Assembly: GCA_951813295.1 (NCBI GenBank) | Contig: CATOTI010000003.1 | Location: forward strand, 186,001-250,000 | DNA from: an uncultured Pseudomonadales bacterium | Lineage (GTDB): Bacteria; Pseudomonadota; Gammaproteobacteria; Pseudomonadales; Azotimanducaceae | DNA length: 64,000 nucleotides | Direction of reading: 5' to 3' | Shown here: piece by piece, positions 1-64,000 of the stretch | Position numbering within the stretch: the first letter of the stretch is position 1 | How the letters are laid out: each line of letters begins with the position of its first letter | Position numbers and translations under genes: made by a program | Notes under the pieces: model-generated | Database searches by the model: none | What the model saw: the letters and a program-made list of their open reading frames with translations, nothing else | What the model was told of the DNA's origin: nothing

Positions 1-1
1 G

Positions 2-568
2 GGCGCGCGTTACACGATGAATGGCGACGTGCCGGGGCAGCAGGGCAACGATCACCCGACGTCCACGCCCATGGGCGCGTTCCCCTGTCAGGACGGCTGG
101 GTGAACATCGCCGCTCCCACGGATCGGATGTGGCGCCGCTTCTGCGAAGGCGCGGGTGCGGAGTACCTCCTCACCGACGAACGATTTGATAGTGTCGGCA
201 AGCGCATCAAGGCGAAGACCGACGTGAAGGCAGCGATCACCGAGGCGATCAAGGACATTCCGGTGGTCGAGCTCGTGGAACGGCTCAACAAGGCGGGCGT
301 GCCGTGCGGTCCCATCAACGACGTCCAGGGCGGCTACGACAACGAGCAGGCGCAATATCTCAAGATGGCGCGACCGGCGCCGCACAAGGAGCTGGGCGAC
401 GTGTCGCTCATCCGATCGCCTATCAACCTGTCCGCATACCCACATCCGGAGCGCTTCGATTGCGCGGCGCCGGATCCGGGCCAGGACAGTGCGGCGGTGT
501 TGGCGGGGTTCGGCTTCAGCGACGACGAAATCGGCGCGCTGAAGGCGAATGGGGCAATCAACACCTGA
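2..568 (+). CDS. CaiB/BaiF family CoA-transferase, C-terminal part (5' end outside window)
   Basis: C-terminal part of a class III CoA-transferase, which moves CoA between carboxylic acids in the cytoplasm. The reading frame is open from the left edge of the window, so the first in-frame ATG (17) is internal and the true start lies upstream. Family features visible are the block around PMGAFPCQDGWVNIA, the helix TDERFDSVGKRIK, and the late VPCGPINDV motif typical of the C-terminal third of CaiB/BaiF proteins. About 188 residues of a protein usually near 400 are present. The catalytic Asp region is outside the window, so substrate cannot be judged. It faces the leftward UGSC operon tail to tail. 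A complete paralog lies at 51078-52322. Confidence 0.9.
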   Translation, partial: GARYTMNGDVPGQQGNDHPTSTPMGAFPCQDGWVNIAAPTDRMWRRFCEGAGAEYLLTDERFDSVGKRIKAKTDVKAAITEAIKDIPVVELVERLNKAGVPCGPINDVQGGYDNEQAQYLKMARPAPHKELGDVSLIRSPINLSAYPHPERFDCAAPDPGQDSAAVLAGFGFSDDEIGALKANGAINT

Positions 569-629
569 TGACCCCGCGTGTCGCTCGTCGGGCGCCTGAA
601 GGAATCTTCGGGCGCCCCTAGGGCAGGAT

Positions 630-1148
630 CTACGCCGTGAGAGCGCCGATCACCGCCTCGACACACGCATCGGCTTTAGCGCGCATCTCGTCGTCCGTCG
701 CGTCCTGAATCGGATGCGGAACGAAGATGCACTGCGCGTCTTTCATGCCGAGCGCGTTGCGCTGGGTTGCGGCCGCTTCTTCGAACTCGGAGCTTGCGAT
801 GCTGACCGAAGGAACTCCCTGAATCTCGAACCAGACCGTGTCATGCAAACTGCACGTGGTACACGATCCTCAGTCGGCGAGTCCTTCGATGACGAAATCG
901 TTGGCTTCGCGAATGTCCTGACGCAGTGAATCCGGCGCCGGTTTCGTGAAGGTCGGTTTCGAGTAGCGATTGATCGTCACGTTCGGCAGACGCGTCGCGA
1001 TCAGCGTTTCGAGCTGATCGAGCAGGATGTTGCCGCGTGGCTTGGAGATATCGAGCAGCGCGACCGTCCCGGCGACCTCTTCCGGTCTGGGGCTCAGTTG
1101 CCGCTCGACGGGGACGCGTTCGTCGCCCGGATCGAGAATCGTCGTCAT
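630..1148 (-). CDS. UGSC-family selenoprotein with in-frame UGA (Sec) codon
   Basis: Two same-frame segments (1148-873 and 869-630) are separated only by a TGA at 870-872. Read through it, the product is about 172 residues with the motif D-U-G-S-C-T-T-C-S at residues 92-100, the signature for which the UGSC family is named; cysteine homologs carry DCGSC. The N-terminal part (LDP...VPVERQLSPRP, VALLDISKPRG) and the part after the TGA (HDTVWFEIQGVPSVSI) are both family-like, so this is one gene. Sec would be in a U-x-x-C redox motif. The ATG has an SD (AGGAGC) overlapping the stop of the upstream gene, 9 nt away, so it is translationally linked to the thioredoxin-like gene. Function is unknown; a thiol/selenol redox role is inferred. 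A nonsense pseudogene is the alternative, made unlikely by the motif and hairpin. Confidence 0.88.
834..872 (-). promoter_or_regulatory. Bacterial SECIS-like hairpin directly after the UGA
   Basis: Starting one base after the UGA (minus strand), GATCGTGT (868-861) pairs along all 8 positions with ACACGGTC (841-834), with one T-G wobble. Inside it GTGC pairs with GCAT around an apical loop AGTTT that has a G in its second position. The UGA-to-apical-loop distance is 18 nt, within the range usual for bacterial SECIS elements, which need a small loop with an early G for SelB binding. The fold was derived by eye. Confidence 0.75.
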
Positions 1149-1157
1149 TTGACGCTC

Positions 1158-2717
1158 CTAGTCTTCGATTTTCTGTGAGACCGGGATGGAGCCTATCGCG
1201 CCTCCCGCCCAGCCGTGAAATACGCCGGAAAACTTTCCGGCGTCAGAACCTGCTACCACGATGTGGATATTGTCCTTGGATGCGAACTTCGGCACGCGTT
1301 GCTCGCGCCGCTCCGGCGGCATCGCGGCCAACCGCTCGGGCGAGATTCCACCGCCGATGTCCTCCGTCGAGACCAACTCGCTCAACGGCCGCGCCGTGAC
1401 GTACTGAATGTGCTCGCGGATGTCGTCTTTCGAGAAGTCGTCGTTCGCGAGCGTGTCGACATGCTCTGGACAGACCACGAGGATCGTATCGCTCGACATG
1501 TGCGCGCGGACGTTGTGTTGCGCTTCCATCGACGTGGCGAACGAACCAGCGAGGGCTTTCGCCGTGCGCGACGACTGATCGATACAGATCGTCGGGCCGC
1601 TCGACATCGCAAAGACCGTTATCACGGAATCTTCCGCGTCGAAACCGCGCTCGACGTGCAGCGGTTCCCAGTTGCTGCGCTCCTCGAATTCGGGGAAACA
1701 CATCGTGATCTTCATCGGGTTACCGAGCGTCGAACGTTCGGTACCGCCCGGCCGGGCACCACCGATGTTGCGGCAGCACAGGCGCAGCGCCCGACCGATG
1801 GCCATGTTGGCGCGCGAACCCTGGCCCAACGCGCCTAGCTTCATGTTCATGCCGAGGCGATGGCGAATCGGGCCGTTGATGATCATCACAGGCGTGGCAC
1901 CCATGGTCGTCGCCATCACACCGTGGATGTTGAACTCATCGGTACAGACCGCCTGGATACCCGCGATGATCACCGGCATGTACTCGGGCTTGCAGCCCGC
2001 CATCACGGCGTTGATTGCGATCTTCTCGACTGTCGCCGGTGCCATGTTCGGCGGCATCGTGGCGATCACTTCCTGACTGTCGCGCTTGGTCCCACCGATC
2101 ATCCGCAACACGCGCTCGGGTGTCGGTGGGATAACCGGGAGCCCGTCGGTGAAGCCCTGGTCGTAGAGGAACTCGTGCACGTCGTCGGCGGGCGCAATTT
2201 CGATCTTGCGGGCCCGCAAGGGACTGTTCTCCGACTCGGCGCGCAAACGATCGGCAATCAACGGATCCTGCGTCAGCGACCCGCAGCCCGGTCGCCAATC
2301 GGGTAAGGCATCCCAATCGATCGCTGCATCGGGTGCGTGATCTGCGATGAACGACTGCCACTCGCCTTTGTCGAAACCGATCACGCGGCTCGACTCGATC
2401 CCAGCCGCGTCGGTCGCGAACATCATCGGCACCGTGTCGAGGTCGTAAGCGAACGACACCTTGAGCGCGGAATCATCGAGCACCGGCACGTCGAGGTGGT
2501 GCTTGTCGATCATGATCTGGTTGCCGTCCGCCGTCTGTCCGGGCGCGAGCACCCGAACGCCCGATGCGTGCATCGCATCGAGCACCGGCATGATGAGGTT
2601 GCAAGTCGGGCAATCCTCTTTCACGAAACAGATGATCGTCGGCGCTGCGTCGGGGAAGACGTGATTGGCGCCACCCATGTCGTCGAGTGAAAACGCGGGA
2701 AGTGCGGGATCGGGCAT
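1158..2717 (-). CDS. Thioredoxin-fold protein fused to a UGSC-partner domain
   Basis: A 519-residue protein. Residues 1-150 look like a thioredoxin fold with a C-P-T-C active site near residue 36 (FVKEDCPTCNLIMPVL). Residues 185-519 are a second domain starting DVHEFLYDQGFTDGLPVIPP, rich in conserved Cys (MAGCKPEY, RLCCRNIGG), of a type I associate with UGSC proteins; its activity is unknown to me. Its ATG overlaps the TAA of the RraA-like gene (TAATG, 2715-2719), so the two are translationally coupled, and the UGSC gene follows 9 nt downstream. A plausible role is to reduce, or accept electrons from, the Sec/Cys pair of the UGSC protein. No signal peptide is evident, so it is probably cytoplasmic. 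Confidence 0.75.
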   Translation of the reverse strand: MPDPALPAFSLDDMGGANHVFPDAAPTIICFVKEDCPTCNLIMPVLDAMHASGVRVLAPGQTADGNQIMIDKHHLDVPVLDDSALKVSFAYDLDTVPMMFATDAAGIESSRVIGFDKGEWQSFIADHAPDAAIDWDALPDWRPGCGSLTQDPLIADRLRAESENSPLRARKIEIAPADDVHEFLYDQGFTDGLPVIPPTPERVLRMIGGTKRDSQEVIATMPPNMAPATVEKIAINAVMAGCKPEYMPVIIAGIQAVCTDEFNIHGVMATTMGATPVMIINGPIRHRLGMNMKLGALGQGSRANMAIGRALRLCCRNIGGARPGGTERSTLGNPMKITMCFPEFEERSNWEPLHVERGFDAEDSVITVFAMSSGPTICIDQSSRTAKALAGSFATSMEAQHNVRAHMSSDTILVVCPEHVDTLANDDFSKDDIREHIQYVTARPLSELVSTEDIGGGISPERLAAMPPERREQRVPKFASKDNIHIVVAGSDAGKFSGVFHGWAGGAIGSIPVSQKIED

Positions 2718-3424
2718 TAGTGGATCTCGGCTGCTTTGCCTTGGGCTTCTTTGAGTTTGTCGAAGCTGAAGCCAGGCTGTTGTGCGGCGGCGATGATGAC
2801 GCCTTCGCGTTTGGCGATCTCGGCGGCGGCGTCGAGCACCTTGTCGGCGACTTCGAACGGGATGACGACCGCGCCATGCTGATCGGCATGAATCAGATCG
2901 CCATCACGAACCCGCATACCGCAGACGTTGACGGGCTGACCGTAGTTCACCGTGTGAACGAACGCGTGCGATGGGCCGACGCGTCCCGCCCACATCTGAA
3001 ATCCATCGGCGACGTCGGGAAGATCGCGCACGCTGCCGTCGGTGATGACGGCCTGGCAACCGAGCCCGTAGTGAATGTTGCTGTTCACTTCTCCCCAGTA
3101 CGAGCCATAGCCCTTCGCGTCACCGTCGAGGTCCTGGATTACTACGATCGAGGGTTTCGGGCCGCCGCTGTCGATGTACTTGTAGTAGCCGTCCGACATC
3201 TCGCGTGCTTCCGAACCGCGCAGATCCGACGGATGCATCGCGCGAATACACGCGGTGCGGGCGTAGCCGACCATCACGCCGAGTTCCGGACGCGTGCAAA
3301 CGAGCGGCTCGACCGTGTAGCCGAATCCGCGGCGTTCCGGGATGACGATCTCGAGCGCGTTACACGCGGTCGGCGTGTCGATAGTGGTCAGTTGCGAAAT
3401 TAACTCGGCCGAGATCTCCGGCAT
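2717..3424 (-). CDS. RraA-like / HMG-CHA aldolase family protein
   Basis: About 235 residues of the RraA-like fold, whose enzymatic members are divalent-metal class II aldolases or oxaloacetate decarboxylases. The stretch GCQAVITDGSVRDL carries the D-G-x-x-R-D pattern used for metal and pyruvoyl substrate binding, and the late HADQHGAVVIP block is typical of the family. I chose the ATG at 3424 (MPEISAELI) because a strong SD (GGGGGAG) lies just upstream; the reading frame is open 16 codons further but without an SD. It is the first gene of a leftward operon with the Trx-fold and UGSC genes. Substrate unknown; ribonuclease-inhibitor function (true RraA) is less likely in this catabolic context. 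Confidence 0.85.
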   Translation of the reverse strand: MPEISAELISQLTTIDTPTACNALEIVIPERRGFGYTVEPLVCTRPELGVMVGYARTACIRAMHPSDLRGSEAREMSDGYYKYIDSGGPKPSIVVIQDLDGDAKGYGSYWGEVNSNIHYGLGCQAVITDGSVRDLPDVADGFQMWAGRVGPSHAFVHTVNYGQPVNVCGMRVRDGDLIHADQHGAVVIPFEVADKVLDAAAEIAKREGVIIAAAQQPGFSFDKLKEAQGKAAEIH

Positions 3425-3599
3425 GTCTCCCCCCTCAAGGATTGCTGAAAGCGGCCCGTCGATCAGGGCCATCCGGTGCCATCATACCGCGCTCACACCC
3501 GGTTCTATCGCGATAAGCTGCGTTCCGGTTTTGCTACGACGCCGCCATCAGCTGGTGCTAGTCTTGCCGGTCCCTTGGATTTGCATAGCAGGGACACGT

Positions 3600-5288
3600 A
3601 TGCGCGATTTGATCATTCGCGGCGGCACGGTCGTCGATGGGTCGGGGCAACCCGGGCGTGAAGCGGACGTCGCAGTCGACGGCGATCGGATCGTCGCAGT
3701 CGGCGACGTGGACGCAAAGGCGAAGCGGGAAATCGACGCCAAGGGCAAGGTCGTTACCCCCGGCTTCGTCGATATCCACACCCATCTCGACGCGCAAATC
3801 GCCTGGGATCCGATCGCCTCATCATCCTGCTATCACGGCATCACCTCCGTCGTCCTTGGCAACTGCGGCGTCACCTTCGCGCCCTGTAAGCCCGGCGATC
3901 GCGACTACCTCGCCGCGATGATGGAATCGGTCGAAGACATTCCGCGCGAATCGATCACCGTCGGCCTACCCTGGGATTGGGAAACCTACGGCGAATATCT
4001 CGGTTCCATCGATCGGATGGACAAAGGGGTCAACGTCGGCGGCATGGTCGGCCACTGTGCCGTCCGCGTACACGCCATGGGCGAGCGCAGCCTCTCGGAC
4101 GATCCCGCCGAGGCGACGCCCGAGGACATCGAGCGCATGTGCGACCTGGTCGACGAAGCCATTAGCGCAGGCGCACTCGGGTTCTCAACGTCCCGCACCT
4201 TCCTGCACAAAGTGCCGGACGGACGCCACGTCCCGGGCACCTACGCCGATCCTGAGGAACTGCTCGCCATTGGTCGCGTGCTCGGCAAGCGCGGCAAAGG
4301 CGTCTTCGAAGGCGCGCTCCGCCTGGGTGAGCGTGATCGTGAAGAACATCTGCCGAACACTCGCGCGGAGATCGCCTGGGTCGGCCAGCTCTCCCGCGAA
4401 AACAACGTACGCGCCACCTTCGGTCTCGCGCACAGTTACCGTCGCCCCGACCTCTTCCGCCGCGTCATCGAATTCGCGGAAGAGGAGAACCAGCGCGGCG
4501 CCCAACTGCGCCCCCAGACGAGCTCACGCGGCATCGGCGGTCTCTTCGGCCTCGACCACCGCACGCCGTTCGCCGCTTCGTCGAGCTGGAAGAAGCTCGC
4601 GAACCTCACGTTCGCCGAACGGGTCGCCGCCCTCGAAGACGCGAGCGTGCGCGCCGGCCTCACCGAGCTCGACCAGCCCGTTTTCCTCGACCTCAATATG
4701 GCGTACGTGCTGACCGACGACGATCTCGACTACGTCCACGATCAATCCCGCTCGCTCGCGGCCCACGCCGAGCGGACAGGACAAACACCGGTCGAGGCGT
4801 TCATCGAGCTCAACCGCAAACACCAGGGCCGCGTGCAACTCTGGCACCCGGGACTCAACCAGGACATGGCCGCGATCGAGGAGATGATCACCAACCCGAC
4901 CGTCGCGATGGGCCTCGCCGATTCCGGCGCGCACGTCGGTCAGATCATGGATGCGAGTTCGCCCACCTGGCTCCTCACCTACTGGGTGAAGGAACGCCAG
5001 ACGATGTCGCTCGAAGAAGCCATCCGCGGCTGGACCGCCGACACCGCCGAAATCTTCGGCGTTCGCGAACGCGGTCGGCTCGAGGAAGGCTACTTCGCCG
5101 ACATCAACGTGATCGACTTCGACAACCTCGCGATGGAACTCCCCGAGTACTGCCACGACTTCCCCGGCGGCGCCGGACGCTACGTCCAGAAAGGCCGCGG
5201 CTACGATCACGTGATCGTCAACGGGCAGTCTTTCATGGAACAGGGCGAACACGCGGGCGCACTCGCCGGCGTGACGCTACGGAGCTAA
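3600..5288 (+). CDS. Amidohydrolase, N-acyl-D-amino-acid deacylase (D-aminoacylase) family
   Basis: A 562-residue cytoplasmic metal-dependent hydrolase. The N-terminal beta-sandwich (DLIIRGGTVVDGSG) leads into the metal site HTHLD near residues 59-63. Then come the cysteine loop LGNCGVTFAP (the metal-bridging Cys of D-aminoacylases) and GHCAVR; GLADSGAHVG carries the catalytic Asp near the C-terminus. An SD-like GCAGGGA precedes the ATG at 3600; the frame is open further upstream but runs into the divergent operon's leader. It is divergent from the RraA/UGSC operon and 3 nt upstream of the hotdog gene, so likely co-transcribed with it. D-amino-acid amides or cyclic amides are possible substrates. 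Confidence 0.88.
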   Translation: MRDLIIRGGTVVDGSGQPGREADVAVDGDRIVAVGDVDAKAKREIDAKGKVVTPGFVDIHTHLDAQIAWDPIASSSCYHGITSVVLGNCGVTFAPCKPGDRDYLAAMMESVEDIPRESITVGLPWDWETYGEYLGSIDRMDKGVNVGGMVGHCAVRVHAMGERSLSDDPAEATPEDIERMCDLVDEAISAGALGFSTSRTFLHKVPDGRHVPGTYADPEELLAIGRVLGKRGKGVFEGALRLGERDREEHLPNTRAEIAWVGQLSRENNVRATFGLAHSYRRPDLFRRVIEFAEEENQRGAQLRPQTSSRGIGGLFGLDHRTPFAASSSWKKLANLTFAERVAALEDASVRAGLTELDQPVFLDLNMAYVLTDDDLDYVHDQSRSLAAHAERTGQTPVEAFIELNRKHQGRVQLWHPGLNQDMAAIEEMITNPTVAMGLADSGAHVGQIMDASSPTWLLTYWVKERQTMSLEEAIRGWTADTAEIFGVRERGRLEEGYFADINVIDFDNLAMELPEYCHDFPGGAGRYVQKGRGYDHVIVNGQSFMEQGEHAGALAGVTLRS

Positions 5289-5291
5289 TTG

Positions 5292-6257
5292 GTGACGACT
5301 CTCGAAAACTGGCGGGCGACGGCATTCAACACCGCGCCCAACTCGACCAACCGCATCCACTCGGATGAGATGGCGCAGGCCTACGGCTTCAAGGGCGGCC
5401 TCGTGCCCGGCGTCACGATCTCGAGCTATCTCATGCACCCGGCCGTCGTCGCCTGGGGCGAAGACTGGCTGACGCGTGGTTTTGCCCACGTGGTCGTCAG
5501 CAAGCCGCTCTACGACGATTACGAATTCGAAGTTGAGATCTCGGAGCCGACGGACACTTCATACCAGGCAGTGCTCGTCGATCAGGAAGGCACGCACTGC
5601 GCCAACGCCTTCATGCGCCTCACCGACGACATGCCCGAACCGCCGGTCCGCCGTGGCGACGCGATGCTCGACTCCGACGCGGAAATCCCGCCCGTGAACA
5701 AGGAAGTGCTCGAGCACCTGTGTGAAACCGGCATGCGCGCCATGTCGATCCGTTGGAATGCTGAACACTCGACCGCGAGCTACCTGCGCGATCCTGCCCA
5801 AATGGCGCCGATCCACCAGTTCGGCAACCAAGGCTTCGCCAACGGTGCCTTCCTGCTCGGCACCACCAACTGGGTGCTGTCGAACAACACCTACATGAAC
5901 CCGTGGGTGCACCTGCAGACCGACTCGCAGTACTTCGCCCCTGTCGCCGACGGCGACGAACTCATCGTCGAATGCGCGGTAAAGGACCTCTTCGAGAGGA
6001 AGGGGGTGATCGCCCGCCGCGATCTTCGACAGCGGTTCGCCCGCCGCCTCGAGCGCTTTCGCCGGCACCACCCGACGCGTCTGCGTCTTCCGCCCATCGA
6101 AGATCGCTCGCACCATCCGCGCCGAGAAGATGATCGAATGCTCTTTCGCTTGCCCCACGTCCGCTCCCGACCAGAAAAAGCACCGTACCCGACGCTCCCA
6201 TCGTTGACAGCCCTAAGGTCGGCGTTAACATACGCCGGCCCTAACCGGGGTGCTTAG
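5292..6257 (+). pseudogene. MaoC/hotdog-fold protein, 3' truncated by foreign DNA
   Basis: The first ~238 codons encode a hotdog-type protein with a MaoC-like look (TNRIHSDEMAQAYGFKGGLVPGV). Such proteins act on acyl-CoA hydration or thioester chemistry. Start is GTG at 5292, 3 nt after the amidohydrolase stop; a TTG one codon earlier is an alternative. Native-looking sequence ends at about 6006 (KDLFERKG). The remaining ~80 codons to the stop at 6257 are Arg/Pro/His-rich because they read antisense through a fragment of another gene (5998-6158) and toward the tRNA-Val. The gene has therefore lost its C-terminus by recombination next to the tRNA pair. The product may be unstable or inactive. 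Confidence 0.75.
5998..6158 (-). pseudogene. N-terminal fragment of an ASCH-domain-like (phage/island type) gene
   Basis: On the minus strand from a GTG at 6158 about 53 codons read HSIIFSARMVRAIFDGRKTQ followed by TRRVV. This is the conserved start of small ASCH-like proteins common in prophages and islands (pattern: IIFS-MVRAI-DGRKTQTRR). After about 5998 the frame becomes antisense to the hotdog gene, so the rest is missing. It marks the junction at which foreign DNA replaced the hotdog gene's 3' end. Confidence 0.65.
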
Positions 6258-6323
6258 CTCAGTTGGGAGAGCGACGGCCTTACAAGCCGTAGGTCGCAGG
6301 TTCGACCCCTGCAGCACCCACCA
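6248..6323 (+). tRNA. tRNA-Val (anticodon TAC)
   Basis: A 76-nt cloverleaf with acceptor GGGTGCT/AGCACCC fully paired, D-arm GCTC/GAGC, anticodon stem ACGGC/GCCGT with loop CTTACAA (anticodon TAC), T-arm with GGTTCGACC, and encoded ACCA. It reads GUA/GUN valine codons. It sits 6 nt before tRNA-Asp, a common tandem. Confidence 0.97.
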
Positions 6324-6329
6324 CCGTAC

Positions 6330-6406
6330 GGAGCGGTAGTTCAGTTGGTTAGAATACCGGCCTGTCACGCCGGGGGTCGCGGGTTCGAGTCCCGTCCGCT
6401 CCGCCA
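6330..6406 (+). tRNA. tRNA-Asp (anticodon GTC)
   Basis: A 77-nt cloverleaf: acceptor GGAGCGG/CCGCTCC, anticodon stem CCGGC/GCCGG with loop CTGTCAC (anticodon GTC), T-arm CGGG-TTCGAGT-CCCG, encoded GCCA. Its 3' 25 nt start the 166-bp repeat that recurs at 34137, so this tRNA end is a likely attachment site for past integrative elements. Confidence 0.97.
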
Positions 6407-6547
6407 TTTTCTCCTTTAAACTCAGCGGCTTGCGTCCAAATTGCGTCGATCTGTACCGCCTTTTGTACCATCGACATCCGATACGGCGCGTTCGCTAGTG
6501 GTCTGCGGTTCGCTCGGCCCAAGGAAAAGCTTGTTTGCTTTGGGGCG
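6382..6547 (+). repeat. Long direct repeat, copy A (tRNA-Asp 3' end plus flank)
   Basis: A gapless 166-bp match to 34137-34302, with 11 mismatches by eye (about 93% identity). It begins in the T-arm of tRNA-Asp and ends at TTTGGGGCG, after which the copies diverge. Copy B continues directly into a second repeated segment (34303-34366) whose partner in this region lies 3.1 kb away at 9687-9752. Confidence 0.9.
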
Positions 6548-6627
6548 CGGTTGCCATCGAGCCCGGCCTGGTTTCCTTCGGACAACCGTTAACGTGGAAC
6601 TGCGAAAAACGGCGCTGGCGGAAGTCC

Positions 6628-8064
6628 ATGGTCTTTAGCTCGTCGACGTTTCTCTTCATCTTCTTGCCAGTACTTTTGGCGGCCTATCTGGTTACTGGCA
6701 AACGTCTGAAGAATCCTCTCTTGCTGGGAGCGAGCCTTTGTTTCTACGCATGGGGTGAGGCGTTCTTCGTTCTCGTCATGCTTGCGTCCATCGCCGTGAA
6801 CTACGTGTTCGGAATCCTCATTGATTCGCGGCGCGGCAAACCAGTCGCCACCGTGGTCGTGTCCAGCGCGATCGCAGCCAACCTCGTGCTGCTCATCAGT
6901 TTCAAGTACGCGAACTTCATCGCCGAGAACGTGAACTTGGCCCTCGGCTCGGTCGGTTTAATCGGCATCGACGTTCCCCCGATTCACCTGCCCATCGGTA
7001 TCTCGTTCTTTACCTTCCAGGCGATTAGCTATGTGATCGACATCTACCGCGGCAGGAGTGCATGCCAGCGAAACCCAGTCGATCTCGCGCTCTACATCTC
7101 GCTGTTTCCCCAACTCATCGCTGGGCCGATCGTGCGGTATCACGACATCGCGGATCAGCTCCGCGAAAGGCACGTCACTTCTCAGGACTTTTCGATGGGC
7201 GTCAGACGGTTCATCGCCGGGTTTGCGAAAAAGATGATCATCGCGAACCCACTGGGTGAGGTGGCTGATCAGGTCTTCGCTCTGCCAGCGGCCGAGATAT
7301 CACCGGGGATCGCGTGGTTGGGGATCGTTTGTTACACGCTGCAGATCTTCTTCGATTTCTCGGGCTATTCCGACATGGCGATTGGCCTTGGGCGAATGTT
7401 TGGGTTTCGATTCCTCGAGAACTTCAACTATCCATACATCGCCAAGAGCATCCAGGATTTCTGGCGGCGGTGGCACATCTCGTTATCGAACTGGTTCCGC
7501 GACTACCTTTATATCCCCTTGGGGGGAAATCGCCGAGGAAACTACCGTACGTACTTCAACCTCGTCGTCGTATTCGTTCTCTGCGGCCTCTGGCACGGTG
7601 CGAGCTGGAACTTCCTCATCTGGGGTCTGATCCACGGCGCGTTCCTCGTGGTCGAACGACTGGGGCTGGATGACGTGCTCGCCCGTCTACCCGGCGCAAT
7701 TCGCTATGCCTACGTGTTGTTTGTCGCCATGATTGCCTGGGTGTTCTTCCGCGCTGAATCGCTGCCCGACGCACTCGCGTTCCTCGAAGCCATGTTCGGC
7801 TTGAACACACTTCCGAGCGTCTTCAACGACATGAGTGCGTACTACGACAACAGCACACTCTTTACCCTCGCCCTGGGCATCGCGCTATCGACCCCGATAC
7901 TGCCCTGGCTCGCCGGACGTCTCGAACACCTGGACGCGCGGAACGCCAAATGGGGATGGTTGAGAGAGACTAGTTCACCTATCGCCTATCTCGGCGTGAT
8001 GCTGCTTGCAATGACTTATCTCGCGGCCGGAACGTACAACCCGTTCATCTATTTCAGGTTCTGA
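6628..8064 (+). CDS. MBOAT O-acyltransferase, AlgI-like
   Basis: A 478-residue polytopic inner-membrane protein. AlgI-type enzymes pass acetyl groups across the membrane for polysaccharide O-acetylation. The start MVFSSSTFLFIFLPVLL is the classic AlgI N-terminus, so I chose ATG 6628 (SD-like GCGGAAG) over the longer open frame. Family marks are PIGISFFTFQAISYVIDIYRG, DFWRRWHISLSNWFRDYLYI and the catalytic-His segment GLWHGASWNF near residue 322. The AlgJ-like gene starts 1 nt after its stop, so the two form an acetylation pair. No alginate genes are nearby; the acceptor glycan is unknown. The pair lies in an interval flanked by the two halves of a repeat that is contiguous at 34.1-34.4 kb. 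Confidence 0.93.
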   Translation: MVFSSSTFLFIFLPVLLAAYLVTGKRLKNPLLLGASLCFYAWGEAFFVLVMLASIAVNYVFGILIDSRRGKPVATVVVSSAIAANLVLLISFKYANFIAENVNLALGSVGLIGIDVPPIHLPIGISFFTFQAISYVIDIYRGRSACQRNPVDLALYISLFPQLIAGPIVRYHDIADQLRERHVTSQDFSMGVRRFIAGFAKKMIIANPLGEVADQVFALPAAEISPGIAWLGIVCYTLQIFFDFSGYSDMAIGLGRMFGFRFLENFNYPYIAKSIQDFWRRWHISLSNWFRDYLYIPLGGNRRGNYRTYFNLVVVFVLCGLWHGASWNFLIWGLIHGAFLVVERLGLDDVLARLPGAIRYAYVLFVAMIAWVFFRAESLPDALAFLEAMFGLNTLPSVFNDMSAYYDNSTLFTLALGIALSTPILPWLAGRLEHLDARNAKWGWLRETSSPIAYLGVMLLAMTYLAAGTYNPFIYFRF

Positions 8065-8065
8065 A

Positions 8066-9268
8066 GTGCCGAAAACCGATTCACGATGGTCCTCACGGGT
8101 GTTGAACGCGGCATTTCTGGTCCTGATCTCGGCGCCGTTGGCCGCATTTCTCTCTCTCGATACCCACGACGAGGACGCCGTTTCCGAGAATCGGAATCTC
8201 GCGCCTGCGCCGAAGGCAACTTCGATCGACGATTTGAGCGGATTCGCGCAATCGTTCGACGGCTTCTTCCAAGACCGCTTCGGCTTTAGATCTTGGCTGA
8301 TCGAAACCCACACGCGTTTCAAGATCTTGTTCGATGTTTCCCCCTCAGACAAAGTGATCGTCGGCAAGGACGGGTGGCTCTTCTACACCGGCAATCGAGT
8401 GATCGAAAGCTACCGGGGCCTTCGGCCGGTGCAGGCGCATCAACTTCCCCGGATTACGAGATTCCTGGAAACAAGACGCGCCTGGCTTGCGGCGCAAGGT
8501 ATCGAACATCTGTTCATGGTCGCGCCCGACAAGCACACCATCTATGGCGAGCACCTGCCGGCCCGAATCACCCGCGGGTCGACCAGCAGCCGATTGGATC
8601 AGCTCAAGACATACCTTGCCGCGCACTCGTCATTCGGTTTGATTGATATTCGCGAAGAGATGATCGAGGCCAAGCGGGACGCGCGCGTTTACCACAAGTC
8701 GGATTCACACTGGAACCAGCACGGTGCTTTCCTTGGATATCAGGCGCTCGCAACGCGGATCTCGTCGATGTTTCCAGATTGGCAACCAACAACAGTCCGC
8801 GAGTTCGACATCAGTTGGGAGACCGGGGCGCCGGGCGACCTCGGCCGTATCCTCAATATTGACGGGTTGTATGACGAAGAACGGATCATCTACACCCCGA
8901 GTGAGCCGCGGTGCGCTGCACCGAGTGCGCCTCTCCTAGATCCAGCCGAATTCAAGGGCCCCGGGGTGAGAGTCGAAGCGACCCGATGCGACAGCGGGTC
9001 ACTCGATGTCGTCTTTTTCAGAGACTCTTTCGGAGGCGCACTCGTCCGGTTTCTCCGTGAAGATTTCGAGTTCTTCGAACACGTCAACCGAAGGTTCGAT
9101 CAACAAGCGCTCAGCGAGCGTATCGCACGCAAGAAACCCCACCTCGTGGTAGAGGTCTATGTCGAACGATTGGCGGTTCGCAACCCGCCGCGAAGCGAGC
9201 TGAACGACATCGAAGCCGCGCTTCGAGGTATGGATGACTCACGCTCGGGACGATCCGGCGATGAGTGA
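8066..9268 (+). CDS. AlgJ/AlgX-like O-acetyltransferase, SGNH-hydrolase fold
   Basis: A 400-residue protein with an N-terminal membrane anchor or signal (VLNAAFLVLISAPLAAFLSL) and a periplasmic SGNH-like domain. The D-x-H-W motif occurs in KSDSHWNQHG (residues ~210-219), and the nucleophile-like Ser in FFRDSFGG (~residue 318); these form the Ser-His-Asp set of AlgJ/AlgX. The conserved FQDRFGFRSWLI and GKDGWLFY blocks are also present. The GTG start lies 1 nt after the MBOAT stop, so the two are translated together. It should receive acetyl groups from the MBOAT partner and place them on an exported polysaccharide. Confidence 0.9.
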   Translation: MPKTDSRWSSRVLNAAFLVLISAPLAAFLSLDTHDEDAVSENRNLAPAPKATSIDDLSGFAQSFDGFFQDRFGFRSWLIETHTRFKILFDVSPSDKVIVGKDGWLFYTGNRVIESYRGLRPVQAHQLPRITRFLETRRAWLAAQGIEHLFMVAPDKHTIYGEHLPARITRGSTSSRLDQLKTYLAAHSSFGLIDIREEMIEAKRDARVYHKSDSHWNQHGAFLGYQALATRISSMFPDWQPTTVREFDISWETGAPGDLGRILNIDGLYDEERIIYTPSEPRCAAPSAPLLDPAEFKGPGVRVEATRCDSGSLDVVFFRDSFGGALVRFLREDFEFFEHVNRRFDQQALSERIARKKPHLVVEVYVERLAVRNPPRSELNDIEAALRGMDDSRSGRSGDE

Positions 9269-9314
9269 TTTCCCCACCTGACGACGAGGCGGTTGAAAAC
9301 GACTCGCCGCACCA

Positions 9315-9446
9315 TTAGCGATTTCGAAATTCTCGACGCGGGTGTGCGCGCGGGTTGTCTTCCTCGAGCACGATATTGAGGTATTCGATGATCGCGTCGT
9401 CGTTGAGGCGTTCAGTGATATCGGACTTGATGAACTTCTCGGACAT
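9315..9446 (-). pseudogene. Truncated HigA-type antitoxin remnant
   Basis: A 43-codon frame starting MSEKFIKSDITERLNDD and AIIEYLNIVLEEDNPRAH, which resembles the N-terminus of the addiction-module antidote proteins paired with HigB/RelE-like toxins. It then hits a stop (9315-9317) instead of continuing into the usual XRE-type DNA-binding domain. The ATG follows directly on the toxin stop, the usual toxin-antitoxin layout of this type. Non-functional as antitoxin in this form. Confidence 0.55.
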
Positions 9447-9708
9447 CTAGACCTCCGTCGCCAGGGCTTTCGCTTTTTCGACGTCGCGGCGTTGCGAGTC
9501 CTTGTCGCCGCTCGCCAGCAAAAGTACCACGCCGGACCGTAGTCCTTCCGCAGTTCGGACACCCATTGCGGACGCTGTGGTGATCGCCGAAGTAGCCGTC
9601 CTCGCCGATCCGCTCGACCCGACGAGCGACGCGTCGTTACGCCTTCCGGTCGCGCAATGACGTGAGCCGTTTTGCGAACGTCTTGGACTGGATCCCTTCG
9701 TAACTCAT
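9447..9708 (-). pseudogene. Decayed HigB/RelE-type toxin gene
   Basis: Starting at ATG 9708, the frames give MSYEGIQSKTFAKRLTSLRD, then VARRVERIGEDGYFGDHHSV, VSELRKDYGP and VVLLLASGDKDSQRRDVEKA. In that order these are the blocks of the HigB-like addiction killer family (PF05973 type). The gene has an in-frame TAA after codon 23, at least two frameshifts and a small deletion at the GYRVYF position. Its first codons lie inside a repeat shared with 34303-34366, where only the first 7-8 toxin codons survive. Confidence 0.65.
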
Positions 9709-9752
9709 GCACTTGTGGTGTCAAAAAAAACAACAGAACGGGCAAGTTGAAG
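9687..9752 (+). repeat. Short direct repeat, second half of copy A
   Basis: 66 bp (ACTGGATCCCTTCGTAACTC ... CAAGTTGAAG) nearly identical to 34303-34366. In the 34-kb copy this segment directly follows the 166-bp repeat; here the two are separated by 3,139 bp carrying the O-acetylation pair and the toxin-antitoxin remnant. It covers the start of the dead toxin gene and its leader. Confidence 0.85.
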
Positions 9753-9826
9753 TGTAAGCAGCCCCGAAAATAGCCCCATCTGAAAGCTAGAGATCTCCGC
9801 CATACTGAAGAGGAAGGAGATCGAAG

Positions 9827-10087
9827 ATGCGGAAATCACGGTTCAAGGAGTCGGAGATCATTTCTGCGCTGAAAGCGGTTGAGGGCGGCCGAAAAGTGCG
9901 TGATGTGTGCCGGGAATACGGCATCTCGGACGCGACGTTCTACACGTGGCAGTCGAAGATACGGGTCCGATCTGCGATCGGTGGTATGAGCACGTCGGAC
10001 GTTCGTCGGCTGAAGGATCTCGAGGACGAGAACCAACGGCTCAAACGGATGTTTGCGGACTTGAGCCCGAAGGCACGAGCGCGCTAA
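9827..10087 (+). pseudogene. IS3-family transposase OrfA, C-terminus frameshifted
   Basis: An 86-codon frame with the HTH typical of IS3 OrfA (SEIISALKAVEGGRKVRDVC and REYGISDATFYTWQSKI) and a leucine-zipper-like stretch (LKDLEDENQRLKRMFADLS). After that the frame gives PKARAR and stops, while the expected ending ALKDIVEKKL appears in another frame at about 10100. A good SD (AGGAAGGAG) precedes the ATG. Confidence 0.8.
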
Positions 10088-10089
10088 AG

Positions 10090-10600
10090 CGCGGCGCTGA
10101 AGGACATCGTCGAAAAAAAGCTCTGAAGGCGACCGTGAAGCGACAGCTGGTCGACCACGCCCGCAATGTCTTCGGGCTCAGCCCGCGCGGCGCCTGTGAG
10201 ATTTTGAACCTTTCGCGATCGGTGTACCGCTATCGACCGAAGACAGATCGTGATCAACGCCCGTTGAAAATTGCCCCCCTTATGGAGTGAACCCCCCTGT
10301 TTGGACAAGGGTTCACTCCACGTGGGGGCCGTTTTACTCCGGCGCTAACATCGTGATCAACGTGTCATCGAAGCCATCCAGGCGGTGATCGATGAGAACC
10401 CGGGTTACGGGTTCAGCAAGGTCTTCTAGGTCCTGCATCGACAAGGTCATCCGTGGAACCACAAACGCGTCCACCGCGTGTCGACTGTTGAACCTGAACA
10501 GGCGGCGCGAAGCGAAGAGACGGCTACCGAGTCGTCATCCACAGCCGCTGACCGTGACGAACCAGGCAAACCGCTGCTGGTTGTGGCCTGCTTGATTTCT
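10090..10600 (+). pseudogene. IS3-family transposase OrfB N-terminal fragments
   Basis: Conceptual pieces ATVKRQLVDHARNVFGLSPR, CEILNLSRSVYRYRPKTDRD and VIEAIQAVIDENPGYGFSKV followed by HRQGHPWNHKRVHRV are the N-terminal third of IS407-type OrfB. A small insertion (10260-10349) splits the first two from the third, a TAG follows, and the catalytic DDE core is missing because the copy ends at the adjoining IS. Confidence 0.75.
10247..10362 (+). repeat. Small MITE-like insertion with 13-bp direct repeats inside OrfB
   Basis: ATCGTGATCAACG occurs at 10247-10259 and again at 10350-10362, flanking 90 bp that interrupt the transposase frame. The insert contains a perfect 11-bp inverted repeat GGAGTGAACCC/GGGTTCACTCC. 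Read on the minus strand it starts TGTTAGCGCCGGAGTAAAAC, which resembles IS21-family termini. Removing the insert and one 13-bp copy restores the OrfB frame (RPKTDRD joined to QRVIEAIQA). Confidence 0.7.
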
Positions 10601-10615
10601 TCGGACCAATCAAAA

Positions 10616-11466
10616 CTAGAGGATGGCGGTTGAAATTGCCTCCTGGGGCAACTGGTTGATGAACTCGTTGGGGGTGAGATAACCGAGGCTCGAGTGCGGC
10701 CGGACGGCGTTGTAGTCGCGTCGCCATTGCTCGATCAGGATGCGAGCTTCGCGACGTGTGCGGAACCATTCCATATTCAAGCACTCGTCGCGAAACTTGC
10801 CGTTGAAGCTCTCGTTGATGCCGTTCTGCCAGGGTTTACCCGGCTCGATGAACGCGGTGTCGATGCCCTCCTGTCGTAGCCATCGTCGAACCGCGGACGC
10901 CACGAACTCCGGACCGTGGTCCGATCGAATGGCACGCGGTGCTCCGTGCAGACTCATCAGCCGGATGAGCTCGGCAATGACCTGGCGTGATCGGAGTCGA
11001 CCCGCCACGTTGATCGACAGACATGCATGGGTGAACTCGTCCACCACCGTCAGGCACTTGAGTACCTGACCATTGGCACAACGGTCGAACACGAAGTCGA
11101 TCGCCCAGAGGTCGTTGGCTCGTGTCGCCGGCCGAGGCCTCGGTTGCGACGCCAAACGCCGCCTGGGGCGCTTCTTCGGCACTTGTAGCGCGGCTTTGCG
11201 CCACAAGCGATACGTTCGGTCGAAGCTCATTGGGTAGCCCTCGCGATCCATGAGCACCTGGATACGGCGATAGCCGAAGCGCGGACGCTGCGCCGCGAGG
11301 CGCTTCATCACCGCGAGAACAGGCGCATCCTTGGCCTCGAGACGTGAGCGGTAGGCGAGCGCCGATCGCGCCACGGAAACAAGGCGACAAGCCCGTCGTT
11401 GGGACAGACCCCGGCGTATGGCGTACATCACTTGCTGCCGTCGAACGCGGGCGCTCACCACTTTTT
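10616..11466 (-). CDS. IS3-family transposase OrfB (frameshift product)
   Basis: DDE integrase-type transposase made by -1 frameshifting from OrfA at AAAAAAG (11467-11461). The OrfB part begins KKVVSARVRRQQVMYAIRRG. The catalytic residues are visible: D in DLWAIDFVFD, D in AIRSDHGPEF, E in NGINESFNGKFRDE. It ends with the standard HSSLGYLTPNEF. The frame is open well upstream of the slippery site, as expected for this mechanism, but has no own start there. Likely functional. Confidence 0.9.
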
Positions 11467-11718
11467 TGCCTGGATCTCCTTCATGATCTCGACCTCGAGA
11501 TCGCGCTCCGCCAACAGCTTCTTCAGCCGGGCGTTCTCTTGTTCGAGCTGCTTGAGCTTGCGCACGTCGTTGACGTCGCCGCCACCGTACTTCTTGCGCC
11601 AGGCATAGATCGTTTGTTCGCTGACCCCGTGGCGCTTGGCGACCTTGGGAACCGACTCCCGGTCCGTCTCCCTGAGGATCCGCACCATCTGCTCTTCCGT
11701 GAATCGACTCTGCTTCAT
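11455..11718 (-). CDS. IS3-family transposase OrfA
   Basis: 87 residues: HTH (VPKVAKRHGVSEQTIYAWRK), then a leucine zipper (VRKLKQLEQENARLKKLLAE), ending EIQAKKW. I chose ATG 11718 (MKQSRFTEEQMV), the canonical OrfA start, with GGAGGAAG upstream. The end overlaps OrfB at the A6G slippery run. Confidence 0.9.
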   Translation of the reverse strand: MKQSRFTEEQMVRILRETDRESVPKVAKRHGVSEQTIYAWRKKYGGGDVNDVRKLKQLEQENARLKKLLAERDLEVEIMKEIQAKKW

Positions 11719-11765
11719 GACTTCCTCCGTCGGAAGCCATCCTCTCAACTATCGAACGGTCCGAA

Positions 11766-11957
11766 AATCGCCTAGCAGGTCAGTTTCTCGCGGATGTCTT
11801 CAAGTAACTGCGCGAAGGGGCGGAGTCGATCCCGGACCTGATCGAGAGGCGGTGTCGACTAGGTGCCGATGTGCTCGACGCGCTCGACGATCAGATTGTG
11901 CTGATGCTCAAGACGCTGGAACAGCGGTTCGATGGATATGGGGGGTGATAGGCGCCC
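11766..11957. other. Unassigned remnant between IS and sulfotransferase
   Basis: About 190 bp with no complete gene. A short open plus-strand frame ending at the TGA near 11947 reads IPDLIERRCRLGADVLDALD followed by QIVLMLKTLEQRFDGYGG, which looks like a real protein tail but which I cannot assign. Probably the end of a gene destroyed by the insertions. Confidence 0.4.
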
Positions 11958-12614
11958 TCAGCCTTTGGCGGCGTTAAGGGTACGCGCCCGCGCGACGAGA
12001 TCGATATCGGCCTGGTTGGCTGCGATTAGTAACTCGCGATCGGTCGGACTCAACTCGTACGAGAGATCCCCGCGCCGATCAGGGTTGCTGTTATGCCGTG
12101 TCGCGGGCAATGGGGTTAGCTCGAATAGATGGGCAAAGCGCGCTACCTCAGAATCGAAGTCTTCACTGATGCCAAGAAAATCGAATCGTTGGAGATCGAA
12201 CCCGCCGAAATACTTGCTGTAGGCATTGTGAAAACGTGCTATGCCAGCGAATTCAGCTAAAGAAATGTCGTGCTGAAATGCCGGGTCCTCGCGCACACGT
12301 CGGCCGTGAAAGTAACGCGATACGGCCCGTTCTACCGGGTCGCGTAGCCACACTACGTAGCTTTTTCGCCGAACACTTTTGATGTCGTATTTCTGCGGCA
12401 TGAAGTGCCCGTGTATGCAGTCGTAGTCAACGAGCCTGCGCTTTCTCCGGTCGCTTTCGTCGACTTCGGCGGCGACTCGCTCCGTCTCTGAGACGTGCAG
12501 CACGCGATCCTCGTAGTCTTCAAAGAGCCGCTCGCCGAACCAGGCCCGCAACAGTCGACGAAAACTGGTGCCCGCAGTCTTTGGAATATGAACCGAGATT
12601 AGAACGTCTTGCAT
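11958..12614 (-). CDS. Sulfotransferase-family protein
   Basis: A 218-residue protein whose start DVLISVHIPKTAGTSFRRLL carries the 5'-PSB loop that binds the sulfate donor PAPS in carbohydrate sulfotransferases. The later WLRDPVERAVSRYFH segment is the matching 3'-PB region. ATG 12614 was preferred because it places the HIPKTAG motif at residue 8-9, as in homologs; the frame opens 16 codons earlier. It may modify a surface glycan, perhaps the same one served by the O-acetylation pair. It stands alone between mobile-element remnants, so it looks like cargo acquired by transfer. Confidence 0.8.
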   Translation of the reverse strand: MQDVLISVHIPKTAGTSFRRLLRAWFGERLFEDYEDRVLHVSETERVAAEVDESDRRKRRLVDYDCIHGHFMPQKYDIKSVRRKSYVVWLRDPVERAVSRYFHGRRVREDPAFQHDISLAEFAGIARFHNAYSKYFGGFDLQRFDFLGISEDFDSEVARFAHLFELTPLPATRHNSNPDRRGDLSYELSPTDRELLIAANQADIDLVARARTLNAAKG

Positions 12615-12726
12615 CTCATCGGAGTCTACCGCGCGCAGAGGCCATTCTAGCCACCGTAGCACCCGGTAAATCTCTTCTCTGGTTCAACGATCTGGGGGCT
12701 TAGCTAGGGGAACTCTACCGGTTCAT

Positions 12727-13032
12727 ATGGTCGCCTCTTATGATTTCGCCGACCCCTCGCGCTCGGCGCGGTTGGCTGCGCGCGCGTTACACGTCGATCG
12801 CACGAGCGTTAGCGAGGCCGCGGAATGATGTCGCCTCATTGACACACCCGGCGGTTACAAGGGTTCGTACCGGCAGGACGTCACGCCGTACACGAAGGAG
12901 GTCCAAGACTGCCTCGGCAAACGCGAGTACGAAGCCGTGGTCCTCGTCGCCTCGCAACAGAGCGGCGAGACGGACCCGATCATCAACTGGGCGCTCTGGT
13001 CAGCGCTGGTGTCTCGCCCGGTGATCTCGTAG
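12727..13032 (+). pseudogene. Unidentified reading frame with an in-frame TGA
   Basis: From ATG 12727 the frame reads MVASYDFADPSRSARLAARA ... SEAAE, a TGA (12826-12828), then CRLIDTPGGYKGSYRQDVTP ... ALWSALVSRPVIS and a stop. The second part looks like a genuine protein C-terminus; I do not recognise the family. No SECIS-like hairpin follows the TGA. Position between IS remnants makes a broken gene most likely, and the two halves may not even belong together. Confidence 0.4.
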
Positions 13033-13353
13033 TCATCCCTTCGAAGAGGACAGTTCATAACTGGAGTTCTGGCGGTTTTCGATGTCGCGTCGGAACTGGC
13101 TCGGCGGTTGCCGCCCCGGGCTTCGATGCGGTCGGTATTTCGTTGTAGAGGCGGCACCAGTCATGATGGTGCGCACCTGCTCGAGGTTGTTGAATACATA
13201 AGCGTCCAACACCCTATGTCGATAGGTCCTGTTAAACCGTTCGATAAAGGCGTTCTGATTCGGTTTGCCCGGTTGGATGTAGCGCAACCTGATTCGACGT
13301 TCCTCACACCAGCGGACGAGTTGCTGCGAGATGAACTCAGGGCCATAGTACAT
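13033..13353 (-). pseudogene. IS3-family OrfB C-terminal remnant
   Basis: Reads YYGPEFISQQLVRWCEERRI and YIQPGKPNQNAFIERFNRTY, i.e. the end of an IS407-type DDE core including the Glu of NAFIERFN. Then it is frameshifted twice (HDWCRLYNEI lies in another frame) before PPSQFRRDIENRQNSSYEL. The N-terminal two thirds are absent because IS110-type sequence is joined at about 13353. Confidence 0.8.
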
Positions 13354-14664
13354 CTGGAAGATCAGCGAAAAGACCTGGCGAGCTCCTTATAGAGCTCGTC
13401 GCCAGGTCGCCATGGCAGCAAAGGAGTTCCCCTACCGTAGGAGTTGCGATTTATACGGAGGCGCTTTGCTGCCATGACAACTACAAACGATAAGCAACAA
13501 CCCACGACGTTTGTAGCGATCGATATCGCCAAGTTTCGCCACGAGGTGATGATCGAACCACCGGGGCAGAAACGCTATCGACTGACCATTTTGAACGAAC
13601 GTGCTGAGCACGACCGGTTGATCGATCATCTACGAGACTGCAGCCAGCCGGTGGCGGTTTGCTTCGAGCCGACGGGCGATTACCACCGCGCAATTGCCTG
13701 GCGCCTGGTCGACGCGGGCTTTGACGTCTCGCTGATCTCGTCGGTAGCGCTCGCGCGCATGCGAGAGGCCATCCACAACAGCTGGGATAAGAACGATCCG
13801 AAGGATGCGCAGGTCATGTTGCACATGATCAAGGCGGGCAATGTCATGCGCTACGTCGACCCGCTGGTGCATGACACCAACGATTGGCAGGAGCTGTCGA
13901 AGACCCACGAAGCTATCTCGAAGGCGAAGACTGAGGTGCTGCATCGGCTGATGAGTCACTACTATCCGCTGTACTTTCCAGAGATCGACCGGTATCGACA
14001 CAACTCGCGCTCCGACTGGTTCTTTCGGTTCCTCGAGCGCTTCCCCATACCGGCGAGCATCACGGTGCTCTCTGAGCCAGCCTTCCTCGCAGAGGCTTGG
14101 GATCTCATCGGTCGCAAGGTCAATAAAACCCGTTTGTTATCAGACATCTACGCGACGGCGCAGACATCCGTCGGTCTCCCTGTCGAGATCGACTCGGCCA
14201 CCGTCTCGATGTGTCGGCTGGTGATCCGGCAGATGCGCGAGCTGATCCGTCAACGCGACGAAGTGGAGCGCCACGCCCGAGAGTTGCTTGATGGCAACCG
14301 CGACTTCCAGCGCCTGCAACAGATCCCGGGCATCGGTCCGATCCATGCCTTGACGATCCTCGCGGAGGCGGGTGATCTACGCCGCTTCGATCACTACCGC
14401 CAGTTCCTGAAGTTCTGCGGTTTTAACCTATCGAGCCACCAGTCCGGTCAGTTCCGTGGCCAGCATAAGCTGTCCAAGTTCGGCAACGCTCGATTGCGCC
14501 GAACGTTCTGGATGGCGGGCCAAGTGGCCATCCGCCGACGCGAGAATACGTTCCGTGACAAATACCAACGCTACATCCGGAGGGACCCTGACAATCGAGA
14601 TCTAATCGGTAAGGCACTCACCGCGGTGGCCGCAAAGATGGCGACCGCGTTCATCAACGGTCCA
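13354..14664 (+). mobile_element. IS110-family insertion sequence, 3' end truncated
   Basis: Left end joined to the IS3 remnant at about 13353, followed by ~120 bp of structured leader and a DEDD transposase. The transposase frame runs into IS21-like terminal repeats from 14665, so the element's own right end is lost. No terminal inverted repeats are expected for this family. Confidence 0.8.
13372..13476 (+). ncRNA. Putative IS110 bridge RNA region / structured leader
   Basis: Two strong hairpins lie immediately upstream of the transposase. Hairpin 1 pairs GACCTGGCGA (13372-13381) with TCGCCAGGTC (13399-13408), with further GAGC pairing near the CTTATA loop. Hairpin 2 pairs CATGGCAGCAAAG (13411-13423) perfectly with CTTTGCTGCCATG (13464-13476), containing an inner CCGTA/TACGG pairing. 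In IS110-group elements the 5' non-coding end encodes the bridge RNA that guides recombination. Expression and guide loops are not shown by sequence alone. Confidence 0.5.
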
Positions 14665-14724
14665 GGGGTCACATTTATCTTGCCGATTCCGATCCCGAAG
14701 GGGTCAGTTTTATGTTGCCGTTGA
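13474..14724 (+). CDS. IS110-family transposase (DEDD recombinase), C-terminus replaced
   Basis: 416 residues. The N-terminal RuvC-like domain has D in FVAIDIAKFRHEV (~17), E in CFEPTGDYH (~65) and the DPKDAQ pair (~107-110). The C-terminal transposase domain has the QIPGIGPIHALTILAEAGDL and CGFNLSSHQSGQ blocks. ATG 13474 was chosen because MTTTNDKQQPTTFVAIDIAK is a normal N-terminus; it lies inside the second leader hairpin, which would restrict its translation. The last ~20 residues (FINGPGVTFILPIPIPKGSV) are translated IS21-like terminal repeats, so the natural end is missing. Activity uncertain. Confidence 0.85.
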   Translation: MTTTNDKQQPTTFVAIDIAKFRHEVMIEPPGQKRYRLTILNERAEHDRLIDHLRDCSQPVAVCFEPTGDYHRAIAWRLVDAGFDVSLISSVALARMREAIHNSWDKNDPKDAQVMLHMIKAGNVMRYVDPLVHDTNDWQELSKTHEAISKAKTEVLHRLMSHYYPLYFPEIDRYRHNSRSDWFFRFLERFPIPASITVLSEPAFLAEAWDLIGRKVNKTRLLSDIYATAQTSVGLPVEIDSATVSMCRLVIRQMRELIRQRDEVERHARELLDGNRDFQRLQQIPGIGPIHALTILAEAGDLRRFDHYRQFLKFCGFNLSSHQSGQFRGQHKLSKFGNARLRRTFWMAGQVAIRRRENTFRDKYQRYIRRDPDNRDLIGKALTAVAAKMATAFINGPGVTFILPIPIPKGSVLCCR

Positions 14725-14726
14725 CA
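14665..14726 (-). repeat. IS21-like terminus with tandem end repeats
   Basis: On the minus strand the segment begins TGTCAACGGCAACATAAAAC followed by TGACCCC, and a second similar copy lies 35 bp inside (GGGGTCA-TTTAT-TTGCCG at 14665-14685 and 14700-14720 on the plus strand). Multiple end repeats of this form are typical of IS21-family termini. No istA/istB genes are attached, so it is a remnant that truncated the IS110 gene. Confidence 0.55.
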
Positions 14727-15404
14727 CTGTGGAGATCATCGACGTTGTTGGCCCGTTGTAGTGAACGAGCCCCGGGGTACTGCACCACGAGACCACAGGG
14801 CTCTATCAGCCAGCGTTGACCCAGGAACGCACTGCTGACGGACGCCGGTCATGATCGCAGCAGACCGATCAGGATGCGGTGGGATAGATCGAGTCCCGGG
14901 CCAGCCCTCCGCCGGGAAGCCCGGGACTCTACTCGTCACCAGCCACTTGGAGAACGAAGCGAACGAGCGCGCCCATAATGGCAGCGTTGATTTAGGAAGC
15001 GAGCCCTCGCGAACAGCGGCGAGCTTCCTGACTTTCCTTCGTGCGGCGCGCTCACCGAGCGCGATGAAGCCGCCGAGTGGGTTCCCAACAGATCAATTCG
15101 CAGTTCTTGGCCTGGACCAGGATGCCGGGCTATCGCTGTCCGGTGACCGACCAGTGAATCGACAACCTGCGTCACGACGAGACATCATGGCCACTGCGTG
15201 GCCTACCTCCGCGCGCAGGAGAATCAGCTGCTGTCGGTGCCGCGTGACGCGGTGCGCGACATGCCGAAGCTCCTGAAGCGGGTACCCGTTACCATCGTTT
15301 TGGGCTGGGTGTCGATGGACGTGATTCCCTCGATGTGCTCGACGACGGAGTCGTGGTGAATCCGACGGCGTAGCCGGCGGCCGCGTGGCCGGAATCGAAC
15401 ACGA
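14727..15404. other. Gene-poor stretch with a strong inverted repeat
   Basis: No convincing gene on either strand. It contains a 10-bp inverted repeat AGTCCCGGGC ... GCCCGGGACT around 14893-14928, without a T tract. Several short frames have broken-gene character (for example AYLRAQENQLLSVPRDAVRD near 15200-15260). Probably decayed mobile DNA downstream of the TPR gene. Confidence 0.5.
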
Positions 15405-17009
15405 CTAGTGTCCGTCGTCTGCATGAACGGGACGAACCTCTCGCGGCAGCCACCACGGTGATTCCGTCGCGAACGCTCGCGTGGGCGAACCTTCCAGCAG
15501 CATCGCAGCGTCGGGGTGCGGCCACTCGGCACTGGCGAGCGCATCGGCAGTCGCATGGTCTCCCGAAAGCCGAGCGACGAAGGCGACCGTGAGGCGGCTG
15601 TCGGCGTCGTCGCGTGCTTGGCGTACGGCTCGAGCCCGGGCGCCCGCCATCTCGAGTACGCCGCAGAGCGCTTCGGCGCGGGCGAGCGCGAGATGGGCTT
15701 CACCGAGGCCCGGGCGTAGGGCGAGCGCGCGCTCGAGGTCATCGGCCGCGCCCGCGCAGTCGCCCCTACCGAGCCGCGCGATGGCACGCCAGTAGCGGAA
15801 GTAGGGCTCGTCCGGCTGCGCGCTGGCCAGGTTTGCGTAGAGGTTCGCTGCTTCCTCGAATTGGCCGCTCCGCATCGCGAACGCGGCGAGGAGCTTTCCC
15901 GTTCGAGCGTCTGCGTCGAGATCGTGTGAGCGTCGAGCGGCGTCCGCGGCCGCCTCGCGATCGAATCCCTCGTCGGACAGCCGTAAGACCCAGGCGAGCG
16001 CGAACAGCACCTCCGGTGTTTCCGGGTGCTGGTCGAGGAAGGCTTCGAGCGCCGATCGAGCGCGCTTCGGATGACCCGCTTCGAGCGTGATCTTCGTGAG
16101 ACGCAGCACGTTCGTGACGGGTGCGTCGCCGCGGAGCAGTGCTACTTCCACCGCGTTATCGAGCGCCGTTGCGGCGGAGTCGACGTCGCCCCGAGCGAGG
16201 GCCCAATCCGCCGCCAGCTCGAAGAACCGTTCGGAGGCGCTCATCGACGCGACGTTCAGGAGCTTCGGGTCGTCGATCGTGGGGGCAAGCCGATTCTCCG
16301 GCGTCTCGTCGAGTAATCTCCGTGCCGCCTCGGCGTTACCGAGTCGGCGCGCCGCGAGGGCGAGCTTGTAGGTGAGCTGTCCGGCTTCCGGCTCGAGCGA
16401 TCTAGCCTCGATCAGGAGATCCCTTGCCAGAGCCGGATCGCCGCGGGCGAGCGCCACGTCGGCGAGCCCCGCGAGGACGATGGCGCTCGTACCGAGGTGC
16501 GTAGCGGCATGTCGGAACGCCGCTTCGGCGCCCTCCAGGTCACCGCCGAGAAGCAGCGCGACGCCGTGTCGGTAGTGGATTGCCCCGTCGTCGGGGTCGA
16601 GTTCGGCCGCGGTTGCGAAGTCCGCAAGGCTCGCCGCGACTGCGCCGTCCTCACTCCTGACGATGGCCCGCAGGTAGTACCACCTCGACTCGGGCACGGC
16701 CTCGAGAGCCTGCCCATAGGCTTCTTCCGCCAGCCGCCGTAGGCGGTGGGCGTGGTACATCATCGCGAGGCGCCCCCACGCGGCCGCACGTGCCGTGTCC
16801 GAGCCCGTGCTGTCTAGTAGCCGGGCATGCTCCTCCGCCGCGTGCAGCGTCTCTGCGATCGCGGGCGGTAGCGAAGCGAAGGGATCCGGTGGGCTCGCCG
16901 CGCCTTCCTCGGCCGCGACAGGGGCCGCGAGAAGAGGAGCACCGATCGTCGTGACGGCGACGAACACGGCGACGGCGATGCACAGGGGTACGGTGGCTGA
17001 CGGTCTCAC
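15405..17009 (-). CDS. Exported TPR-repeat protein
   Basis: 534 residues: a signal peptide (LCIAVAVFVAVTTIGAPLLAAPVAAEE, predicted cleavage near residue 33) followed by TPR repeats over nearly the whole length (for example LEGAEAAFRHAATHLG and CAGAADDLERALALRPGLGE). The segment GRLAMMYHAHRL ... SRWYYLRAIV matches GRLAMAYHANGF ... FRWSYLRALV in the TPR lipoprotein at 24855-26291, so the two are paralogs. Its ATG overlaps the stop of the VCBS/ASPIC gene (ATGA, 17006-17009), indicating translational coupling. A scaffold role in the periplasm or at the outer membrane with the VCBS/ASPIC protein and TonB receptor is inferred. Confidence 0.85.
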   Translation of the reverse strand: MRPSATVPLCIAVAVFVAVTTIGAPLLAAPVAAEEGAASPPDPFASLPPAIAETLHAAEEHARLLDSTGSDTARAAAWGRLAMMYHAHRLRRLAEEAYGQALEAVPESRWYYLRAIVRSEDGAVAASLADFATAAELDPDDGAIHYRHGVALLLGGDLEGAEAAFRHAATHLGTSAIVLAGLADVALARGDPALARDLLIEARSLEPEAGQLTYKLALAARRLGNAEAARRLLDETPENRLAPTIDDPKLLNVASMSASERFFELAADWALARGDVDSAATALDNAVEVALLRGDAPVTNVLRLTKITLEAGHPKRARSALEAFLDQHPETPEVLFALAWVLRLSDEGFDREAAADAARRSHDLDADARTGKLLAAFAMRSGQFEEAANLYANLASAQPDEPYFRYWRAIARLGRGDCAGAADDLERALALRPGLGEAHLALARAEALCGVLEMAGARARAVRQARDDADSRLTVAFVARLSGDHATADALASAEWPHPDAAMLLEGSPTRAFATESPWWLPREVRPVHADDGH

Positions 17010-18691
17010 TCGATCGGCTCGAGCCGGTGGTAGCGATCCACGGGCAGCGGACCGTACACCGCCGTCGTGCCGCTCGGCCAGCGAACGCGGATTCGCCTCG
17101 GCGCGTTGAAGGCACCGAGGCCGAAACGGATCCGCGGATCGTGCGCCGATGCGTAGCTCCCGTCCGTAGCTACGCGCTCGCTCGTGCAGTGCGAATCGAC
17201 GAGCTCGATCGTTGCGCCGATGATCACTTGTCGCGGGTCCGGCGCGAGCTCGATCCCGATCCAGTGCCCGCCCTCGGACCGGTTTTCGAGGATCCTTGCG
17301 GGTCCTTGGTTGTTCGTGACGACGATGTCGACGTCGCCGTCGTCATCGAGGTCGCCGAATGCGGCGCCCCGGCTGACCTCGACGTGTGCAAGTGCCGGAC
17401 CGGCGTCGATCTCGCGGTAGCGCCCGCGGCCGTCGTTCTCCCACACCTGGTTCTTCTGCTTGAGCGGGTAGTCGGCGCCGGCGTCACGCTGCATGGCGAC
17501 CGGTGACACGGCGCCGTTCGCGCTGAAGAGGTCGAGGTCACCGTCGTTGTCGGCGTCGAACCACCCTGTGCCGAACCCGGTGTAGGGACCGCTCGACGCG
17601 CCGAGGCCGGCCTGGTTGGTTACGTCCATGAACCAGCCGCCTTCGTTCACGTAGAGCGTGTTCGTCTCCGTTGCGAGGTGTGTGACGAACAAGTCGACGT
17701 CGCAGTCGTGATCGTAGTCGGCAGCGTCAACGCCCATACCGGCCTCCGCCGCGCCGTTCTGATTGAAGGCGACAAAAGCGATCTTCGCCTCGTCTGTGAA
17801 GCGGCCCCTGCCGTCGTTGATCCAGAGCAGGTTGGCCGTGCCGTCGTTCGCCACGTAGAAGTCGCCGTCGCCGTCGCCGTCATAGTCGTCGGCGACGATG
17901 CCGAGGGTGGGCCCCGCGGCTGCGGCGATACCAGCCGTCGTCGTCACGTCCTCGAAGCGGATCAAATCGTCGGTAGAGACGTTTCGGAAGAGTCGGTCAC
18001 CGACCGGGCGGTAGTTGTCGGGCGCGCAGTATGACGGCCGACCGGCGATGTCGGTGCAGTCGCGGTGATTGCCCTCGTCGAACTCGAGGTAGTTGCCCAC
18101 GTAGAGATCGAGCCGGCCGTCCCCATCGATGTCAGCGAACGACGCGCTCGCGGACCACTCGGCATCGACGCCGAGACCGGACGTGGATGTCATATCGCGG
18201 AAGTGGCCGTCGCCGAGATTCTCGAAGAACTGGTTGGCGCCGTAGTTGGCGAGAAAGACATCCGTGTCGCCGTCCCCATCGACGTCGCCGGTGGCGATCC
18301 CCATGCCGTAGCCCGTGGCATCGATCCCGGCGATGTCGGTGACGTCCTCGAAGCGAAAGGTTCCAGGAGTGCCTACGTTCCGGTAGAGCCTGTCGCTTGG
18401 GCGCTCGGCGTCGGGATCGAAGAGCGGCCCCCCCTGGACAAGCCAGATGTCCCAGCGTCCATCGCCATCGTAGTCGAGCACGGCTGCACCCGCGCCGACC
18501 GTCTCGACCAGCCAGCGCTTGCCGACCATGCCGTTGTCGTGAGTGAAGCGGATGCCGCTCGTCTCGGCGGCGTCCCGAAAGCGTATATCGGCGTTCGTCG
18601 ACGCCGAGGCGAGGCAGATTCCCGACCCCAAAAAAAGAAAAGCCCCGCGCCAGAGGCGCGGGGCTTTGAAGGTGGCAGCCTGTCCCGCCAA
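17006..18691 (-). CDS. VCBS/FG-GAP repeat protein with ASPIC/UnbV domain (CRTAC1-like)
   Basis: About 561 residues. Several integrin-type FG-GAP repeats with D-x-D-x-D-G calcium loops (LDYDGDGRWDIW, GDVDGDGDTDVF, ADIDGDGRLDLY, DADNDGDLDLF) should form a beta-propeller. A C-terminal ASPIC/UnbV domain follows (GATIELVDSHC ... RIRFGLG ... RIRVRWPSG). The motif DC-x5-GRPSYCAPDNYRP is shared with the paralog at 23165-24853. The only start for the full frame is TTG 18691; the N-terminus reads as a signal peptide (LWRGAFLFLGSGICLASAST), yet the same bases form the rho-independent terminator of the TonB receptor gene. No SD is visible, so the start is uncertain. Extracytoplasmic; function unknown. 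Confidence 0.85.
   Translation of the reverse strand: MAGQAATFKAPRLWRGAFLFLGSGICLASASTNADIRFRDAAETSGIRFTHDNGMVGKRWLVETVGAGAAVLDYDGDGRWDIWLVQGGPLFDPDAERPSDRLYRNVGTPGTFRFEDVTDIAGIDATGYGMGIATGDVDGDGDTDVFLANYGANQFFENLGDGHFRDMTSTSGLGVDAEWSASASFADIDGDGRLDLYVGNYLEFDEGNHRDCTDIAGRPSYCAPDNYRPVGDRLFRNVSTDDLIRFEDVTTTAGIAAAAGPTLGIVADDYDGDGDGDFYVANDGTANLLWINDGRGRFTDEAKIAFVAFNQNGAAEAGMGVDAADYDHDCDVDLFVTHLATETNTLYVNEGGWFMDVTNQAGLGASSGPYTGFGTGWFDADNDGDLDLFSANGAVSPVAMQRDAGADYPLKQKNQVWENDGRGRYREIDAGPALAHVEVSRGAAFGDLDDDGDVDIVVTNNQGPARILENRSEGGHWIGIELAPDPRQVIIGATIELVDSHCTSERVATDGSYASAHDPRIRFGLGAFNAPRRIRVRWPSGTTAVYGPLPVDRYHRLEPIE
18628..18667 (-). terminator. Rho-independent terminator of the TonB receptor gene
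   Basis: On the minus strand a 13-bp perfect stem AAAGCCCCGCGCC/GGCGCGGGGCTTT with a 3-nt loop is followed by TTCTTTTTTT, about 55 nt after the receptor stop. It lies inside the first 25 codons of the longest frame for the next gene. Confidence 0.92.
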
Positions 18692-18720
18692 TGGTCGACG
18701 CGACAGGCCTTCGAAACTCG

Positions 18721-21700
18721 TCAGAGTCCGAAGTTGAGCCGAACGAGGATGTTTCTCCCCATGATGTTGTCGAGATACGCCTCGTGTCCTGAGAACTGCG
18801 TGATCGGCGTCGGGTAGTTATCGAAGATGTTTCGAATCCCGACGTTGAGCGTGAAAGAACTCAGATACGGAACGTCCGACGTGCGGTAGCTGTACGAGAG
18901 ATCCCAGTACGCTTCGGCACCGAGCTCACACACGGGCCACGGCTGGTAGGCGCAACGATCCGCCTCCGTCGCATCCGACGGTAAGCCCTGGAACGGCGTG
19001 TAGTGCGGATAGCCGTTGTTCTGACCGCCCGTGCCGTCGTAGGTCCACGACGGGATGACGGTCCGAGGATCCAACTCGTCGCGAGCCGCCATCTCGTCCC
19101 AGGCCACGTTGACGTTCGTGACCGAGTCGTGCCAGCGGACAGCGAGTTGGGTCGTGTGATTACCCCAGAACCAGCGCAGGGACGCGTTCACGCGCCACTC
19201 CGGCGTCGGCGGCAGATCGGAGTACAGCTCCATGCCAGGCGGCGAAAAGTACTGCGAGTTGCGGTTGCCGACGCCGTCGATCACGAGACCGGCGAAGACG
19301 CTGTCGTTCGGGCAGAAGCCGCCCGAGTTCCGTGCCGCATCGTCGCAACCGAAGCTCTTGAACTTCTGCAGGCTCTGCGTGAGAAACTGGGTCGCGTTCA
19401 GCGAGAAGACGAACGCGCCCGTCTCCTCAGGGAGCCAGTTGAAGGCTGCGTTGTCGGGAAGCTGGAAACCGTAGCGAACGCCGTAGATCAGCGTTTCCGC
19501 ATGGCGGGAGCCCTGCGCCACGAACGGCGCCTCGACGTAGTTGAGGAGAATCGGGCTGCCGTCGCGGCCACGATCGAGCGCTGCGCCAGCAAACGCCTGC
19601 TCGCCCGCGCCGGCGTTTGCGCCGGTCTGGATCCAGGAGATTGCAGCGTCGCGCCGACACGCGAGGTCCGCGGCGTTCGTGTAGCCAGACTGGCGGAAAC
19701 CGACGGCCGTGAGGCTCGTCAAATCCGGGTCGCCGTGCTTGTTCTGGTTGTCCCAATCGACGATCGTGCCGGGGCACTGACCCTGGAGATAGGCTGTGAA
19801 GCCGTTCTCGTTCAGGTTCACGTGCGTGCTTGCGTCGATCTGCTCGATGCTGCCGCGGAACTCGACGTCGGTGTAGTCGACATCGAAGACCAGGTCGCCG
19901 TCGAGGAACTTGAGCGAGAGACCGACGTTATAGAGATCCGACGTCTCGGGATCGAGGGACGTGTTACCCGAGTTGGCCGTACGAACGTTCGGCGTACCAC
20001 CGCCGAGGCTTGCGCCGGCGTCGATGCAGTCCTGAATGTCCGGCACGAAGTCACAGACGTAGTCACGCACGGTGCTGATGGTCGTCGTGCCCGAGTCGCC
20101 GAAGAGCGAATACAAACCCGGCGTCACGAAGCCTTCCGTGATGCTTCCGCGCAACGCCAGCCAATCGGTCGGCGAGTAGCGGACAGCAAGCTTTGGAATC
20201 GTCGTGTCGAACTTCGCGCTTCCGGGCTGGCCGTAAATACCGTCGGCGGTGATCTCGGTGTAACGGACGGCAATCTGCGCCTCCATCTCACCCCAGGTGT
20301 CGCTCTGCAGCAGCGGCAGGCTCACCTCGGCGAAGATCGCCTGCGACTTCTGCTCACTTGTTCGCAGAGCAAACTCGTTGCCGCCGATGGCCGCCTGGCT
20401 GATGCCGTGAGGGCGGTACTCTTCTTCCTCTAGACGCCAGTGCGCACCGACGGCGAAGCCGACGGGCATGTCGTTGTACCAGAGGTTGAAGAGGTTGCCG
20501 TTCGATGCAACGACGTCCACCAGGGCCATCTGCAGTTCCTGGAGGTTGTATTGCATGACGAGACCGGCTAGTCGGTTCTCTTCCTCGGTGTTGACGAAGG
20601 GGTGGTCCGCCGGTGTTGTGCCCGGATCGTTGGGACCAGGGAACTTCACGTTCGGGTCACCCATAACGAAGCCGTTCTCGTCGACCATCATGTACGTCGT
20701 GCCGAAGGGGTTCCAGCAGGAGTTCTGCAAGTCACCCGCCTTGCAGCGCAGCGCCTGAACGAGGGCGGGCGTGATCTCCTGCGGCTGGTTGGTTTCGCGG
20801 AGACCGCGCGACCACACCCAGTCGGCATCGACAATCCAGTCCGAATCCGGGATCCGGAACTCGCCACCGAGACGCAGACGTATGTCGTTGCGCTGCGTAC
20901 GGCGCAGGTAGCTCGCTACCCCGTCGTTGTAGGCCCAGTCGAGATTGATGTTGCGCGGGTTCTTCGAGAACGCGTGCAGCTCGCCGTCACCGAAGCGGAC
21001 GTCGTTCATCAGGATGAGGCCGCCGGCGTCGGGATCGAAACGATCCTCGAGGCCGTCGCCGTCCGCGTCGCCCATACCCATCAGCATGACGCGGAAGGCG
21101 GGGTTGCGGTCGAGCAGCGGATCGTGGAGGCCGTCGTTGCCCATCCGGTCGGGGATGCCGTTGCCATCGAGGTCCTGGGCAAAAAGGAGCTTCTCGCCCG
21201 GCTCGCTGAGGTACTGATACCGGCCGTCGCCGTTCAGGTCGATGAAGTCGAGCGACGCGCGGTTGGACCGCAGATAGCCTTCCGAGTTAATGCCGTAGCG
21301 GCCGGGGAACTCGTAGAGGTTGTTCTCGTTCGGATCCCATTGGATGCCACCGGTCAGGTGGCCGGGAACGAACGACCCGTCCGCGTAGGCACGGAAAGGG
21401 TTACCTGGGTTCGAGCCGACGGCGATCGCCATGCGGTTGTTCACGGGGCCGTTGCCGTTGTCGAAGTCGTTCATCGAGGGAGCGTAGAGGCGCGTGTTGT
21501 AGTCGACCGATCCCGCAACGAGCTCACCGCGAACGGTGATGTAGTCGTTGAACTCGTACTCGAAGTACGCCATGCCCTTACGACGCTCGCTCTCTGCCTG
21601 CAGATCCTGGATGTCCGAGTCAACCATCCGGCAGTGGAATGCGGGGTCGTTCGGGTCGACGTAGCCGTTCAGGAAGTTGCCGTGCTTCGAGATGTCGTTA

Positions 21701-22944
21701 TAGATGTACGTCTCACCGTAGGCGTTGTTGAAGCCACGACCCCACGAGGGGCCGAACGTCGATTCCCAGGAGTTGCGCTGTGCGTTCTGCGCGTCGATCC
21801 CTTGACCGAAGTCCCAGAAGGGACCGGTCGCTGAGGGCTCGGGGCCGCTGTCGCTGTGACCTGAGGCGTAGGCGTGACCACACGTGGGATCCCTCTGCAG
21901 AGTGCGGGCAGTCCAGCCGACGTTGTCGCGCCAGAGCTGACCGAAGTCCTCCCGGTTGAGGCCTGGGCCACCGGAGTGCTGACCCGGTGCTAAAAGTTCG
22001 CCATCCGGGCCCCGTACCTGCACGCCGAAACGGCTCGCCGGGTTGCCCCCCACGTTGTAGGCGTCCTTCCAGAAGCGTGACCACTGGGACTGCGGGTAGA
22101 ACGGGTTGTTGCTCGACGCGTCGAAACGCTGCCAAGGGTTCTTCGTGTCGATGATGAAATCGGGGCGGTCCGTGAACCGCATCCTTTCCGTATCGCGTAG
22201 CTCCAAGGCGAAGATCGCGCGGCCGCGGTCGCCCTGCACACCGCCGAGGAGGCTGATGCCCTGGTTCGGCGCACCGTCCTCGAAGGGCTGGGACCAGTCG
22301 ACGCTGACCTCGAAGCCCTCGAAGTCCTTGCGCGGCACCATGTTGATGACGCCCGAGACCGCTTCGGCCCCGTAGAGTGCCGAAGCGCCGTCGAGAATCG
22401 TCTCTACCCGCCCGATGGCGATCGACGGATACATGCCGGAGACGTCGACACCGGCACGCTCCCCGCGTGGGTTGGTGTCGGCCGGCAGCCGGTGCCCGTC
22501 CATCATGGTCATGGTGGCGCGGGTACCGAGTCCCCGCAGGTTCGCCCAGACTTCCGTGCCCTGGTTGCCCTGCTGGTTGTCGGTGCCTTCGCCCCAACCC
22601 CCGGCGGTACCGAGACCGTCCGAGCTCTCGGTGCCACAACAGATTCCCTCGAAGGGAGCCGCGTTAGCGTTCACGCCGAGCTGGAACGACTGGTCGAAGA
22701 TCACGTCACCGATTTCTGCGTTGCCGGACAGTGCGATGTCCTCGCTGTCGATTACGTTCTTCGGCGACGGCAGGTCGAAGTTGTTGCGACGGATGTAGGA
22801 TCCGGTGACGAGGACTTCCTCGACACTCTTATCCACATCCTCCGCGCCTTCTTCGTCCTCATCCTCAGCAGCAGCGACGCCGACGCACAAGCTGAGCGCA
22901 AAGCCGACACTGATGAGATACCGAGAAAACTTACTAAATGCCAT
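18721..22944 (-). CDS. Very large TonB-dependent receptor
   Basis: 1407 residues. Signal peptide MAFSKFSRYLISVGFALSLC ending at VAAAED; then an acidic stretch, a TonB-box/plug start (VEEVLVTGSYIRRNNFDLPS), plug motifs (LRGLGTRATMTMMDGHRLPA, GASALYGAEAVSGVINMV) and a C-terminal barrel ending in aromatic NILVRLNFGL. ATG 22944 follows a GGGGGG run; the longer frame lacks an SD. Length is well above the usual 700-1000. The excess includes calcium-loop-like repeats (DLNGDGRYQYLSEPGE, DLDGNGIPDRMGNDG, DADGDGLEDRFDPDAGG). It imports an unknown, probably large, substrate. It sits between two VCBS/ASPIC-TPR gene pairs. Confidence 0.93.
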   Translation of the reverse strand: MAFSKFSRYLISVGFALSLCVGVAAAEDEDEEGAEDVDKSVEEVLVTGSYIRRNNFDLPSPKNVIDSEDIALSGNAEIGDVIFDQSFQLGVNANAAPFEGICCGTESSDGLGTAGGWGEGTDNQQGNQGTEVWANLRGLGTRATMTMMDGHRLPADTNPRGERAGVDVSGMYPSIAIGRVETILDGASALYGAEAVSGVINMVPRKDFEGFEVSVDWSQPFEDGAPNQGISLLGGVQGDRGRAIFALELRDTERMRFTDRPDFIIDTKNPWQRFDASSNNPFYPQSQWSRFWKDAYNVGGNPASRFGVQVRGPDGELLAPGQHSGGPGLNREDFGQLWRDNVGWTARTLQRDPTCGHAYASGHSDSGPEPSATGPFWDFGQGIDAQNAQRNSWESTFGPSWGRGFNNAYGETYIYNDISKHGNFLNGYVDPNDPAFHCRMVDSDIQDLQAESERRKGMAYFEYEFNDYITVRGELVAGSVDYNTRLYAPSMNDFDNGNGPVNNRMAIAVGSNPGNPFRAYADGSFVPGHLTGGIQWDPNENNLYEFPGRYGINSEGYLRSNRASLDFIDLNGDGRYQYLSEPGEKLLFAQDLDGNGIPDRMGNDGLHDPLLDRNPAFRVMLMGMGDADGDGLEDRFDPDAGGLILMNDVRFGDGELHAFSKNPRNINLDWAYNDGVASYLRRTQRNDIRLRLGGEFRIPDSDWIVDADWVWSRGLRETNQPQEITPALVQALRCKAGDLQNSCWNPFGTTYMMVDENGFVMGDPNVKFPGPNDPGTTPADHPFVNTEEENRLAGLVMQYNLQELQMALVDVVASNGNLFNLWYNDMPVGFAVGAHWRLEEEEYRPHGISQAAIGGNEFALRTSEQKSQAIFAEVSLPLLQSDTWGEMEAQIAVRYTEITADGIYGQPGSAKFDTTIPKLAVRYSPTDWLALRGSITEGFVTPGLYSLFGDSGTTTISTVRDYVCDFVPDIQDCIDAGASLGGGTPNVRTANSGNTSLDPETSDLYNVGLSLKFLDGDLVFDVDYTDVEFRGSIEQIDASTHVNLNENGFTAYLQGQCPGTIVDWDNQNKHGDPDLTSLTAVGFRQSGYTNAADLACRRDAAISWIQTGANAGAGEQAFAGAALDRGRDGSPILLNYVEAPFVAQGSRHAETLIYGVRYGFQLPDNAAFNWLPEETGAFVFSLNATQFLTQSLQKFKSFGCDDAARNSGGFCPNDSVFAGLVIDGVGNRNSQYFSPPGMELYSDLPPTPEWRVNASLRWFWGNHTTQLAVRWHDSVTNVNVAWDEMAARDELDPRTVIPSWTYDGTGGQNNGYPHYTPFQGLPSDATEADRCAYQPWPVCELGAEAYWDLSYSYRTSDVPYLSSFTLNVGIRNIFDNYPTPITQFSGHEAYLDNIMGRNILVRLNFGL

Positions 22945-23076
22945 GCGTTTCCCCCCCAGAAAACGTGGTCTTTGCCGACCGTTTACCCCTTGGGCCGGCG
23001 TTCCACCGACCAAAAACTTGGCGCCCATCGACGAGTCGCCGATGGAAGCCCCCTTTCGCTCACCCCTAGATGGACC

Positions 23077-23116
23077 ATGAAAGAGTTTTCATAGCGCAAC
23101 AATTGGGGAGAGTCAA
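23077..23116 (-). promoter_or_regulatory. Predicted promoter and palindromic operator of the TonB receptor gene
   Basis: Minus strand: TTGACT (23116-23111), 17-nt spacer, TATGAA (23093-23088). A 16-bp perfect palindrome ATGAAAACTCTTTCAT (23077-23092) begins within the -10 box and covers the likely transcription start, the position of a repressor operator. It gives the receptor a start site separate from the upstream VCBS gene; the leader is ~135 nt long. Confidence 0.6.
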
Positions 23117-23164
23117 GCAACGGGCCGGTACTCGGTCAAGCGCCGCCGAAGCCGGATCGGAGCC

Positions 23165-24853
23165 TCAGCGCGCGCTTATTCCCTCTCCCTGGCGCAATAC
23201 GTGGAGACCCGTAGGTGGGTATTCGCCGAATCGTTCCGGGACCGTGGTCCCGGGCCACAGCACGGCCACCGAGACGGGCACGCGGCGCCCGCCGAGCCCG
23301 AAATGGGCGACGGGCTCGTTCGCCGCGAGAAAGCTTGCTGCGGTACGTATTTCCCTCACCATACGCTCGTCGTTGGCATCGACGACGACCCGCGCGCCGA
23401 CGACGTCGCGGCCGCGGGCATCCAGCGCACGAAACCGCACCGATGTCGCGCCCACGGTCCGGTTCATCAACAGGGCCACGGAAGCGTCGCGGTTGACGAC
23501 CACGAGATCGATACGGCCGTCGCCGTCGACGTCTCCCGCGGCGACGGCGCGGCTCGTGGCCGGCATGTCGGAAACGCCGCCGGGGACGACCTCGAATCGG
23601 GGCGGATTCGTCGCCGCGCCGCGAAACAAAACGTTCGACTCGGCGAAAGCGTCCAGTGTGGCGGTCGCATCCCCGATTACCTTGCCGTTCGCTTCGAAGA
23701 GATCGTCGTGGCCGTCGTTGTCGAAGTCGGCGAGTGCGATGCCGAATCGGGTGCTGCGGCGGCTGGTCGGCCCGAGACCGGAGCGAGCAGTGGCGTCGAC
23801 CATGTAGCTGCCTTCGTTCAGGAAAAAGGAGTCGGTTTCACCTTCGAGGTTGACCACCAGCAAGTCCACGTCTCCGTCCCGGTCGACGTCGGCGGCGCCC
23901 ACGCCCATGCCTGCCTTGGCGGCCCCCTGGTCGTCTACGGCCACGCCCCATCGCGAGGCGGCTTCTTCGAACGTGAGATCGCCCCGGTTGAGCCAGAGCT
24001 GATTGACGGTCTTGTCGTTAGCGACGAATAGATCGGTCAGGCCGTCGTCGTCGAAGTCGGCCGTGACGAGGCCGAGCCCGTTGCCGTAGGCGGCGGTAAG
24101 GCCGGCCGCACGGCTCACGTCCCGGAAGCTGCCGTCACCGAGGTTCTCGAAGAGCTTGTCCGGCGCCGACGCGCGGTAGGTCGTCGGCGCGCAGTACGTC
24201 GGGCGGCCGCGGACTCGGCAGTCGCGCTCGATCGTGATCGACCAGTGCATGTAGTTGACGACGAAGAGATCGAGGTCCGCGTCGAGATCGAAGTCGACGA
24301 ACGCCGCGGCCGTACCCCAGCCGGGGTCGTCGACACCCGCGCTCGCACCCACCTCGTCGAATCGACCGTCACCCCGGTTGCGGAGTAGCACGTTCGGGCC
24401 GACGTTGGTGACGTAGAGGTCGACGTCGCCGTCTGCGTCGTAGTCGCCGATCGCAACGCCCATCCCATAGCCGGTGTCTTCGCCGTCGGCCGCGTCTGCG
24501 GGTTCGAACGTCCCGTCGCCCTGATTCGTGAAGAGCCGGTTGCTGGCGGCGGGCTCGGTCTCATCGAGGCGGCCCCCCGCCTGGACGAGATAGATATCGA
24601 GGTCGTGATCGCCGTCGGCGTCGAAGAGCGCCGCGCCGCCGGCAACGATCTCTGGCAGGTAGGGAAGCGCCGCGCCGCCCGGGTATCCCGATACGTGCTT
24701 GTGAGCGAGTCCGCGTATTGCTGCTTCGTCGACGAACCACGGCGCGACGGACGCAGTGTCGGCGCGAGCTTCCGCGGGCGTTGCCGAGGGGCCACAGCCG
24801 GTAAGCGAGGATACCGTTGCACCCAGGAGCACGGCGCGGGCGAGACGGGTCAT
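23165..24853 (-). CDS. VCBS/FG-GAP repeat lipoprotein with ASPIC/UnbV domain
   Basis: 562 residues. Lipoprotein signal (VLLGATVSSLTGCGPS, lipobox L-T-G-C). FG-GAP repeats with calcium loops (FDADGDHDLDIY, GDYDADGDVDLY, ADFDDDGLTDLF, ADVDRDGDVDLL). ASPIC/UnbV C-terminus (GARVVVDANDE ... AHFGLGGRRVPVSVAVLWPG). The DC-x5-GRPTYCAPTTYR motif matches the paralog at 17006-18691. The ATG lies 1 nt beyond the TPR lipoprotein stop, so the pair is co-translated. Probably anchored to the outer membrane. Its partners and ligand are unknown; calcium-dependent binding is inferred from the loops. Confidence 0.88.
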   Translation of the reverse strand: MTRLARAVLLGATVSSLTGCGPSATPAEARADTASVAPWFVDEAAIRGLAHKHVSGYPGGAALPYLPEIVAGGAALFDADGDHDLDIYLVQAGGRLDETEPAASNRLFTNQGDGTFEPADAADGEDTGYGMGVAIGDYDADGDVDLYVTNVGPNVLLRNRGDGRFDEVGASAGVDDPGWGTAAAFVDFDLDADLDLFVVNYMHWSITIERDCRVRGRPTYCAPTTYRASAPDKLFENLGDGSFRDVSRAAGLTAAYGNGLGLVTADFDDDGLTDLFVANDKTVNQLWLNRGDLTFEEAASRWGVAVDDQGAAKAGMGVGAADVDRDGDVDLLVVNLEGETDSFFLNEGSYMVDATARSGLGPTSRRSTRFGIALADFDNDGHDDLFEANGKVIGDATATLDAFAESNVLFRGAATNPPRFEVVPGGVSDMPATSRAVAAGDVDGDGRIDLVVVNRDASVALLMNRTVGATSVRFRALDARGRDVVGARVVVDANDERMVREIRTAASFLAANEPVAHFGLGGRRVPVSVAVLWPGTTVPERFGEYPPTGLHVLRQGEGISAR

Positions 24854-24854
24854 G

Positions 24855-26291
24855 TCAGTCGACCGCTGAGGCGGGTTCGGCTAGCCGCTCGGCAAACCCT
24901 TCGGCGAGCCGCTCGATGTATCGCCGGGCGTCGTCGACGGCCTCGCGCGCGGCTGGGCTGTCGTCGGTGATGCGGTCCAGGGTGGCGGCCGCCGCCGCCG
25001 GGTCGCCCGATTCGGCGAGCGCGTAGGCAAGCAATAGCGTAGCGCGCGGATAGTTCGGGTTCGCGTCGAGCACCGCTCGAAAACCGACGATGGCCTCCTC
25101 CCAGGAGCCGGAGTTGGCCGCGATCGTCGCGGCGAAGAAGAGCATCCGCGGTGACCGTTCACCGTGGTCGGTCGCTTCATCTATTACCTCGGCGGCGCTC
25201 GTATAGGCCCCGTCTGCAATGAGCGCGGCGGCTTTGCGTTCGTACGCCTCCACGAGCCCCGGCTGCAGTGCGATGGCGCGGTCGAAGTGCTGGATGGCGC
25301 GGCGTCGGTCGCCCGCATCCGCGTATGCGGTGCCGAGGTTGTAGTGCAGGAGGTAGTAGTCGTCGTGAAGTGCGATCGCGTCGAAGAACACCTCGAAGGC
25401 TTCGTCGGGCCGGCCGTCGAGGCCATAGGCGACCGCGAGGTTGTTGAGCAGCGTGCGGTCGGTCGGGGCCTCTTCGCGCAGTCTCTCGAGGAGCGCAGCG
25501 GCGTCATCGGCACGGTCGCCTTCGAGTAGTCGCTCCGCATACGCGAGCCGGCCGCTATAGCCGCGGATGTGTGCATCTATGGCGTCTCGGACCGGGTCGG
25601 GCCAGCCGAGTGGGGCGGGACTCTCTCCCTGGCGCGAGAGCGCCGCGGCCTCATCGGCGCGGCCGAGTTGGCGGTAGGCACGGGCCAGAGCGGTGAGCAT
25701 CCGTGGATGCGGATACGTCGGGACGATTGGCTCAAGCGTCGCGGCCGCGCGGGCTGCGTCGCCCGCGAGAAGGGCCGCTCGCGCCCGGCCGAGTGACGCG
25801 GCGTGGAACAGAGCCTCGTCGTCTACGTGATCGAAGGCGTTGGCGGCAGCCTCGCTCTCGTCCGCTTCGAGCAGCCAGTTGCCGAGGGCAAGCCATGCCG
25901 GTTCGTAGGTGCCATCCAGCGCAATTGCCGCCCGCATCGTCTCGATTGCCGCCGCGACGTCGAGTGGGGCAACGACCAGCGCGCGCAGATAGGACCACCG
26001 GAACGTGGCCGGGTCGAGTGTCGCGGCCTGGGCGTAGGTCGTCGCGGCTGCCTCGTCGAAACCGTTCGCGTGGTACGCCATCGCGAGCCGGCCGCGCGCA
26101 TCGCTGTCGCGCGGCCGGGCGACAGCGTCCGCGTGGAGCAGGGCCAGGTAGTTACGGAGGTCGACTTCGTCCGCGTCACGGCCGTCGAGCACCGGGTCGT
26201 CGACGACCTCTACGCATCCGGACAGCAGCGCGAGAAGCAGGATCATGGTCCCGCGCTCGAGGGCTCGGACGAAGTGGGGTCGGCTGCGCAT
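24855..26291 (-). CDS. TPR-repeat lipoprotein
   Basis: About 478 residues. From ATG 26291 the N-terminus is MRSRPHFVRALERGTMILLL and a lipobox LLSGC; ATG 26246 is an alternative with a better purine run. TPR repeats fill the rest (YLLHYNLGTAYADAGDRRRA, PRATLLLAYALAESGDP). Paralog of the TPR protein at 15405-17009, but lipid-anchored rather than soluble. It is the first gene of the leftward cluster TPR, VCBS/ASPIC, TonB receptor, VCBS/ASPIC, TPR. The frame is open 73 codons further upstream but that part has no protein-like composition. Confidence 0.83.
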   Translation of the reverse strand: MRSRPHFVRALERGTMILLLALLSGCVEVVDDPVLDGRDADEVDLRNYLALLHADAVARPRDSDARGRLAMAYHANGFDEAAATTYAQAATLDPATFRWSYLRALVVAPLDVAAAIETMRAAIALDGTYEPAWLALGNWLLEADESEAAANAFDHVDDEALFHAASLGRARAALLAGDAARAAATLEPIVPTYPHPRMLTALARAYRQLGRADEAAALSRQGESPAPLGWPDPVRDAIDAHIRGYSGRLAYAERLLEGDRADDAAALLERLREEAPTDRTLLNNLAVAYGLDGRPDEAFEVFFDAIALHDDYYLLHYNLGTAYADAGDRRRAIQHFDRAIALQPGLVEAYERKAAALIADGAYTSAAEVIDEATDHGERSPRMLFFAATIAANSGSWEEAIVGFRAVLDANPNYPRATLLLAYALAESGDPAAAAATLDRITDDSPAAREAVDDARRYIERLAEGFAERLAEPASAVD

Positions 26292-26585
26292 CGGCGCCAA
26301 TGTAGTGGAGGCTGCGACCGACCACCAGGGTTCTACTCCACTTGAGCGGACACTCTGAGAAGGGCCGACAGTGGTCCTCGGAGGTGTCCAATGGCAAAGC
26401 AAAGACGATCGTTCTCGACGGCGTTGAATAAGGAGCCGTGGAGCTGTCGTACCGTTCAGGCTAGACCGTCGTCGACAACCAAGCGCTCGAGCGCAACGAC
26501 ACAGGTACAACTATCCCTCATCCCGCCGTCGTGACTAATTCGTCGTGTCCATGCCGGGATGCCGGGCGCGTCGACTCGACCACGC
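26292..26585. other. Intergenic region with a possible IS3 OrfA trace
   Basis: No gene. After GGAGGTGTCC an ATG at 26391 reads MAKQRRSFSTALNKEPWS, reminiscent of the start of an IS3 OrfA, and then decays. It must also contain the promoter of the TPR lipoprotein gene, which I cannot place. Confidence 0.35.
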
Positions 26586-28052
26586 TTAGACCTTCGCCAA
26601 CGAAAATGTAAACGTCGTGCCTTGATCCACCGCGCTTGCCACCTCGATGGGTCTGTCGTGCAGTTGCAGGATGCGTTTCACGATCGCGAGACCCAGCCCG
26701 CCACTGGCTGAGGGCCCCTCATCGCGATCGCCGCGGTTGTCTCGGTTCGAGTAGTACCGGTCGAAGATCAGGGGGAGGTCGGATTGCGCGATACCGACAC
26801 CATCATCGGACACTGAGATCCGTGCCTCGCCTTCGTCGATCTCGATGTCGATGAACACGTTTCCGTCACGGGGTGTGAAGCGCAAGGCGTTGCCGATCAG
26901 GTTTTCGAGGACCCGTTGGATCAGGGCGATGTCGCCGCGAACGTAGACGTTCGTTCGTTCGAATCGGAGCGTGATCCCGCGCTCCTTCGCCTGTAGTTCG
27001 AACTCGAGCACGACATCGTTCAGTAGTTCCGTGAGAGAAAACGACTCGACGCTCAGTTCGACGGTTCCGGAATCCAGGCGGGCGAGTTCGAAGAGTTCGT
27101 TGATGAGGTCGGATAGACGCTGGCTGTGGCGATGGGCGATGTCGAGGAATCGTCGGCGTTCATCGGCGTCGATCTCCTCGCCTTTGAGGATGATCGTTTC
27201 GAGATAACCTTGGATCGAAGCGAGCGGTGTGCGCAGATCGTGCGAGACGTTGGCGACGAGTTCGCGTCGCACGCGGTCGGAGGCGTCCAGGGCCGCATAC
27301 TGCTGGCCCAATTTGGCGATCATCTGCTCGATATCGTCCTTTAACCACTTGACCTCGTGACTCGTCGTTTCGACTTCGTCGAGGGAAGGCGGTCCCGTGA
27401 ATCCCCCCTCGCCAAAACGGCGTACCGCGCGTTGGAGCGTTGCGAAAGGCGCGGTTTGGCGGCGGACGACCCAGAACCCGAACACGAGCGCTACGAGCAA
27501 CGTCGCGCTGCCGACGACCGAGCTAAGCCGAGTGACGTAGCTGTTCTCGAACCTTCCGAGGGCAGACTCGAATTGTTTTCCGCCGAGAACGACGTAGAGA
27601 TAACCCAGGCGTTCGTTGGCACGGTCGATGGGGAAGGCCGAAAAAGCCTGGGCGGCGCCGGGATTGCGCGGGTTGTCACCGAGTATCGGCGGTGTCGCGC
27701 CGTTGCCTAGGAACATCCGCACCGGCGCGAGGTCGACTGCGTCCATCAGGATAGTTTCAGGGGCGAGCGCGTGGGCGAGAATTCTGCCGTCCGGGTCCAG
27801 CAGATAAACCTCGACGGCGGGATTGAGCGTCATCGCGCGATCGGCGAGAACTGCTAGTTGCTCGTGATTGACGCCGCCGTCGCTCATGAGGTCCAGTCGA
27901 TCGACGACGTACATCGCTATGCTCCGGTTGAGTTCCTGGTTGACCTCCTGGAAGTACCGGGTCATTGCATATTGCCCGCCGATCACGAGCGTCGAGGCGA
28001 TCGCGATGGCGATCGCCGTGAATGCAAGGGCGAGTCGGGTGATGAGCGTCAT
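26586..28052 (-). CDS. HAMP-containing sensor histidine kinase
   Basis: 488 residues. TM1 (residues ~7-27), a periplasmic sensor region, TM2 (~180-200, SATLLVALVFGFWVV), HAMP linker, H-box LVANVSHDLRTPLAS (His ~268), N-box LENLIGNALRFTP, G-boxes SVSDDGVGI and GGLGLAIVKRI. It autophosphorylates and should signal to the OmpR-type regulator encoded just upstream, whose stop overlaps its ATG by 4 nt. Spondin-domain genes are upstream on the same strand and may be regulated by or part of the same unit. Confidence 0.94.
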   Translation of the reverse strand: MTLITRLALAFTAIAIAIASTLVIGGQYAMTRYFQEVNQELNRSIAMYVVDRLDLMSDGGVNHEQLAVLADRAMTLNPAVEVYLLDPDGRILAHALAPETILMDAVDLAPVRMFLGNGATPPILGDNPRNPGAAQAFSAFPIDRANERLGYLYVVLGGKQFESALGRFENSYVTRLSSVVGSATLLVALVFGFWVVRRQTAPFATLQRAVRRFGEGGFTGPPSLDEVETTSHEVKWLKDDIEQMIAKLGQQYAALDASDRVRRELVANVSHDLRTPLASIQGYLETIILKGEEIDADERRRFLDIAHRHSQRLSDLINELFELARLDSGTVELSVESFSLTELLNDVVLEFELQAKERGITLRFERTNVYVRGDIALIQRVLENLIGNALRFTPRDGNVFIDIEIDEGEARISVSDDGVGIAQSDLPLIFDRYYSNRDNRGDRDEGPSASGGLGLAIVKRILQLHDRPIEVASAVDQGTTFTFSLAKV

Positions 28053-28744
28053 GCGACGAATTTATAGCCGACACCCCACACCGTCACGATGAACTCGTGG
28101 GCCCCCGCAGGCTGGATCTTGCTACGAAGACGGTTGATGTGGGAATTGACGGTGTGTTCGTAACCCTCGTGACCGTAGCCCCAGACTTGGTCGAGTAGTT
28201 GTGACCTGCGATAGACGGCTCCGGGGTGCGCGGCAAAGTACGTGAGCAGATCAAACTCGCGCGGTGTGAGGTCGAGTAACGCGCCCTCCAAGCGAACCTC
28301 GCGTGACGTGGCATTGATCGACAGGCCCTTGGCGTCGAAGACCAAACTCATGGGTTCCGTTCGGTCCAGTTCGACGCGACGCAAGATTGCCCGGACGCGT
28401 GCCATGACTTCGATCACGCTGAAGGGTTTCGTAACATAGTCGTCCGCACCGATTTCCAGGCCGAGAATGCGGTCGAGTTCGGCCGACTTGGCGGTCAACA
28501 TCAAAATGGGGACGCTGTTGCCACTTGCGCGGAGGCGGCGACAAATCTCCAGACCGTCGATACCGGGCAATCGGAGATCGAGAATCACGAGGTCCCACTC
28601 ACGCGTCGAAGCGGCCTTCAGCCCTTGGTGTCCGTCTGTCGCGTGATCGGTCGTCGCGCCGAGGTCGTTGAGATGCAGGGCGAGGAGATCAGCGATATCC
28701 GGCTCGTCTTCGACGATCAAGATTCTGGGCTTCGTATCCTGCAT
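28049..28744 (-). CDS. OmpR/PhoB-family response regulator
   Basis: 231 residues. Receiver domain with acidic pair (ILIVEDEPD), phospho-acceptor Asp in LVILDLRLPG (~residue 55) and Lys in YVTKPFS. C-terminal winged helix (LTPREFDLLTYFAAHPGAVY, GYEHTVNSHINRLRSKI). Overlaps the kinase gene by 4 nt (ATGA). Targets unknown. Confidence 0.95.
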   Translation of the reverse strand: MQDTKPRILIVEDEPDIADLLALHLNDLGATTDHATDGHQGLKAASTREWDLVILDLRLPGIDGLEICRRLRASGNSVPILMLTAKSAELDRILGLEIGADDYVTKPFSVIEVMARVRAILRRVELDRTEPMSLVFDAKGLSINATSREVRLEGALLDLTPREFDLLTYFAAHPGAVYRRSQLLDQVWGYGHEGYEHTVNSHINRLRSKIQPAGAHEFIVTVWGVGYKFVA

Positions 28745-28841
28745 GGTGTCGTCGTCGCCCTGCTGATGAAACCGATCCCGCGCTCGCTGCGAACGCGGGA
28801 CCCGTGGCGCGGTTCCGGTGGGTGGTCCTTAGTGGACCAAG

Positions 28842-29585
28842 CTAGTCCGCGCGCCGGATTTGAACATGGGCGACCGGGTTGTCGAAACGTTCTTGTGAAC
28901 TCAGGAGCGATTCGAGGAGCCCGTCGTCGAAACCCACGACGCCTCGATGAATCACCACGACATCGTGAAGATCATCGCGTACTTCGTCGTAGCCCTCTCC
29001 ACCCACGGCGGGCCCCGGAATGGTACCGGCTGCTTCGCTGTTCGCCTCTGTGCCGGCATCATATGCGGACACCCATAAGGTCATCGAGTCTCCGGGGCCG
29101 AGGTCGCTGATGTCGACGCTCGCAAGCCCCGCAAACGCGTCGTTGGTGTTCACCAACATCGTCGCGACGCTCACCTCCGCGTCACCGAAATCTCTTTCCA
29201 CGATCGAAAGTTGGACCGTCTCGCGGACACCGGGCCCAATGATCCCCGTACCGCGTGCGGTAGCCGCCACGCCCTCGTGGTCGTTGGCAGCGTCGAGCAC
29301 ATCGTCCGGGCTACCGCCTTCGGCCAGCACCTCGAGCTCATGGGAAGCGGCGCTGCCGGCGGCGAAGAGCTCGTAGCTCGAATCATGCGCGACGACGGCG
29401 ATAGGTGACATCGGCTGGTTATTCGTGAGGTTCGTCAGATCCACCTCGACGTCGATTGTGACGGGTGGCGGAGGTGGCGGTGCTTCAACCGGTACGCTGG
29501 GGGTCGATGGCGCGGATCCGCCGCCGCAACCGACGAGTCCGAAGAACCCGAGCGCGGCTAGGACTCCTACATTGAAACGTTGCAT
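28842..29585 (-). CDS. Spondin-domain lipoprotein
   Basis: 247 residues. Lipobox GLVGCGGG after a short hydrophobic segment, a Pro-rich linker (VEAPPPPPPV), then a bacterial spondin_N-like domain (IDVEVDLTNLTNNQPMSPIA, VAHDSSYELFAAGSAAS, ELEVLAEGG, STMLWVSAYDAGTEANSE-type ending). It lies 9 nt after a second spondin-domain gene and is clearly paralogous to it. Surface or periplasmic; role unknown. The response-regulator gene follows after 97 nt in the same direction. Confidence 0.83.
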   Translation of the reverse strand: MQRFNVGVLAALGFFGLVGCGGGSAPSTPSVPVEAPPPPPPVTIDVEVDLTNLTNNQPMSPIAVVAHDSSYELFAAGSAASHELEVLAEGGSPDDVLDAANDHEGVAATARGTGIIGPGVRETVQLSIVERDFGDAEVSVATMLVNTNDAFAGLASVDISDLGPGDSMTLWVSAYDAGTEANSEAAGTIPGPAVGGEGYDEVRDDLHDVVVIHRGVVGFDDGLLESLLSSQERFDNPVAHVQIRRAD

Positions 29586-29594
29586 GCCGGCTCC

Positions 29595-30305
29595 TTAGTT
29601 CACCGTCACGACAACGCGAGCGACTGGGTTCAGCCAGCGATGGACGGCGTTGTCGAGATCACTCGGGCCGCCCGCGCCGTCACCATCGCCGAGGTTGTTT
29701 CGATGGATGTGCACGGTCGTGTTGCTGTCGATGCCAGTCACGCCGGTACCACCACTCCCGGCAAAGCCGCCGGGGTCGGCCGGGATTCCCGGACTACCCG
29801 GTGCGCCGGCTCCGTTCACGATCTCATCGTTCGCTTCGGTCCCTGCGTCGTAGGCGATGACGTTGTACGTGTAGGTGCCCGGTTCTGACGGGATCATCAC
29901 GCTGTTGAGACCGAGAAAACCGTCATTCGTCGGCAGCAGCATCCCCACTACCGAAAGGAGCATGTTGCTCGTTCCATCCGTATTGAGAGACGCCGATGCC
30001 GACGCGCCAGGCCCGAGCAGGCCCTCGGCCGGGTTGCTGAGCGCGATTCCGCCGAGGGCGACCACATCGCCTACCAACCCGGTGATGTCGCCGCCTTCGG
30101 CCATCGCTTGTAACGACGCTGATGCAGGTTCGCCTGCCGTAAACAGGCTGGTTTCAGCGGGATGTGCAGCGATAAGAAGCGGCGTGAAATAGATTCCGTG
30201 CGTCAGATTCGTAACACGCACCGTCAGGTCCGTCGCAGCGGCGCTTCCCGCGACGACGACGGCCCCGCAGAGGCCCAGCGCGCGTTTGGCAGTTTTCCGT
30301 AGCAT
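29595..30305 (-). CDS. Secreted spondin-domain protein
   Basis: About 236 residues with a signal peptide (MLRKTAKRALGLCGAVVVAG, cleavage near SAAA-TD) and a spondin_N-like domain (LTVRVTNLTHGIYFTPLLIA, LFTAGEPAS, LQAMAEGGDI, YNVIAYDAGTEANDEI). A Gly-rich insert (GAGAPGSPGIPADPGGFAGS) precedes the last strand HRWLNPVARVVVTVN. ATG 30305 has a GAGGA SD; the frame opens 15 codons earlier. First of the spondin pair. Confidence 0.83.
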   Translation of the reverse strand: MLRKTAKRALGLCGAVVVAGSAAATDLTVRVTNLTHGIYFTPLLIAAHPAETSLFTAGEPASASLQAMAEGGDITGLVGDVVALGGIALSNPAEGLLGPGASASASLNTDGTSNMLLSVVGMLLPTNDGFLGLNSVMIPSEPGTYTYNVIAYDAGTEANDEIVNGAGAPGSPGIPADPGGFAGSGGTGVTGIDSNTTVHIHRNNLGDGDGAGGPSDLDNAVHRWLNPVARVVVTVN

Positions 30306-30521
30306 GCCCGTTCGTCCTCGTTTAAATGACGGCGAGCAGGGTCGCTCCAAAACTTCACGAAAAGATCACGAGAACCTAAGCGATCTGTGAAACGGGGGAG
30401 CGGGGCCGGTAGCCGTGTACTGGAGTTTCGGTTGGGAACGGTCAGCGATCATTCGCGCAAGTACGAACGACTCGTACTCGCGTCATGTCTGATCTGCCGC
30501 GAATACCCTCACCCCAAGTTC

Positions 30522-30923
30522 TCACCCGACAGGTTGGGCCAGGACGCGATCAATCAGAGCAGTATCGAGATAGGCGGTGCCGCGACTGATCCTGCCGTCT
30601 TTGACGTCCATCACCCAACAATAGGCTTGCTCGTAGTCCGCACCGCCATGCGTGGGCGCACGGCTCGTGAATTGAGCGGCAACGGTGTCGCCGTCCGCAA
30701 AGATCCGATGTAGCGTCGGTTGTAGCGGTCCCGCGAGGTGCGGCATGAGCGAAGCATTCACCATGTCGAGGAATTCGCGCTTGCTTTTATAGCTGCCGGA
30801 AATAGCCGTTGAGCCGATGATCGTCCACTCGAGATCATCCGCCATCAATCTGAATACTGCTTGCGCGTCGCCGCCCTGCCAGGCAGCGAAGGCATCGGCG
30901 ATTAGCTGTTGAGGTGTGATCAT
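30522..30923 (-). CDS. SnoaL-like (NTF2-fold) protein
   Basis: 133 residues of the SnoaL/ketosteroid-isomerase-like fold: AFAAWQGGDAQAVFRLMADD, LEWTIIGST at the usual WxxxG position, then FADGDTVAAQF. The ATG 30923 has GGAG 6 nt upstream. The frame stays open for 1.7 kb upstream only because it reads antisense-like through the transporter gene. It lies ~150 nt after the MFS pump in the same direction. Substrate unknown. Confidence 0.85.
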   Translation of the reverse strand: MITPQQLIADAFAAWQGGDAQAVFRLMADDLEWTIIGSTAISGSYKSKREFLDMVNASLMPHLAGPLQPTLHRIFADGDTVAAQFTSRAPTHGGADYEQAYCWVMDVKDGRISRGTAYLDTALIDRVLAQPVG

Positions 30924-31075
30924 AAGGACTCCGGATTCAGGGCGTGAGACGGTGCAGGTTCGCAGGTCTTTAGTGCGAGCGCGTGCACTTCGTGGATGGG
31001 CGGTACAACGCCGCTCTTCACTGAACGGCGAGAGTATCGATGGGGTCGGTTGCTGACCGGCCTGGCGGCGGTGAG

Positions 31076-32704
31076 TCACCGTTGGGGCTTTCCAGCAATC
31101 GCCGACTGATTTTTCGGCTCGGGCCGGAGCATCCAGGCGGGTAGCACCGAGACGAGGAGAATCGCCGCGACCAGCACGAAACTGTCGCGATAACCGAGCA
31201 TGGCCCCTTGGCTCGAGACGACGGCGAGGACGTAGCTGAAACTCATCTCGAAGCTCTGATAGCCGACGAGGCCCAGATAGGCGAACTGCTCCTGGACGAG
31301 CCGCATCATCTCCATCGTGCCGCTGTTGTCCCAAGTCTGGGTCTCCAGGGACTCGGCCTGGTGCGCCGTCGTGCGGGCGAGGAGCGCGAACGAGATCAGG
31401 TTTACCCCGAAGGCGCCGCCCAGTTGGCGCAGGAAGTTGATCATTCCCGATCCACTCGGGATAAGTTCCAGCGGCAACGCGTTGATCGCGGCGGCGTTCA
31501 GCGCCGGAAAGATCAACGCGAGACCGACCCGGCCGATGACGTACCAACCAACCATCGTCGCTACGGGGGTGAAGGCGTCGGCGTCTTTCATCAGGTAGCT
31601 GGACCAGGCGACGAGGACGAGCCCAATGGCAATGATCCCCCGCTTGGAGTAACGGTCGGCGAGATAGCCTGAGAGGGGGAACAGAGCGGCCATCGCGAGT
31701 CCGGCCGGCGCCATGATGAGGCCCGAGTCGGTCGGGATCAGCATCGAGATTTGCTGCAGGAAGAGCGGAAAGAGGTAGGTCGAGCCGTAGAGGCCGACGC
31801 CGACCGTGAGCGTCACGATGGCGGCGCCGACGAAGCCGAAGTGGCGCAGGAGGCGGAGATCCAACATGGGCTCGGGCGCATGCGTCTCCCAGAGTATCCA
31901 AAGCGCGCAGGCGACGACGCCGATTGAGAGCGGGATCAGCGTGCGGTCGTCGTACCAGCCTTCGCTCTGGGCTTCGGTGAGCCCCGTGAGAAGCCCGACG
32001 AGAAAGATCGAGCAGAGCACAACCCCAGTCCAATCGAACGAGGGTTTCGGGCCGGTCTCCTCGCGACTCGGAAAGAGGAACGTCGCACATGGGGCGGATA
32101 CGGCGACGAACGGGATCGCGATGAAGAACACCCAGCGCCAGGAGAGATCGTCGACAAGGTAACCGCCGATCGTCGGGCCAAGTGCGGGCGCGAGTACGGT
32201 CCCGACGCTCATCACCCCCATGGCCATCCCGCGGCGGTGGACCGGGAAGACCTGTGCGACGAGGACCATCGAGATAGGCATGACGAGGCCGGCTGCCGCG
32301 CCTTGAACGAGGCGGGCGAGGACCATCGCCTCGCCGGTTGTCGCGAAGCCACCAAGGGCGGAGGAGACGGCGAAGACGGAGAGCGCGGCAACGTAAGTGC
32401 GTGCGATGCCGAAGGCGCGCATGCACCAGGGCGACATGAGCATCGTGACCGTCCCGGCAGCCAGGAAGATGGTGACGATGTTCTGCGCCTGGTCGATAGT
32501 GATCCCGAGCGCGCCCATGATGTCGGGAATCGCGACGTTGACGATCGTGCCCGTCAGGAGGGTCGCAAACGCGCCGGTCATGCTGACGAGGATCACCCAC
32601 CACGGGTAGCGTGCGCCGTACTTTTCGTAGAGAGCGAGGATTCCGGGCGTCGCCTCGAGCCCCTCGGGAATATGACTCGACCGGCCGGGCTCGTCGTCGG
32701 CCAC
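31076..32704 (-). CDS. DHA2-family MFS drug efflux pump (EmrB-like)
   Basis: 542 residues with about 14 transmembrane helices. Motif A-like and motif C-like segments occur (VLARLVQGAAAGLVMPISMV, LAPALGPTIGGYLVDDLSWR). In the EmrAB type, it exports hydrophobic drugs by proton antiport with a membrane-fusion partner. GTG start follows directly on the HlyD-type gene stop (TGAGTG), so the two are one operon. An alternative TolC partner is not in the window. Confidence 0.93.
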   Translation of the reverse strand: MADDEPGRSSHIPEGLEATPGILALYEKYGARYPWWVILVSMTGAFATLLTGTIVNVAIPDIMGALGITIDQAQNIVTIFLAAGTVTMLMSPWCMRAFGIARTYVAALSVFAVSSALGGFATTGEAMVLARLVQGAAAGLVMPISMVLVAQVFPVHRRGMAMGVMSVGTVLAPALGPTIGGYLVDDLSWRWVFFIAIPFVAVSAPCATFLFPSREETGPKPSFDWTGVVLCSIFLVGLLTGLTEAQSEGWYDDRTLIPLSIGVVACALWILWETHAPEPMLDLRLLRHFGFVGAAIVTLTVGVGLYGSTYLFPLFLQQISMLIPTDSGLIMAPAGLAMAALFPLSGYLADRYSKRGIIAIGLVLVAWSSYLMKDADAFTPVATMVGWYVIGRVGLALIFPALNAAAINALPLELIPSGSGMINFLRQLGGAFGVNLISFALLARTTAHQAESLETQTWDNSGTMEMMRLVQEQFAYLGLVGYQSFEMSFSYVLAVVSSQGAMLGYRDSFVLVAAILLVSVLPAWMLRPEPKNQSAIAGKPQR

Positions 32705-33811
32705 TCAGTCGCCCTTGGCGATCTTCGCCTCGACCATGAGCCCTGGGCGTAGCCTGGAATCGGCCGTGTCCAGAGTCATCGTCACCTCGACGCGCTGGGT
32801 GATCTTGGTGAAGTTTCCGCTCGGATTCGGATTCGGCAGCAGCGCGAACTCACTCCGTGCTGCACCGCCGACCCGGGCGACTGTCGCGGTTAGCGCCATG
32901 TCAGGATAGGCATCGACGGTCAGCGTGACGGGTCGGCCGACCGCCACGTGGCGGATGTCGGTCTCCTTGATATTGGCTTTGATCCACAACCGTTCCGGAT
33001 CGTGCACGACCATCACACGTTGGCCCTGGGCGACGTACTCGCCGGAATCGATGAAGATCTCGTCCACGACGCCCGTGATCGGGCTTTTGACGATGTGGTC
33101 GTCGAGCTCGGCCGTTGCGCGCTCCCGTGCGATTTCGAGTTCGACCCGTTCGCTACGCAATCGTTCGAGATCGGCCTCGAGCACCTGTACCTCCGCGCCT
33201 TCGGCGCGCGCGGCGGCGACCTCCGCCTCGGCCGCGCGGATCTCGGCCACTCGCTGCCGTTCGCCCTCTTCGGCGTTGCGAAAGGCGTTGCGTTGGGCGG
33301 CCCACTCCTGCACTGAGAGGAGATTGCGTTCGCGCAGCGCCTCGGCCCGTCGCCACTCGGCTTCGAGTGTCTCCAGAATGGATCGTGCCACCGCGAGTTC
33401 GGACTGCGCCGCAAGGAGGGCGCTCTCCGCTGCCTCGACGTGGCTCACCGTACGAGAGCGCACCATCGCCATGCGGGCCTCGACCGCCGCCGATCGTGCG
33501 TCGAGCGAGGCGAGCCCGGCGCTGAGCTCGTCGCGACTCAGACGAGCCTGGCGATCGTCGATAAGGAGGAGGGCATCACCCGCTTCGACCGCGGCTCCTT
33601 CCCGTGCGGGCACGTCGATAACCCAGCCGGCGACGCGGCTGCTCAAGAGCACCATTTCGGAGGCGGCGCGCGCATCGAGGACGTAGACGTGGCTGAGTCG
33701 GTCGTAGAGCCAGAACGCCCCGAAGGCAACCGCGACCGTCACCGCGAGGGTGCCGAGGATGACACGCGGCGTCACGCGGCGGCGGCGCGCGAGCGGCGTC
33801 GGGGCGGGCAC
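32705..33811 (-). CDS. HlyD/EmrA-type membrane fusion protein
   Basis: 368 residues: one N-terminal TM (VILGTLAVTVAVAFGAFWLY), lipoyl-like half (LLSSRVAGWVIDVPAREGAA), long Ala/Arg/Glu coiled coil (residues ~95-225), second lipoyl half (SPITGVVDEIFIDSGEYVAQ) and beta-barrel domain. It links the MFS pump to an outer-membrane channel. Start is the GTG at 33811; no ATG exists upstream before a stop, and the SD is weak, so the start is uncertain by a few codons. Confidence 0.92.
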   Translation of the reverse strand: MPAPTPLARRRRVTPRVILGTLAVTVAVAFGAFWLYDRLSHVYVLDARAASEMVLLSSRVAGWVIDVPAREGAAVEAGDALLLIDDRQARLSRDELSAGLASLDARSAAVEARMAMVRSRTVSHVEAAESALLAAQSELAVARSILETLEAEWRRAEALRERNLLSVQEWAAQRNAFRNAEEGERQRVAEIRAAEAEVAAARAEGAEVQVLEADLERLRSERVELEIARERATAELDDHIVKSPITGVVDEIFIDSGEYVAQGQRVMVVHDPERLWIKANIKETDIRHVAVGRPVTLTVDAYPDMALTATVARVGGAARSEFALLPNPNPSGNFTKITQRVEVTMTLDTADSRLRPGLMVEAKIAKGD

Positions 33812-34136
33812 TTCGCGGTCGATGGAGATCGGGTCTGCCAGGTCCCGCTCCCGTCTGATGGATGAGTGGCGATGCTATCAGCCGGGATGGTCGCTCGGCT
33901 CAGTCCGTTCGCAGTCGCCTGCGCGGCGCCATGCTGCTGCGCCGGTGCAGGCGACGTGCAACGTGGCCCTTCGCAAATCCTTCGCCCCGTTGCGACCAAG
34001 TCCACGCGGAATCTCATGACCGTAGGGCTACAGATGCGGGGTCTCTTGGCCTGCTATCTCAGCACTAGGCTCGCATTCGCTCGAGCATCTCGGTCGAAGT
34101 CAGGACTAGCCCCAGGCTATCTGTGGTGCCTCAGAA
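33812..34136. other. Upstream region of the efflux operon, no gene
   Basis: No convincing reading frame. It should contain the efflux operon promoter. Just before the repeat at 34137 the sequence GGTGCCTCAGAAGGTTCGAG followed by TCCCGTCCTCTCCGCCA looks like the 3' end of a tRNA-Ser, but no matching 5' half is present. Confidence 0.5.
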
Positions 34137-34366
34137 GGTTCGAGTCCCGTCCTCTCCGCCATTTCCTCCCTTAAATTCAGTGTCTTGCGTCCAAATCGCG
34201 TCGATCTGTACCGCCATTTGTACCATCGACATCCGATACGGCGCGTTCGCCAGTGGTCTGCGGTTCGCTCGACCCAAAGAAAAGCTTGTTTGCTTTGGGG
34301 CGACTGGATCCCTTCGTAACTCATGCACTTGTGCTGTAAAAAAACAACAGAACGGGCAAGTTGAAG
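34137..34366 (+). repeat. Long direct repeat, copy B (contiguous form)
   Basis: 34137-34302 matches 6382-6547 (tRNA-Asp end and flank) and 34303-34366 matches 9687-9752 (start of the dead toxin gene). The two parts are adjacent here but 3.1 kb apart in the left region. The first bases differ from tRNA-Asp (CCTCTCC instead of CCGCTCC), giving a tRNA-Ser-like 3' end. It ends 27 bp before the stop of the M16 peptidase gene. Confidence 0.88.
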
Positions 34367-34392
34367 GATCGGAGAAGTTGCCTGGTCGAGGA

Positions 34393-37143
34393 CTAGCGGC
34401 TCCATGGATCGAAGTCGTTGCTGGAACCCGCCAGGTAGGCGATCACGCTACGGTTCGAAATAGCGCCTATGAGGTCACGGTAGGCGCGCTCGAAATCTTC
34501 GTCTTGAAGCCTCTTCGTGACCTCAATGATATCCCGCTCTCGGAAGTGGAGACCGTGTTGTAGCGCCCGCCAAGTCTGATCTCCTCGACCGAGTAGATCG
34601 CGTGGCTGATGCGCTGCACGGCGCGCAGCGATGGTTCGAAGCTGATCGATCAGCTTGGGCCTGAACAGGCGCTCAGCATCTGTCAGGGCAGCACGGATAC
34701 GGCTGACGAGATCGAGCGATTCGACCGAAGATATCGTTGCCATCACGACAACCGCTGGCGCTCCAGCCAAGACGTCCAGTCTCGCGCCGGCGATGTAGCC
34801 GCCGTCGGCGCGGAGTGCGTTATGAACGACCTGATCGACCAACGGCACCAGGGCCCGATAGAGCGCTTGCGACGCGACAGACGCGTCCGGTGCAGGGAGG
34901 ACGATCGCGACGCCGCCATCGTATTGCTTGAAGTCGAGCGGTAAGCGAATCGGGGCATCCAGCCGGAATGGGGTAGCGTCCATCGGGACGAAGTCCACGC
35001 CCTGGAGCACGTGTCCGGCGACGAATTTGCTCAATCGATCTGCGACTTTCCGAGGAACGTTGCCGTACAGGAGCGCATCTATCGTGAGGGACGCACGGAA
35101 TTCAGCCAGCCATTCACGAAATCCGACGAGATCCACCGCATCGAGCGCACGCACATAGCCGCGTGGTGAACAGAATCGCGCCAACGCACTTTGCAGGGCT
35201 TCGACGCGCAGCGCCTGATAGCGCGAGCGGTGTCCGTCTCTCGTCGCGAGCGCCGTCGCTTGCAGATCATCGCGAAACGCATCGAACGTCGAGCTGTCGA
35301 TGCGCAGATCCACCAAGGTCCCCAGTAGCGCGGCCGTGTAGTCCGCGAGACGATCGTTGAAACCGTACGTTCGAACGACAATCCCGTCCGGGTCGATCGA
35401 GACATGTACGTCATAGCCCGCGGCTTGCCCGCCCGCGCGAGCAGCCGGCGCCCCAGCGCGGAGCAAGGCTTGCAGAATCGCCGTGTGCGCGGCGTCGCTA
35501 GCCTCCCGACAGGCTCGCGGTGAGGTGAGTTTCAGATAGACCGCCGCTTTCGGCACACCGCCGGCAACATCCACCACGCGAGTCATTCGAAGCCGGCCGC
35601 CGGCCATATCGATTTCGTCCGGCGCGGTCGGCGCAACGAGGGTGAGATCTCGGGGCAGAAAGGGATTGGCCGGTGGTTGAGAGAACGCCACGGCGACCGG
35701 GGCGATCCACGCGTCCATCCAACCGCGCGGCAGGGTCTCGACGCGACAGGGAATCATCAGCCATCGCCCGCAGTCCGCGGCTTTGAAGGTAGGCGCAGAT
35801 AGCGTGGCGAGGACCCGATCAGGTGCAAATGCATCGAGTACTTCCTCGATCGCCCCAGCCACAAACCGATCCCATGCGTAGGGTCCGCGAATGACGTCTT
35901 CCGCCGGAAACCGGCCGATTTGGTAGCTCAGGTTACGTGCGTAGTCGCGGTTCGTCTGTGCGCCGTCGTACTCCATGGCTAGGTGTGCGATTCGTGCGTT
36001 TTCGTCGAATCGTGCGCGATCAATGCCGTTGCGCCGAAGGTGGTCGACGTAGGAAAAGAAGGCCGTGCCGATCGCTTCAACGTGATTGGCGCCAGCGTCC
36101 GTGAGGTCCAACGTGAGCGTAGCGAGTGCCCGAGCGCCACCCAGCGGCACGACCCGCGTGCCCAGACCGTGGATCCAACCACGATCTTGGAGGTGGCGTA
36201 CCATGCCACCCTCGTGTCGAGACTCGAGCAACGACACGACGTAGCTGTGGCCCTTACTCGCGTAGGCCCCATCGGGATGGGGGATGGCAAACCCGAACGT
36301 CAGTCGTTGCGTGGCGTCCGTGCTGCGATAGCGCACCAACGTGGCTTTCTCGCGTATAGGCGATGCGAGCGGCACCGTCGGGTTGGTGTTTGATGCCGTA
36401 TTCGTCAGACGCGCGAAAGTTCGATTCGCAACCGTGCGGATTCTTTGTGCCGGATGGGCGGAAACGATGGCCAGCGTCATCCGCTCGGGGGCGTACAACG
36501 AATGCCACGCCATCGCTATTGCCGATATCAGTCGGTGCCCGTCGTCACCAAGCGAGGCGCGATTACCCGTGAAGCCGCGCGCCCATGGATGATCCGGCGC
36601 CATACCGAGTTTGAGGGATTCCGTCTCGACCTGTCGCGGATCGGATGACCAATTCGCACGGTATTCCTCATCGATGACATCGAGTTCGTGGGCGACGTCT
36701 TCGACGGAGAAATTCGGTTCGACCAACACGCGTGCAACGCATTTCAGGACGCGGTTAAGGTCCGCCGTCGGGGCCGAGAAGTGATATTGCGTCGTCTCGT
36801 AGCGACGTTCGCCATTGGCTTTCCCACCGTGTGGCGCAACGCATCCGGTGATCGAGGGATGGCTTGTCGATGCCGAACCGACCACGACGTGTTCGATGAA
36901 ATGGGTGAGTCCGGGCAACGCGGCCGGATCGTCCTTCGTACCCGCATGGACAGTCAGCGCGACCGTCGCCTGTATGGCCGCAGGATCCGTCACGACCACC
37001 ACCCGAAGGCCGTTTTCCAGCCGAAAGACGTCATGCGCGCGGGCTTCCCGAGAACTCGTTAGGACCTCGCCGAACGACATACCCGCAAGCGTGAGAAGCA
37101 ATGTGTTGACGATCCATGAAGCGACCCGGCGATGACGTCCCAT
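34393..37143 (-). CDS. M16-family zinc metallopeptidase (pitrilysin-like)
   Basis: 916 residues, exported (hydrophobic IVNTLLLTLAGMSFGEVL near the N-terminus). The inverted zinc motif H-x-x-E-H is present as THFIEH (~residue 81), with downstream acidic ELDVIDEEY as the third ligand region. The length fits two M16 halves, the second inactive, as usual. Likely degrades peptides in the periplasm. It is divergent from the CadC-like regulator. Its stop is close to the repeat copy B. Confidence 0.9.
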   Translation of the reverse strand: MGRHRRVASWIVNTLLLTLAGMSFGEVLTSSREARAHDVFRLENGLRVVVVTDPAAIQATVALTVHAGTKDDPAALPGLTHFIEHVVVGSASTSHPSITGCVAPHGGKANGERRYETTQYHFSAPTADLNRVLKCVARVLVEPNFSVEDVAHELDVIDEEYRANWSSDPRQVETESLKLGMAPDHPWARGFTGNRASLGDDGHRLISAIAMAWHSLYAPERMTLAIVSAHPAQRIRTVANRTFARLTNTASNTNPTVPLASPIREKATLVRYRSTDATQRLTFGFAIPHPDGAYASKGHSYVVSLLESRHEGGMVRHLQDRGWIHGLGTRVVPLGGARALATLTLDLTDAGANHVEAIGTAFFSYVDHLRRNGIDRARFDENARIAHLAMEYDGAQTNRDYARNLSYQIGRFPAEDVIRGPYAWDRFVAGAIEEVLDAFAPDRVLATLSAPTFKAADCGRWLMIPCRVETLPRGWMDAWIAPVAVAFSQPPANPFLPRDLTLVAPTAPDEIDMAGGRLRMTRVVDVAGGVPKAAVYLKLTSPRACREASDAAHTAILQALLRAGAPAARAGGQAAGYDVHVSIDPDGIVVRTYGFNDRLADYTAALLGTLVDLRIDSSTFDAFRDDLQATALATRDGHRSRYQALRVEALQSALARFCSPRGYVRALDAVDLVGFREWLAEFRASLTIDALLYGNVPRKVADRLSKFVAGHVLQGVDFVPMDATPFRLDAPIRLPLDFKQYDGGVAIVLPAPDASVASQALYRALVPLVDQVVHNALRADGGYIAGARLDVLAGAPAVVVMATISSVESLDLVSRIRAALTDAERLFRPKLIDQLRTIAARRAAHQPRDLLGRGDQTWRALQHGLHFRERDIIEVTKRLQDEDFERAYRDLIGAISNRSVIAYLAGSSNDFDPWSR

Positions 37144-37544
37144 CGTGTTGACCTCGGCATGTAGCGAGGCCAGGGGACGGCGGAACCATCCTTAAACACT
37201 TGAGATCGAGCTAGAGTTTTTCTTAGAAGTTCCTTAACCCTGATTACAGAGTTATCAGGACAGTAAATGCCAGTAAAAACAATGCGTTATGCGTGCGGGT
37301 GCAGGATCAACAGCATTGCGCCAAGACCGCTGTCGGACATCGTCAGCTGCATGGGCAAGCGTGGGTGAGGTCATTCTGCGGGCGGCGCTAAGACGCATGA
37401 CCATGCGAGCGGGAGCCGAGGGGTCGGGCGCGGACTACCTCAGGTAGTAGGTCCGTCAGTCATGCGATCGACCCGACCGACTGGAACGGGCCTAGTTGAT
37501 CGGCCGAGACTTTCGCAGGAGGATGTGGTTGGTAGGGAGGGACT
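37144..37544. promoter_or_regulatory. Divergent promoter region with two palindromes
   Basis: A 401-bp intergenic region between the M16 peptidase and the CadC-like regulator. It holds an inverted repeat CCTGAT-N9-ATCAGG (37239-37259) nearer the peptidase and a 15-bp palindrome ACTACCTCAGGTAGT (37434-37448) ~95 bp before the regulator start. No small gene is evident. The AT-rich part at 37190-37270 is the likely promoter zone. Confidence 0.5.
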
Positions 37545-39416
37545 ATGGCGTCTGAATCTCTGCACGAACCATTTCGATTGGGCGAATGGCGGGTGCTTCC
37601 GCGAGAGAACCGACTGGAGCGTGGGAGCGAGTCGGTCCCCATCCTGCCGAAAGCGATGAACGTCCTCACCTACCTTGCATCGCGACGCGGTGAGGTCGCC
37701 ACGTACGATGAGATCATCGAGGACGTCTGGGCGCCCGTCGTCGCGCACGAAAACAGCGTTCAGGGCATCGTGTCGACGCTACGCAAGGCCCTTGGTTGCG
37801 ATGCGAAACAACCGTCGTACATCGAAACCGTACACACGCGCGGTTTTCGCCTGATCGCCGACATCGATCGTCCCGACGCGCCACGCGAAGCAACGCGACG
37901 TCGAGTCACCTCTCGAGTTATCGGTCTGATCGCGGCCGCGGTGCTCGTCATCGTCGTGGTCGGCTTCATGTTTGATACTTGGACGTCGCTACCGGAAGCG
38001 GAGGCCCCTTTGCCGACCGTATCCGTGGCGGAGTTAGTGCCGATCGGCGTTTCGGCCGAAGCGATCGCTCGAGCGCAGATCGCAACGGCGGACATCCGCG
38101 CATCGCTGCTAAAGACGAATGTGCCGATCGTGCAAAACGAGGGCGAATATCAGGTCGTTGGCACGGTTCGACGAAGCGGAGACGAGTTCGTCGTGGTTGT
38201 TGAGTTTATCGAAGCAAGCACCGGCGAGGGCGTCTGGGCGACGCGTCCGCTCCCAGTTGGCTCGAGCGCTTTCGCCAAAGCCCCCTTTGTCGCTCGTCGG
38301 GTCGAGGGGGAACTCGACACGGCTCGTTGGATCCTCAGCCACGACCACTTTTCGGATGACGCGGGTCAAGCGATGGCTGCGGCACGCGCCGCTTTTGATG
38401 CCTTCGTGAGCGGGTCGTCGGCATCGCGCGATTTTTTTCTAGCGCAACTCAACTCGTTCGAGAGCGACCCGGCGTTTCTCGGTGATTTGGCGAACGCCTA
38501 TATCAATCGGTGGAAGCCGGTCCCCGTAGACGATGCTCGGGATCGGGCATACGAATTGTTGGCCAAGGTTCGATCGATCGATCCCGATGCGACGTACGTC
38601 ACAGCCAAGGCGGTTTGGATCTTCGACCTCGACTACGACGCGGCCGCGCAAAACTTCGATCACAGCCGCCACAAGTACGGGCCCGACCACATGGTTAGTC
38701 GCAATGTACTCCTCGAACTCTGCAGGATGTACAAGGTAAAGGGCGAACTTGAGCGGGCCGAAAAATACTGCAAAAGAGCGTTGAGCGAAGGCGTCGATGA
38801 CTTCCAGTTCTTGGCCCACCACGAGCTAGGCCAGATCTACGATGCAATGGGTCGCAAATATGACGCGCGCAAGCAGTTCGTAGAGGCAGAGAACAACACC
38901 GACAAACTCACGCCTGATCAGATCCCAAGCCTCATCTGGAATCTCTATCGATTGGAACGACTAGTTGAAGCGGACGCCCTGTTGGAGGAAGCATGGGAAG
39001 AGTATGGCGATGCCGCTCCCGAACATTTCGTTCACATGTTCGCATTGCTCGGCAAGGATGACCGTGCGCGAGAGCTACTCGAGGGAATCCGGCAAGATCC
39101 TCCAGGCGACGCCGTCGACTGCTGCACCGACTTTCAGGTTTTTTGGGCGTCCTACTTCCTCGGCCGACACGACGATGCTCTCTCCGCGCTTGAGCGCGGC
39201 CTCGCGAATCGCTCGACGGCTGTTGTCTCCTACATGCACAACGAACGTTTTCCCAAAGATGTAATGGAGGACCAGCGATACCTTGATCTCGAGAAAGAGT
39301 TAGAAGCGATAAAGCGTCGCGGGACCGAGGTTCGCACGCGCGCTACAGAATGCTATTTAGGGGAAGATCCACGACCGCCTTCAACGGAGTCTTGCGCTCG
39401 GTATCTCGACGAGTGA
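37545..39416 (+). CDS. CadC/ToxR-like membrane-bound regulator with TPR-type periplasmic domain
   Basis: 623 residues. N-terminal OmpR-type winged helix (residues ~10-105: FRLGEWRVLPRENRLER, VLTYLASRRGEVATYDEIIE, SVQGIVSTLRKALGC, YIETVHTRGFRLIA). One TM at ~125-147 (VIGLIAAAVLVIVVVGFMF), then a periplasmic domain with TPR-like helices. A strong SD (AGGGAGGG) precedes ATG 37545. It would sense a periplasmic signal and act directly on DNA; the divergent M16 gene is an obvious candidate target. Confidence 0.87.
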   Translation: MASESLHEPFRLGEWRVLPRENRLERGSESVPILPKAMNVLTYLASRRGEVATYDEIIEDVWAPVVAHENSVQGIVSTLRKALGCDAKQPSYIETVHTRGFRLIADIDRPDAPREATRRRVTSRVIGLIAAAVLVIVVVGFMFDTWTSLPEAEAPLPTVSVAELVPIGVSAEAIARAQIATADIRASLLKTNVPIVQNEGEYQVVGTVRRSGDEFVVVVEFIEASTGEGVWATRPLPVGSSAFAKAPFVARRVEGELDTARWILSHDHFSDDAGQAMAAARAAFDAFVSGSSASRDFFLAQLNSFESDPAFLGDLANAYINRWKPVPVDDARDRAYELLAKVRSIDPDATYVTAKAVWIFDLDYDAAAQNFDHSRHKYGPDHMVSRNVLLELCRMYKVKGELERAEKYCKRALSEGVDDFQFLAHHELGQIYDAMGRKYDARKQFVEAENNTDKLTPDQIPSLIWNLYRLERLVEADALLEEAWEEYGDAAPEHFVHMFALLGKDDRARELLEGIRQDPPGDAVDCCTDFQVFWASYFLGRHDDALSALERGLANRSTAVVSYMHNERFPKDVMEDQRYLDLEKELEAIKRRGTEVRTRATECYLGEDPRPPSTESCARYLDE

Positions 39417-39767
39417 GTGGAGAAGGTACCTTCCATCCGGCTGGTCGAAGGCCAGACGTTGGAATACGCCCAACTTTTCGTTCCGGGGAGCCAAGACGTT
39501 GCACGTTGCCTGGGATTGAGATCGGCGTAGCGGCGTCCCTCGGATTATTCGACCCGGTGTCAGTGGGTCATGGAATCGACGGCCACTCGTTCGCCGCTGG
39601 CGCCGGCGCGACCCACCAGGTGTAGCCCTCGGCGAGGCTCGTGAACTCCGTCCAGAACGTCGGCCCCCGTCGGGCCGCGCGTGCTTTCGGCTTCGGCTGC
39701 GATCCAGTAAGAACTTTCCGGACTGTCCTCGCGACAATCAGTAAAAGAACGTGTAGAGAATCTTCTA
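39417..39767. other. Intergenic region, no gene seen
   Basis: 351 bp between the CadC-like regulator and the coiled-coil gene. No convincing frame; a minus-strand stretch WTEFTSLAEGYTWW looks peptide-like but has no start context. Leader and promoter of the coiled-coil gene presumably lie in the last 100 bp. Confidence 0.4.
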
Positions 39768-40247
39768 GTGAAAGCGATTGCGACTGCCGTGCTGGCTCTG
39801 GGTCTGATTGTTTCCGTCGCCGTGTGGGCCGATCGGCAAGAGGCCGAACTCGACGATGGCTGGCGCGGGCATGAACACTCCGAAGAACACGAAGAACTCT
39901 CACGTGAGCTCGACGAGCTTGCCCATCATATTCGGGCGCACATGAACGAAGTCGCGGATGAAGTTCGACGTGTTGCCCGAGGGCTGGCTGGTGACTTGTC
40001 GCGGGAACACGCGAGCGAAGCGCGAGAACTCGCTCGCGAAGTGGAGGAATACGCGCGGGAATTGGCCCGAAACGTCGCGCGGGAAGGGTCTCGCGACGCG
40101 CGTGAGCTGGCTCGCGAAATCGAAGTGTTGGTTCGCGAAGTTGAAAAAGCGGCGCGAGACGTGGCACGAGAGGCGCTTGAAGCGCGAAAGCAGGAGTTGG
40201 AAGAAGCCCGTGAGCTGGCGCGCTTGAGGTCGGTCAGGGCGGTCTAG
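39768..40247 (+). CDS. Small exported Ala/Arg/Glu-rich coiled-coil protein
   Basis: 159 residues, GTG start. Signal peptide MKAIATAVLALGLIVSVAVW with cleavage near A-D. The rest is a continuous charged amphipathic helix with repeating ELARE/ARELARE units (EARELAREVEEYARELARNV, DARELAREIEVLVREVEKAA) and a His-rich start (HEHSEEHEE). No known family recognised. Likely a periplasmic or surface helical filament or lipid-binding protein. It stands alone with its own leader. Confidence 0.7.
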   Translation: MKAIATAVLALGLIVSVAVWADRQEAELDDGWRGHEHSEEHEELSRELDELAHHIRAHMNEVADEVRRVARGLAGDLSREHASEARELAREVEEYARELARNVAREGSRDARELAREIEVLVREVEKAARDVAREALEARKQELEEARELARLRSVRAV

Positions 40248-40441
40248 ACAGATCGGCTGGGTCGCCCATTGATCCTGCCCTGCACTCGATCGTCGTGTGT
40301 TTTCCGGACCGGGCGCGCGCAAGACCGGACACTCCCCACTGACGAGTGGCGCGTGCCATGACCCGTACGGTCAGCTCGCGCTAAACCGTCAGTTGGCATG
40401 TAGGGTGGGAACGGTTAACCCGGTGAAATCGGTCCGGATCC

Positions 40442-41401
40442 ATGATCGTCACGCGCCTAACGTCTCTTCACGCCCCCGCAATCTCCGACTGTTTCCGTCG
40501 CGTCTACGGCGAGAGCTATGCGAATGAACTCTTCTATGACGTCGAGCGGCTCGCGCGAGCGCTAGCGGACGGAAGCCTGAGTTCGGTGGGGGCGATCGCG
40601 GATGACGGTCGCCTGATGGGTCATATGGCCATGACCCTTCACGCGGGCGCACGACACGCGGAACTCGGCAACACGGTGGTGGATCCGGCCGCTCGAGGTG
40701 AGGGGCTCGCCTGGCGGGTCGGCGCCGGGTTGACGGATTGGGCGAAAGAAAAGGGCTTCGAGGACTATCTTCACTACCCGACGACGGACCATCACATCAT
40801 GCAGGAGCGGTCGGTGAAGGGCGGGTTCGAAACGGGCTTGATGCTGGGCTACATACCGGCTGAGACCGACGGCAAAGTGAACGACGCGGGCAATCATTTA
40901 CGCGCCGCCGCCACGATCGTGTTCGAACCGTTGATGCGGCTTCGCCATCGAGAATCGGGGTTCTTGCCGCCTCCCTACGCAACAATCGTTCGGGAACTGG
41001 CGGCCGCTTGCGGCGTGGCGAGAGATTGGGTGAATGGGGACGTCGGCGTGACACCGGCATATTCGTCGGATGCTGAAACACAAGCATTCCAGAAACGGGA
41101 TCTCGTTCGCCTCGACTTCGCCCGAGTCGGGGCCGACGCAGACGCAGAGATCCGTCGCCTTGCAGCCTTGCCGCACGCCTGTAAGCAAGTGGACTTCCGC
41201 TTGGGAGACGACGCGATTGCGTATGGAGTGAACCGGGCGTGTGAGGCGGGCTTTGTTTTTTGTGGGTGGCTGCCCGGGTATCGCGAATGCGATGTTCTTC
41301 GGGTTCAGGCGGTCGATGGTCGAACGGATCTGTCTCCCGGTGTGGTCAACCCGGTGGGGCGGGAACTTAGCGCTCGGATTAGTCGCGAGCTGGGTCACTG
41401 A
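40442..41401 (+). CDS. GNAT-family acetyltransferase-like protein
   Basis: 319 residues. The first ~150 fit a GNAT fold (VGAIADDGRLMGHMAMTLH, NTVVDPAARGEGLAWRVGAG corresponding to the acetyl-CoA binding motif with R-G-x-G-L). The second half has no assignment from me. The alpha/beta hydrolase gene starts 1 nt after its stop. Substrate unknown. Confidence 0.78.
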   Translation: MIVTRLTSLHAPAISDCFRRVYGESYANELFYDVERLARALADGSLSSVGAIADDGRLMGHMAMTLHAGARHAELGNTVVDPAARGEGLAWRVGAGLTDWAKEKGFEDYLHYPTTDHHIMQERSVKGGFETGLMLGYIPAETDGKVNDAGNHLRAAATIVFEPLMRLRHRESGFLPPPYATIVRELAAACGVARDWVNGDVGVTPAYSSDAETQAFQKRDLVRLDFARVGADADAEIRRLAALPHACKQVDFRLGDDAIAYGVNRACEAGFVFCGWLPGYRECDVLRVQAVDGRTDLSPGVVNPVGRELSARISRELGH

Positions 41402-41402
41402 C

Positions 41403-42410
41403 ATGCTGAAGGTCGCTCGGTGGCTGCTCATCATTCTTGGGCTGCTCGGTGCGTTGTTTCTGGCGTTCTTCTATCGCAGTGATCTTTCCCGCGCCGAGCT
41501 AGCCGAGTACGTCTCCCCGGCGTCCGAGTTTTTAGCGTTGCCCATGGGGGCTAACGTTCACTACCGCGATGAAGGCAACCCGAACGGTCCGGCTCTCGTC
41601 ATGCTGCACGGGGGTTTTGGCTCGCTGCACAATTGGGAAGTCTGGGTTCCGCATCTGGCGGATAAGTACCGCCTCATCTCGATGGACCTCCCGGCGCACG
41701 GCTTGACCGGCCGGATTAAAGGCGACGTCTACACCCGGGCGAAGATGGTCCAGTTGGTTCGAGAGTTGCTCGATGCCCTTGATGTCGAACGCTTTTCCCT
41801 CGCCGGACATTCGATGGGAGGCGGAGTGGCCCTGGCCTATGCGCTGGCGTTTCCTGACCAGATCGAGTCCATCGTTCTGGTGGGGTCGGAAGGCGTCCCG
41901 CCGCCCGGGGGATATGAATTAGAGGGAACGTTTTTCGAGGACTACACGGCGCGGGAGAGAATCCTTGCCGATACGTCGCTGTCCTTCACCGAGCGCTTCT
42001 TGACCAAGTTGGCGAGCCCCTGGGCTGTCGGCGCGGCGCTGCGAAGCATCGTGGGTGATGGGCAGCTCGTGGCGGATGAAGCGGGGGCCCGGTTCGGGCG
42101 CATCCTGCGCCATGAGGGCAACCGTCAGGCCATCGTGCTGATGTTTCGTCAGTCGCTGGCTGCGATGGATACGAACGAAGACCTCGCGCCGCGAATGGGT
42201 GAGATCTCAGCACCGGTGCTGATACTCCATGGCGAGGTGGACTCCCTCGTGCCGATGGTGGTTGGGGATCGTTTCCATCATCTGATCGACGACAGCGAGA
42301 TGAAAGTCTACGAAAACGTGGGTCACATGATCATGATGGAGCGCCCGGAAAGGACGGCTGCGGATGTGGACGCCTTCCTCTCGCGCAGAGCGTTGCGGGG
42401 GTCGGGGTGA
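41403..42410 (+). CDS. Membrane-anchored alpha/beta hydrolase
   Basis: 335 residues: an N-terminal TM anchor (WLLIILGLLGALFLAFFY), then the alpha/beta-hydrolase core with oxyanion HGGFG, nucleophile elbow GHSMGGG (Ser ~residue 140), acidic LHGEVDSLVP and late His in ENVGHMIMMERP. ATG 41403 chosen because it starts the anchor; it lies 1 nt after the GNAT stop, so the pair is coupled. Esterase or C-C hydrolase activity is plausible. Confidence 0.9.
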   Translation: MLKVARWLLIILGLLGALFLAFFYRSDLSRAELAEYVSPASEFLALPMGANVHYRDEGNPNGPALVMLHGGFGSLHNWEVWVPHLADKYRLISMDLPAHGLTGRIKGDVYTRAKMVQLVRELLDALDVERFSLAGHSMGGGVALAYALAFPDQIESIVLVGSEGVPPPGGYELEGTFFEDYTARERILADTSLSFTERFLTKLASPWAVGAALRSIVGDGQLVADEAGARFGRILRHEGNRQAIVLMFRQSLAAMDTNEDLAPRMGEISAPVLILHGEVDSLVPMVVGDRFHHLIDDSEMKVYENVGHMIMMERPERTAADVDAFLSRRALRGSG

Positions 42411-42449
42411 CCTTGTCGCTGTGACATGCAATCGAGAACCGGAGATCCT

Positions 42450-44444
42450 ATGACATTCACAGGCAAGTTCTTGTCGGCGTTGCTGGCTGCTTCCGCGTTG
42501 GCGGCGGTGCTCGGTTGCTCGGCAAGTGAGACCGACGGGAACGCTAGTCCGGAAACGAGTGCACCCACGGAGAAGACCGTTGCCGCGCCCGTCTCTGGAG
42601 CACCCGCACGGCGAGGCGAGCGCCATGCCTACTTCGGCGACCTCCACGTGCATACCACCTACTCGATCGATGCGTTTCAGTTCGGCACGTTGGCGACGCC
42701 TGATGACGCTTACCGCTACGCGCAAGGTGAGGCGATCACGCACCCCGCCGGTTTCGAGATGCAGCTCGACCGGCCTTTGGATTTCTACGCGGTCACGGAT
42801 CACGGGTTTTACCTCGGCGTCGTTCGAGCGGGCGCCGACACTTCTACCGAGATCTCCGCGTATCCGGCCATGCGGCCGATCCACGATCTCAACGCGCCGG
42901 AAAACCTCACGTTCGAGAGCATCCCGAATCGCAACTTCCGCCGGTTCATCGGCGGGATGAGAAATGCGATCGCGAACTCCGAGCCGCTGGCCGCGGAGGT
43001 CGACCGCATCACCCGGTCGACGTGGTTGGATGAGATCGACGCGGCCGAGCGCCACTATCGGCCGGGCGAATTCACGACGTTCGCCGCCTATGAGTACAGC
43101 TCGTCGAGAGCCGACGGTGGCAGCATTCACCGCAACGTCATCTTCCGCGGCACGGACAACCTGCCGCCGGTGCCTTTCAGTCGTCTCATGTCGCTTGATC
43201 CAGAGGACCTCTGGAACTGGATGGATGGGCTCCGCGCCACCGGCGTCGAGAGTCTGGCGATCCCGCACAACTCCAACAAATCCAACGGCCAGATGTTCGA
43301 ACTGACCACCTGGGCCGGTGATCCGATGACGCTCGAACACAACGAAAAACGGATGCGCAACGAACCGCTCGTTGAGATCACCCAAGTCAAAGGCACGTCG
43401 GAGACGCACCCGGCGCTGTCGATGAATGATGAGTGGGCGGGATTCGAGATCGATCCCTACGTCGCCGGTGGCGGTCGATTGAGAATGGCCGAACCGGCCG
43501 GCGGCTACGTGCGTGACGCCATGAAAAACGGGCTGGCATTAGAAGCGCAAGGTCTGGGGAATCCCTTCCAGTACGGCTTCATCGGGTCTTCCGACACCCA
43601 CACCGCGGCGGGGTCCTACGACGAGACGAACTACTTCGCGAAGGTGGGCTTGCTCGACTCGACGGCTGCGCTGCGGGGATCGATCCCGGTTGGCGATGAC
43701 GACGTCGCCACGCTCGGGTTGAGCGATGCCGACGAATCGTCGTTCTACATCGGCTCGGATGGCAGACGCTACCTGCACCGCAGTGCGACCGTTTTCGGTG
43801 CATCGGGGCTTGCGGCCGTGTGGGCCGAAGAGAACACGCGGGAAGCCATCTACGACGCGTTTCGCCGCAAGGAGACGTTTGCGACGTCCGGCCCGCGGCT
43901 TCAGGTTCGATTTTTCGCCGGTGCCGATCTCGACGAGACGATGCTGGAAACGGCCAACGGGATTCCGCGTGCCTATGCGCAGGGTGTCTCGATGGGTGGC
44001 GACCTGACGGTGGTGTCCGAGGATTCACCCGCTTTTATCGTGTGGGCGGCGCGGGATGCTTTGTCGGCGCCGCTTCAACGGATACAAATCATCAAAGGCT
44101 GGCTTCGCGACGGAGAAACCCACGAGCGCGTGTTTGATGTCGCTTGCTCGGATGGGTTGGCGGTTGATCCGACGACCCATCGCTGTCCGGACAACGGTGC
44201 CCAGGTAAATCTGACGGATTGTGCGATTTCCGCCGACCGCGGCGCGGTCGAATTGAAAGCACTCTGGAAGGACCCGGAATTCGATCCGGGCGAGAAAGCC
44301 TTCTATTACGCGCGAGTTCTCGAGAACCCGACCTGTCGATGGTCCACCTGGGATGCGCTTCGCGCCGGTGTGGCACCACGTGACAATCTCGCGCCGGTTC
44401 TTCAGGAACGGGCGTGGTCCTCGCCGATCTGGGTGAATCGGTAG
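42450..44444 (+). CDS. DUF3604 lipoprotein (PHP-like metal hydrolase)
   Basis: 664 residues. Lipoprotein signal (FLSALLAASALAAVLGCSAS). DUF3604 features: YFGDLHVHTTYSIDAF, a PHP-type metal motif H-x-H near residue 66, VTDHGFYLG, GSSDTHTAAGSY and DALSAPLQRIQIIKGW. ATG 42450 was preferred to 42426 for its GGAG SD. The family is widespread in marine bacteria but functionally undefined; phosphoesterase-like activity is inferred from the PHP-type motif. Followed by a GPH-type transporter. Confidence 0.88.
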   Translation: MTFTGKFLSALLAASALAAVLGCSASETDGNASPETSAPTEKTVAAPVSGAPARRGERHAYFGDLHVHTTYSIDAFQFGTLATPDDAYRYAQGEAITHPAGFEMQLDRPLDFYAVTDHGFYLGVVRAGADTSTEISAYPAMRPIHDLNAPENLTFESIPNRNFRRFIGGMRNAIANSEPLAAEVDRITRSTWLDEIDAAERHYRPGEFTTFAAYEYSSSRADGGSIHRNVIFRGTDNLPPVPFSRLMSLDPEDLWNWMDGLRATGVESLAIPHNSNKSNGQMFELTTWAGDPMTLEHNEKRMRNEPLVEITQVKGTSETHPALSMNDEWAGFEIDPYVAGGGRLRMAEPAGGYVRDAMKNGLALEAQGLGNPFQYGFIGSSDTHTAAGSYDETNYFAKVGLLDSTAALRGSIPVGDDDVATLGLSDADESSFYIGSDGRRYLHRSATVFGASGLAAVWAEENTREAIYDAFRRKETFATSGPRLQVRFFAGADLDETMLETANGIPRAYAQGVSMGGDLTVVSEDSPAFIVWAARDALSAPLQRIQIIKGWLRDGETHERVFDVACSDGLAVDPTTHRCPDNGAQVNLTDCAISADRGAVELKALWKDPEFDPGEKAFYYARVLENPTCRWSTWDALRAGVAPRDNLAPVLQERAWSSPIWVNR

Positions 44445-44535
44445 ATTGGAGGTCCCGGTGAGATCGGCGAAGGTCGCATGAGAACCGACACGGGCGACGG
44501 TCCCGGTTGCGTCTCCATTTCACGTCGTGGTTTAG

Positions 44536-45894
44536 GTGAAGACCATCGCTGACAACCAACGCACCCTCGACCTCCGTACGCTCGTCGCCTACGGCAGCCT
44601 CGGTTTTCCTATAGCCATTCTCGGCTACCCGATGACCCTGTTCCTGCACCCGTACTACGCGGGCGAATTGGGACTGGGCCTCGCTGCGATCAGCACGGTG
44701 CTGCTCGTTTCGCGTCTGACGGACTTCATCACCGATCCGCTCATGGGTTGGCTGTCAGATCGCACCGGCTCACGATTCGGTCGCCGGCGCCCCTTTGTCG
44801 TTCTGGGGGTGCCGGTCATGTTGCTTGGCATCTACAAGCTCTTTCTGCCGGAGCCGCCGGTGGACATCTGGTACATGCTGGTCTGGAACATGGTGGTGTA
44901 TTTCGGCTGGACCATCATGGTTCTACCGTACGGCGCGTGGGGCGCGGAACTCACCGACAACTACATGGACCGTGCCCGGGTGACGGCCGTCCGACAGGTC
45001 TGGACTATTGCGGGTTTGCTCGGTGCTTCCGTCGTGATCTGGTTCTTCCAGGAGATCCTGGACTCACCCGGATCCGGCGACGTGCTCGGCGGCATCGGCA
45101 TGACGCTTTTAGTGCTCTTCCCCATAGTCGTGGCCGTGCTCCTGCTCCTGGTTCCAGAACGGCCCGTTGCGATCGTTCCGAAGAAGCAGCACTGGTGGAA
45201 AGCGCTTTCCAGCATGCTCAAGATCGGCCCGTTTCGGCGGATGGTCTACGTAGCGCTCGCGATCGTTATCGGTGAGGCGTCACGACACGCGGTGGTCGTG
45301 TTCTTCATGGACGATGTGTTGCAGGCGGGTGATCGCATCGGCCGTACGTTCATCTTCTATTACCTCATGGGTGTCGCGGCCATCCCGATCTGGCAGATGC
45401 TCGCCCGCCGATACGGCAAGCACCGGTCCCTGGCGATTGCGATGACCTGGTCCGGCCTGATGGTGCTTGCCACGGCTTTTCTGGGCGCCGGTGACTACAA
45501 CACCTTTCTGGTGTTCTACGTGTTGAAGGGGGCGAGTTTCGGCGCGTTCGCCTACCTGCCACTCGCCATCATTGCCGATGTCGTGGATGTGGATACCGCG
45601 GTCACCCGGCAGAAGCGCGCGGGTATGTTCTTTGCCGTGTTCGGCGCGGTAGACAAGATCGGTATCGCGATCGGTATGTTCATCGCCCTGCAGATTCTGA
45701 ACGTATCGGGTTTTGATCCGAGCCAGACGATCAACGAAGCCGGTTTGTGGGTCATTCGAGTGGAATACGCAGTGATCCCGACGTTCTTCTTCGTTCTCGC
45801 GTCGTGTCTGGTGTGGAATTACCCGGTTACAAACGAACGCCACGCCAATCTCATTGCGGCATTGGAACGGCGGGACAAGAGGGAGGCGGTCTAG
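44536..45894 (+). CDS. GPH-family (MelB-like) MFS transporter
   Basis: 452 residues, ~12 TM helices. GPH hallmarks: VSRLTDFITDPLMGWLSDRT (helix II cation-site region with D-x-x-x-D), GSRFGRRRPFVVLG loop, and YGAWGAELTD. GTG start; stop TAG overlaps the next gene's GTG (TAGTG). Imports a sugar or related solute with a cation, possibly the product of the DUF3604 protein. Confidence 0.9.
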   Translation: MKTIADNQRTLDLRTLVAYGSLGFPIAILGYPMTLFLHPYYAGELGLGLAAISTVLLVSRLTDFITDPLMGWLSDRTGSRFGRRRPFVVLGVPVMLLGIYKLFLPEPPVDIWYMLVWNMVVYFGWTIMVLPYGAWGAELTDNYMDRARVTAVRQVWTIAGLLGASVVIWFFQEILDSPGSGDVLGGIGMTLLVLFPIVVAVLLLLVPERPVAIVPKKQHWWKALSSMLKIGPFRRMVYVALAIVIGEASRHAVVVFFMDDVLQAGDRIGRTFIFYYLMGVAAIPIWQMLARRYGKHRSLAIAMTWSGLMVLATAFLGAGDYNTFLVFYVLKGASFGAFAYLPLAIIADVVDVDTAVTRQKRAGMFFAVFGAVDKIGIAIGMFIALQILNVSGFDPSQTINEAGLWVIRVEYAVIPTFFFVLASCLVWNYPVTNERHANLIAALERRDKREAV

Positions 45895-46886
45895 TGACCG
45901 ATCGATACAAGCTCTATGGCGGTGGCGGCTCACCGTATTCGATGAAGATGCGCGCGATCATGCGCTACCGGCGTTTGCCCTTCGATTGGTATCAGATCAC
46001 GCCCTCGATGCGCCAGTCGCTCAAGCACGACGGGCCGCCCGTGATTCCGATTCTTCAATTGCCCGAGGATGGCAGCCTGCATGTCGACTCGACGCCGCTG
46101 GCCTATCTTCTGGAGGAGCGGCACAAAGACCGGTCGATCATTCCGGACGATCCGTCGGTGGCGTTCATCGCTGACCTGATCGAGGACCTGGGCGATGAGT
46201 GGTGCACCAAGATGATGTTCCACTATCGCTGGTACCGGGAGGTCGATCAGGCCTACAGCAGCCGACAGATCATTTCCGACAACACGCCCGGGATGCGCGG
46301 CGAAGAGCTCGCCAGACTCGCGGCGGCGATTCGGGATCGTCAGGTATCTCGCATGCCGCTCGTCGGATGCACGGAGCAGAACGCGCCTGCCATCGAACGC
46401 TCCTATCTCGAACTACTCGACATCCTCGACAGTTTCGTCACACGCGATGAATTCTTGCTTGGTACGCGTCCGTCGCTCGCGGACTTCGGCCTATTTGGTC
46501 AGCTCAAAACACTGTCGAGTGATCACACGCCGATGCTGATCATGCGCGACCGTACGCCGAGCGTTTATGACTGGGTCAGGCGGCTCGACGACGCGAGCGG
46601 AATCGACGGTGAATGGCATCCGTTCGATGCGCTTCGCCCGGCGGTCAATGATCTGCTGCGATTTACGGGGCGTTGGTACCTGCCGTTCTTGTCCGCGAAC
46701 GCCGAGGCGGTTGGCGCGGGTGAGGCCGAAGTGCGGCTGTCGCTCGATGGTCGGTTGTGGGTGCAGGCGTCCTTCAAGTACCAGGCGAAGTGCTATGACC
46801 GGCTGCGCAAGCGGTTGGCCGCCATTGACTCGGCGCCACTGCGGGAACTGCTCGCGGCGACTGATTGTCTCCGCTACCTCGAATAG
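45894..46886 (+). CDS. Glutathione S-transferase-like protein
   Basis: 330 residues. N-terminal thioredoxin-like GST domain (YKLYGGGGSPYSMKMRAIMR, SPYS at the active-site position, then VIPILQLPEDGSLHVDSTPL). All-helical C-terminal domain with a DFGLFGQL segment. A C-terminal extension of ~60 residues. GTG 45894 overlaps the transporter stop. The very similar frame upstream of 45894 is antisense-like and was not used. Confidence 0.85.
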   Translation: MTDRYKLYGGGGSPYSMKMRAIMRYRRLPFDWYQITPSMRQSLKHDGPPVIPILQLPEDGSLHVDSTPLAYLLEERHKDRSIIPDDPSVAFIADLIEDLGDEWCTKMMFHYRWYREVDQAYSSRQIISDNTPGMRGEELARLAAAIRDRQVSRMPLVGCTEQNAPAIERSYLELLDILDSFVTRDEFLLGTRPSLADFGLFGQLKTLSSDHTPMLIMRDRTPSVYDWVRRLDDASGIDGEWHPFDALRPAVNDLLRFTGRWYLPFLSANAEAVGAGEAEVRLSLDGRLWVQASFKYQAKCYDRLRKRLAAIDSAPLRELLAATDCLRYLE

Positions 46887-46918
46887 CCGAACACCCTCGG
46901 CCGAACTCGCCCTTCATT

Positions 46919-48598
46919 CTAAAAACGCTGCTTCCCCGACAGTGTGATCTCCCAATCATCGACGCCCGGACCCTCGACGAGGGCACGAGCGACGTCGATG
47001 TGGAAAACGCGATCGCGGCGTGTCCTCGTCGATTCGAGGCGTAGTCCCACGCCCACGTTCGCGAGCGTATCGAAGTGATCGCCGCGTCGCGGCGGCACCC
47101 AGGCGGGCGGTTCGTCTTCGAACCAGGCGCGGCCGATATCGAGAAAGGCGGCATAGCCGAGACGAAAGAGGCCGAACGGGTAGGCGTCCGAGTAGTAGCG
47201 TTGTTCGACCGTCAACAGGAAACTGCGATCGCCCGGCTGATAGCGCGCGGGATAACCCCTCAAGGCCGTATCACCGCCGAGCGTTAACTGGCGATGCAGC
47301 GCGAGGTTCTTGGCATTGACGTAGCGCGCTCGTGTGAAAAGGCGCCATTTCTCCGCCTGGTGCCAGAGCAGTTCGACGCTCGCCTGCGCGACGAGATCTT
47401 CGGTCTTCGCATCATCGATGTCGTAGCGCCCGTTACCCACGGCGGTGGCGCTGAAGAGATGTCGCTCGTCGAAAATCCGGCGATAAGCCAATGAACCGCG
47501 CATCAGGAGGTGATCGCCGTCGCCGCCGACACTTTCTGTCGACCAACCCGCTTCGACGTAGCTCGACCAGCCGAGCCTGAGATCCTCCGTCACGCCGACC
47601 CGTTCAAGATTTCGTGTCGTGATGAAGTCGTCCTCGAGGAACTGCCACGCGAGATACGGATATACGCGCTTTTCGCGCGTGGTAGCTGCGCCGGGAAACT
47701 CGGACGGATACCCGTAGGTTTCCTCGAGGAACCGAAAACCCGCGTAAAGGCGACTGACCCAGCCGGATTGCCGCCCGCTCGAGCGCGCGATGAATACGTC
47801 GGCGGTATCGACTTCGGCGTCGAGTTCGTAGAGATCGGCACCCAGAAACTCGAGATCCACGTCACGGCTGGCGTGGCTCGCACTCACGCCGAACGCCCAT
47901 GGCGAATCCAGACTGAAGAACGGGCGTTCGAGCGCGAAGCCGTATTGCTCGCCGTCGTCGTTGTCGGCGTAGGCGAGACGCCCCGCCCAACGCGATCCAT
48001 TGATGTTCGGATCGATGTACTGGAGTGCGGTGCCCGAGCGATCCCGATCGTCGAAGACCTCGACACTGATGCTCTTGCCGCTCCCAGCGATATTGAGATC
48101 GCTCAAGGAAAGGCTAATTTCGTTGTCGCCGCCCGATCGGCTGATGCCGATGCCGGGTGTGAGCGTCCAGACGTCTTGCGTGACGATGTCGAGATCGGCG
48201 GAGGCGCCGCAGATCTGTCGTACCAGAACGGCCGCACCCTGCAGATAGGGCTTTTCGCGCAGCACTCGTTCCGCCTCGCGCCGAACCTTCTCGTCGAGCG
48301 AGTCGCCTGATTCCAGGATGAATGCGCTCGCGAGTGCGCGTTCACGGGTCACCACATGGAATCGATTCGCCTGCCGCGCGAGCCAATGACTCGTACGCGG
48401 AAAGACGTTCTGGCGGACGAAGCGAACGTCGCGTAGCCGATATTCGCTCGAGAGCGAGCGCCCCGGGCTGGTTTCGGTGAGGGACTCGAGATCGAGCGTC
48501 AGTAGCTCATCCGGCTGCAAGCCGTGGCCCGAGACGCAGTTCTCCGCTGACGACACGCAACTGCCGAGGCCCAGCAACAGGATCAACATCCGACGCAT
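46919..48598 (-). CDS. Omp85/BamA-like outer-membrane barrel protein
   Basis: 559 residues. Signal peptide MRRMLILLLGLGSCVSSAEN, one POTRA-like segment (LRDVRFVRQNVFPRT ... LREKPYLQGAAVLVRQI), then a beta-barrel with an LRGYP motif (GGDTALRGYPARYQPGDRSF), the hallmark of the Omp85 L6 loop, and a terminal F (SGKQRF). Smaller than BamA/TamA; probably a specialised surface-antigen member. It faces the GST-like gene tail to tail. Confidence 0.85.
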   Translation of the reverse strand: MRRMLILLLGLGSCVSSAENCVSGHGLQPDELLTLDLESLTETSPGRSLSSEYRLRDVRFVRQNVFPRTSHWLARQANRFHVVTRERALASAFILESGDSLDEKVRREAERVLREKPYLQGAAVLVRQICGASADLDIVTQDVWTLTPGIGISRSGGDNEISLSLSDLNIAGSGKSISVEVFDDRDRSGTALQYIDPNINGSRWAGRLAYADNDDGEQYGFALERPFFSLDSPWAFGVSASHASRDVDLEFLGADLYELDAEVDTADVFIARSSGRQSGWVSRLYAGFRFLEETYGYPSEFPGAATTREKRVYPYLAWQFLEDDFITTRNLERVGVTEDLRLGWSSYVEAGWSTESVGGDGDHLLMRGSLAYRRIFDERHLFSATAVGNGRYDIDDAKTEDLVAQASVELLWHQAEKWRLFTRARYVNAKNLALHRQLTLGGDTALRGYPARYQPGDRSFLLTVEQRYYSDAYPFGLFRLGYAAFLDIGRAWFEDEPPAWVPPRRGDHFDTLANVGVGLRLESTRTRRDRVFHIDVARALVEGPGVDDWEITLSGKQRF

Positions 48599-48769
48599 CG
48601 GCGGTGCCTTTCCCGAAATATCGACATGCTACTCGTTGCGGGTTTTTGCGCCTGCAAAAGACGATGGCAGGCAATTCGTCAACGGGACGTCACGATGTCG
48701 GGCTGCTAGCGTTGTGAGTTTTCATGAGCCGAGTCGCGGCGTCCGTGTGCCGCACAGAGGGCCGGCGTG

Positions 48770-49543
48770 ATGATCGAGAGGTTCCCGTTGTCGATGGCCG
48801 ATGATCTTTTCCATGCGTACCAGTTGAGCGAGGCAGACCTCGACGAACTGAATCAGGTTGGCCATTTGGTGCTGCCGGGACTTCTGACGGATTCGGCACG
48901 TCGTCGGCTGACGACCGCGCTCGCGCACGTTAGCCGGCAATCCGGGCCCAAAGGCTACAAACCAGGCGCGTATGCCGCCGAGTACAACGACTATCTCGAA
49001 AGCCTGATCGGGCATTCACAGATGTTGGGACTCGCGCGAGAGGTGCTGGGCGAGGAGATCCGTTTCGATCATTGCGTGGCGCTCAACCGACCGCCGGGCA
49101 ACGAGGGACTCGGTTGGCATAGTCATGAGTACGGCGACACCAACCCGAGCCTCGGCTTCATCCGCATCTTCTTCTACGTCAACGGCTTCGCGTCGGATGA
49201 CGGTGCGCTGAAGGCGGTCCCGGGCAGCCACCTGTTTCGAGATCGAACGATCCGCGCGTCAACGGACGCGGACCTGAGCGAGGGTTGGATGTCGGGCAAG
49301 GTCCACCCGGTGACGGGCGAACCGCTATCGATCGAGACGCTCGACGTCCCGCCGGGTAGCGTCGTTTTGATGTGGACGCATGCGGCGCACGCGGTAACGC
49401 CGCGTCGCGATGGCAGCGGCACGCGCTGGTGCGTCGTGTTCGCTTACCGCAATCCCGGCGAGCCTTCGGAAGCACGCTGGATCAGCGAGGCATTCGAACG
49501 CAAGCGCATCGTCGGCGCCGAGGGGTTGATGACCCTCTACTAG
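48770..49543 (+). CDS. PhyH-family Fe(II)/2-oxoglutarate dioxygenase-like protein
   Basis: 257 residues of the phytanoyl-CoA dioxygenase fold: VGHLVLPGLL start, metal region GLGWHSHEYGDTNP, VPGSHLFRDRT, distal His in MWTHAAHAVTPR, and R after it. The usual H-x-D is replaced by H-x-H (HSH) followed by E, so iron binding is by a non-standard set or the family variant. ATG 48770 directly follows a GTG; AGAGGG lies upstream. Confidence 0.85.
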   Translation: MIERFPLSMADDLFHAYQLSEADLDELNQVGHLVLPGLLTDSARRRLTTALAHVSRQSGPKGYKPGAYAAEYNDYLESLIGHSQMLGLAREVLGEEIRFDHCVALNRPPGNEGLGWHSHEYGDTNPSLGFIRIFFYVNGFASDDGALKAVPGSHLFRDRTIRASTDADLSEGWMSGKVHPVTGEPLSIETLDVPPGSVVLMWTHAAHAVTPRRDGSGTRWCVVFAYRNPGEPSEARWISEAFERKRIVGAEGLMTLY

Positions 49544-49554
49544 GGCGTCGGCGC

Positions 49555-49881
49555 CTACCGGGAGAAATTGCGGACTTCCACGCGCAGCGCCCGTAGCAAC
49601 TCGGGCACCTTCTCCTGGACCCAGAGCGGCTCACGACGACGGATCATCAGCCAGAAAAGCGATTTCACGTCCCAAAAGGTCGCATCCAGCAAGCCACGCT
49701 CGTTCGGGTCGCGCTTGAAGTGCCAATGCACCGAGTTCGGGAACCGCTTTCGCGAGTAACCGCCGATGTGCGAGATGTAGAGGCCAACGCGTTGGGCGGC
49801 GCGTTCGACCAATCCCATCATCTCTTCGTTTGATATCCCGGTCGGGACGTCGACGTAGTGGTTGTCGGACTTCGGCTCCAT
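49555..49881 (-). CDS. Conserved hypothetical protein
   Basis: 108 residues starting MEPKSDNHYVDVPTGISNEE, with FPNSVHWHFKRDPNERGLLD and LFWLMIRRREPLWVQEKVPE. Aromatic and well-formed, so likely real; family not recognised. The chosen ATG has a GAGG-type SD; the frame opens 12 codons earlier. Converges with the PhyH gene, 11 bp apart. Confidence 0.65.
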   Translation of the reverse strand: MEPKSDNHYVDVPTGISNEEMMGLVERAAQRVGLYISHIGGYSRKRFPNSVHWHFKRDPNERGLLDATFWDVKSLFWLMIRRREPLWVQEKVPELLRALRVEVRNFSR

Positions 49882-50183
49882 GGAGGCCTCTTGGTTCCCC
49901 GAGTGCGTCGATGCCACAGGGACTTTTGAATGTCGTCAACTGGCGTTCGCCGTCCGGATCCGCCCGGGTCGCTTTCCATTGAAACCACGGGTGGTCGGTC
50001 ACCCGCGACGTGCCCGTTCACTCGGTCTCAATTGGCATTGGTTCTGGCACGCTAGGTGCTACGGCGAACGTGGTGACCGATCGACCGCAGGACGATCAAC
50101 CGGATGACGAGTTTGCGTTCTGGAGCAACTGACGAGCGCCGGGCGAAGACCACGGCTAAATTGTCGGCTGGTATAGAACAGGT

Positions 50184-51077
50184 ATGTCAGTGATCGAACC
50201 CGAACTCCGTTTCATCGAGCTCAATGATGTCGAGCTCGCCTATTGGGAGCGTGGCGCGCGCCAGCCCGACCGACCGACGCTCTTCTTCGTACACGCGACC
50301 GGCTTTCACGGTCGGGTTTTTGATCGAGTGATCGACGCTTTTCCCGAACTCCATACGATTGCGTTCGAACAGCGTGGCCACGGCCGCAGCGAACACAGTC
50401 CGATTCGTCACTGGAAGATCATGGGTGACGACCAGGCCGCGTTTCTGCGCGCGAACGGCCTGGACGACGTCATCGGTATCGGCCACTCGATGGGCGGCCA
50501 TGCCATGATCGAAGCGGCGCACCACGGCGGCGCGTTTGCACGCCTTCTCCTGCTCGATCCGACGGTCTCCTCGCCTGAATCAATGGCCGACGCGCCGCCA
50601 CCTGATTTCAGCCAGCCGCATCCGGCCGCGAAACGGAACAGCCACTTCGAGTCGGCAGAAGACATGCGCGACCGGTTACTGCCGAAAGGGGCCTTTCGTC
50701 TGTTCGAACCTCGGGTTCTGATGGACTACTGCCGGTTTGGTCTCCTACCGGCCGAAGGCGGTGGTTGTGTGCTGGCCTGTCATCCCGAAATGGAAGCGTC
50801 TGTCTATCAGACGGCCCGTACGAATCCCGGCGTGCTCGACAGCGTCCACGCGTTGACCATTCCGGTCACCATCATGCGGGCGATGGAACCGAGCGGTACG
50901 CGGAGCGTTGCCGATTTCTCCATCTCGCCCACGTGGCCGAAGCTCGTCGACGAGTTTCACAACGGTCGGGAGTTCTACCTCCCCGATTGCACGCACTTCA
51001 TACCAATGCAGATGCCGGATCGGGTCATCGACGTACTCCGAGAGGAAGTCGCCGCGTGGCGTGCCAACCGGGTCTAG
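50184..51077 (+). CDS. Alpha/beta hydrolase
   Basis: 297 residues. Core motifs: FFVHATGFHGRVFD (oxyanion region), nucleophile elbow GIGHSMGGHAM (Ser ~97), late His in CTHFIPMQMPD. Cytoplasmic by lack of signal. Its stop touches the stop side of the convergent CoA-transferase gene (1 bp apart). Esterase or haloalkane/C-C hydrolase-type; substrate unknown. Confidence 0.9.
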   Translation: MSVIEPELRFIELNDVELAYWERGARQPDRPTLFFVHATGFHGRVFDRVIDAFPELHTIAFEQRGHGRSEHSPIRHWKIMGDDQAAFLRANGLDDVIGIGHSMGGHAMIEAAHHGGAFARLLLLDPTVSSPESMADAPPPDFSQPHPAAKRNSHFESAEDMRDRLLPKGAFRLFEPRVLMDYCRFGLLPAEGGGCVLACHPEMEASVYQTARTNPGVLDSVHALTIPVTIMRAMEPSGTRSVADFSISPTWPKLVDEFHNGREFYLPDCTHFIPMQMPDRVIDVLREEVAAWRANRV

Positions 51078-52322
51078 CTACTCGTTCTGGGCGGGCAGGG
51101 GATCGATGACACCGCCTGCGCGCATCGACTCGATCGTCGCGTCGTCGTAGCCGAGTTCACGCAAAACCTCCGAGCTGTGTTCACCTACATCGGGCGCGCG
51201 GGTTGGCCCGATCTGGGTGACGCCGTCGATGTTGATTGGGTGGTTGATGATCCAGTCCGTAGGGACGCCAGGATCGGTTGGTTGGACGAGGACGTTGTTG
51301 AGCCGCGCTTGTTCGTCGTCCCGCATGTCCTCGACGATCGCGACGTGGCTGGCGGGAACGCCGCTGGCGGCGAAGCGCTGTTGCCACTCATCGAGCGTTG
51401 CGGTGGCGAAGACGGCGCGCAACCGATTCGCGATCTCGATGCCGTGTTCCAGTCGTCCTTCGGCGGATGCAAAACGGGGATCGGTCAACATGTCGCCGAG
51501 CCCGGCCGTCTGAAGCAGACGCTCCTGGTCCTCGGCGCTGCGAACCATGTTGAACTGCAGGTACCGACCGTCGGCCGTCTCGTAGAGCAACCGCGTGAAA
51601 ACGGCCGCCGCACGATCGTTCGGTTGGCGACGAGCCGTGAAGTCGCCGCCGGCGAGCGCTGCCGAACCCAGGCAGCCGTTGGCCCAATAGCCGTTGGCGA
51701 GCAGTGACGTATGCACCATCGATCCCTCGCCGGTCTGCTGGCGCCGGTAGAGCGCGGTCACGATGGCAGCGAATAGCGCGACCCCGGTCGGGTGATCGCC
51801 CATGCCCGGTGCCGACTGACCGGGCGTCGCGCCGACACTGCGCACGAGGTCCTGTAAGCCCGAGCGCGCCCAGTAGGCGACGCCGTCGAAGCCTTCACGG
51901 TCTCGCTCGGGTCCGTGCTCGCCGTAGGCCGTCAACGACGCAAAGATCATCGTCGGGTTCAGCGGTTTCAGATCCTCAAAGGTGAGGCCTAACGCGCGTC
52001 GCATGGGCAGTGGCTGGTTGGTGATGTAGACGTCGCACTCCGCCACGAGCTTGTGCAGCACTTGCCGGCCGTCTTCCGTCTTGAGGTTCAACGCCAGCGA
52101 GCGTTTGTTCCGGGCATCCATCGTCCACGTGTAGTTGAAATCGGCGTTAGGTGTCCCGGGGGCTTCGGCGAGGCCGCGATAGGGATCGCCCTGGCCGGGG
52201 ATCTCGATCTTGACGACGTCGGCGCCGAGGTCGGCCAGGATCGTCGCGGCCACGGGTGCTGCGATCCAGGTGGCGCAGTCGACGACCTTGAGGCCGGTGA
52301 ATAACGACGTCGGATGATCCAT
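51078..52322 (-). CDS. CaiB/BaiF family CoA-transferase
   Basis: 414 residues, full length. N-terminal LKVVDCATWIAAPVAATILA and DLGADVVKIE, MDARNKRSLALNLKTEDG, catalytic Asp in GMGDHPTGVALFA (~residue 168), C-terminal PASHVAIVEDM. Transfers CoA between acids in catabolism of branched or aromatic compounds. Divergent from the SDR gene, with 235 bp between. Confidence 0.94.
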   Translation of the reverse strand: MDHPTSLFTGLKVVDCATWIAAPVAATILADLGADVVKIEIPGQGDPYRGLAEAPGTPNADFNYTWTMDARNKRSLALNLKTEDGRQVLHKLVAECDVYITNQPLPMRRALGLTFEDLKPLNPTMIFASLTAYGEHGPERDREGFDGVAYWARSGLQDLVRSVGATPGQSAPGMGDHPTGVALFAAIVTALYRRQQTGEGSMVHTSLLANGYWANGCLGSAALAGGDFTARRQPNDRAAAVFTRLLYETADGRYLQFNMVRSAEDQERLLQTAGLGDMLTDPRFASAEGRLEHGIEIANRLRAVFATATLDEWQQRFAASGVPASHVAIVEDMRDDEQARLNNVLVQPTDPGVPTDWIINHPINIDGVTQIGPTRAPDVGEHSSEVLRELGYDDATIESMRAGGVIDPLPAQNE

Positions 52323-52557
52323 GGTTCAGTCTCTCTCCGTACCTTCCTGCGACGCGCGCAAGGTTAGCAAGGTGCTACCAGGAAGCCGTGTCGTTCTCGC
52401 GGCCGCTTCGGCGCGTCGCGGTCGTGCGCGGGGTGATCGTCGATCTCGCGAGAGGCGCGCCGTCGCGGCGGACTGCTGAGTGATTCATCATGTCCTTCGG
52501 CGCGGTGCGACGCGCGTCGACTGGTCGAGATCATTTGAAACTTAAGGTGGTTAGCTA

Positions 52558-53547
52558 GTGGGTAAGACAGTTTGTATCGCTGGCGCGAGCGGGCTCGTGG
52601 GTGCCAATCTCGTCAAGTACGCGCTCGAGCACGGCTATACGGTGCGGGGCACGTTGCGCGACAAGGATGATCCGGACAAAGCACCCCACCTGATGGCATT
52701 GCCCGGTGCGGCCGAGCGGCTGACGTTGTTCACGGCCGACATGGCCGATCCCGGGGCGTTCGCCGAGCCGCTCGAGGGCGCCGACGCGGTGTTCATCGCC
52801 TGCCTGATCCCGACGTACTTCGGGCCGAGCGGGAAACCGGCGCGTGAAATGGACGACGCGCAGGGCGAAGCCGAGATCGTCATGCCGACGGTCGACGGCT
52901 GCTTGAACATTTTGCGCACCGCGGCCGAACAGGACATCAAGGACGTGCTCATCTGCAGCAGCACGAGCAGCACCAACCCGCCGGAGAGCGTTTCTGCGAA
53001 GAACGAGGTCGATCACTGGTCGAGCAAGGAAAAGCAGTATCGCGAGAAGAAATACACGTCGGCGGCAAAAACCGTGATGGAGAAGGCCGCGATGGAATTC
53101 GCGGAGGCGAACGACATTCGCCTATCGATCTTCCTGCCCACGCTCATGCTGGGCCCGACGGTTATTCCGCTACACGCGGAACAGGGATTTCTCGGGGCGC
53201 TCAAGAAGATGGTCGAATCCGGTGTCGCGCGGCACGAGCGAGTGCCGAACGATTCGAACTCGATGATTCATGTCCAGGATCTCGCCGCGCTCTTTTTTGC
53301 GGCTTACGAGGATCCGCAGCAATCGGGGCGGTTTTTCGGGGTCTTCGACAGTTGGCATTGGCAGGATATCTACGCGGAACTCGCCCGCTTGATCCCGAGT
53401 CTCGAGACGCCGGCACCGTTGGCAGAAGCGGCGGTTCCGCCGACGGGATTCGACTTCACGCGACGTGACAGCCTCGGTGTACCGCTCCGCGACGTACCGA
53501 CGATTCTTGGCGAAACGGTCGAGTGGCTGCGAGGTGGCACGAGTTGA
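52558..53547 (+). CDS. NAD(P)-dependent epimerase/dehydratase-like SDR
   Basis: 329 residues. Extended SDR: Rossmann GASGLVGANLVKYAL (G-x-x-G-x-x-G), VRGTLRDKDD, Ser cluster SSTSSTNPP, and YREKK fitting Y-x-x-x-K. Closest in feel to dihydroflavonol-reductase/cinnamoyl-CoA-reductase-like enzymes. GTG start; the DUF1330 gene follows in the same direction. Confidence 0.88.
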   Translation: MGKTVCIAGASGLVGANLVKYALEHGYTVRGTLRDKDDPDKAPHLMALPGAAERLTLFTADMADPGAFAEPLEGADAVFIACLIPTYFGPSGKPAREMDDAQGEAEIVMPTVDGCLNILRTAAEQDIKDVLICSSTSSTNPPESVSAKNEVDHWSSKEKQYREKKYTSAAKTVMEKAAMEFAEANDIRLSIFLPTLMLGPTVIPLHAEQGFLGALKKMVESGVARHERVPNDSNSMIHVQDLAALFFAAYEDPQQSGRFFGVFDSWHWQDIYAELARLIPSLETPAPLAEAAVPPTGFDFTRRDSLGVPLRDVPTILGETVEWLRGGTS

Positions 53548-53612
53548 GTCGTATTAATAGGCCGCGGAGGTGAAGATCCGCGTGTTCGATCCGTTGAATG
53601 GCGAGGACTGAG

Positions 53613-54011
53613 ATGGCACGCAGCATCAGCCGAAATGAAACCGAACTCGACATCGTCCGCGGTGTCGCTGCGAGCGGGCGTGATGAGCCCGTCTTGATGC
53701 TGAACCTCAACTGCTACTCACCAGCGGCGGGTTTTCCGGACGGGGAGCTCTACAAGGAGTACATGTCCGTTCTTGACGAATTTCTCCCGGTTGTCGGTGG
53801 CAAGGTGCTCTGGCGTCACCGCGTGCTGGGTCAGGTCGTGGGCGAACAGGCGCTCGATGAGGTGTTGGCTGCGTGGTATCCGACCCATCAGGCGTTTCTC
53901 GAACTACCGACGGCGCCGGGTGCTGAGGAGAACTTCCGTCTGCGAGGGCTTGCGGTGGAGTACGCGGTGATCCATCGATTCGCCGGGGATGTGTATCCGT
54001 TCGAGCCGTAG
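53613..54011 (+). CDS. DUF1330-like small protein
   Basis: 132 residues with VLMLNLNCYSPA, LYKEYMSVLDEF and ending FRLRGLAVEYAVIHRFAG. These are features of the DUF1330/ferredoxin-like alpha-beta barrel fold. ATG 53613 has GAGGACTGAG upstream; the frame opens 5 codons earlier. Likely co-transcribed with the SDR. Confidence 0.75.
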   Translation: MARSISRNETELDIVRGVAASGRDEPVLMLNLNCYSPAAGFPDGELYKEYMSVLDEFLPVVGGKVLWRHRVLGQVVGEQALDEVLAAWYPTHQAFLELPTAPGAEENFRLRGLAVEYAVIHRFAGDVYPFEP

Positions 54012-54088
54012 GTCGAGCCCTGGTTCGAGTCGCAATGGGTGCGCACGACTTTCTGCGCGCAGGTCGCGGGCGGGCCGGCGACGCCTGA

Positions 54089-55522
54089 ATGAGTCGATAC
54101 CTTTCGATGCGTAGTGCCGTCGTTGTCGCGCTATTGGCGGTCTCGCCTCTGACGACCGGTCGCGCGGCGGTCGCCGACGAACGTTTTTTCGGCGACTACG
54201 CGCTCTCCGTTAGCACGCTCCCGGGCTACCGACTCGAAATCGAGAGCAATCAAGACGGCGACATCGTCCTCGTGCCGTCAGGTGAAAACCCGATCGGGCT
54301 CAAGCAGATATCCGCGACGCGATTCCGCCTGGAGGGCGAGGTATCCGTCCTCCTCGACTTCGTCGTCGAAGGCGATGGCCCGGTCGAGCGTCTGGAGCTC
54401 ACCAACCTCTTCGGCACGCGGCACTATCGACGCACGAGATTGCTGGCTGGAGAGGTTGAGGCGCTTTATCGCCCGCTGGTAGATGATGATCGCGGAGCAT
54501 CGTTCCCCGTGCCCGAACGATGGGAGGACGAATTACGCGTCGGCTCGATCGAGCATTTCGCCGTCGAACCGGCGTACGTACGTCGTCTGATCGCAGGGCT
54601 CGAGCGCGGCTTCTTCGGCAACGTCAACAGCCTTCTCGTCGCGATCGGCGATCGGTTGGTCGTCGAGGCGTACTTCAACGGGTGGTCCGTCGAACGTCCG
54701 CATCAGACGCGATCGATCAGCAAGTCCGTCGCGTCTCTATTGGTCGGCAGCGCGATCGGCGAAGGTTTCATCGGGAGTGTCGATGATCCGATTGGAAAGT
54801 ACTTACCGGACTATGTCATCGACGGCGGTCGAGAGTGCGTCGTCCGTGCTCGCTATTTCGAGCAGAGCCCGCTCGCCACGTTGGGTTTCCGCGACGTTAG
54901 CTGGTCGCGTCTGGCCGACGGGCGACAGGCCACGGCTTTTGGCCTTGCTTTGACGCCACGAGACTTCGTCAAGCTCGGCCAACTCGTTCTTCGCGACGGG
55001 CGCTGGGAAGACAAGCAAGTGTTGCCGCCCGGCTGGATTGCGGCGTAGACGGCGCGTTCGGTTCGTACGCCGTCGAACCATTGGCAGGCGTACGGCTATT
55101 ACTGGTGGCTCGACACGTTGGCGGTCGGGGGACGGTCTTTTGATCTCGTCTTGGCCGAAGGATTCGGCGGTCAGTTCATCGTCGTCGTGCACGACCTCGA
55201 CCTGGTGGTGGTCTCGACGGGCGAGAACTTCAACTTCCCCTACTCGCGCATCATGGCTGACGTCCTGACGAAGCTGATCATTCCCGCTTTTACGGATCCC
55301 TCAGGGGCGAAGGTTCAGCGCGACGTCCCGGCGACTGATCCTTGCGAGCGATCGAGCGTGCGAGCGAGGCGCGCGATACCCGGGTCGATGTCGTTGGTTT
55401 CGATGCCGCCGTACGACAAGGCAAGCCACAGCCCATCGGATGAGGCGCGAGCCAGCCCTTCGGCCAACACGGTCGCGCCGACATCCTCAGCGCGTAAGGT
55501 CTCGCGAACCGCCTCCGAGTAA
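54089..55522 (+). pseudogene. Serine hydrolase (beta-lactamase/penicillin-binding-like) with amber interruption
   Basis: Signal peptide (SAVVVALLAVSPLTTGRAAV), an N-terminal lipocalin-like segment, then the S-x-x-K active site SISKSVASLLVG (~residue 208). At 55046-55048 a TAG follows PPGWIAA; the same frame continues with the expected TARSVRTPSNHWQAYGYYWW and AEGFGGQFIVVVHDLDLVVV. A TCG-to-TAG change would explain it. Family-like sequence ends near 55290; the formal stop is at 55522, inside the convergent MocR gene. Only the truncated 319-residue form is made, without the third active-site motif. A sequencing error is the alternative. Confidence 0.8.
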
Positions 55523-56782
55523 TCGAACCCCGCGAGGCGAACGGCGACGTGCAGGCCAGCCGAAGAGCCGAAGACGTTTTCTCGACCTGAGAAGTGCGCC
55601 GAGAGAGCGGCGAGCAGCCGGTTGCGGCGCTCTTTGTAGAGCTTTCGCACACGATTCAGGTGCTTCTGGTAGTGGCCGTCGCCAATGAACGTCGCAAGAG
55701 CCGTCTGGTCGATGGTCGTCCGCGGGCCGCAGAGCAGCGCCTTCATTCTCGCGAATGACGCGACGAGGTGATCGGGCACGATCGCGTACCCGACGCGCAG
55801 GTTCGGATGCAGTGTCTTGGAGAAGGAACCCGCGTAGATCACACGTTCGTCTATATCGACGGATTTCAAAGCCGCGATCGGGCGTGTGTCGTAGCGGAGC
55901 TCGCCGTCGTAGTCGTCCTCGAGAATGTAAGCCGCGCTTTCCTGTGCCCAGTCGTAGAGTACCCGCCGGCGGCTGGGGGGGCATCACGCCGCCCAGCGGA
56001 AACTGGTGCGACGGCGTCACGATGACGGCGCGTGCGGTTTGTCCTTCGAGTGTTTCCGGGCGTAGACCGTCGACATCGACGGGGGAGCGAATCAGGTCCG
56101 CGCCCCAGAGCCGGGCCGTCCATTCCACCGGCGCGTATCCGGGTTGTTCGATGATTACCCGTTCGCCGGGTTCGATGAGCGCGCCGAGGGCGATCGCGAT
56201 CGTCTCTTGCGTGCCGCTCGTGACGATGACGTTCGTGGGTTCAGCGACGATGCCGCGGCTCAGCGCCACGTGATCGCAGATGGCGCCACGCAGATCGAGC
56301 GCACCTTCGACGGGGCAGTTGGCCGGGATCTGGCCAGCGTTGCGTAGGGCACGGCGTTGCTCATCCGACCAGGCCTTCTGCGACGCGTGCGGAAAGGCGA
56401 CTCGACCGTAGCGGAAGTCGAAACGTCGCGTGCCCTGGTCGTACATCACCTCGAACAGGCGTGAAGCTTCGTATGGCTTCAGCCGGACTGGCGTCCGCGG
56501 GCGCTGTCGTTGCCGAGGCGACGGGGTTGGTTTTTGCGGCGCGCGGATTCCGGTCGTCGCGACAAAGACGCCGGAGCGGTTTCTGCTCGTTACGTAACCC
56601 TCGGCCTCGAGTTCACGTAACGCCGTGAGCACCGTGTTCCGAGAAACGCCAAGCTCATCCATCATCTTGCGCGAACTCGGCAGCTTCTCGCCGGACTGCA
56701 ACGCGCCTCCTTCAATGAGGCCCTTCACGTTGCGGTAGATCTGGCTCGAGAGGGTATCCCGGCCGTCGAGATCGAAGAGCAT
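55315..56782 (-). pseudogene. MocR/PdxR-type regulator (GntR wHTH + aminotransferase-like), frameshifted
   Basis: The N-terminal GntR helix-turn-helix (LSSQIYRNVKGLIEGGALQS, RNTVLTALRELEAEGYV) joins an aminotransferase-like domain (VTSGTQETIAIALGALIEPG, VTPSHQFPLGGVMPP). A C7 run (55975-55981) breaks the frame there. With six Cs the frame would continue SRRRVLYDWAQESAAYILED and then DYDGELRYDTRPIAALKSVD into the open frame with the PLP-Lys region AGSFSKTLHPNLRVGY. MocR regulators control PLP or amino-acid metabolism. ATG 56782. It is either a broken gene, a slippage-controlled gene, or a base-calling error. Confidence 0.85.
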
Positions 56783-56860
56783 CTGGTACCTGGAAAAGGT
56801 TTCAGTTTGGATCTTTGCATGGTGCCAGAGGAATGGAATGCTCGTTCGCGATTTGAGCGG

Positions 56861-57307
56861 ATGAAACCCATGAACTCTCGACGACTCACCCAGATCAGCA
56901 TGAGTGTCCTCACGGTTGTGCATCTTGTGCCGACCTACTTTCACGGACGCGATCACGCCAACCTGGAGGTGGGCCTACCCCCCGGAATGGCGTGGTTCGT
57001 CTACGGCGTGATCGTCGGCCTGCCCGTCGTCGGGACTTTGATCCTGTGGACGAGGTGGATGAATACAGCGCTCGGGATCGTGACGCTGTCGTTCGTCGGG
57101 GCGACCTTTTTCGGCATCTACCACCATTACGTGATGGTCTCGCCCGACAACGTCTTCCACCTCCCGAACGGGCCGGTCGAGTTCCAGGTCGCGTTCGCCA
57201 GCAGCGCGGGATGGGTGGCTGTCTCGGAAGGTCTGGCCGCGGCCGTCGGCATCTTCTGGTGCGGTGTCGCGGCGGCGTTGCGATTCACACCAAACCGAAA
57301 CGGTTGA
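56861..57307 (+). CDS. Small integral membrane protein
   Basis: About 148 residues with four likely TM helices (SVLTVVHLVPTYF, GMAWFVYGVIVGLPVVGTLI, NTALGIVTLSFVGATFFGI, AGWVAVSEGLAAAVGIFWCG). No family recognised. Start chosen at MKPMNSRRLTQ; ATG 56870 or 56819 are alternatives. Divergent from the MocR gene, upstream of the AhpD-like gene. Confidence 0.7.
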   Translation: MKPMNSRRLTQISMSVLTVVHLVPTYFHGRDHANLEVGLPPGMAWFVYGVIVGLPVVGTLILWTRWMNTALGIVTLSFVGATFFGIYHHYVMVSPDNVFHLPNGPVEFQVAFASSAGWVAVSEGLAAAVGIFWCGVAAALRFTPNRNG

Positions 57308-57324
57308 CCAGTGCTGATCTGCCG

Positions 57325-57774
57325 ATGGCTCTCTTGCGGCCCTTGTTGGATCTCGACCGCGAAATACGCGCGCCTGACGGCGTCGACGGCGAACTGCGCG
57401 AGCTAGTCTGCTTGCGTGTCTCGCAGATCAACGGCTGCGCCTATTGCGTGGATATGCATACCAAGGACCTGCTCGCGGACGGCTTTCCGGGCGAAAAGAT
57501 CACGATGCTGACGACCTGGCGCGAAGCGCCGATTTACAACGAAACCGAAAGGGCCGCGCTCGCGTGGGCCGAGCGTTTGACAGAGGTTGCCGAGCGCGGC
57601 GTTGACGACGAGGCGTTCGAAGCGGCCTCGAGGGTTTTCGGCCACGCAAAGCTTGCCTATCTCACGGCGACCGTTACCGGGATCAATACGTGGAACCGAA
57701 TCGCGATCGCCTTCGGATTCGAACCTGGCCACTACCGGGCACATGACATCAAACGTTGGCTCGGTCTGGATTGA
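57325..57774 (+). CDS. AhpD/carboxymuconolactone-decarboxylase-like protein
   Basis: 149 residues. C-x-x-C with following His: INGCAYCVDMHTKDL, then REAPIYNETERAALAWAERL, typical of AhpD-like alkylhydroperoxidase/CMD proteins. Helix ending TATVTGINTWNRIAIAFGF. ATG 57325; a TTG at 57304 overlapping the upstream stop is possible. Thiol peroxidase-type function likely. Confidence 0.9.
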   Translation: MALLRPLLDLDREIRAPDGVDGELRELVCLRVSQINGCAYCVDMHTKDLLADGFPGEKITMLTTWREAPIYNETERAALAWAERLTEVAERGVDDEAFEAASRVFGHAKLAYLTATVTGINTWNRIAIAFGFEPGHYRAHDIKRWLGLD

Positions 57775-57792
57775 CGGCGACGGAGCGAGGCG

Positions 57793-58833
57793 CTAGTTCT
57801 CTGCCTTTGGCATAGCGGCGCGGGCGGCGCGATTGCGTGCTGACCACGCCGCCATCTTTTCCGGTACCGGCACGATCGGACCGTTCAGACGGCGGTCGAT
57901 TTCGGCGGCGATCTTGTGGGGTAGGACTTGCGGGTAAACGGGTCCTCGCGCGGGGTCGCCGTTGTCGAGGGTTTCGTCGTAGACGTCGAATGGCGCCACC
58001 ACCGTGTTCGGTCCGTACTTCTCGCTGTCGAGCACCACGTCACTGCCGAGATAGCGTAACGCCAGACCACGCCTTGGCCGGGCGGAGCGGTTGGCGGGTG
58101 CGCCGTGAAGAATGTTGGCATCGAAGATCACGAGATCGCCGCGTGCCAACGGAAAAGTGATGGCGGAAAGCTTGGCGTTGGTCTCGCCAGTCGTTGCCGA
58201 ATTGATCGCCGGTAGCGTTTCCAGCGTATCGCTCGCAAACGGCAGGCGACCTTCGCTACCGACACCGATCGCCTGGTAGCGTTCGCCCATCGCGCTGCTC
58301 CCGGGTACGAACTCGAGCCCGCCGTTGTCGAGGTCCGTTGGATCGAGCGCGATCCAGATCGAGACGATCTGATGGCCGGTGACTGGCCAGAACGTAATGT
58401 CCTGGTGCCACGGGGTATTGCCGAGATCGCCTGCGCTATCGGCCGTCCGAGAGGTCCCGACGGGTTCGGCATGCTTGACGAACATCTGGTCGTAGAAGAA
58501 GCGCACGGGTTTCTCGGCCCCGTGCGGTTCCGGGTCGTCCGATGGCGCGAGTGCATCGAGTAACTGTTGCGCGAGGTACGCGATGGGACAGTTCATCACG
58601 ACCTCGTGCATGGCGGGATCGTGATGCCAGACGTTCGCTTCCATCGCTTGCAAGCCGGACGTCGGCGCGTTCGCATCGACGACGGCGTCGAGGCGATCCA
58701 GCCACGCATCGCTCAGAACGCCTGATGCGTGAATCACCCGATCAGCGACGAAACGCTCAACCTCCGTTGGCGTAAGCAGGCGGCGCGGTGTTTCCGGTGG
58801 TTCGTAAAGGCGTGCTCTTGATGTATCCGTCAT
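57793..58833 (-). CDS. Phytanoyl-CoA dioxygenase (PhyH) family protein
   Basis: 346 residues. Iron facial triad: H-x-D in NTPWHQDITFWP and distal His in DANILHGAPANRSARPRR, with Arg for 2-oxoglutarate. FVPGSSAMGERYQA matches the family. Cytoplasmic oxygenase. Converges with the AhpD-like gene. Confidence 0.93.
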   Translation of the reverse strand: MTDTSRARLYEPPETPRRLLTPTEVERFVADRVIHASGVLSDAWLDRLDAVVDANAPTSGLQAMEANVWHHDPAMHEVVMNCPIAYLAQQLLDALAPSDDPEPHGAEKPVRFFYDQMFVKHAEPVGTSRTADSAGDLGNTPWHQDITFWPVTGHQIVSIWIALDPTDLDNGGLEFVPGSSAMGERYQAIGVGSEGRLPFASDTLETLPAINSATTGETNAKLSAITFPLARGDLVIFDANILHGAPANRSARPRRGLALRYLGSDVVLDSEKYGPNTVVAPFDVYDETLDNGDPARGPVYPQVLPHKIAAEIDRRLNGPIVPVPEKMAAWSARNRAARAAMPKAEN

Positions 58834-58865
58834 TGCACGTCATCAGTGGAATGGCGCCGCCTACT

Positions 58866-59648
58866 TTATGCCCGCGTCGCGTGGGTGTCGCGCGGCTGCT
58901 CATCAGAATGCGCGCGATGTTCGGCGCCGCCGGACCGCCATAGAAGCCACAAGCCCCAGGCCAAGACGATCGTCGCGATGACGACGAGCCCGCTCGCGTC
59001 CGCGGCCTCGTTGTCCAACGTCTCGCTGACACTGCCCTGGGCGGCGACCACGGCGATGTCCAGACCTGCATGGACGAGAATCGGGATCAGCACGGAGACG
59101 TCACGCGCGCGCGCGGCGGCGAAGATGAGCCCCAGTGCAAACGCGAGGAACGCCTGACCAACGATCACCTCGACCGGAAGGGTCGATGAAAGGCCGACGG
59201 CGAGGTGGATGAAAGCGAATGACGTGGCGGAGATTACGATGACCGAGCGGACCGAACGGCCGCGAAACCAGTGGAAGACGAGCCCGCGGAACATCACTTC
59301 TTCGCTGATTCCAACGGCGACGCAAAAGATCGTGGCCTTCATCAAGACCTCGGCACTCGGCAAGCCGTCGGCCCCCGCCCAGACGAGGCCGGCCATCAGC
59401 GCCATCGGCCAATAGAGGGGCAGCGTTCGCCAGTTGGCGCCTGGGACCAAGCCGGCCGCGCGGTGCAAGCGCAAGCCGAAGACGACGCCGCCGAGCAACA
59501 ACACCAGAAGCCATTTGTTGAAGACGTAGATGTCGAGTTCCCCGGTCAGGCCGAGGGGCCCGTAGAGCATTCGCGCGACGACCGAGTACGCGTAAACCGC
59601 CACGAGCATGAGTACCAGGTAGAGATACGGTTTTTCCGATTGCGCCAT
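58866..59648 (-). CDS. CPBP-family intramembrane metalloprotease
   Basis: About 260 residues, 7-8 TM helices. The CPBP motif E-E-x-x-x-R in GISEEVMFRGLVFHW and the later FIHLAVG and LVHAGLDIAVV His residues form the metal site. ATG 59648 preferred to GTG 59657. Divergent from TetR with two shared operator-like palindromes between. Confidence 0.9.
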   Translation of the reverse strand: MAQSEKPYLYLVLMLVAVYAYSVVARMLYGPLGLTGELDIYVFNKWLLVLLLGGVVFGLRLHRAAGLVPGANWRTLPLYWPMALMAGLVWAGADGLPSAEVLMKATIFCVAVGISEEVMFRGLVFHWFRGRSVRSVIVISATSFAFIHLAVGLSSTLPVEVIVGQAFLAFALGLIFAAARARDVSVLIPILVHAGLDIAVVAAQGSVSETLDNEAADASGLVVIATIVLAWGLWLLWRSGGAEHRAHSDEQPRDTHATRA

Positions 59649-59662
59649 GTCGAGCACTTGAA

Positions 59663-59719
59663 TGTGATTTCCTGTTCACATTATCAATCGGTTAGTCTAA
59701 ATGTAAACAGTCGTTCACA
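59663..59719. promoter_or_regulatory. Paired operator palindromes between TetR and CPBP genes
   Basis: Two 18-bp sites, TGTGATTTCCTGTTCACA (59663-59680) and TGTAAACAGTCGTTCACA (59702-59719), fit one pattern TGTRAAC-N4-GTTYACA with spacing of 39 bp. They fill the 86-bp gap between the divergent starts, so the TetR protein likely represses itself and the CPBP gene. Confidence 0.65.
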
Positions 59720-59734
59720 AAGTGGCGTAATCCG

Positions 59735-60376
59735 ATGTCCTTAGTCCACGCACCGAAACAGTCCCGCTCGGCGGATACGCAGGAGAAGCTTCTCGTCGCG
59801 CTCGAAGCGCTGCTCGCCGAACGGTTCTTCGAGAGCATCACGATTCGGGACCTGGCCGAGCGTGCCGGGGTGGCCAGCGGCACGATCTATAGGCGCTTCA
59901 AGGACAAAGAAGCGCTCCTGCCGGTGCTCTACGAACGCTACGACGCGCGGCTCGCCGAGTGGGCGAAAACGTTCTGGTACGACTTCGACCTCGACGCCGA
60001 GCCCAGCGCGCGCGCTCGCGTCAGGCACATCGTCGCCAAACATCTCGATTTCTACGATGTAGAGCGACCGATCCTCAGAACGGTGTATCTGTACACGCGA
60101 TTGCGCGGCGAGTTGAGCCTCGAGGACATCGACGAACGCCGGCAGCGTCACTACAGCGAGATGATCGAGCCGATCATTAGCGCCGTCGCGACGGACACGG
60201 CGATCGAACTCGATGAGCATCGCGTCAAGATCTTCCTCCTCATCCTGATCAGCTCGGTCAACGAACGATCGCTCTTCGGAGATCTGAAGCCGGCACGCAC
60301 CTTACAGATGGACGATCAGGCATTTACCGAGGAGCTGACGACGGCGCTGTACGCGTATTTGTGCGCGTCGCGCTAG
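59735..60376 (+). CDS. TetR/AcrR-family transcriptional regulator
   Basis: 213 residues. HTH ITIRDLAERAGVASGTIYRRFKDKEALL at ~34-61; helical ligand domain after. Directly upstream of the monooxygenase gene (42 nt to its ATG) and divergent from CPBP. A role in controlling the monooxygenase is plausible. Confidence 0.94.
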   Translation: MSLVHAPKQSRSADTQEKLLVALEALLAERFFESITIRDLAERAGVASGTIYRRFKDKEALLPVLYERYDARLAEWAKTFWYDFDLDAEPSARARVRHIVAKHLDFYDVERPILRTVYLYTRLRGELSLEDIDERRQRHYSEMIEPIISAVATDTAIELDEHRVKIFLLILISSVNERSLFGDLKPARTLQMDDQAFTEELTTALYAYLCASR

Positions 60377-60417
60377 TCACTTCGCCGTACGACGCCTTAC
60401 TCTGGATACGAGAATCA

Positions 60418-62058
60418 ATGCAGGAAGAAGTCGTGCCACAAAACGCCGAGCCATACGACGCCATCATCATCGGCGCGGGATTCGGAGGCCTTTACGCGCT
60501 CCATCACCTGCGTGACATGCTGAAGCTCAATGTCCGCTCGTTCGAGGCCGCGAGCGGGGTGGGCGGGACGTGGTGGTACAACCGCTACCCCGGTGCGCGG
60601 GTCGACGCGCCGAGCAGTCCGTTCTATGCATACACGTTCAGCCAGGAATTGGTCGATGAATGGCAGTGGACGGAAACCCAGACGTCCGGCGAGGACGTGC
60701 GCCGCTATCTCGAGCACTTCGCCGAACGGTTCGATCTCGAGAAAGACATCCAGTTCGACACGTTCGTCAACGATGCGACATACGACGAAACCGCCCAGCG
60801 CTGGTCGATTCGAACGAATACGGGCCAGACCGCCCAAGCACAGTTCCTGATCTGTGCCGTCGGGGCGCTCTTCGTTGCCAATCGACCCGACTATCCGGGC
60901 ATCGACGATTTTGAGGGCGCCTGTTACCACACGGGGCGCTGGCCGCACGAGAAAGTCTCGTTCGAAGGCAAGCGCGTCGGCGTGATCGGCACGGGTTCAT
61001 CGGGTGTGCAATCGATTCCCGAAATCGCCAAGACCGCCGAGCACGTCACCGTCTTCCAGCGCACGCCGCAGTATTCGCTGCCCGCCCGCAATCGCCCGTT
61101 GACGCCGGAAGAGCTCGCCGAATGTCGTGACAACTGGGACGACCTGCGCATGTCCATGTGCAAGCGCGGCGGGTGGCCGTTCGCGACGAATCGGCGTCGT
61201 TCGTCCGACTACACGCCGGATGAGCGTCAGGCGATCTATGAGGAAATGTGGGCGTTGGGCGGCATCAACCTCGCGATCAATAGTTTCGCTGGCGTGCTGA
61301 GCGACAAGGAGCTCAACGAAGAGGTGGGCGCTTTCGTGCGTGGCAAAATTCGCGAGATCGTCGAGGATCCTGAGACGGCCGCGAAGCTGATGCCGAGTTA
61401 TTACTTTGGCACCAAGCGCCAGATCCTCGACAACGGCTACTACGAGACATACAACCGGGACAACGTTGCGCTCGTCGACCTTCGAGCCGACCCGATCGAG
61501 ACTTTTACGACCACGGGCGTTCGTACGAAGGACGGCGAACACCCGATCGACATCCTGGTTCTCGCGACCGGCTTCGATGCTGTGAGCGGATCGATGTTGA
61601 ACCTCAACCCGAAGGGGCGCGGCGGGCTCTCGCTTCGGGAGAAGTGGGACAACCGTTTCGACAACTACCTCGGCGCCACGATCGCGGGCTTCCCCAATCT
61701 CTTCATGATCCACGGACCGGGCGCCCCGGGTGTTTTCTACACGATGCCTTTAGGTGGTGAGCGAACCACGGCCTGGATCGCGGATTGCATCGAGCACATG
61801 CGCGAAGCGGGCCTCGGTGCGGTCGAAGCGACCGAGGACGCGGAAGCGATCTGGGATCACGAGATCAACTCGATCGCGAACCGCACCCTCTACCCGCAGA
61901 CGGACTCCTGGTACATGGGCGCCAATATCCCGGGTAAGCCGCGCCAGTTTCTGGGCCATCTGCGCGGTTCGCAGTACTTCGATCGCTTGGAGGAAGTCGC
62001 GCAGGACGGTTACGACGGGTTCGTGCTCGAACCCGTGATGACCGAGCGAGCGGGGTAA
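60418..62058 (+). CDS. Flavin-containing Baeyer-Villiger-type monooxygenase
   Basis: 546 residues. FAD site GAGFGGLYALHHL, GVGGTWWYNRYPGARVD, BVMO fingerprint FEGACYHTGRWPH (F-x-G-x-x-x-H-T-x-x-W, ~164-174), NADPH site GVIGTGSSGVQ. Oxidises cyclic or steroid-type ketones to lactones/esters. ATG 60418 follows the TetR stop by 41 nt; the longer frame overlaps TetR. Fits with the nearby extradiol dioxygenase in ring-compound breakdown. Confidence 0.95.
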   Translation: MQEEVVPQNAEPYDAIIIGAGFGGLYALHHLRDMLKLNVRSFEAASGVGGTWWYNRYPGARVDAPSSPFYAYTFSQELVDEWQWTETQTSGEDVRRYLEHFAERFDLEKDIQFDTFVNDATYDETAQRWSIRTNTGQTAQAQFLICAVGALFVANRPDYPGIDDFEGACYHTGRWPHEKVSFEGKRVGVIGTGSSGVQSIPEIAKTAEHVTVFQRTPQYSLPARNRPLTPEELAECRDNWDDLRMSMCKRGGWPFATNRRRSSDYTPDERQAIYEEMWALGGINLAINSFAGVLSDKELNEEVGAFVRGKIREIVEDPETAAKLMPSYYFGTKRQILDNGYYETYNRDNVALVDLRADPIETFTTTGVRTKDGEHPIDILVLATGFDAVSGSMLNLNPKGRGGLSLREKWDNRFDNYLGATIAGFPNLFMIHGPGAPGVFYTMPLGGERTTAWIADCIEHMREAGLGAVEATEDAEAIWDHEINSIANRTLYPQTDSWYMGANIPGKPRQFLGHLRGSQYFDRLEEVAQDGYDGFVLEPVMTERAG

Positions 62059-62081
62059 CGATTCGCGTCGAACCGCAGCGG

Positions 62082-62513
62082 CTAGTCGAGGTCGATCACC
62101 ACGAGGCGCGCGTTGAGCCAACCCGGTAGCCATTTCGGTGCAGTGGGCCGCAGGCGCGTGAAAACGTCCTGTGTATAGCCCGGATCGTCCAACACCGTTA
62201 GGGCACGACCGGTATGTTCTTCACCCTTGATGAAGAGCTTCACGGGTACGTTGCCGTCGCGGAATGCGCGCCACCATCGACCGTCGGCACCGACGAAGAC
62301 CCGATCACCCTCGCGCAGATAGTTCACCGGGAATTCGGTTCCGTCCGGGAAGGTCAGCAGCATTACACGCGTGGCGCGCTCGCCGTTGGGGTCGGTGCGT
62401 AGCTCCTCCGTGACGCTCGCGTTGCCGATGAGCGCGAAATAGGCCTGTGCACCGAACCACAGCAGCAAGAGGATGCCGACGATCGCCGCTAGAATGATGA
62501 GCAACCATTTCAT
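62082..62513 (-). CDS. Membrane-anchored deazaflavin-dependent-nitroreductase-like small protein
   Basis: 143 residues: N-terminal TM (WLLIILAAIVGILLLLWF), then a split-barrel-like domain with MLLTFPDGTEFPVNYLREGD and VGADGRWWRAFRDGNVPVKL, resembling small F420/flavin-type nitroreductase-family proteins. ATG 62513. Lies 25 nt after the heme-binding-type gene in the same direction. Moderate certainty on family. Confidence 0.65.
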   Translation of the reverse strand: MKWLLIILAAIVGILLLLWFGAQAYFALIGNASVTEELRTDPNGERATRVMLLTFPDGTEFPVNYLREGDRVFVGADGRWWRAFRDGNVPVKLFIKGEEHTGRALTVLDDPGYTQDVFTRLRPTAPKWLPGWLNARLVVIDLD

Positions 62514-62538
62514 GCCAGACACTCTGCCGATGGCACCT

Positions 62539-63006
62539 TCAGTCGTCCAGCCGCACGAGCTGGCCCATGTCCCGACAGTCTTCGTCGATCTTGAGGCCGG
62601 CCGCGTGGATGCCGAAGGCCGCAACTTCGTCGTCGACTTCCTGGCGATCGCCGGTTACGCCGACCGCGCCGATGACCTCGCCATCGGTGTTGCGGATCAA
62701 CCGACCACCGCCTTCCGCGAAGATCTTCTTGTCGGAGGCATCGTAGAGAAACGCCATGAAGGCCGGACGTTGCTTCATCCGTTCCTGGACCAGGAGCGAG
62801 GACCGCCCGAGGGCTAGGGCGGCATAGGTTTTGCCGAGCGCCATCTCGAGGCGAATGGAGGAGGCGTGGTCCTCCTTTTTGAAGACCTTGACGATGTTGC
62901 CGGGCTCGACGACCACCACGCTCATGGGCCGCAAGTCCAGTTCGCGCGAACGGCTGAGGATCGCGTCGGCGATCGTCTCCGCATCGGTGAGCGAAATGAT
63001 GTTCAT
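62539..63006 (-). CDS. GlcG/HbpS-like heme-binding-family protein
   Basis: 155 residues. GlcG/HbpS family marks: SLTDAETIADAILSRSRELD, MSVVVVEPGNIVKVFK, ALGKTYAALALGRSS, FAEGGGRLIRNTDGEVIGAV, GVTGDRQEVDDEVAAFGI. ATG 63006 has a purine-rich SD (GGGGGACTCC). Divergent from the extradiol dioxygenase; members are often found next to catabolic oxygenases. Confidence 0.88.
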   Translation of the reverse strand: MNIISLTDAETIADAILSRSRELDLRPMSVVVVEPGNIVKVFKKEDHASSIRLEMALGKTYAALALGRSSLLVQERMKQRPAFMAFLYDASDKKIFAEGGGRLIRNTDGEVIGAVGVTGDRQEVDDEVAAFGIHAAGLKIDEDCRDMGQLVRLDD

Positions 63007-63116
63007 GGAGTCCCCCGTCTCTTTTCGGCACCAAGATAACCGCACCTCGTGCTTTGACGAAAAGTGATGGTTGGCTTACGTTGCCTTCACGCTTTGACGG
63101 CATTGGGAGGACGCAA

Positions 63117-64000
63117 TGTCGGAGATCCTGGGCGTTGGCATCACGCACTATCCACCGCTGCTCGGCCAGCCGGCGACATACGCCAATCTCCTGCGCGCGA
63201 TCCTTCGAAGCCCGCACATTCCCGACGAGCAGAAAGATCCGTCGTCCTGGCCCGAAGCCATGCAGGCGCAATGGAACGACGAGGTGGCAGAAGCCGAGGA
63301 GCACCAGCGTCGCCATGTCGAAGCGCTGAACCGCGTGCGCGAGGCGATCGATGCGTTCAATCCCGATGCGGTGATCATCTTCGGTGACGATCAATACGAG
63401 AACTTCAAAGAAGACGTCATTCCACCGTTCAACATGTATTGCATGGACGGTTTCGTGTCGAAGCCGTTCGAGAGGATTGGACCGCCCGCCCACGAGAGCG
63501 ATATCTGGGGCGTTGGACCCGATTACGAGTACGAGTTGCCGGGGGCGGGCCGGCTGGCGCGACGCCTGGCGGACGCGATCATTTCGGATGATTGCCCGAT
63601 CGCTTACTCCTACAAGTTCAATAACCAGGATCACCTGACCCACGCGTTCGCGAATGCGCTGGTTTATCTGGACTGGGACCAGGCAGGTTGGTCGTACCCA
63701 ATCGTGCCCATCGCGGTGAACTGCTACGGCACGGGTGTCGTTCAGACCCGCGGCGGCATGGCGCAGCTCTTCGACCCGCGACCGGTCGACGAACGTGATC
63801 CCTACCTCGACGCACCGGGGCCGGCCGGCCCGACCCCCCGTTCCTGTTTCGCGGTTGGCCAGGCGCTGCGTCGGGCGCTGGACGCCGAAGACGGGCGCTA
63901 CGTGGTGATGGCGTCATCCGGTTGGTCTCACGCGTTCCTGACCGGGAAACACTACTGGCTCTATCCCGATCGAGCGTTCGATCTCGAGCGTGTGAACGAA
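63117..64000 (+). CDS. LigB-type class III extradiol dioxygenase-like protein (3' end outside window)
   Basis: Open from ATG 63117 (SD GGGAGGA) to the window edge, 294 codons without a stop. MSEILGVGITHYPPLLGQPA, VIIFGDDQYENFKED, KFNNQDHLTHAFANA, VPIAVNCYGTG and SSGWSHAFLTG match LigB-type ring-cleavage dioxygenases; H in THYP and H in the later motifs are probable iron/catalytic residues. Cleaves catecholic rings next to the diol, or is a related non-ring enzyme. The C-terminus is missing. Confidence 0.85.

Follow-up and report, generated by a model that had tools for sequence, protein, structure and literature searches.

A UGSC-family selenoprotein gene and its thioredoxin-domain partner in an uncultured Pseudomonadales bacterium

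We analysed a 64,000-nucleotide stretch of DNA (hereafter, the window) from an uncultured Pseudomonadales bacterium. Judging by sequence comparison, positions 1148-630 on the minus strand almost certainly constitute a true UGSC-family selenoprotein gene, in which an in-frame TGA is decoded as selenocysteine (Sec). The full explanation, that SelB and a SECIS element decode this codon, and that the product is one half of a two-part reductase completed by a partner encoded immediately upstream, is likely. The features are listed in Table 1.

Table 1. Coordinates of the UGSC gene, associated features, and Sec islands. Unprefixed positions refer to the window.
Feature	Position	Strand	Description
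RraA-like (aldolase/RraA superfamily) gene	2717..3472	-	TAA overlaps partner ATG (TAATG)
Operon partner, 519 aa	1158..2717	-	N-terminal ResA/TlpA-like thioredoxin domain, CPTC (C36, C39)
UGSC-family selenoprotein gene	630..1148	-	172 aa with Sec93; NF041046 and PF24696 matches
In-frame TGA, Sec93, motif D-U-G-S-C-T-T-C	870..872	-	TGA in 80/80 kept homologues
Apical hairpin of predicted SECIS, CGUGCA-GUU-UGCAUG	842..856	-	19 nt between UGA and loop
Sec island	L084:146-4980		Henriciella MAG
Sec island	L085:52-4976		Sulfitobacter noctilucae NB-68
Sec island	L093:57-4942		Alphaproteobacterial MAG

Results

An in-frame TGA joins two open reading frames

With the standard code, the minus strand holds two open reading frames, at positions 870-1148 (92 aa) and 630-848 (72 aa). 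Hence, gene callers can easily split the gene. Reading TGA 872-870 as Sec gives a single protein of 172 residues, with the sequence ...VIEGLADUGSCTTCSLHDTVWFEIQGVPSV... around the site. The start codon is ATG 1148-1146, with AGGAG just 5' of it, and the stop codon is TAG 632-630. The joined protein matches NCBIfam NF041046 (UGSC_fam) across residues 28-171, scoring 165.1 bits against a cut-off of 125, and Pfam PF24696 across residues 4-171, scoring 162.1 bits against a cut-off of 25. Both matches span the TGA and so the joined frame is not due to chance. We rejected a plus-strand reading of 630-1148 because the motif is absent from that frame.

These results bear directly on the initial annotation. 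It placed the gene at 630-1148 and the TGA at 870-872, which is correct, and left the strand, which is minus, unstated. The two same-frame segments that it joined through the TGA do yield 172 residues containing LADUGSCTTC. Its expectation that ordinary gene calling would record two small open reading frames is borne out on the minus strand with the standard code.

The TGA is retained in homologues and is followed by a conserved hairpin

A scan of contigs returned 286 stretches, 244 of which encode UGSC relatives. We kept the best 80 of these 244 loci, and the homologous codon is TGA in all 80. Hence, homologues align across the TGA, a check that had been proposed for the annotated gene. We then compared codon usage among 81 genes (the 80 loci plus the window). 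Synonymous variation is far lower at residues 95-105 than elsewhere, and is also low at D92. T98 is encoded by ACG, and C99 by TGC, in 81 of 81 genes. Similarly, S100 is AGT for 80 of 80 serines and L101 is TTG for 76 of 78 leucines. The nearly invariant codons at residues 95-105 make up the hairpin CGUGCA-GUU-UGCAUG.

Base pairing was counted over 85 sites, 28 of them distinct, a set that takes in the distant paralogues L018, L019, L120, and L121. For the distinct sites, pairing holds in 167 of 168 stem cells and the loop is always GUN (28/28). In L121, the stem carries a compensatory double change, from C-G to G-C. Three gene fusions described below (L156-L158), which are outside the 28 sites, have GUA at the loop position and U-U at the loop-closing pair. 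The Cys homologue L122 is without a hairpin having a 3-nt loop; its best alternative is a 5-bp stem with a 7-nt loop. Note that single-sequence folding of the hairpins is weak (z between -0.95 and -1.75), so that the argument for a SECIS weighs on conservation. We conclude that a conserved hairpin is predicted at the position expected of a bacterial SECIS.

Sec machinery is present in the genome

The window belongs to assembly G000, comprising 5.97 Mb in 3 contigs, with a listed completeness of 98.59% and contamination of 7.4%. All four genes that the initial annotation named as a check (selA, selB, selC, and selD) are present. The gene for tRNA-Sec (selC) is at C1:356963 (68.3 bits). Adjacent selA (540.7 bits) and selB (395.6 bits) genes lie approximately 10 kb from it, and selD is at C1:321939 (272.4 bits). 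Since these genes are on contig C1, and the window is on C3, the link between gene and machinery depends on binning too. The remaining, weaker, tRNA-Sec matches in G000 look like ordinary tRNAs. One scores 47.4 bits, barely over the cut-off of 47; matches this close to the cut-off carry little meaning, since 5 of 14 control genomes also exceed it. Among 30 Sec-UGSC genomes tried, drawn from the 80 loci, 27 have a tRNA-Sec over the cut-off, with best matches of 60 to 76 bits. No match over the cut-off was found in G464, G474, or G476, for which approximately 2.2, 3.1, and 2.8 Mb of sequence were searched respectively.

The two open reading frames obtained by standard gene calling are also what would be expected were the TGA an ordinary stop, leaving a pseudogene or two small proteins. 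This is scarcely credible, given that the 80 kept homologues all retain the TGA with protein conserved on both sides, that codons 3' of the TGA are nearly invariant around the hairpin, and that the genome encodes Sec machinery. We rejected a pseudogene, or a plain stop, on the basis of TGA retention, the nearly invariant codons, and the hairpin. Taken with the family match across the TGA and the sel genes, these observations support the selenoprotein interpretation put forward initially.

Sec and Cys forms, and paralogues

UGSC is found in 36 of 58 relatives (own genome included), covering 22 of 43 genera. Those 58 relatives contain 74 matches of at least 99 bits, a count that omits 6 weaker rows; a single TGA is present in 73 of the 74, and the remaining match has no stop. 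The stop-less relative, L159 (G507:C111:9475-9957, minus strand), reads DSEC at the site, where the U position is occupied by a residue other than Sec or Cys. The 6.5 kb examined around it contained no partner motif (see below). When 200 genomes were drawn evenly from the phylum, UGSC was found in three: G000 and G139, both with TGA, and G143, with Cys. The G143 motif is DCGSCTSC, in agreement with the earlier statement that Cys homologues exist alongside Sec forms. A selB match of 454.8 bits is present in G139, and none over the cut-off was found in G143, the genome of the Cys homologue L122. Cys99 is not universal, being replaced by Trp in L121 and in the fusions.

Two further UGSC-like genes in G000 were not part of the initial annotation, nor were the operon partner and the possible PrdB-type link described below. 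The first, at G000:C2:1084121-1084624 (minus strand; L018:1498-2010), has a TGA, encodes DUGSCSTC, and is 28% identical. A partner paralogue, without a thioredoxin domain, is directly upstream. The second, at G000:C2:728191-728907 (minus strand; L019:1114-1857), encodes DUCSAASC, with Sec adjoining Cys, and is without Cys96. It has a long insert near profile position 120-130 and a similar hairpin. By eye, nearby open reading frames resemble cupin and GST proteins, and no partner motif was found within 11 kb around the gene. In G139, locus L121:3122-5639 (minus strand) contains UGSC and then two different partner paralogues. Here, the motif reads DUGSCSSW, with Trp in place of the third Cys.

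UGSC is regularly paired with a second protein

In the window, UGSC is the last gene in a run of three, following the RraA-like gene and the gene for the 519-residue partner. It starts 9 bases past the end of the partner gene. The partner has a C-terminal domain with the motif TDGLPVIPP. Searches of Pfam and NCBIfam gave only weak redoxin-type matches for the partner, and none for its C-terminal domain. By tblastn, the partner is upstream of UGSC, on the same strand, in each of the 80 kept loci. In 76 of the 80, an open reading frame with the partner motif ends between a 4-base overlap with, and a 108-base gap from, UGSC. A CxxC motif lies within the first 110 residues of 61 of these 76 frames, given a crude choice of start. 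Among 36 chosen partners, C36 and C39 do not vary. Partners without the thioredoxin domain occur in L018, L120, and L121. In the same kind of draw from the phylum, a search of 200 genomes for the partner returned exactly the three that have UGSC (own included). Inspected by eye, the 6 partner matches adjoin a UGSC gene or, once (in G139), lie one gene further away.

In congeneric relatives, 9 UGSC matches lie in frames of 550-564 aa. We examined three (L156, L157, and L158, from G501, G498, and G493) and, in all three, UGSC and the second domain of the partner form one frame. A UGSC/Unknown_1 fusion was reported in a 2008 survey of GOS data (PMC2398784) and, from the description there, L156-L158 are probably the same fusion, with the same pair of domains. 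The window differs in having separate genes, and a partner with an extra thioredoxin domain. From these patterns in the sequences, UGSC and its partner probably act as a two-part redox enzyme.

The predicted fold of UGSC is flavodoxin-like

An AlphaFold2 model of UGSC, built with 41 sequences, has a pLDDT of 89.9, a pTM of 0.85, and (beta-alpha)5 order. Sec is at the start of helix 94-109, after the third strand, and Cys96 and Cys99 are beside Sec93. The best Foldseek matches in the PDB are the FMN reductase MsuE, azoreductases, WrbA, and flavodiiron proteins, with TM scores of about 0.5. A few further matches are to TIR domains or lumazine synthases. A sequence search for solved relatives of UGSC gave none that was convincing. 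The model hence predicts a flavodoxin-like fold, rather than that of thioredoxin. For the partner, the model has a pLDDT of 88.2 and a pTM of 0.63. ResA is the best match for the thioredoxin domain (approximately 135 residues, E 4e-9, target TM 0.79). The 50 Foldseek matches listed are all thioredoxin-fold and uninformative on the second domain.

The 2008 survey considered a thioredoxin-like fold likely for UGSC (PMC2398784, from the part consulted). With that suggestion, the UxxC motif, and the thioredoxin domain of the neighbouring protein in mind, UGSC could be a thioredoxin-type selenoprotein that reduces thiol-disulfides or peroxides generally, with no specific substrate. We consider this unlikely. 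UGSC shares the UxxC redox motif with thioredoxin-fold selenoproteins (Trx-like and Prx-like) but differs from them in its predicted (beta-alpha)5 fold, and the PDB structures that match it best include FMN reductases, azoreductases, and WrbA; the model hence gives no support to a thioredoxin fold for UGSC, and we set that reading aside. Furthermore, that UGSC is regularly accompanied by, and sometimes fused to, a large second protein points to a dedicated enzyme. Since the partner carries the thioredoxin domain, UGSC itself need not be a thioredoxin.

A possible relationship to PrdB and GrdB

G000 has five matches to PF07355, covering the C-terminal part of GRDB. In each of the five proteins, a PVU/PNU/PAU-P motif with an in-frame TGA lies just beyond the matched stretch. 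Alignment of UGSC with four of these proteins, using hhalign, gave an E value of 0.024 and a probability of 2%. With more diverse rows, E values were 0.0059 (6.3%) and 0.0029 (10.7%), with Sec aligned on Sec, although these probabilities are low. The score for the best alignment (26.8, E 0.0029) exceeded those of all 40 column shuffles (40/40; best 18.1) and of the reversed profile (12.2). The score gains from the matching of a Cys-like column. In searches up to an E value of 10, neither UGSC nor five other UGSC-type proteins cross-matched PF07355. This test has little power, as PF07355 matches do not extend to the aligned Sec region. A sequence search for solved structures gave none that was convincing for the PF07355 set (PrdB/GrdB).

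The Sec sites of the PF07355 proteins have hairpins at a distance from the UGA similar to that for UGSC. The loop of the best simple hairpin is GUU in L101, L102, and L104, GGUCA in L103, and CGU in L100; the minimum-energy folds of L100 and L102 differ from this hairpin. The L100 gene (G000:C2:772279-772638, plus strand) is PrdB-like and has an in-frame TAG approximately 40 codons before the Sec TGA. This may reflect a broken gene, a sequencing error, or another reading. The L104 protein reads UPLD, without the usual Cys.

Common ancestry of UGSC and PrdB is possible, on sequence grounds. Both have Sec in U-x-x-C, followed by a helix, E-x-x-G-I/V-P/A, and a strand, with a weak profile match that is above shuffles. 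They differ in that UGSC has U-G-S-C, whereas the PF07355 proteins of G000 have U-P-x-C/D, and in that the UGSC partner is different. UGSC and its partner might thus be distant kin of PrdB/GrdB, with a Sec subunit that reductively cleaves a C-X bond in a small metabolite, and a partner that is the substrate-binding subunit, its built-in thioredoxin replacing a separate one. Glycine and proline reductases take electrons from thioredoxin or related carriers, which fits. So do the Sec-on-Sec alignment, which extends over the next strand and an HPI/FPL stretch, and the presence in G000 of five PF07355 matches with in-frame TGA codons and similarly placed hairpins. However, the hhalign probabilities of 2 to 11%, the lack of a Pfam cross-match (weak as that test is), and a partner with only weak redoxin-type Pfam matches, and nothing that marks a pyruvoyl subunit, weigh against it. 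We hold such kinship as a tentative possibility, short of an even chance, and are similarly guarded about PrdB-like chemistry for the pair.

Gene neighbourhood and Sec islands

Using tblastn, an RraA-like gene was detected in 25 of the 80 loci, a CoA-transferase gene in 19, and an amidohydrolase gene in 3, with many flanks being short. Since neighbours are so variable, and flanks often short, we name no substrate from them. According to a 2026 review (PMC13188914, in the part consulted), certain other Sec proteins may bind metals, and the pair could similarly handle selenium- or metal-containing compounds, in detoxification or metal binding, instead of an organic substrate. We think this very unlikely, since the scanned neighbours are the RraA-like, amidohydrolase, and CoA-transferase genes, and there is no metal-resistance match among six proteins searched against Pfam and NCBIfam.

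In three alphaproteobacterial loci, L084, L085, and L093, selA, selB, and the tRNA-Sec gene immediately precede the partner and UGSC (see Sec islands in Table 1). In L084, a 723-aa open reading frame with similarity to selD follows. For the remaining 77 loci, within flanks of at most 5 kb, ARAGORN detected no tRNA-Sec and tblastn with the G000 proteins (E 1e-10) detected no selA, selB, or selD. Upstream of the UGSC gene in the window, at a distance of approximately 5 kb, are genes for tRNA-Val and tRNA-Asp (6248-6406, plus strand). Loci L075, L078, L080, L091, L096, and L099 also have this tRNA pair upstream of the operon.

Discussion

The UGSC family was recognised by 2008 at the latest (PMC2398784) and is listed in a 2026 review (PMC13188914). 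Selenoproteins with the UGSC motif were described in Geodermatophilaceae in 2017, together with a tRNA-Sec having the anticodon CUA (PMC5330540). UGSC is one of the more prominent families of selenoproteins in ocean metagenomes, accounting in one survey for 8.2% of selenoprotein genes (PMC9402790). Clusters of fdoGHI with selABC are treated elsewhere (PMC8124441), and the portion of that article available to us has no mention of UGSC. As described in the portions of these sources consulted, the family is common in aquatic metagenomes, and the window gene differs from it in nothing essential (NF041046, PF24696; GOS survey, PMC2398784): the likeness covers nearly the full length, D-U-G-S-C, and the TGA-coded Sec. 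Hence, because the family is already described, the gene is a further member of it. We found no function for UGSC in those portions of the literature. Similarly, in the open-licence texts consulted in part, the partner, predicted fold, and island have no earlier mention, except for the Unknown_1 fusion. What this analysis adds is the regular partner with a built-in thioredoxin domain, the details of the SECIS, the predicted fold of UGSC, and the compact Sec island.

Our proposed mechanism is as follows. The SECIS hairpin, directly 3' of the UGA, would cause SelB to deliver Sec at residue 93. Most likely, UGSC is then the Sec subunit of a two-part reductase, the other part being the protein encoded upstream. 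Sec93 would be the catalytic nucleophile and Cys96 would close a selenenyl-sulfide with it. The C-terminal domain of the partner may bind substrate, while its CPTC domain would re-reduce the Sec93-Cys96 selenenyl-sulfide after each turnover. For partners without a thioredoxin domain, a separate thioredoxin would presumably reopen the selenenyl-sulfide. More tentatively, the chemistry may resemble that of the PrdB and GrdB Sec subunits of proline and glycine reductases.

A broader reading combines these elements. The pair could represent two-part selenium reductases of a separate class, having thioredoxin in the substrate subunit, and ancestry in common with the Sec subunit of proline and glycine reductases. 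As a whole, we regard this as somewhat doubtful. That the class spans marine and host-associated Proteobacteria is part of the same reading and is put forward just as cautiously. So too is the notion, speculative at present, that selA-selB-selC, sometimes with selD, travel as an island in some Alphaproteobacteria, with the UGSC pair as client. Whichever applies, the protein pair, together with a named strain, Sulfitobacter noctilucae NB-68, makes the function of UGSC open to experiment.
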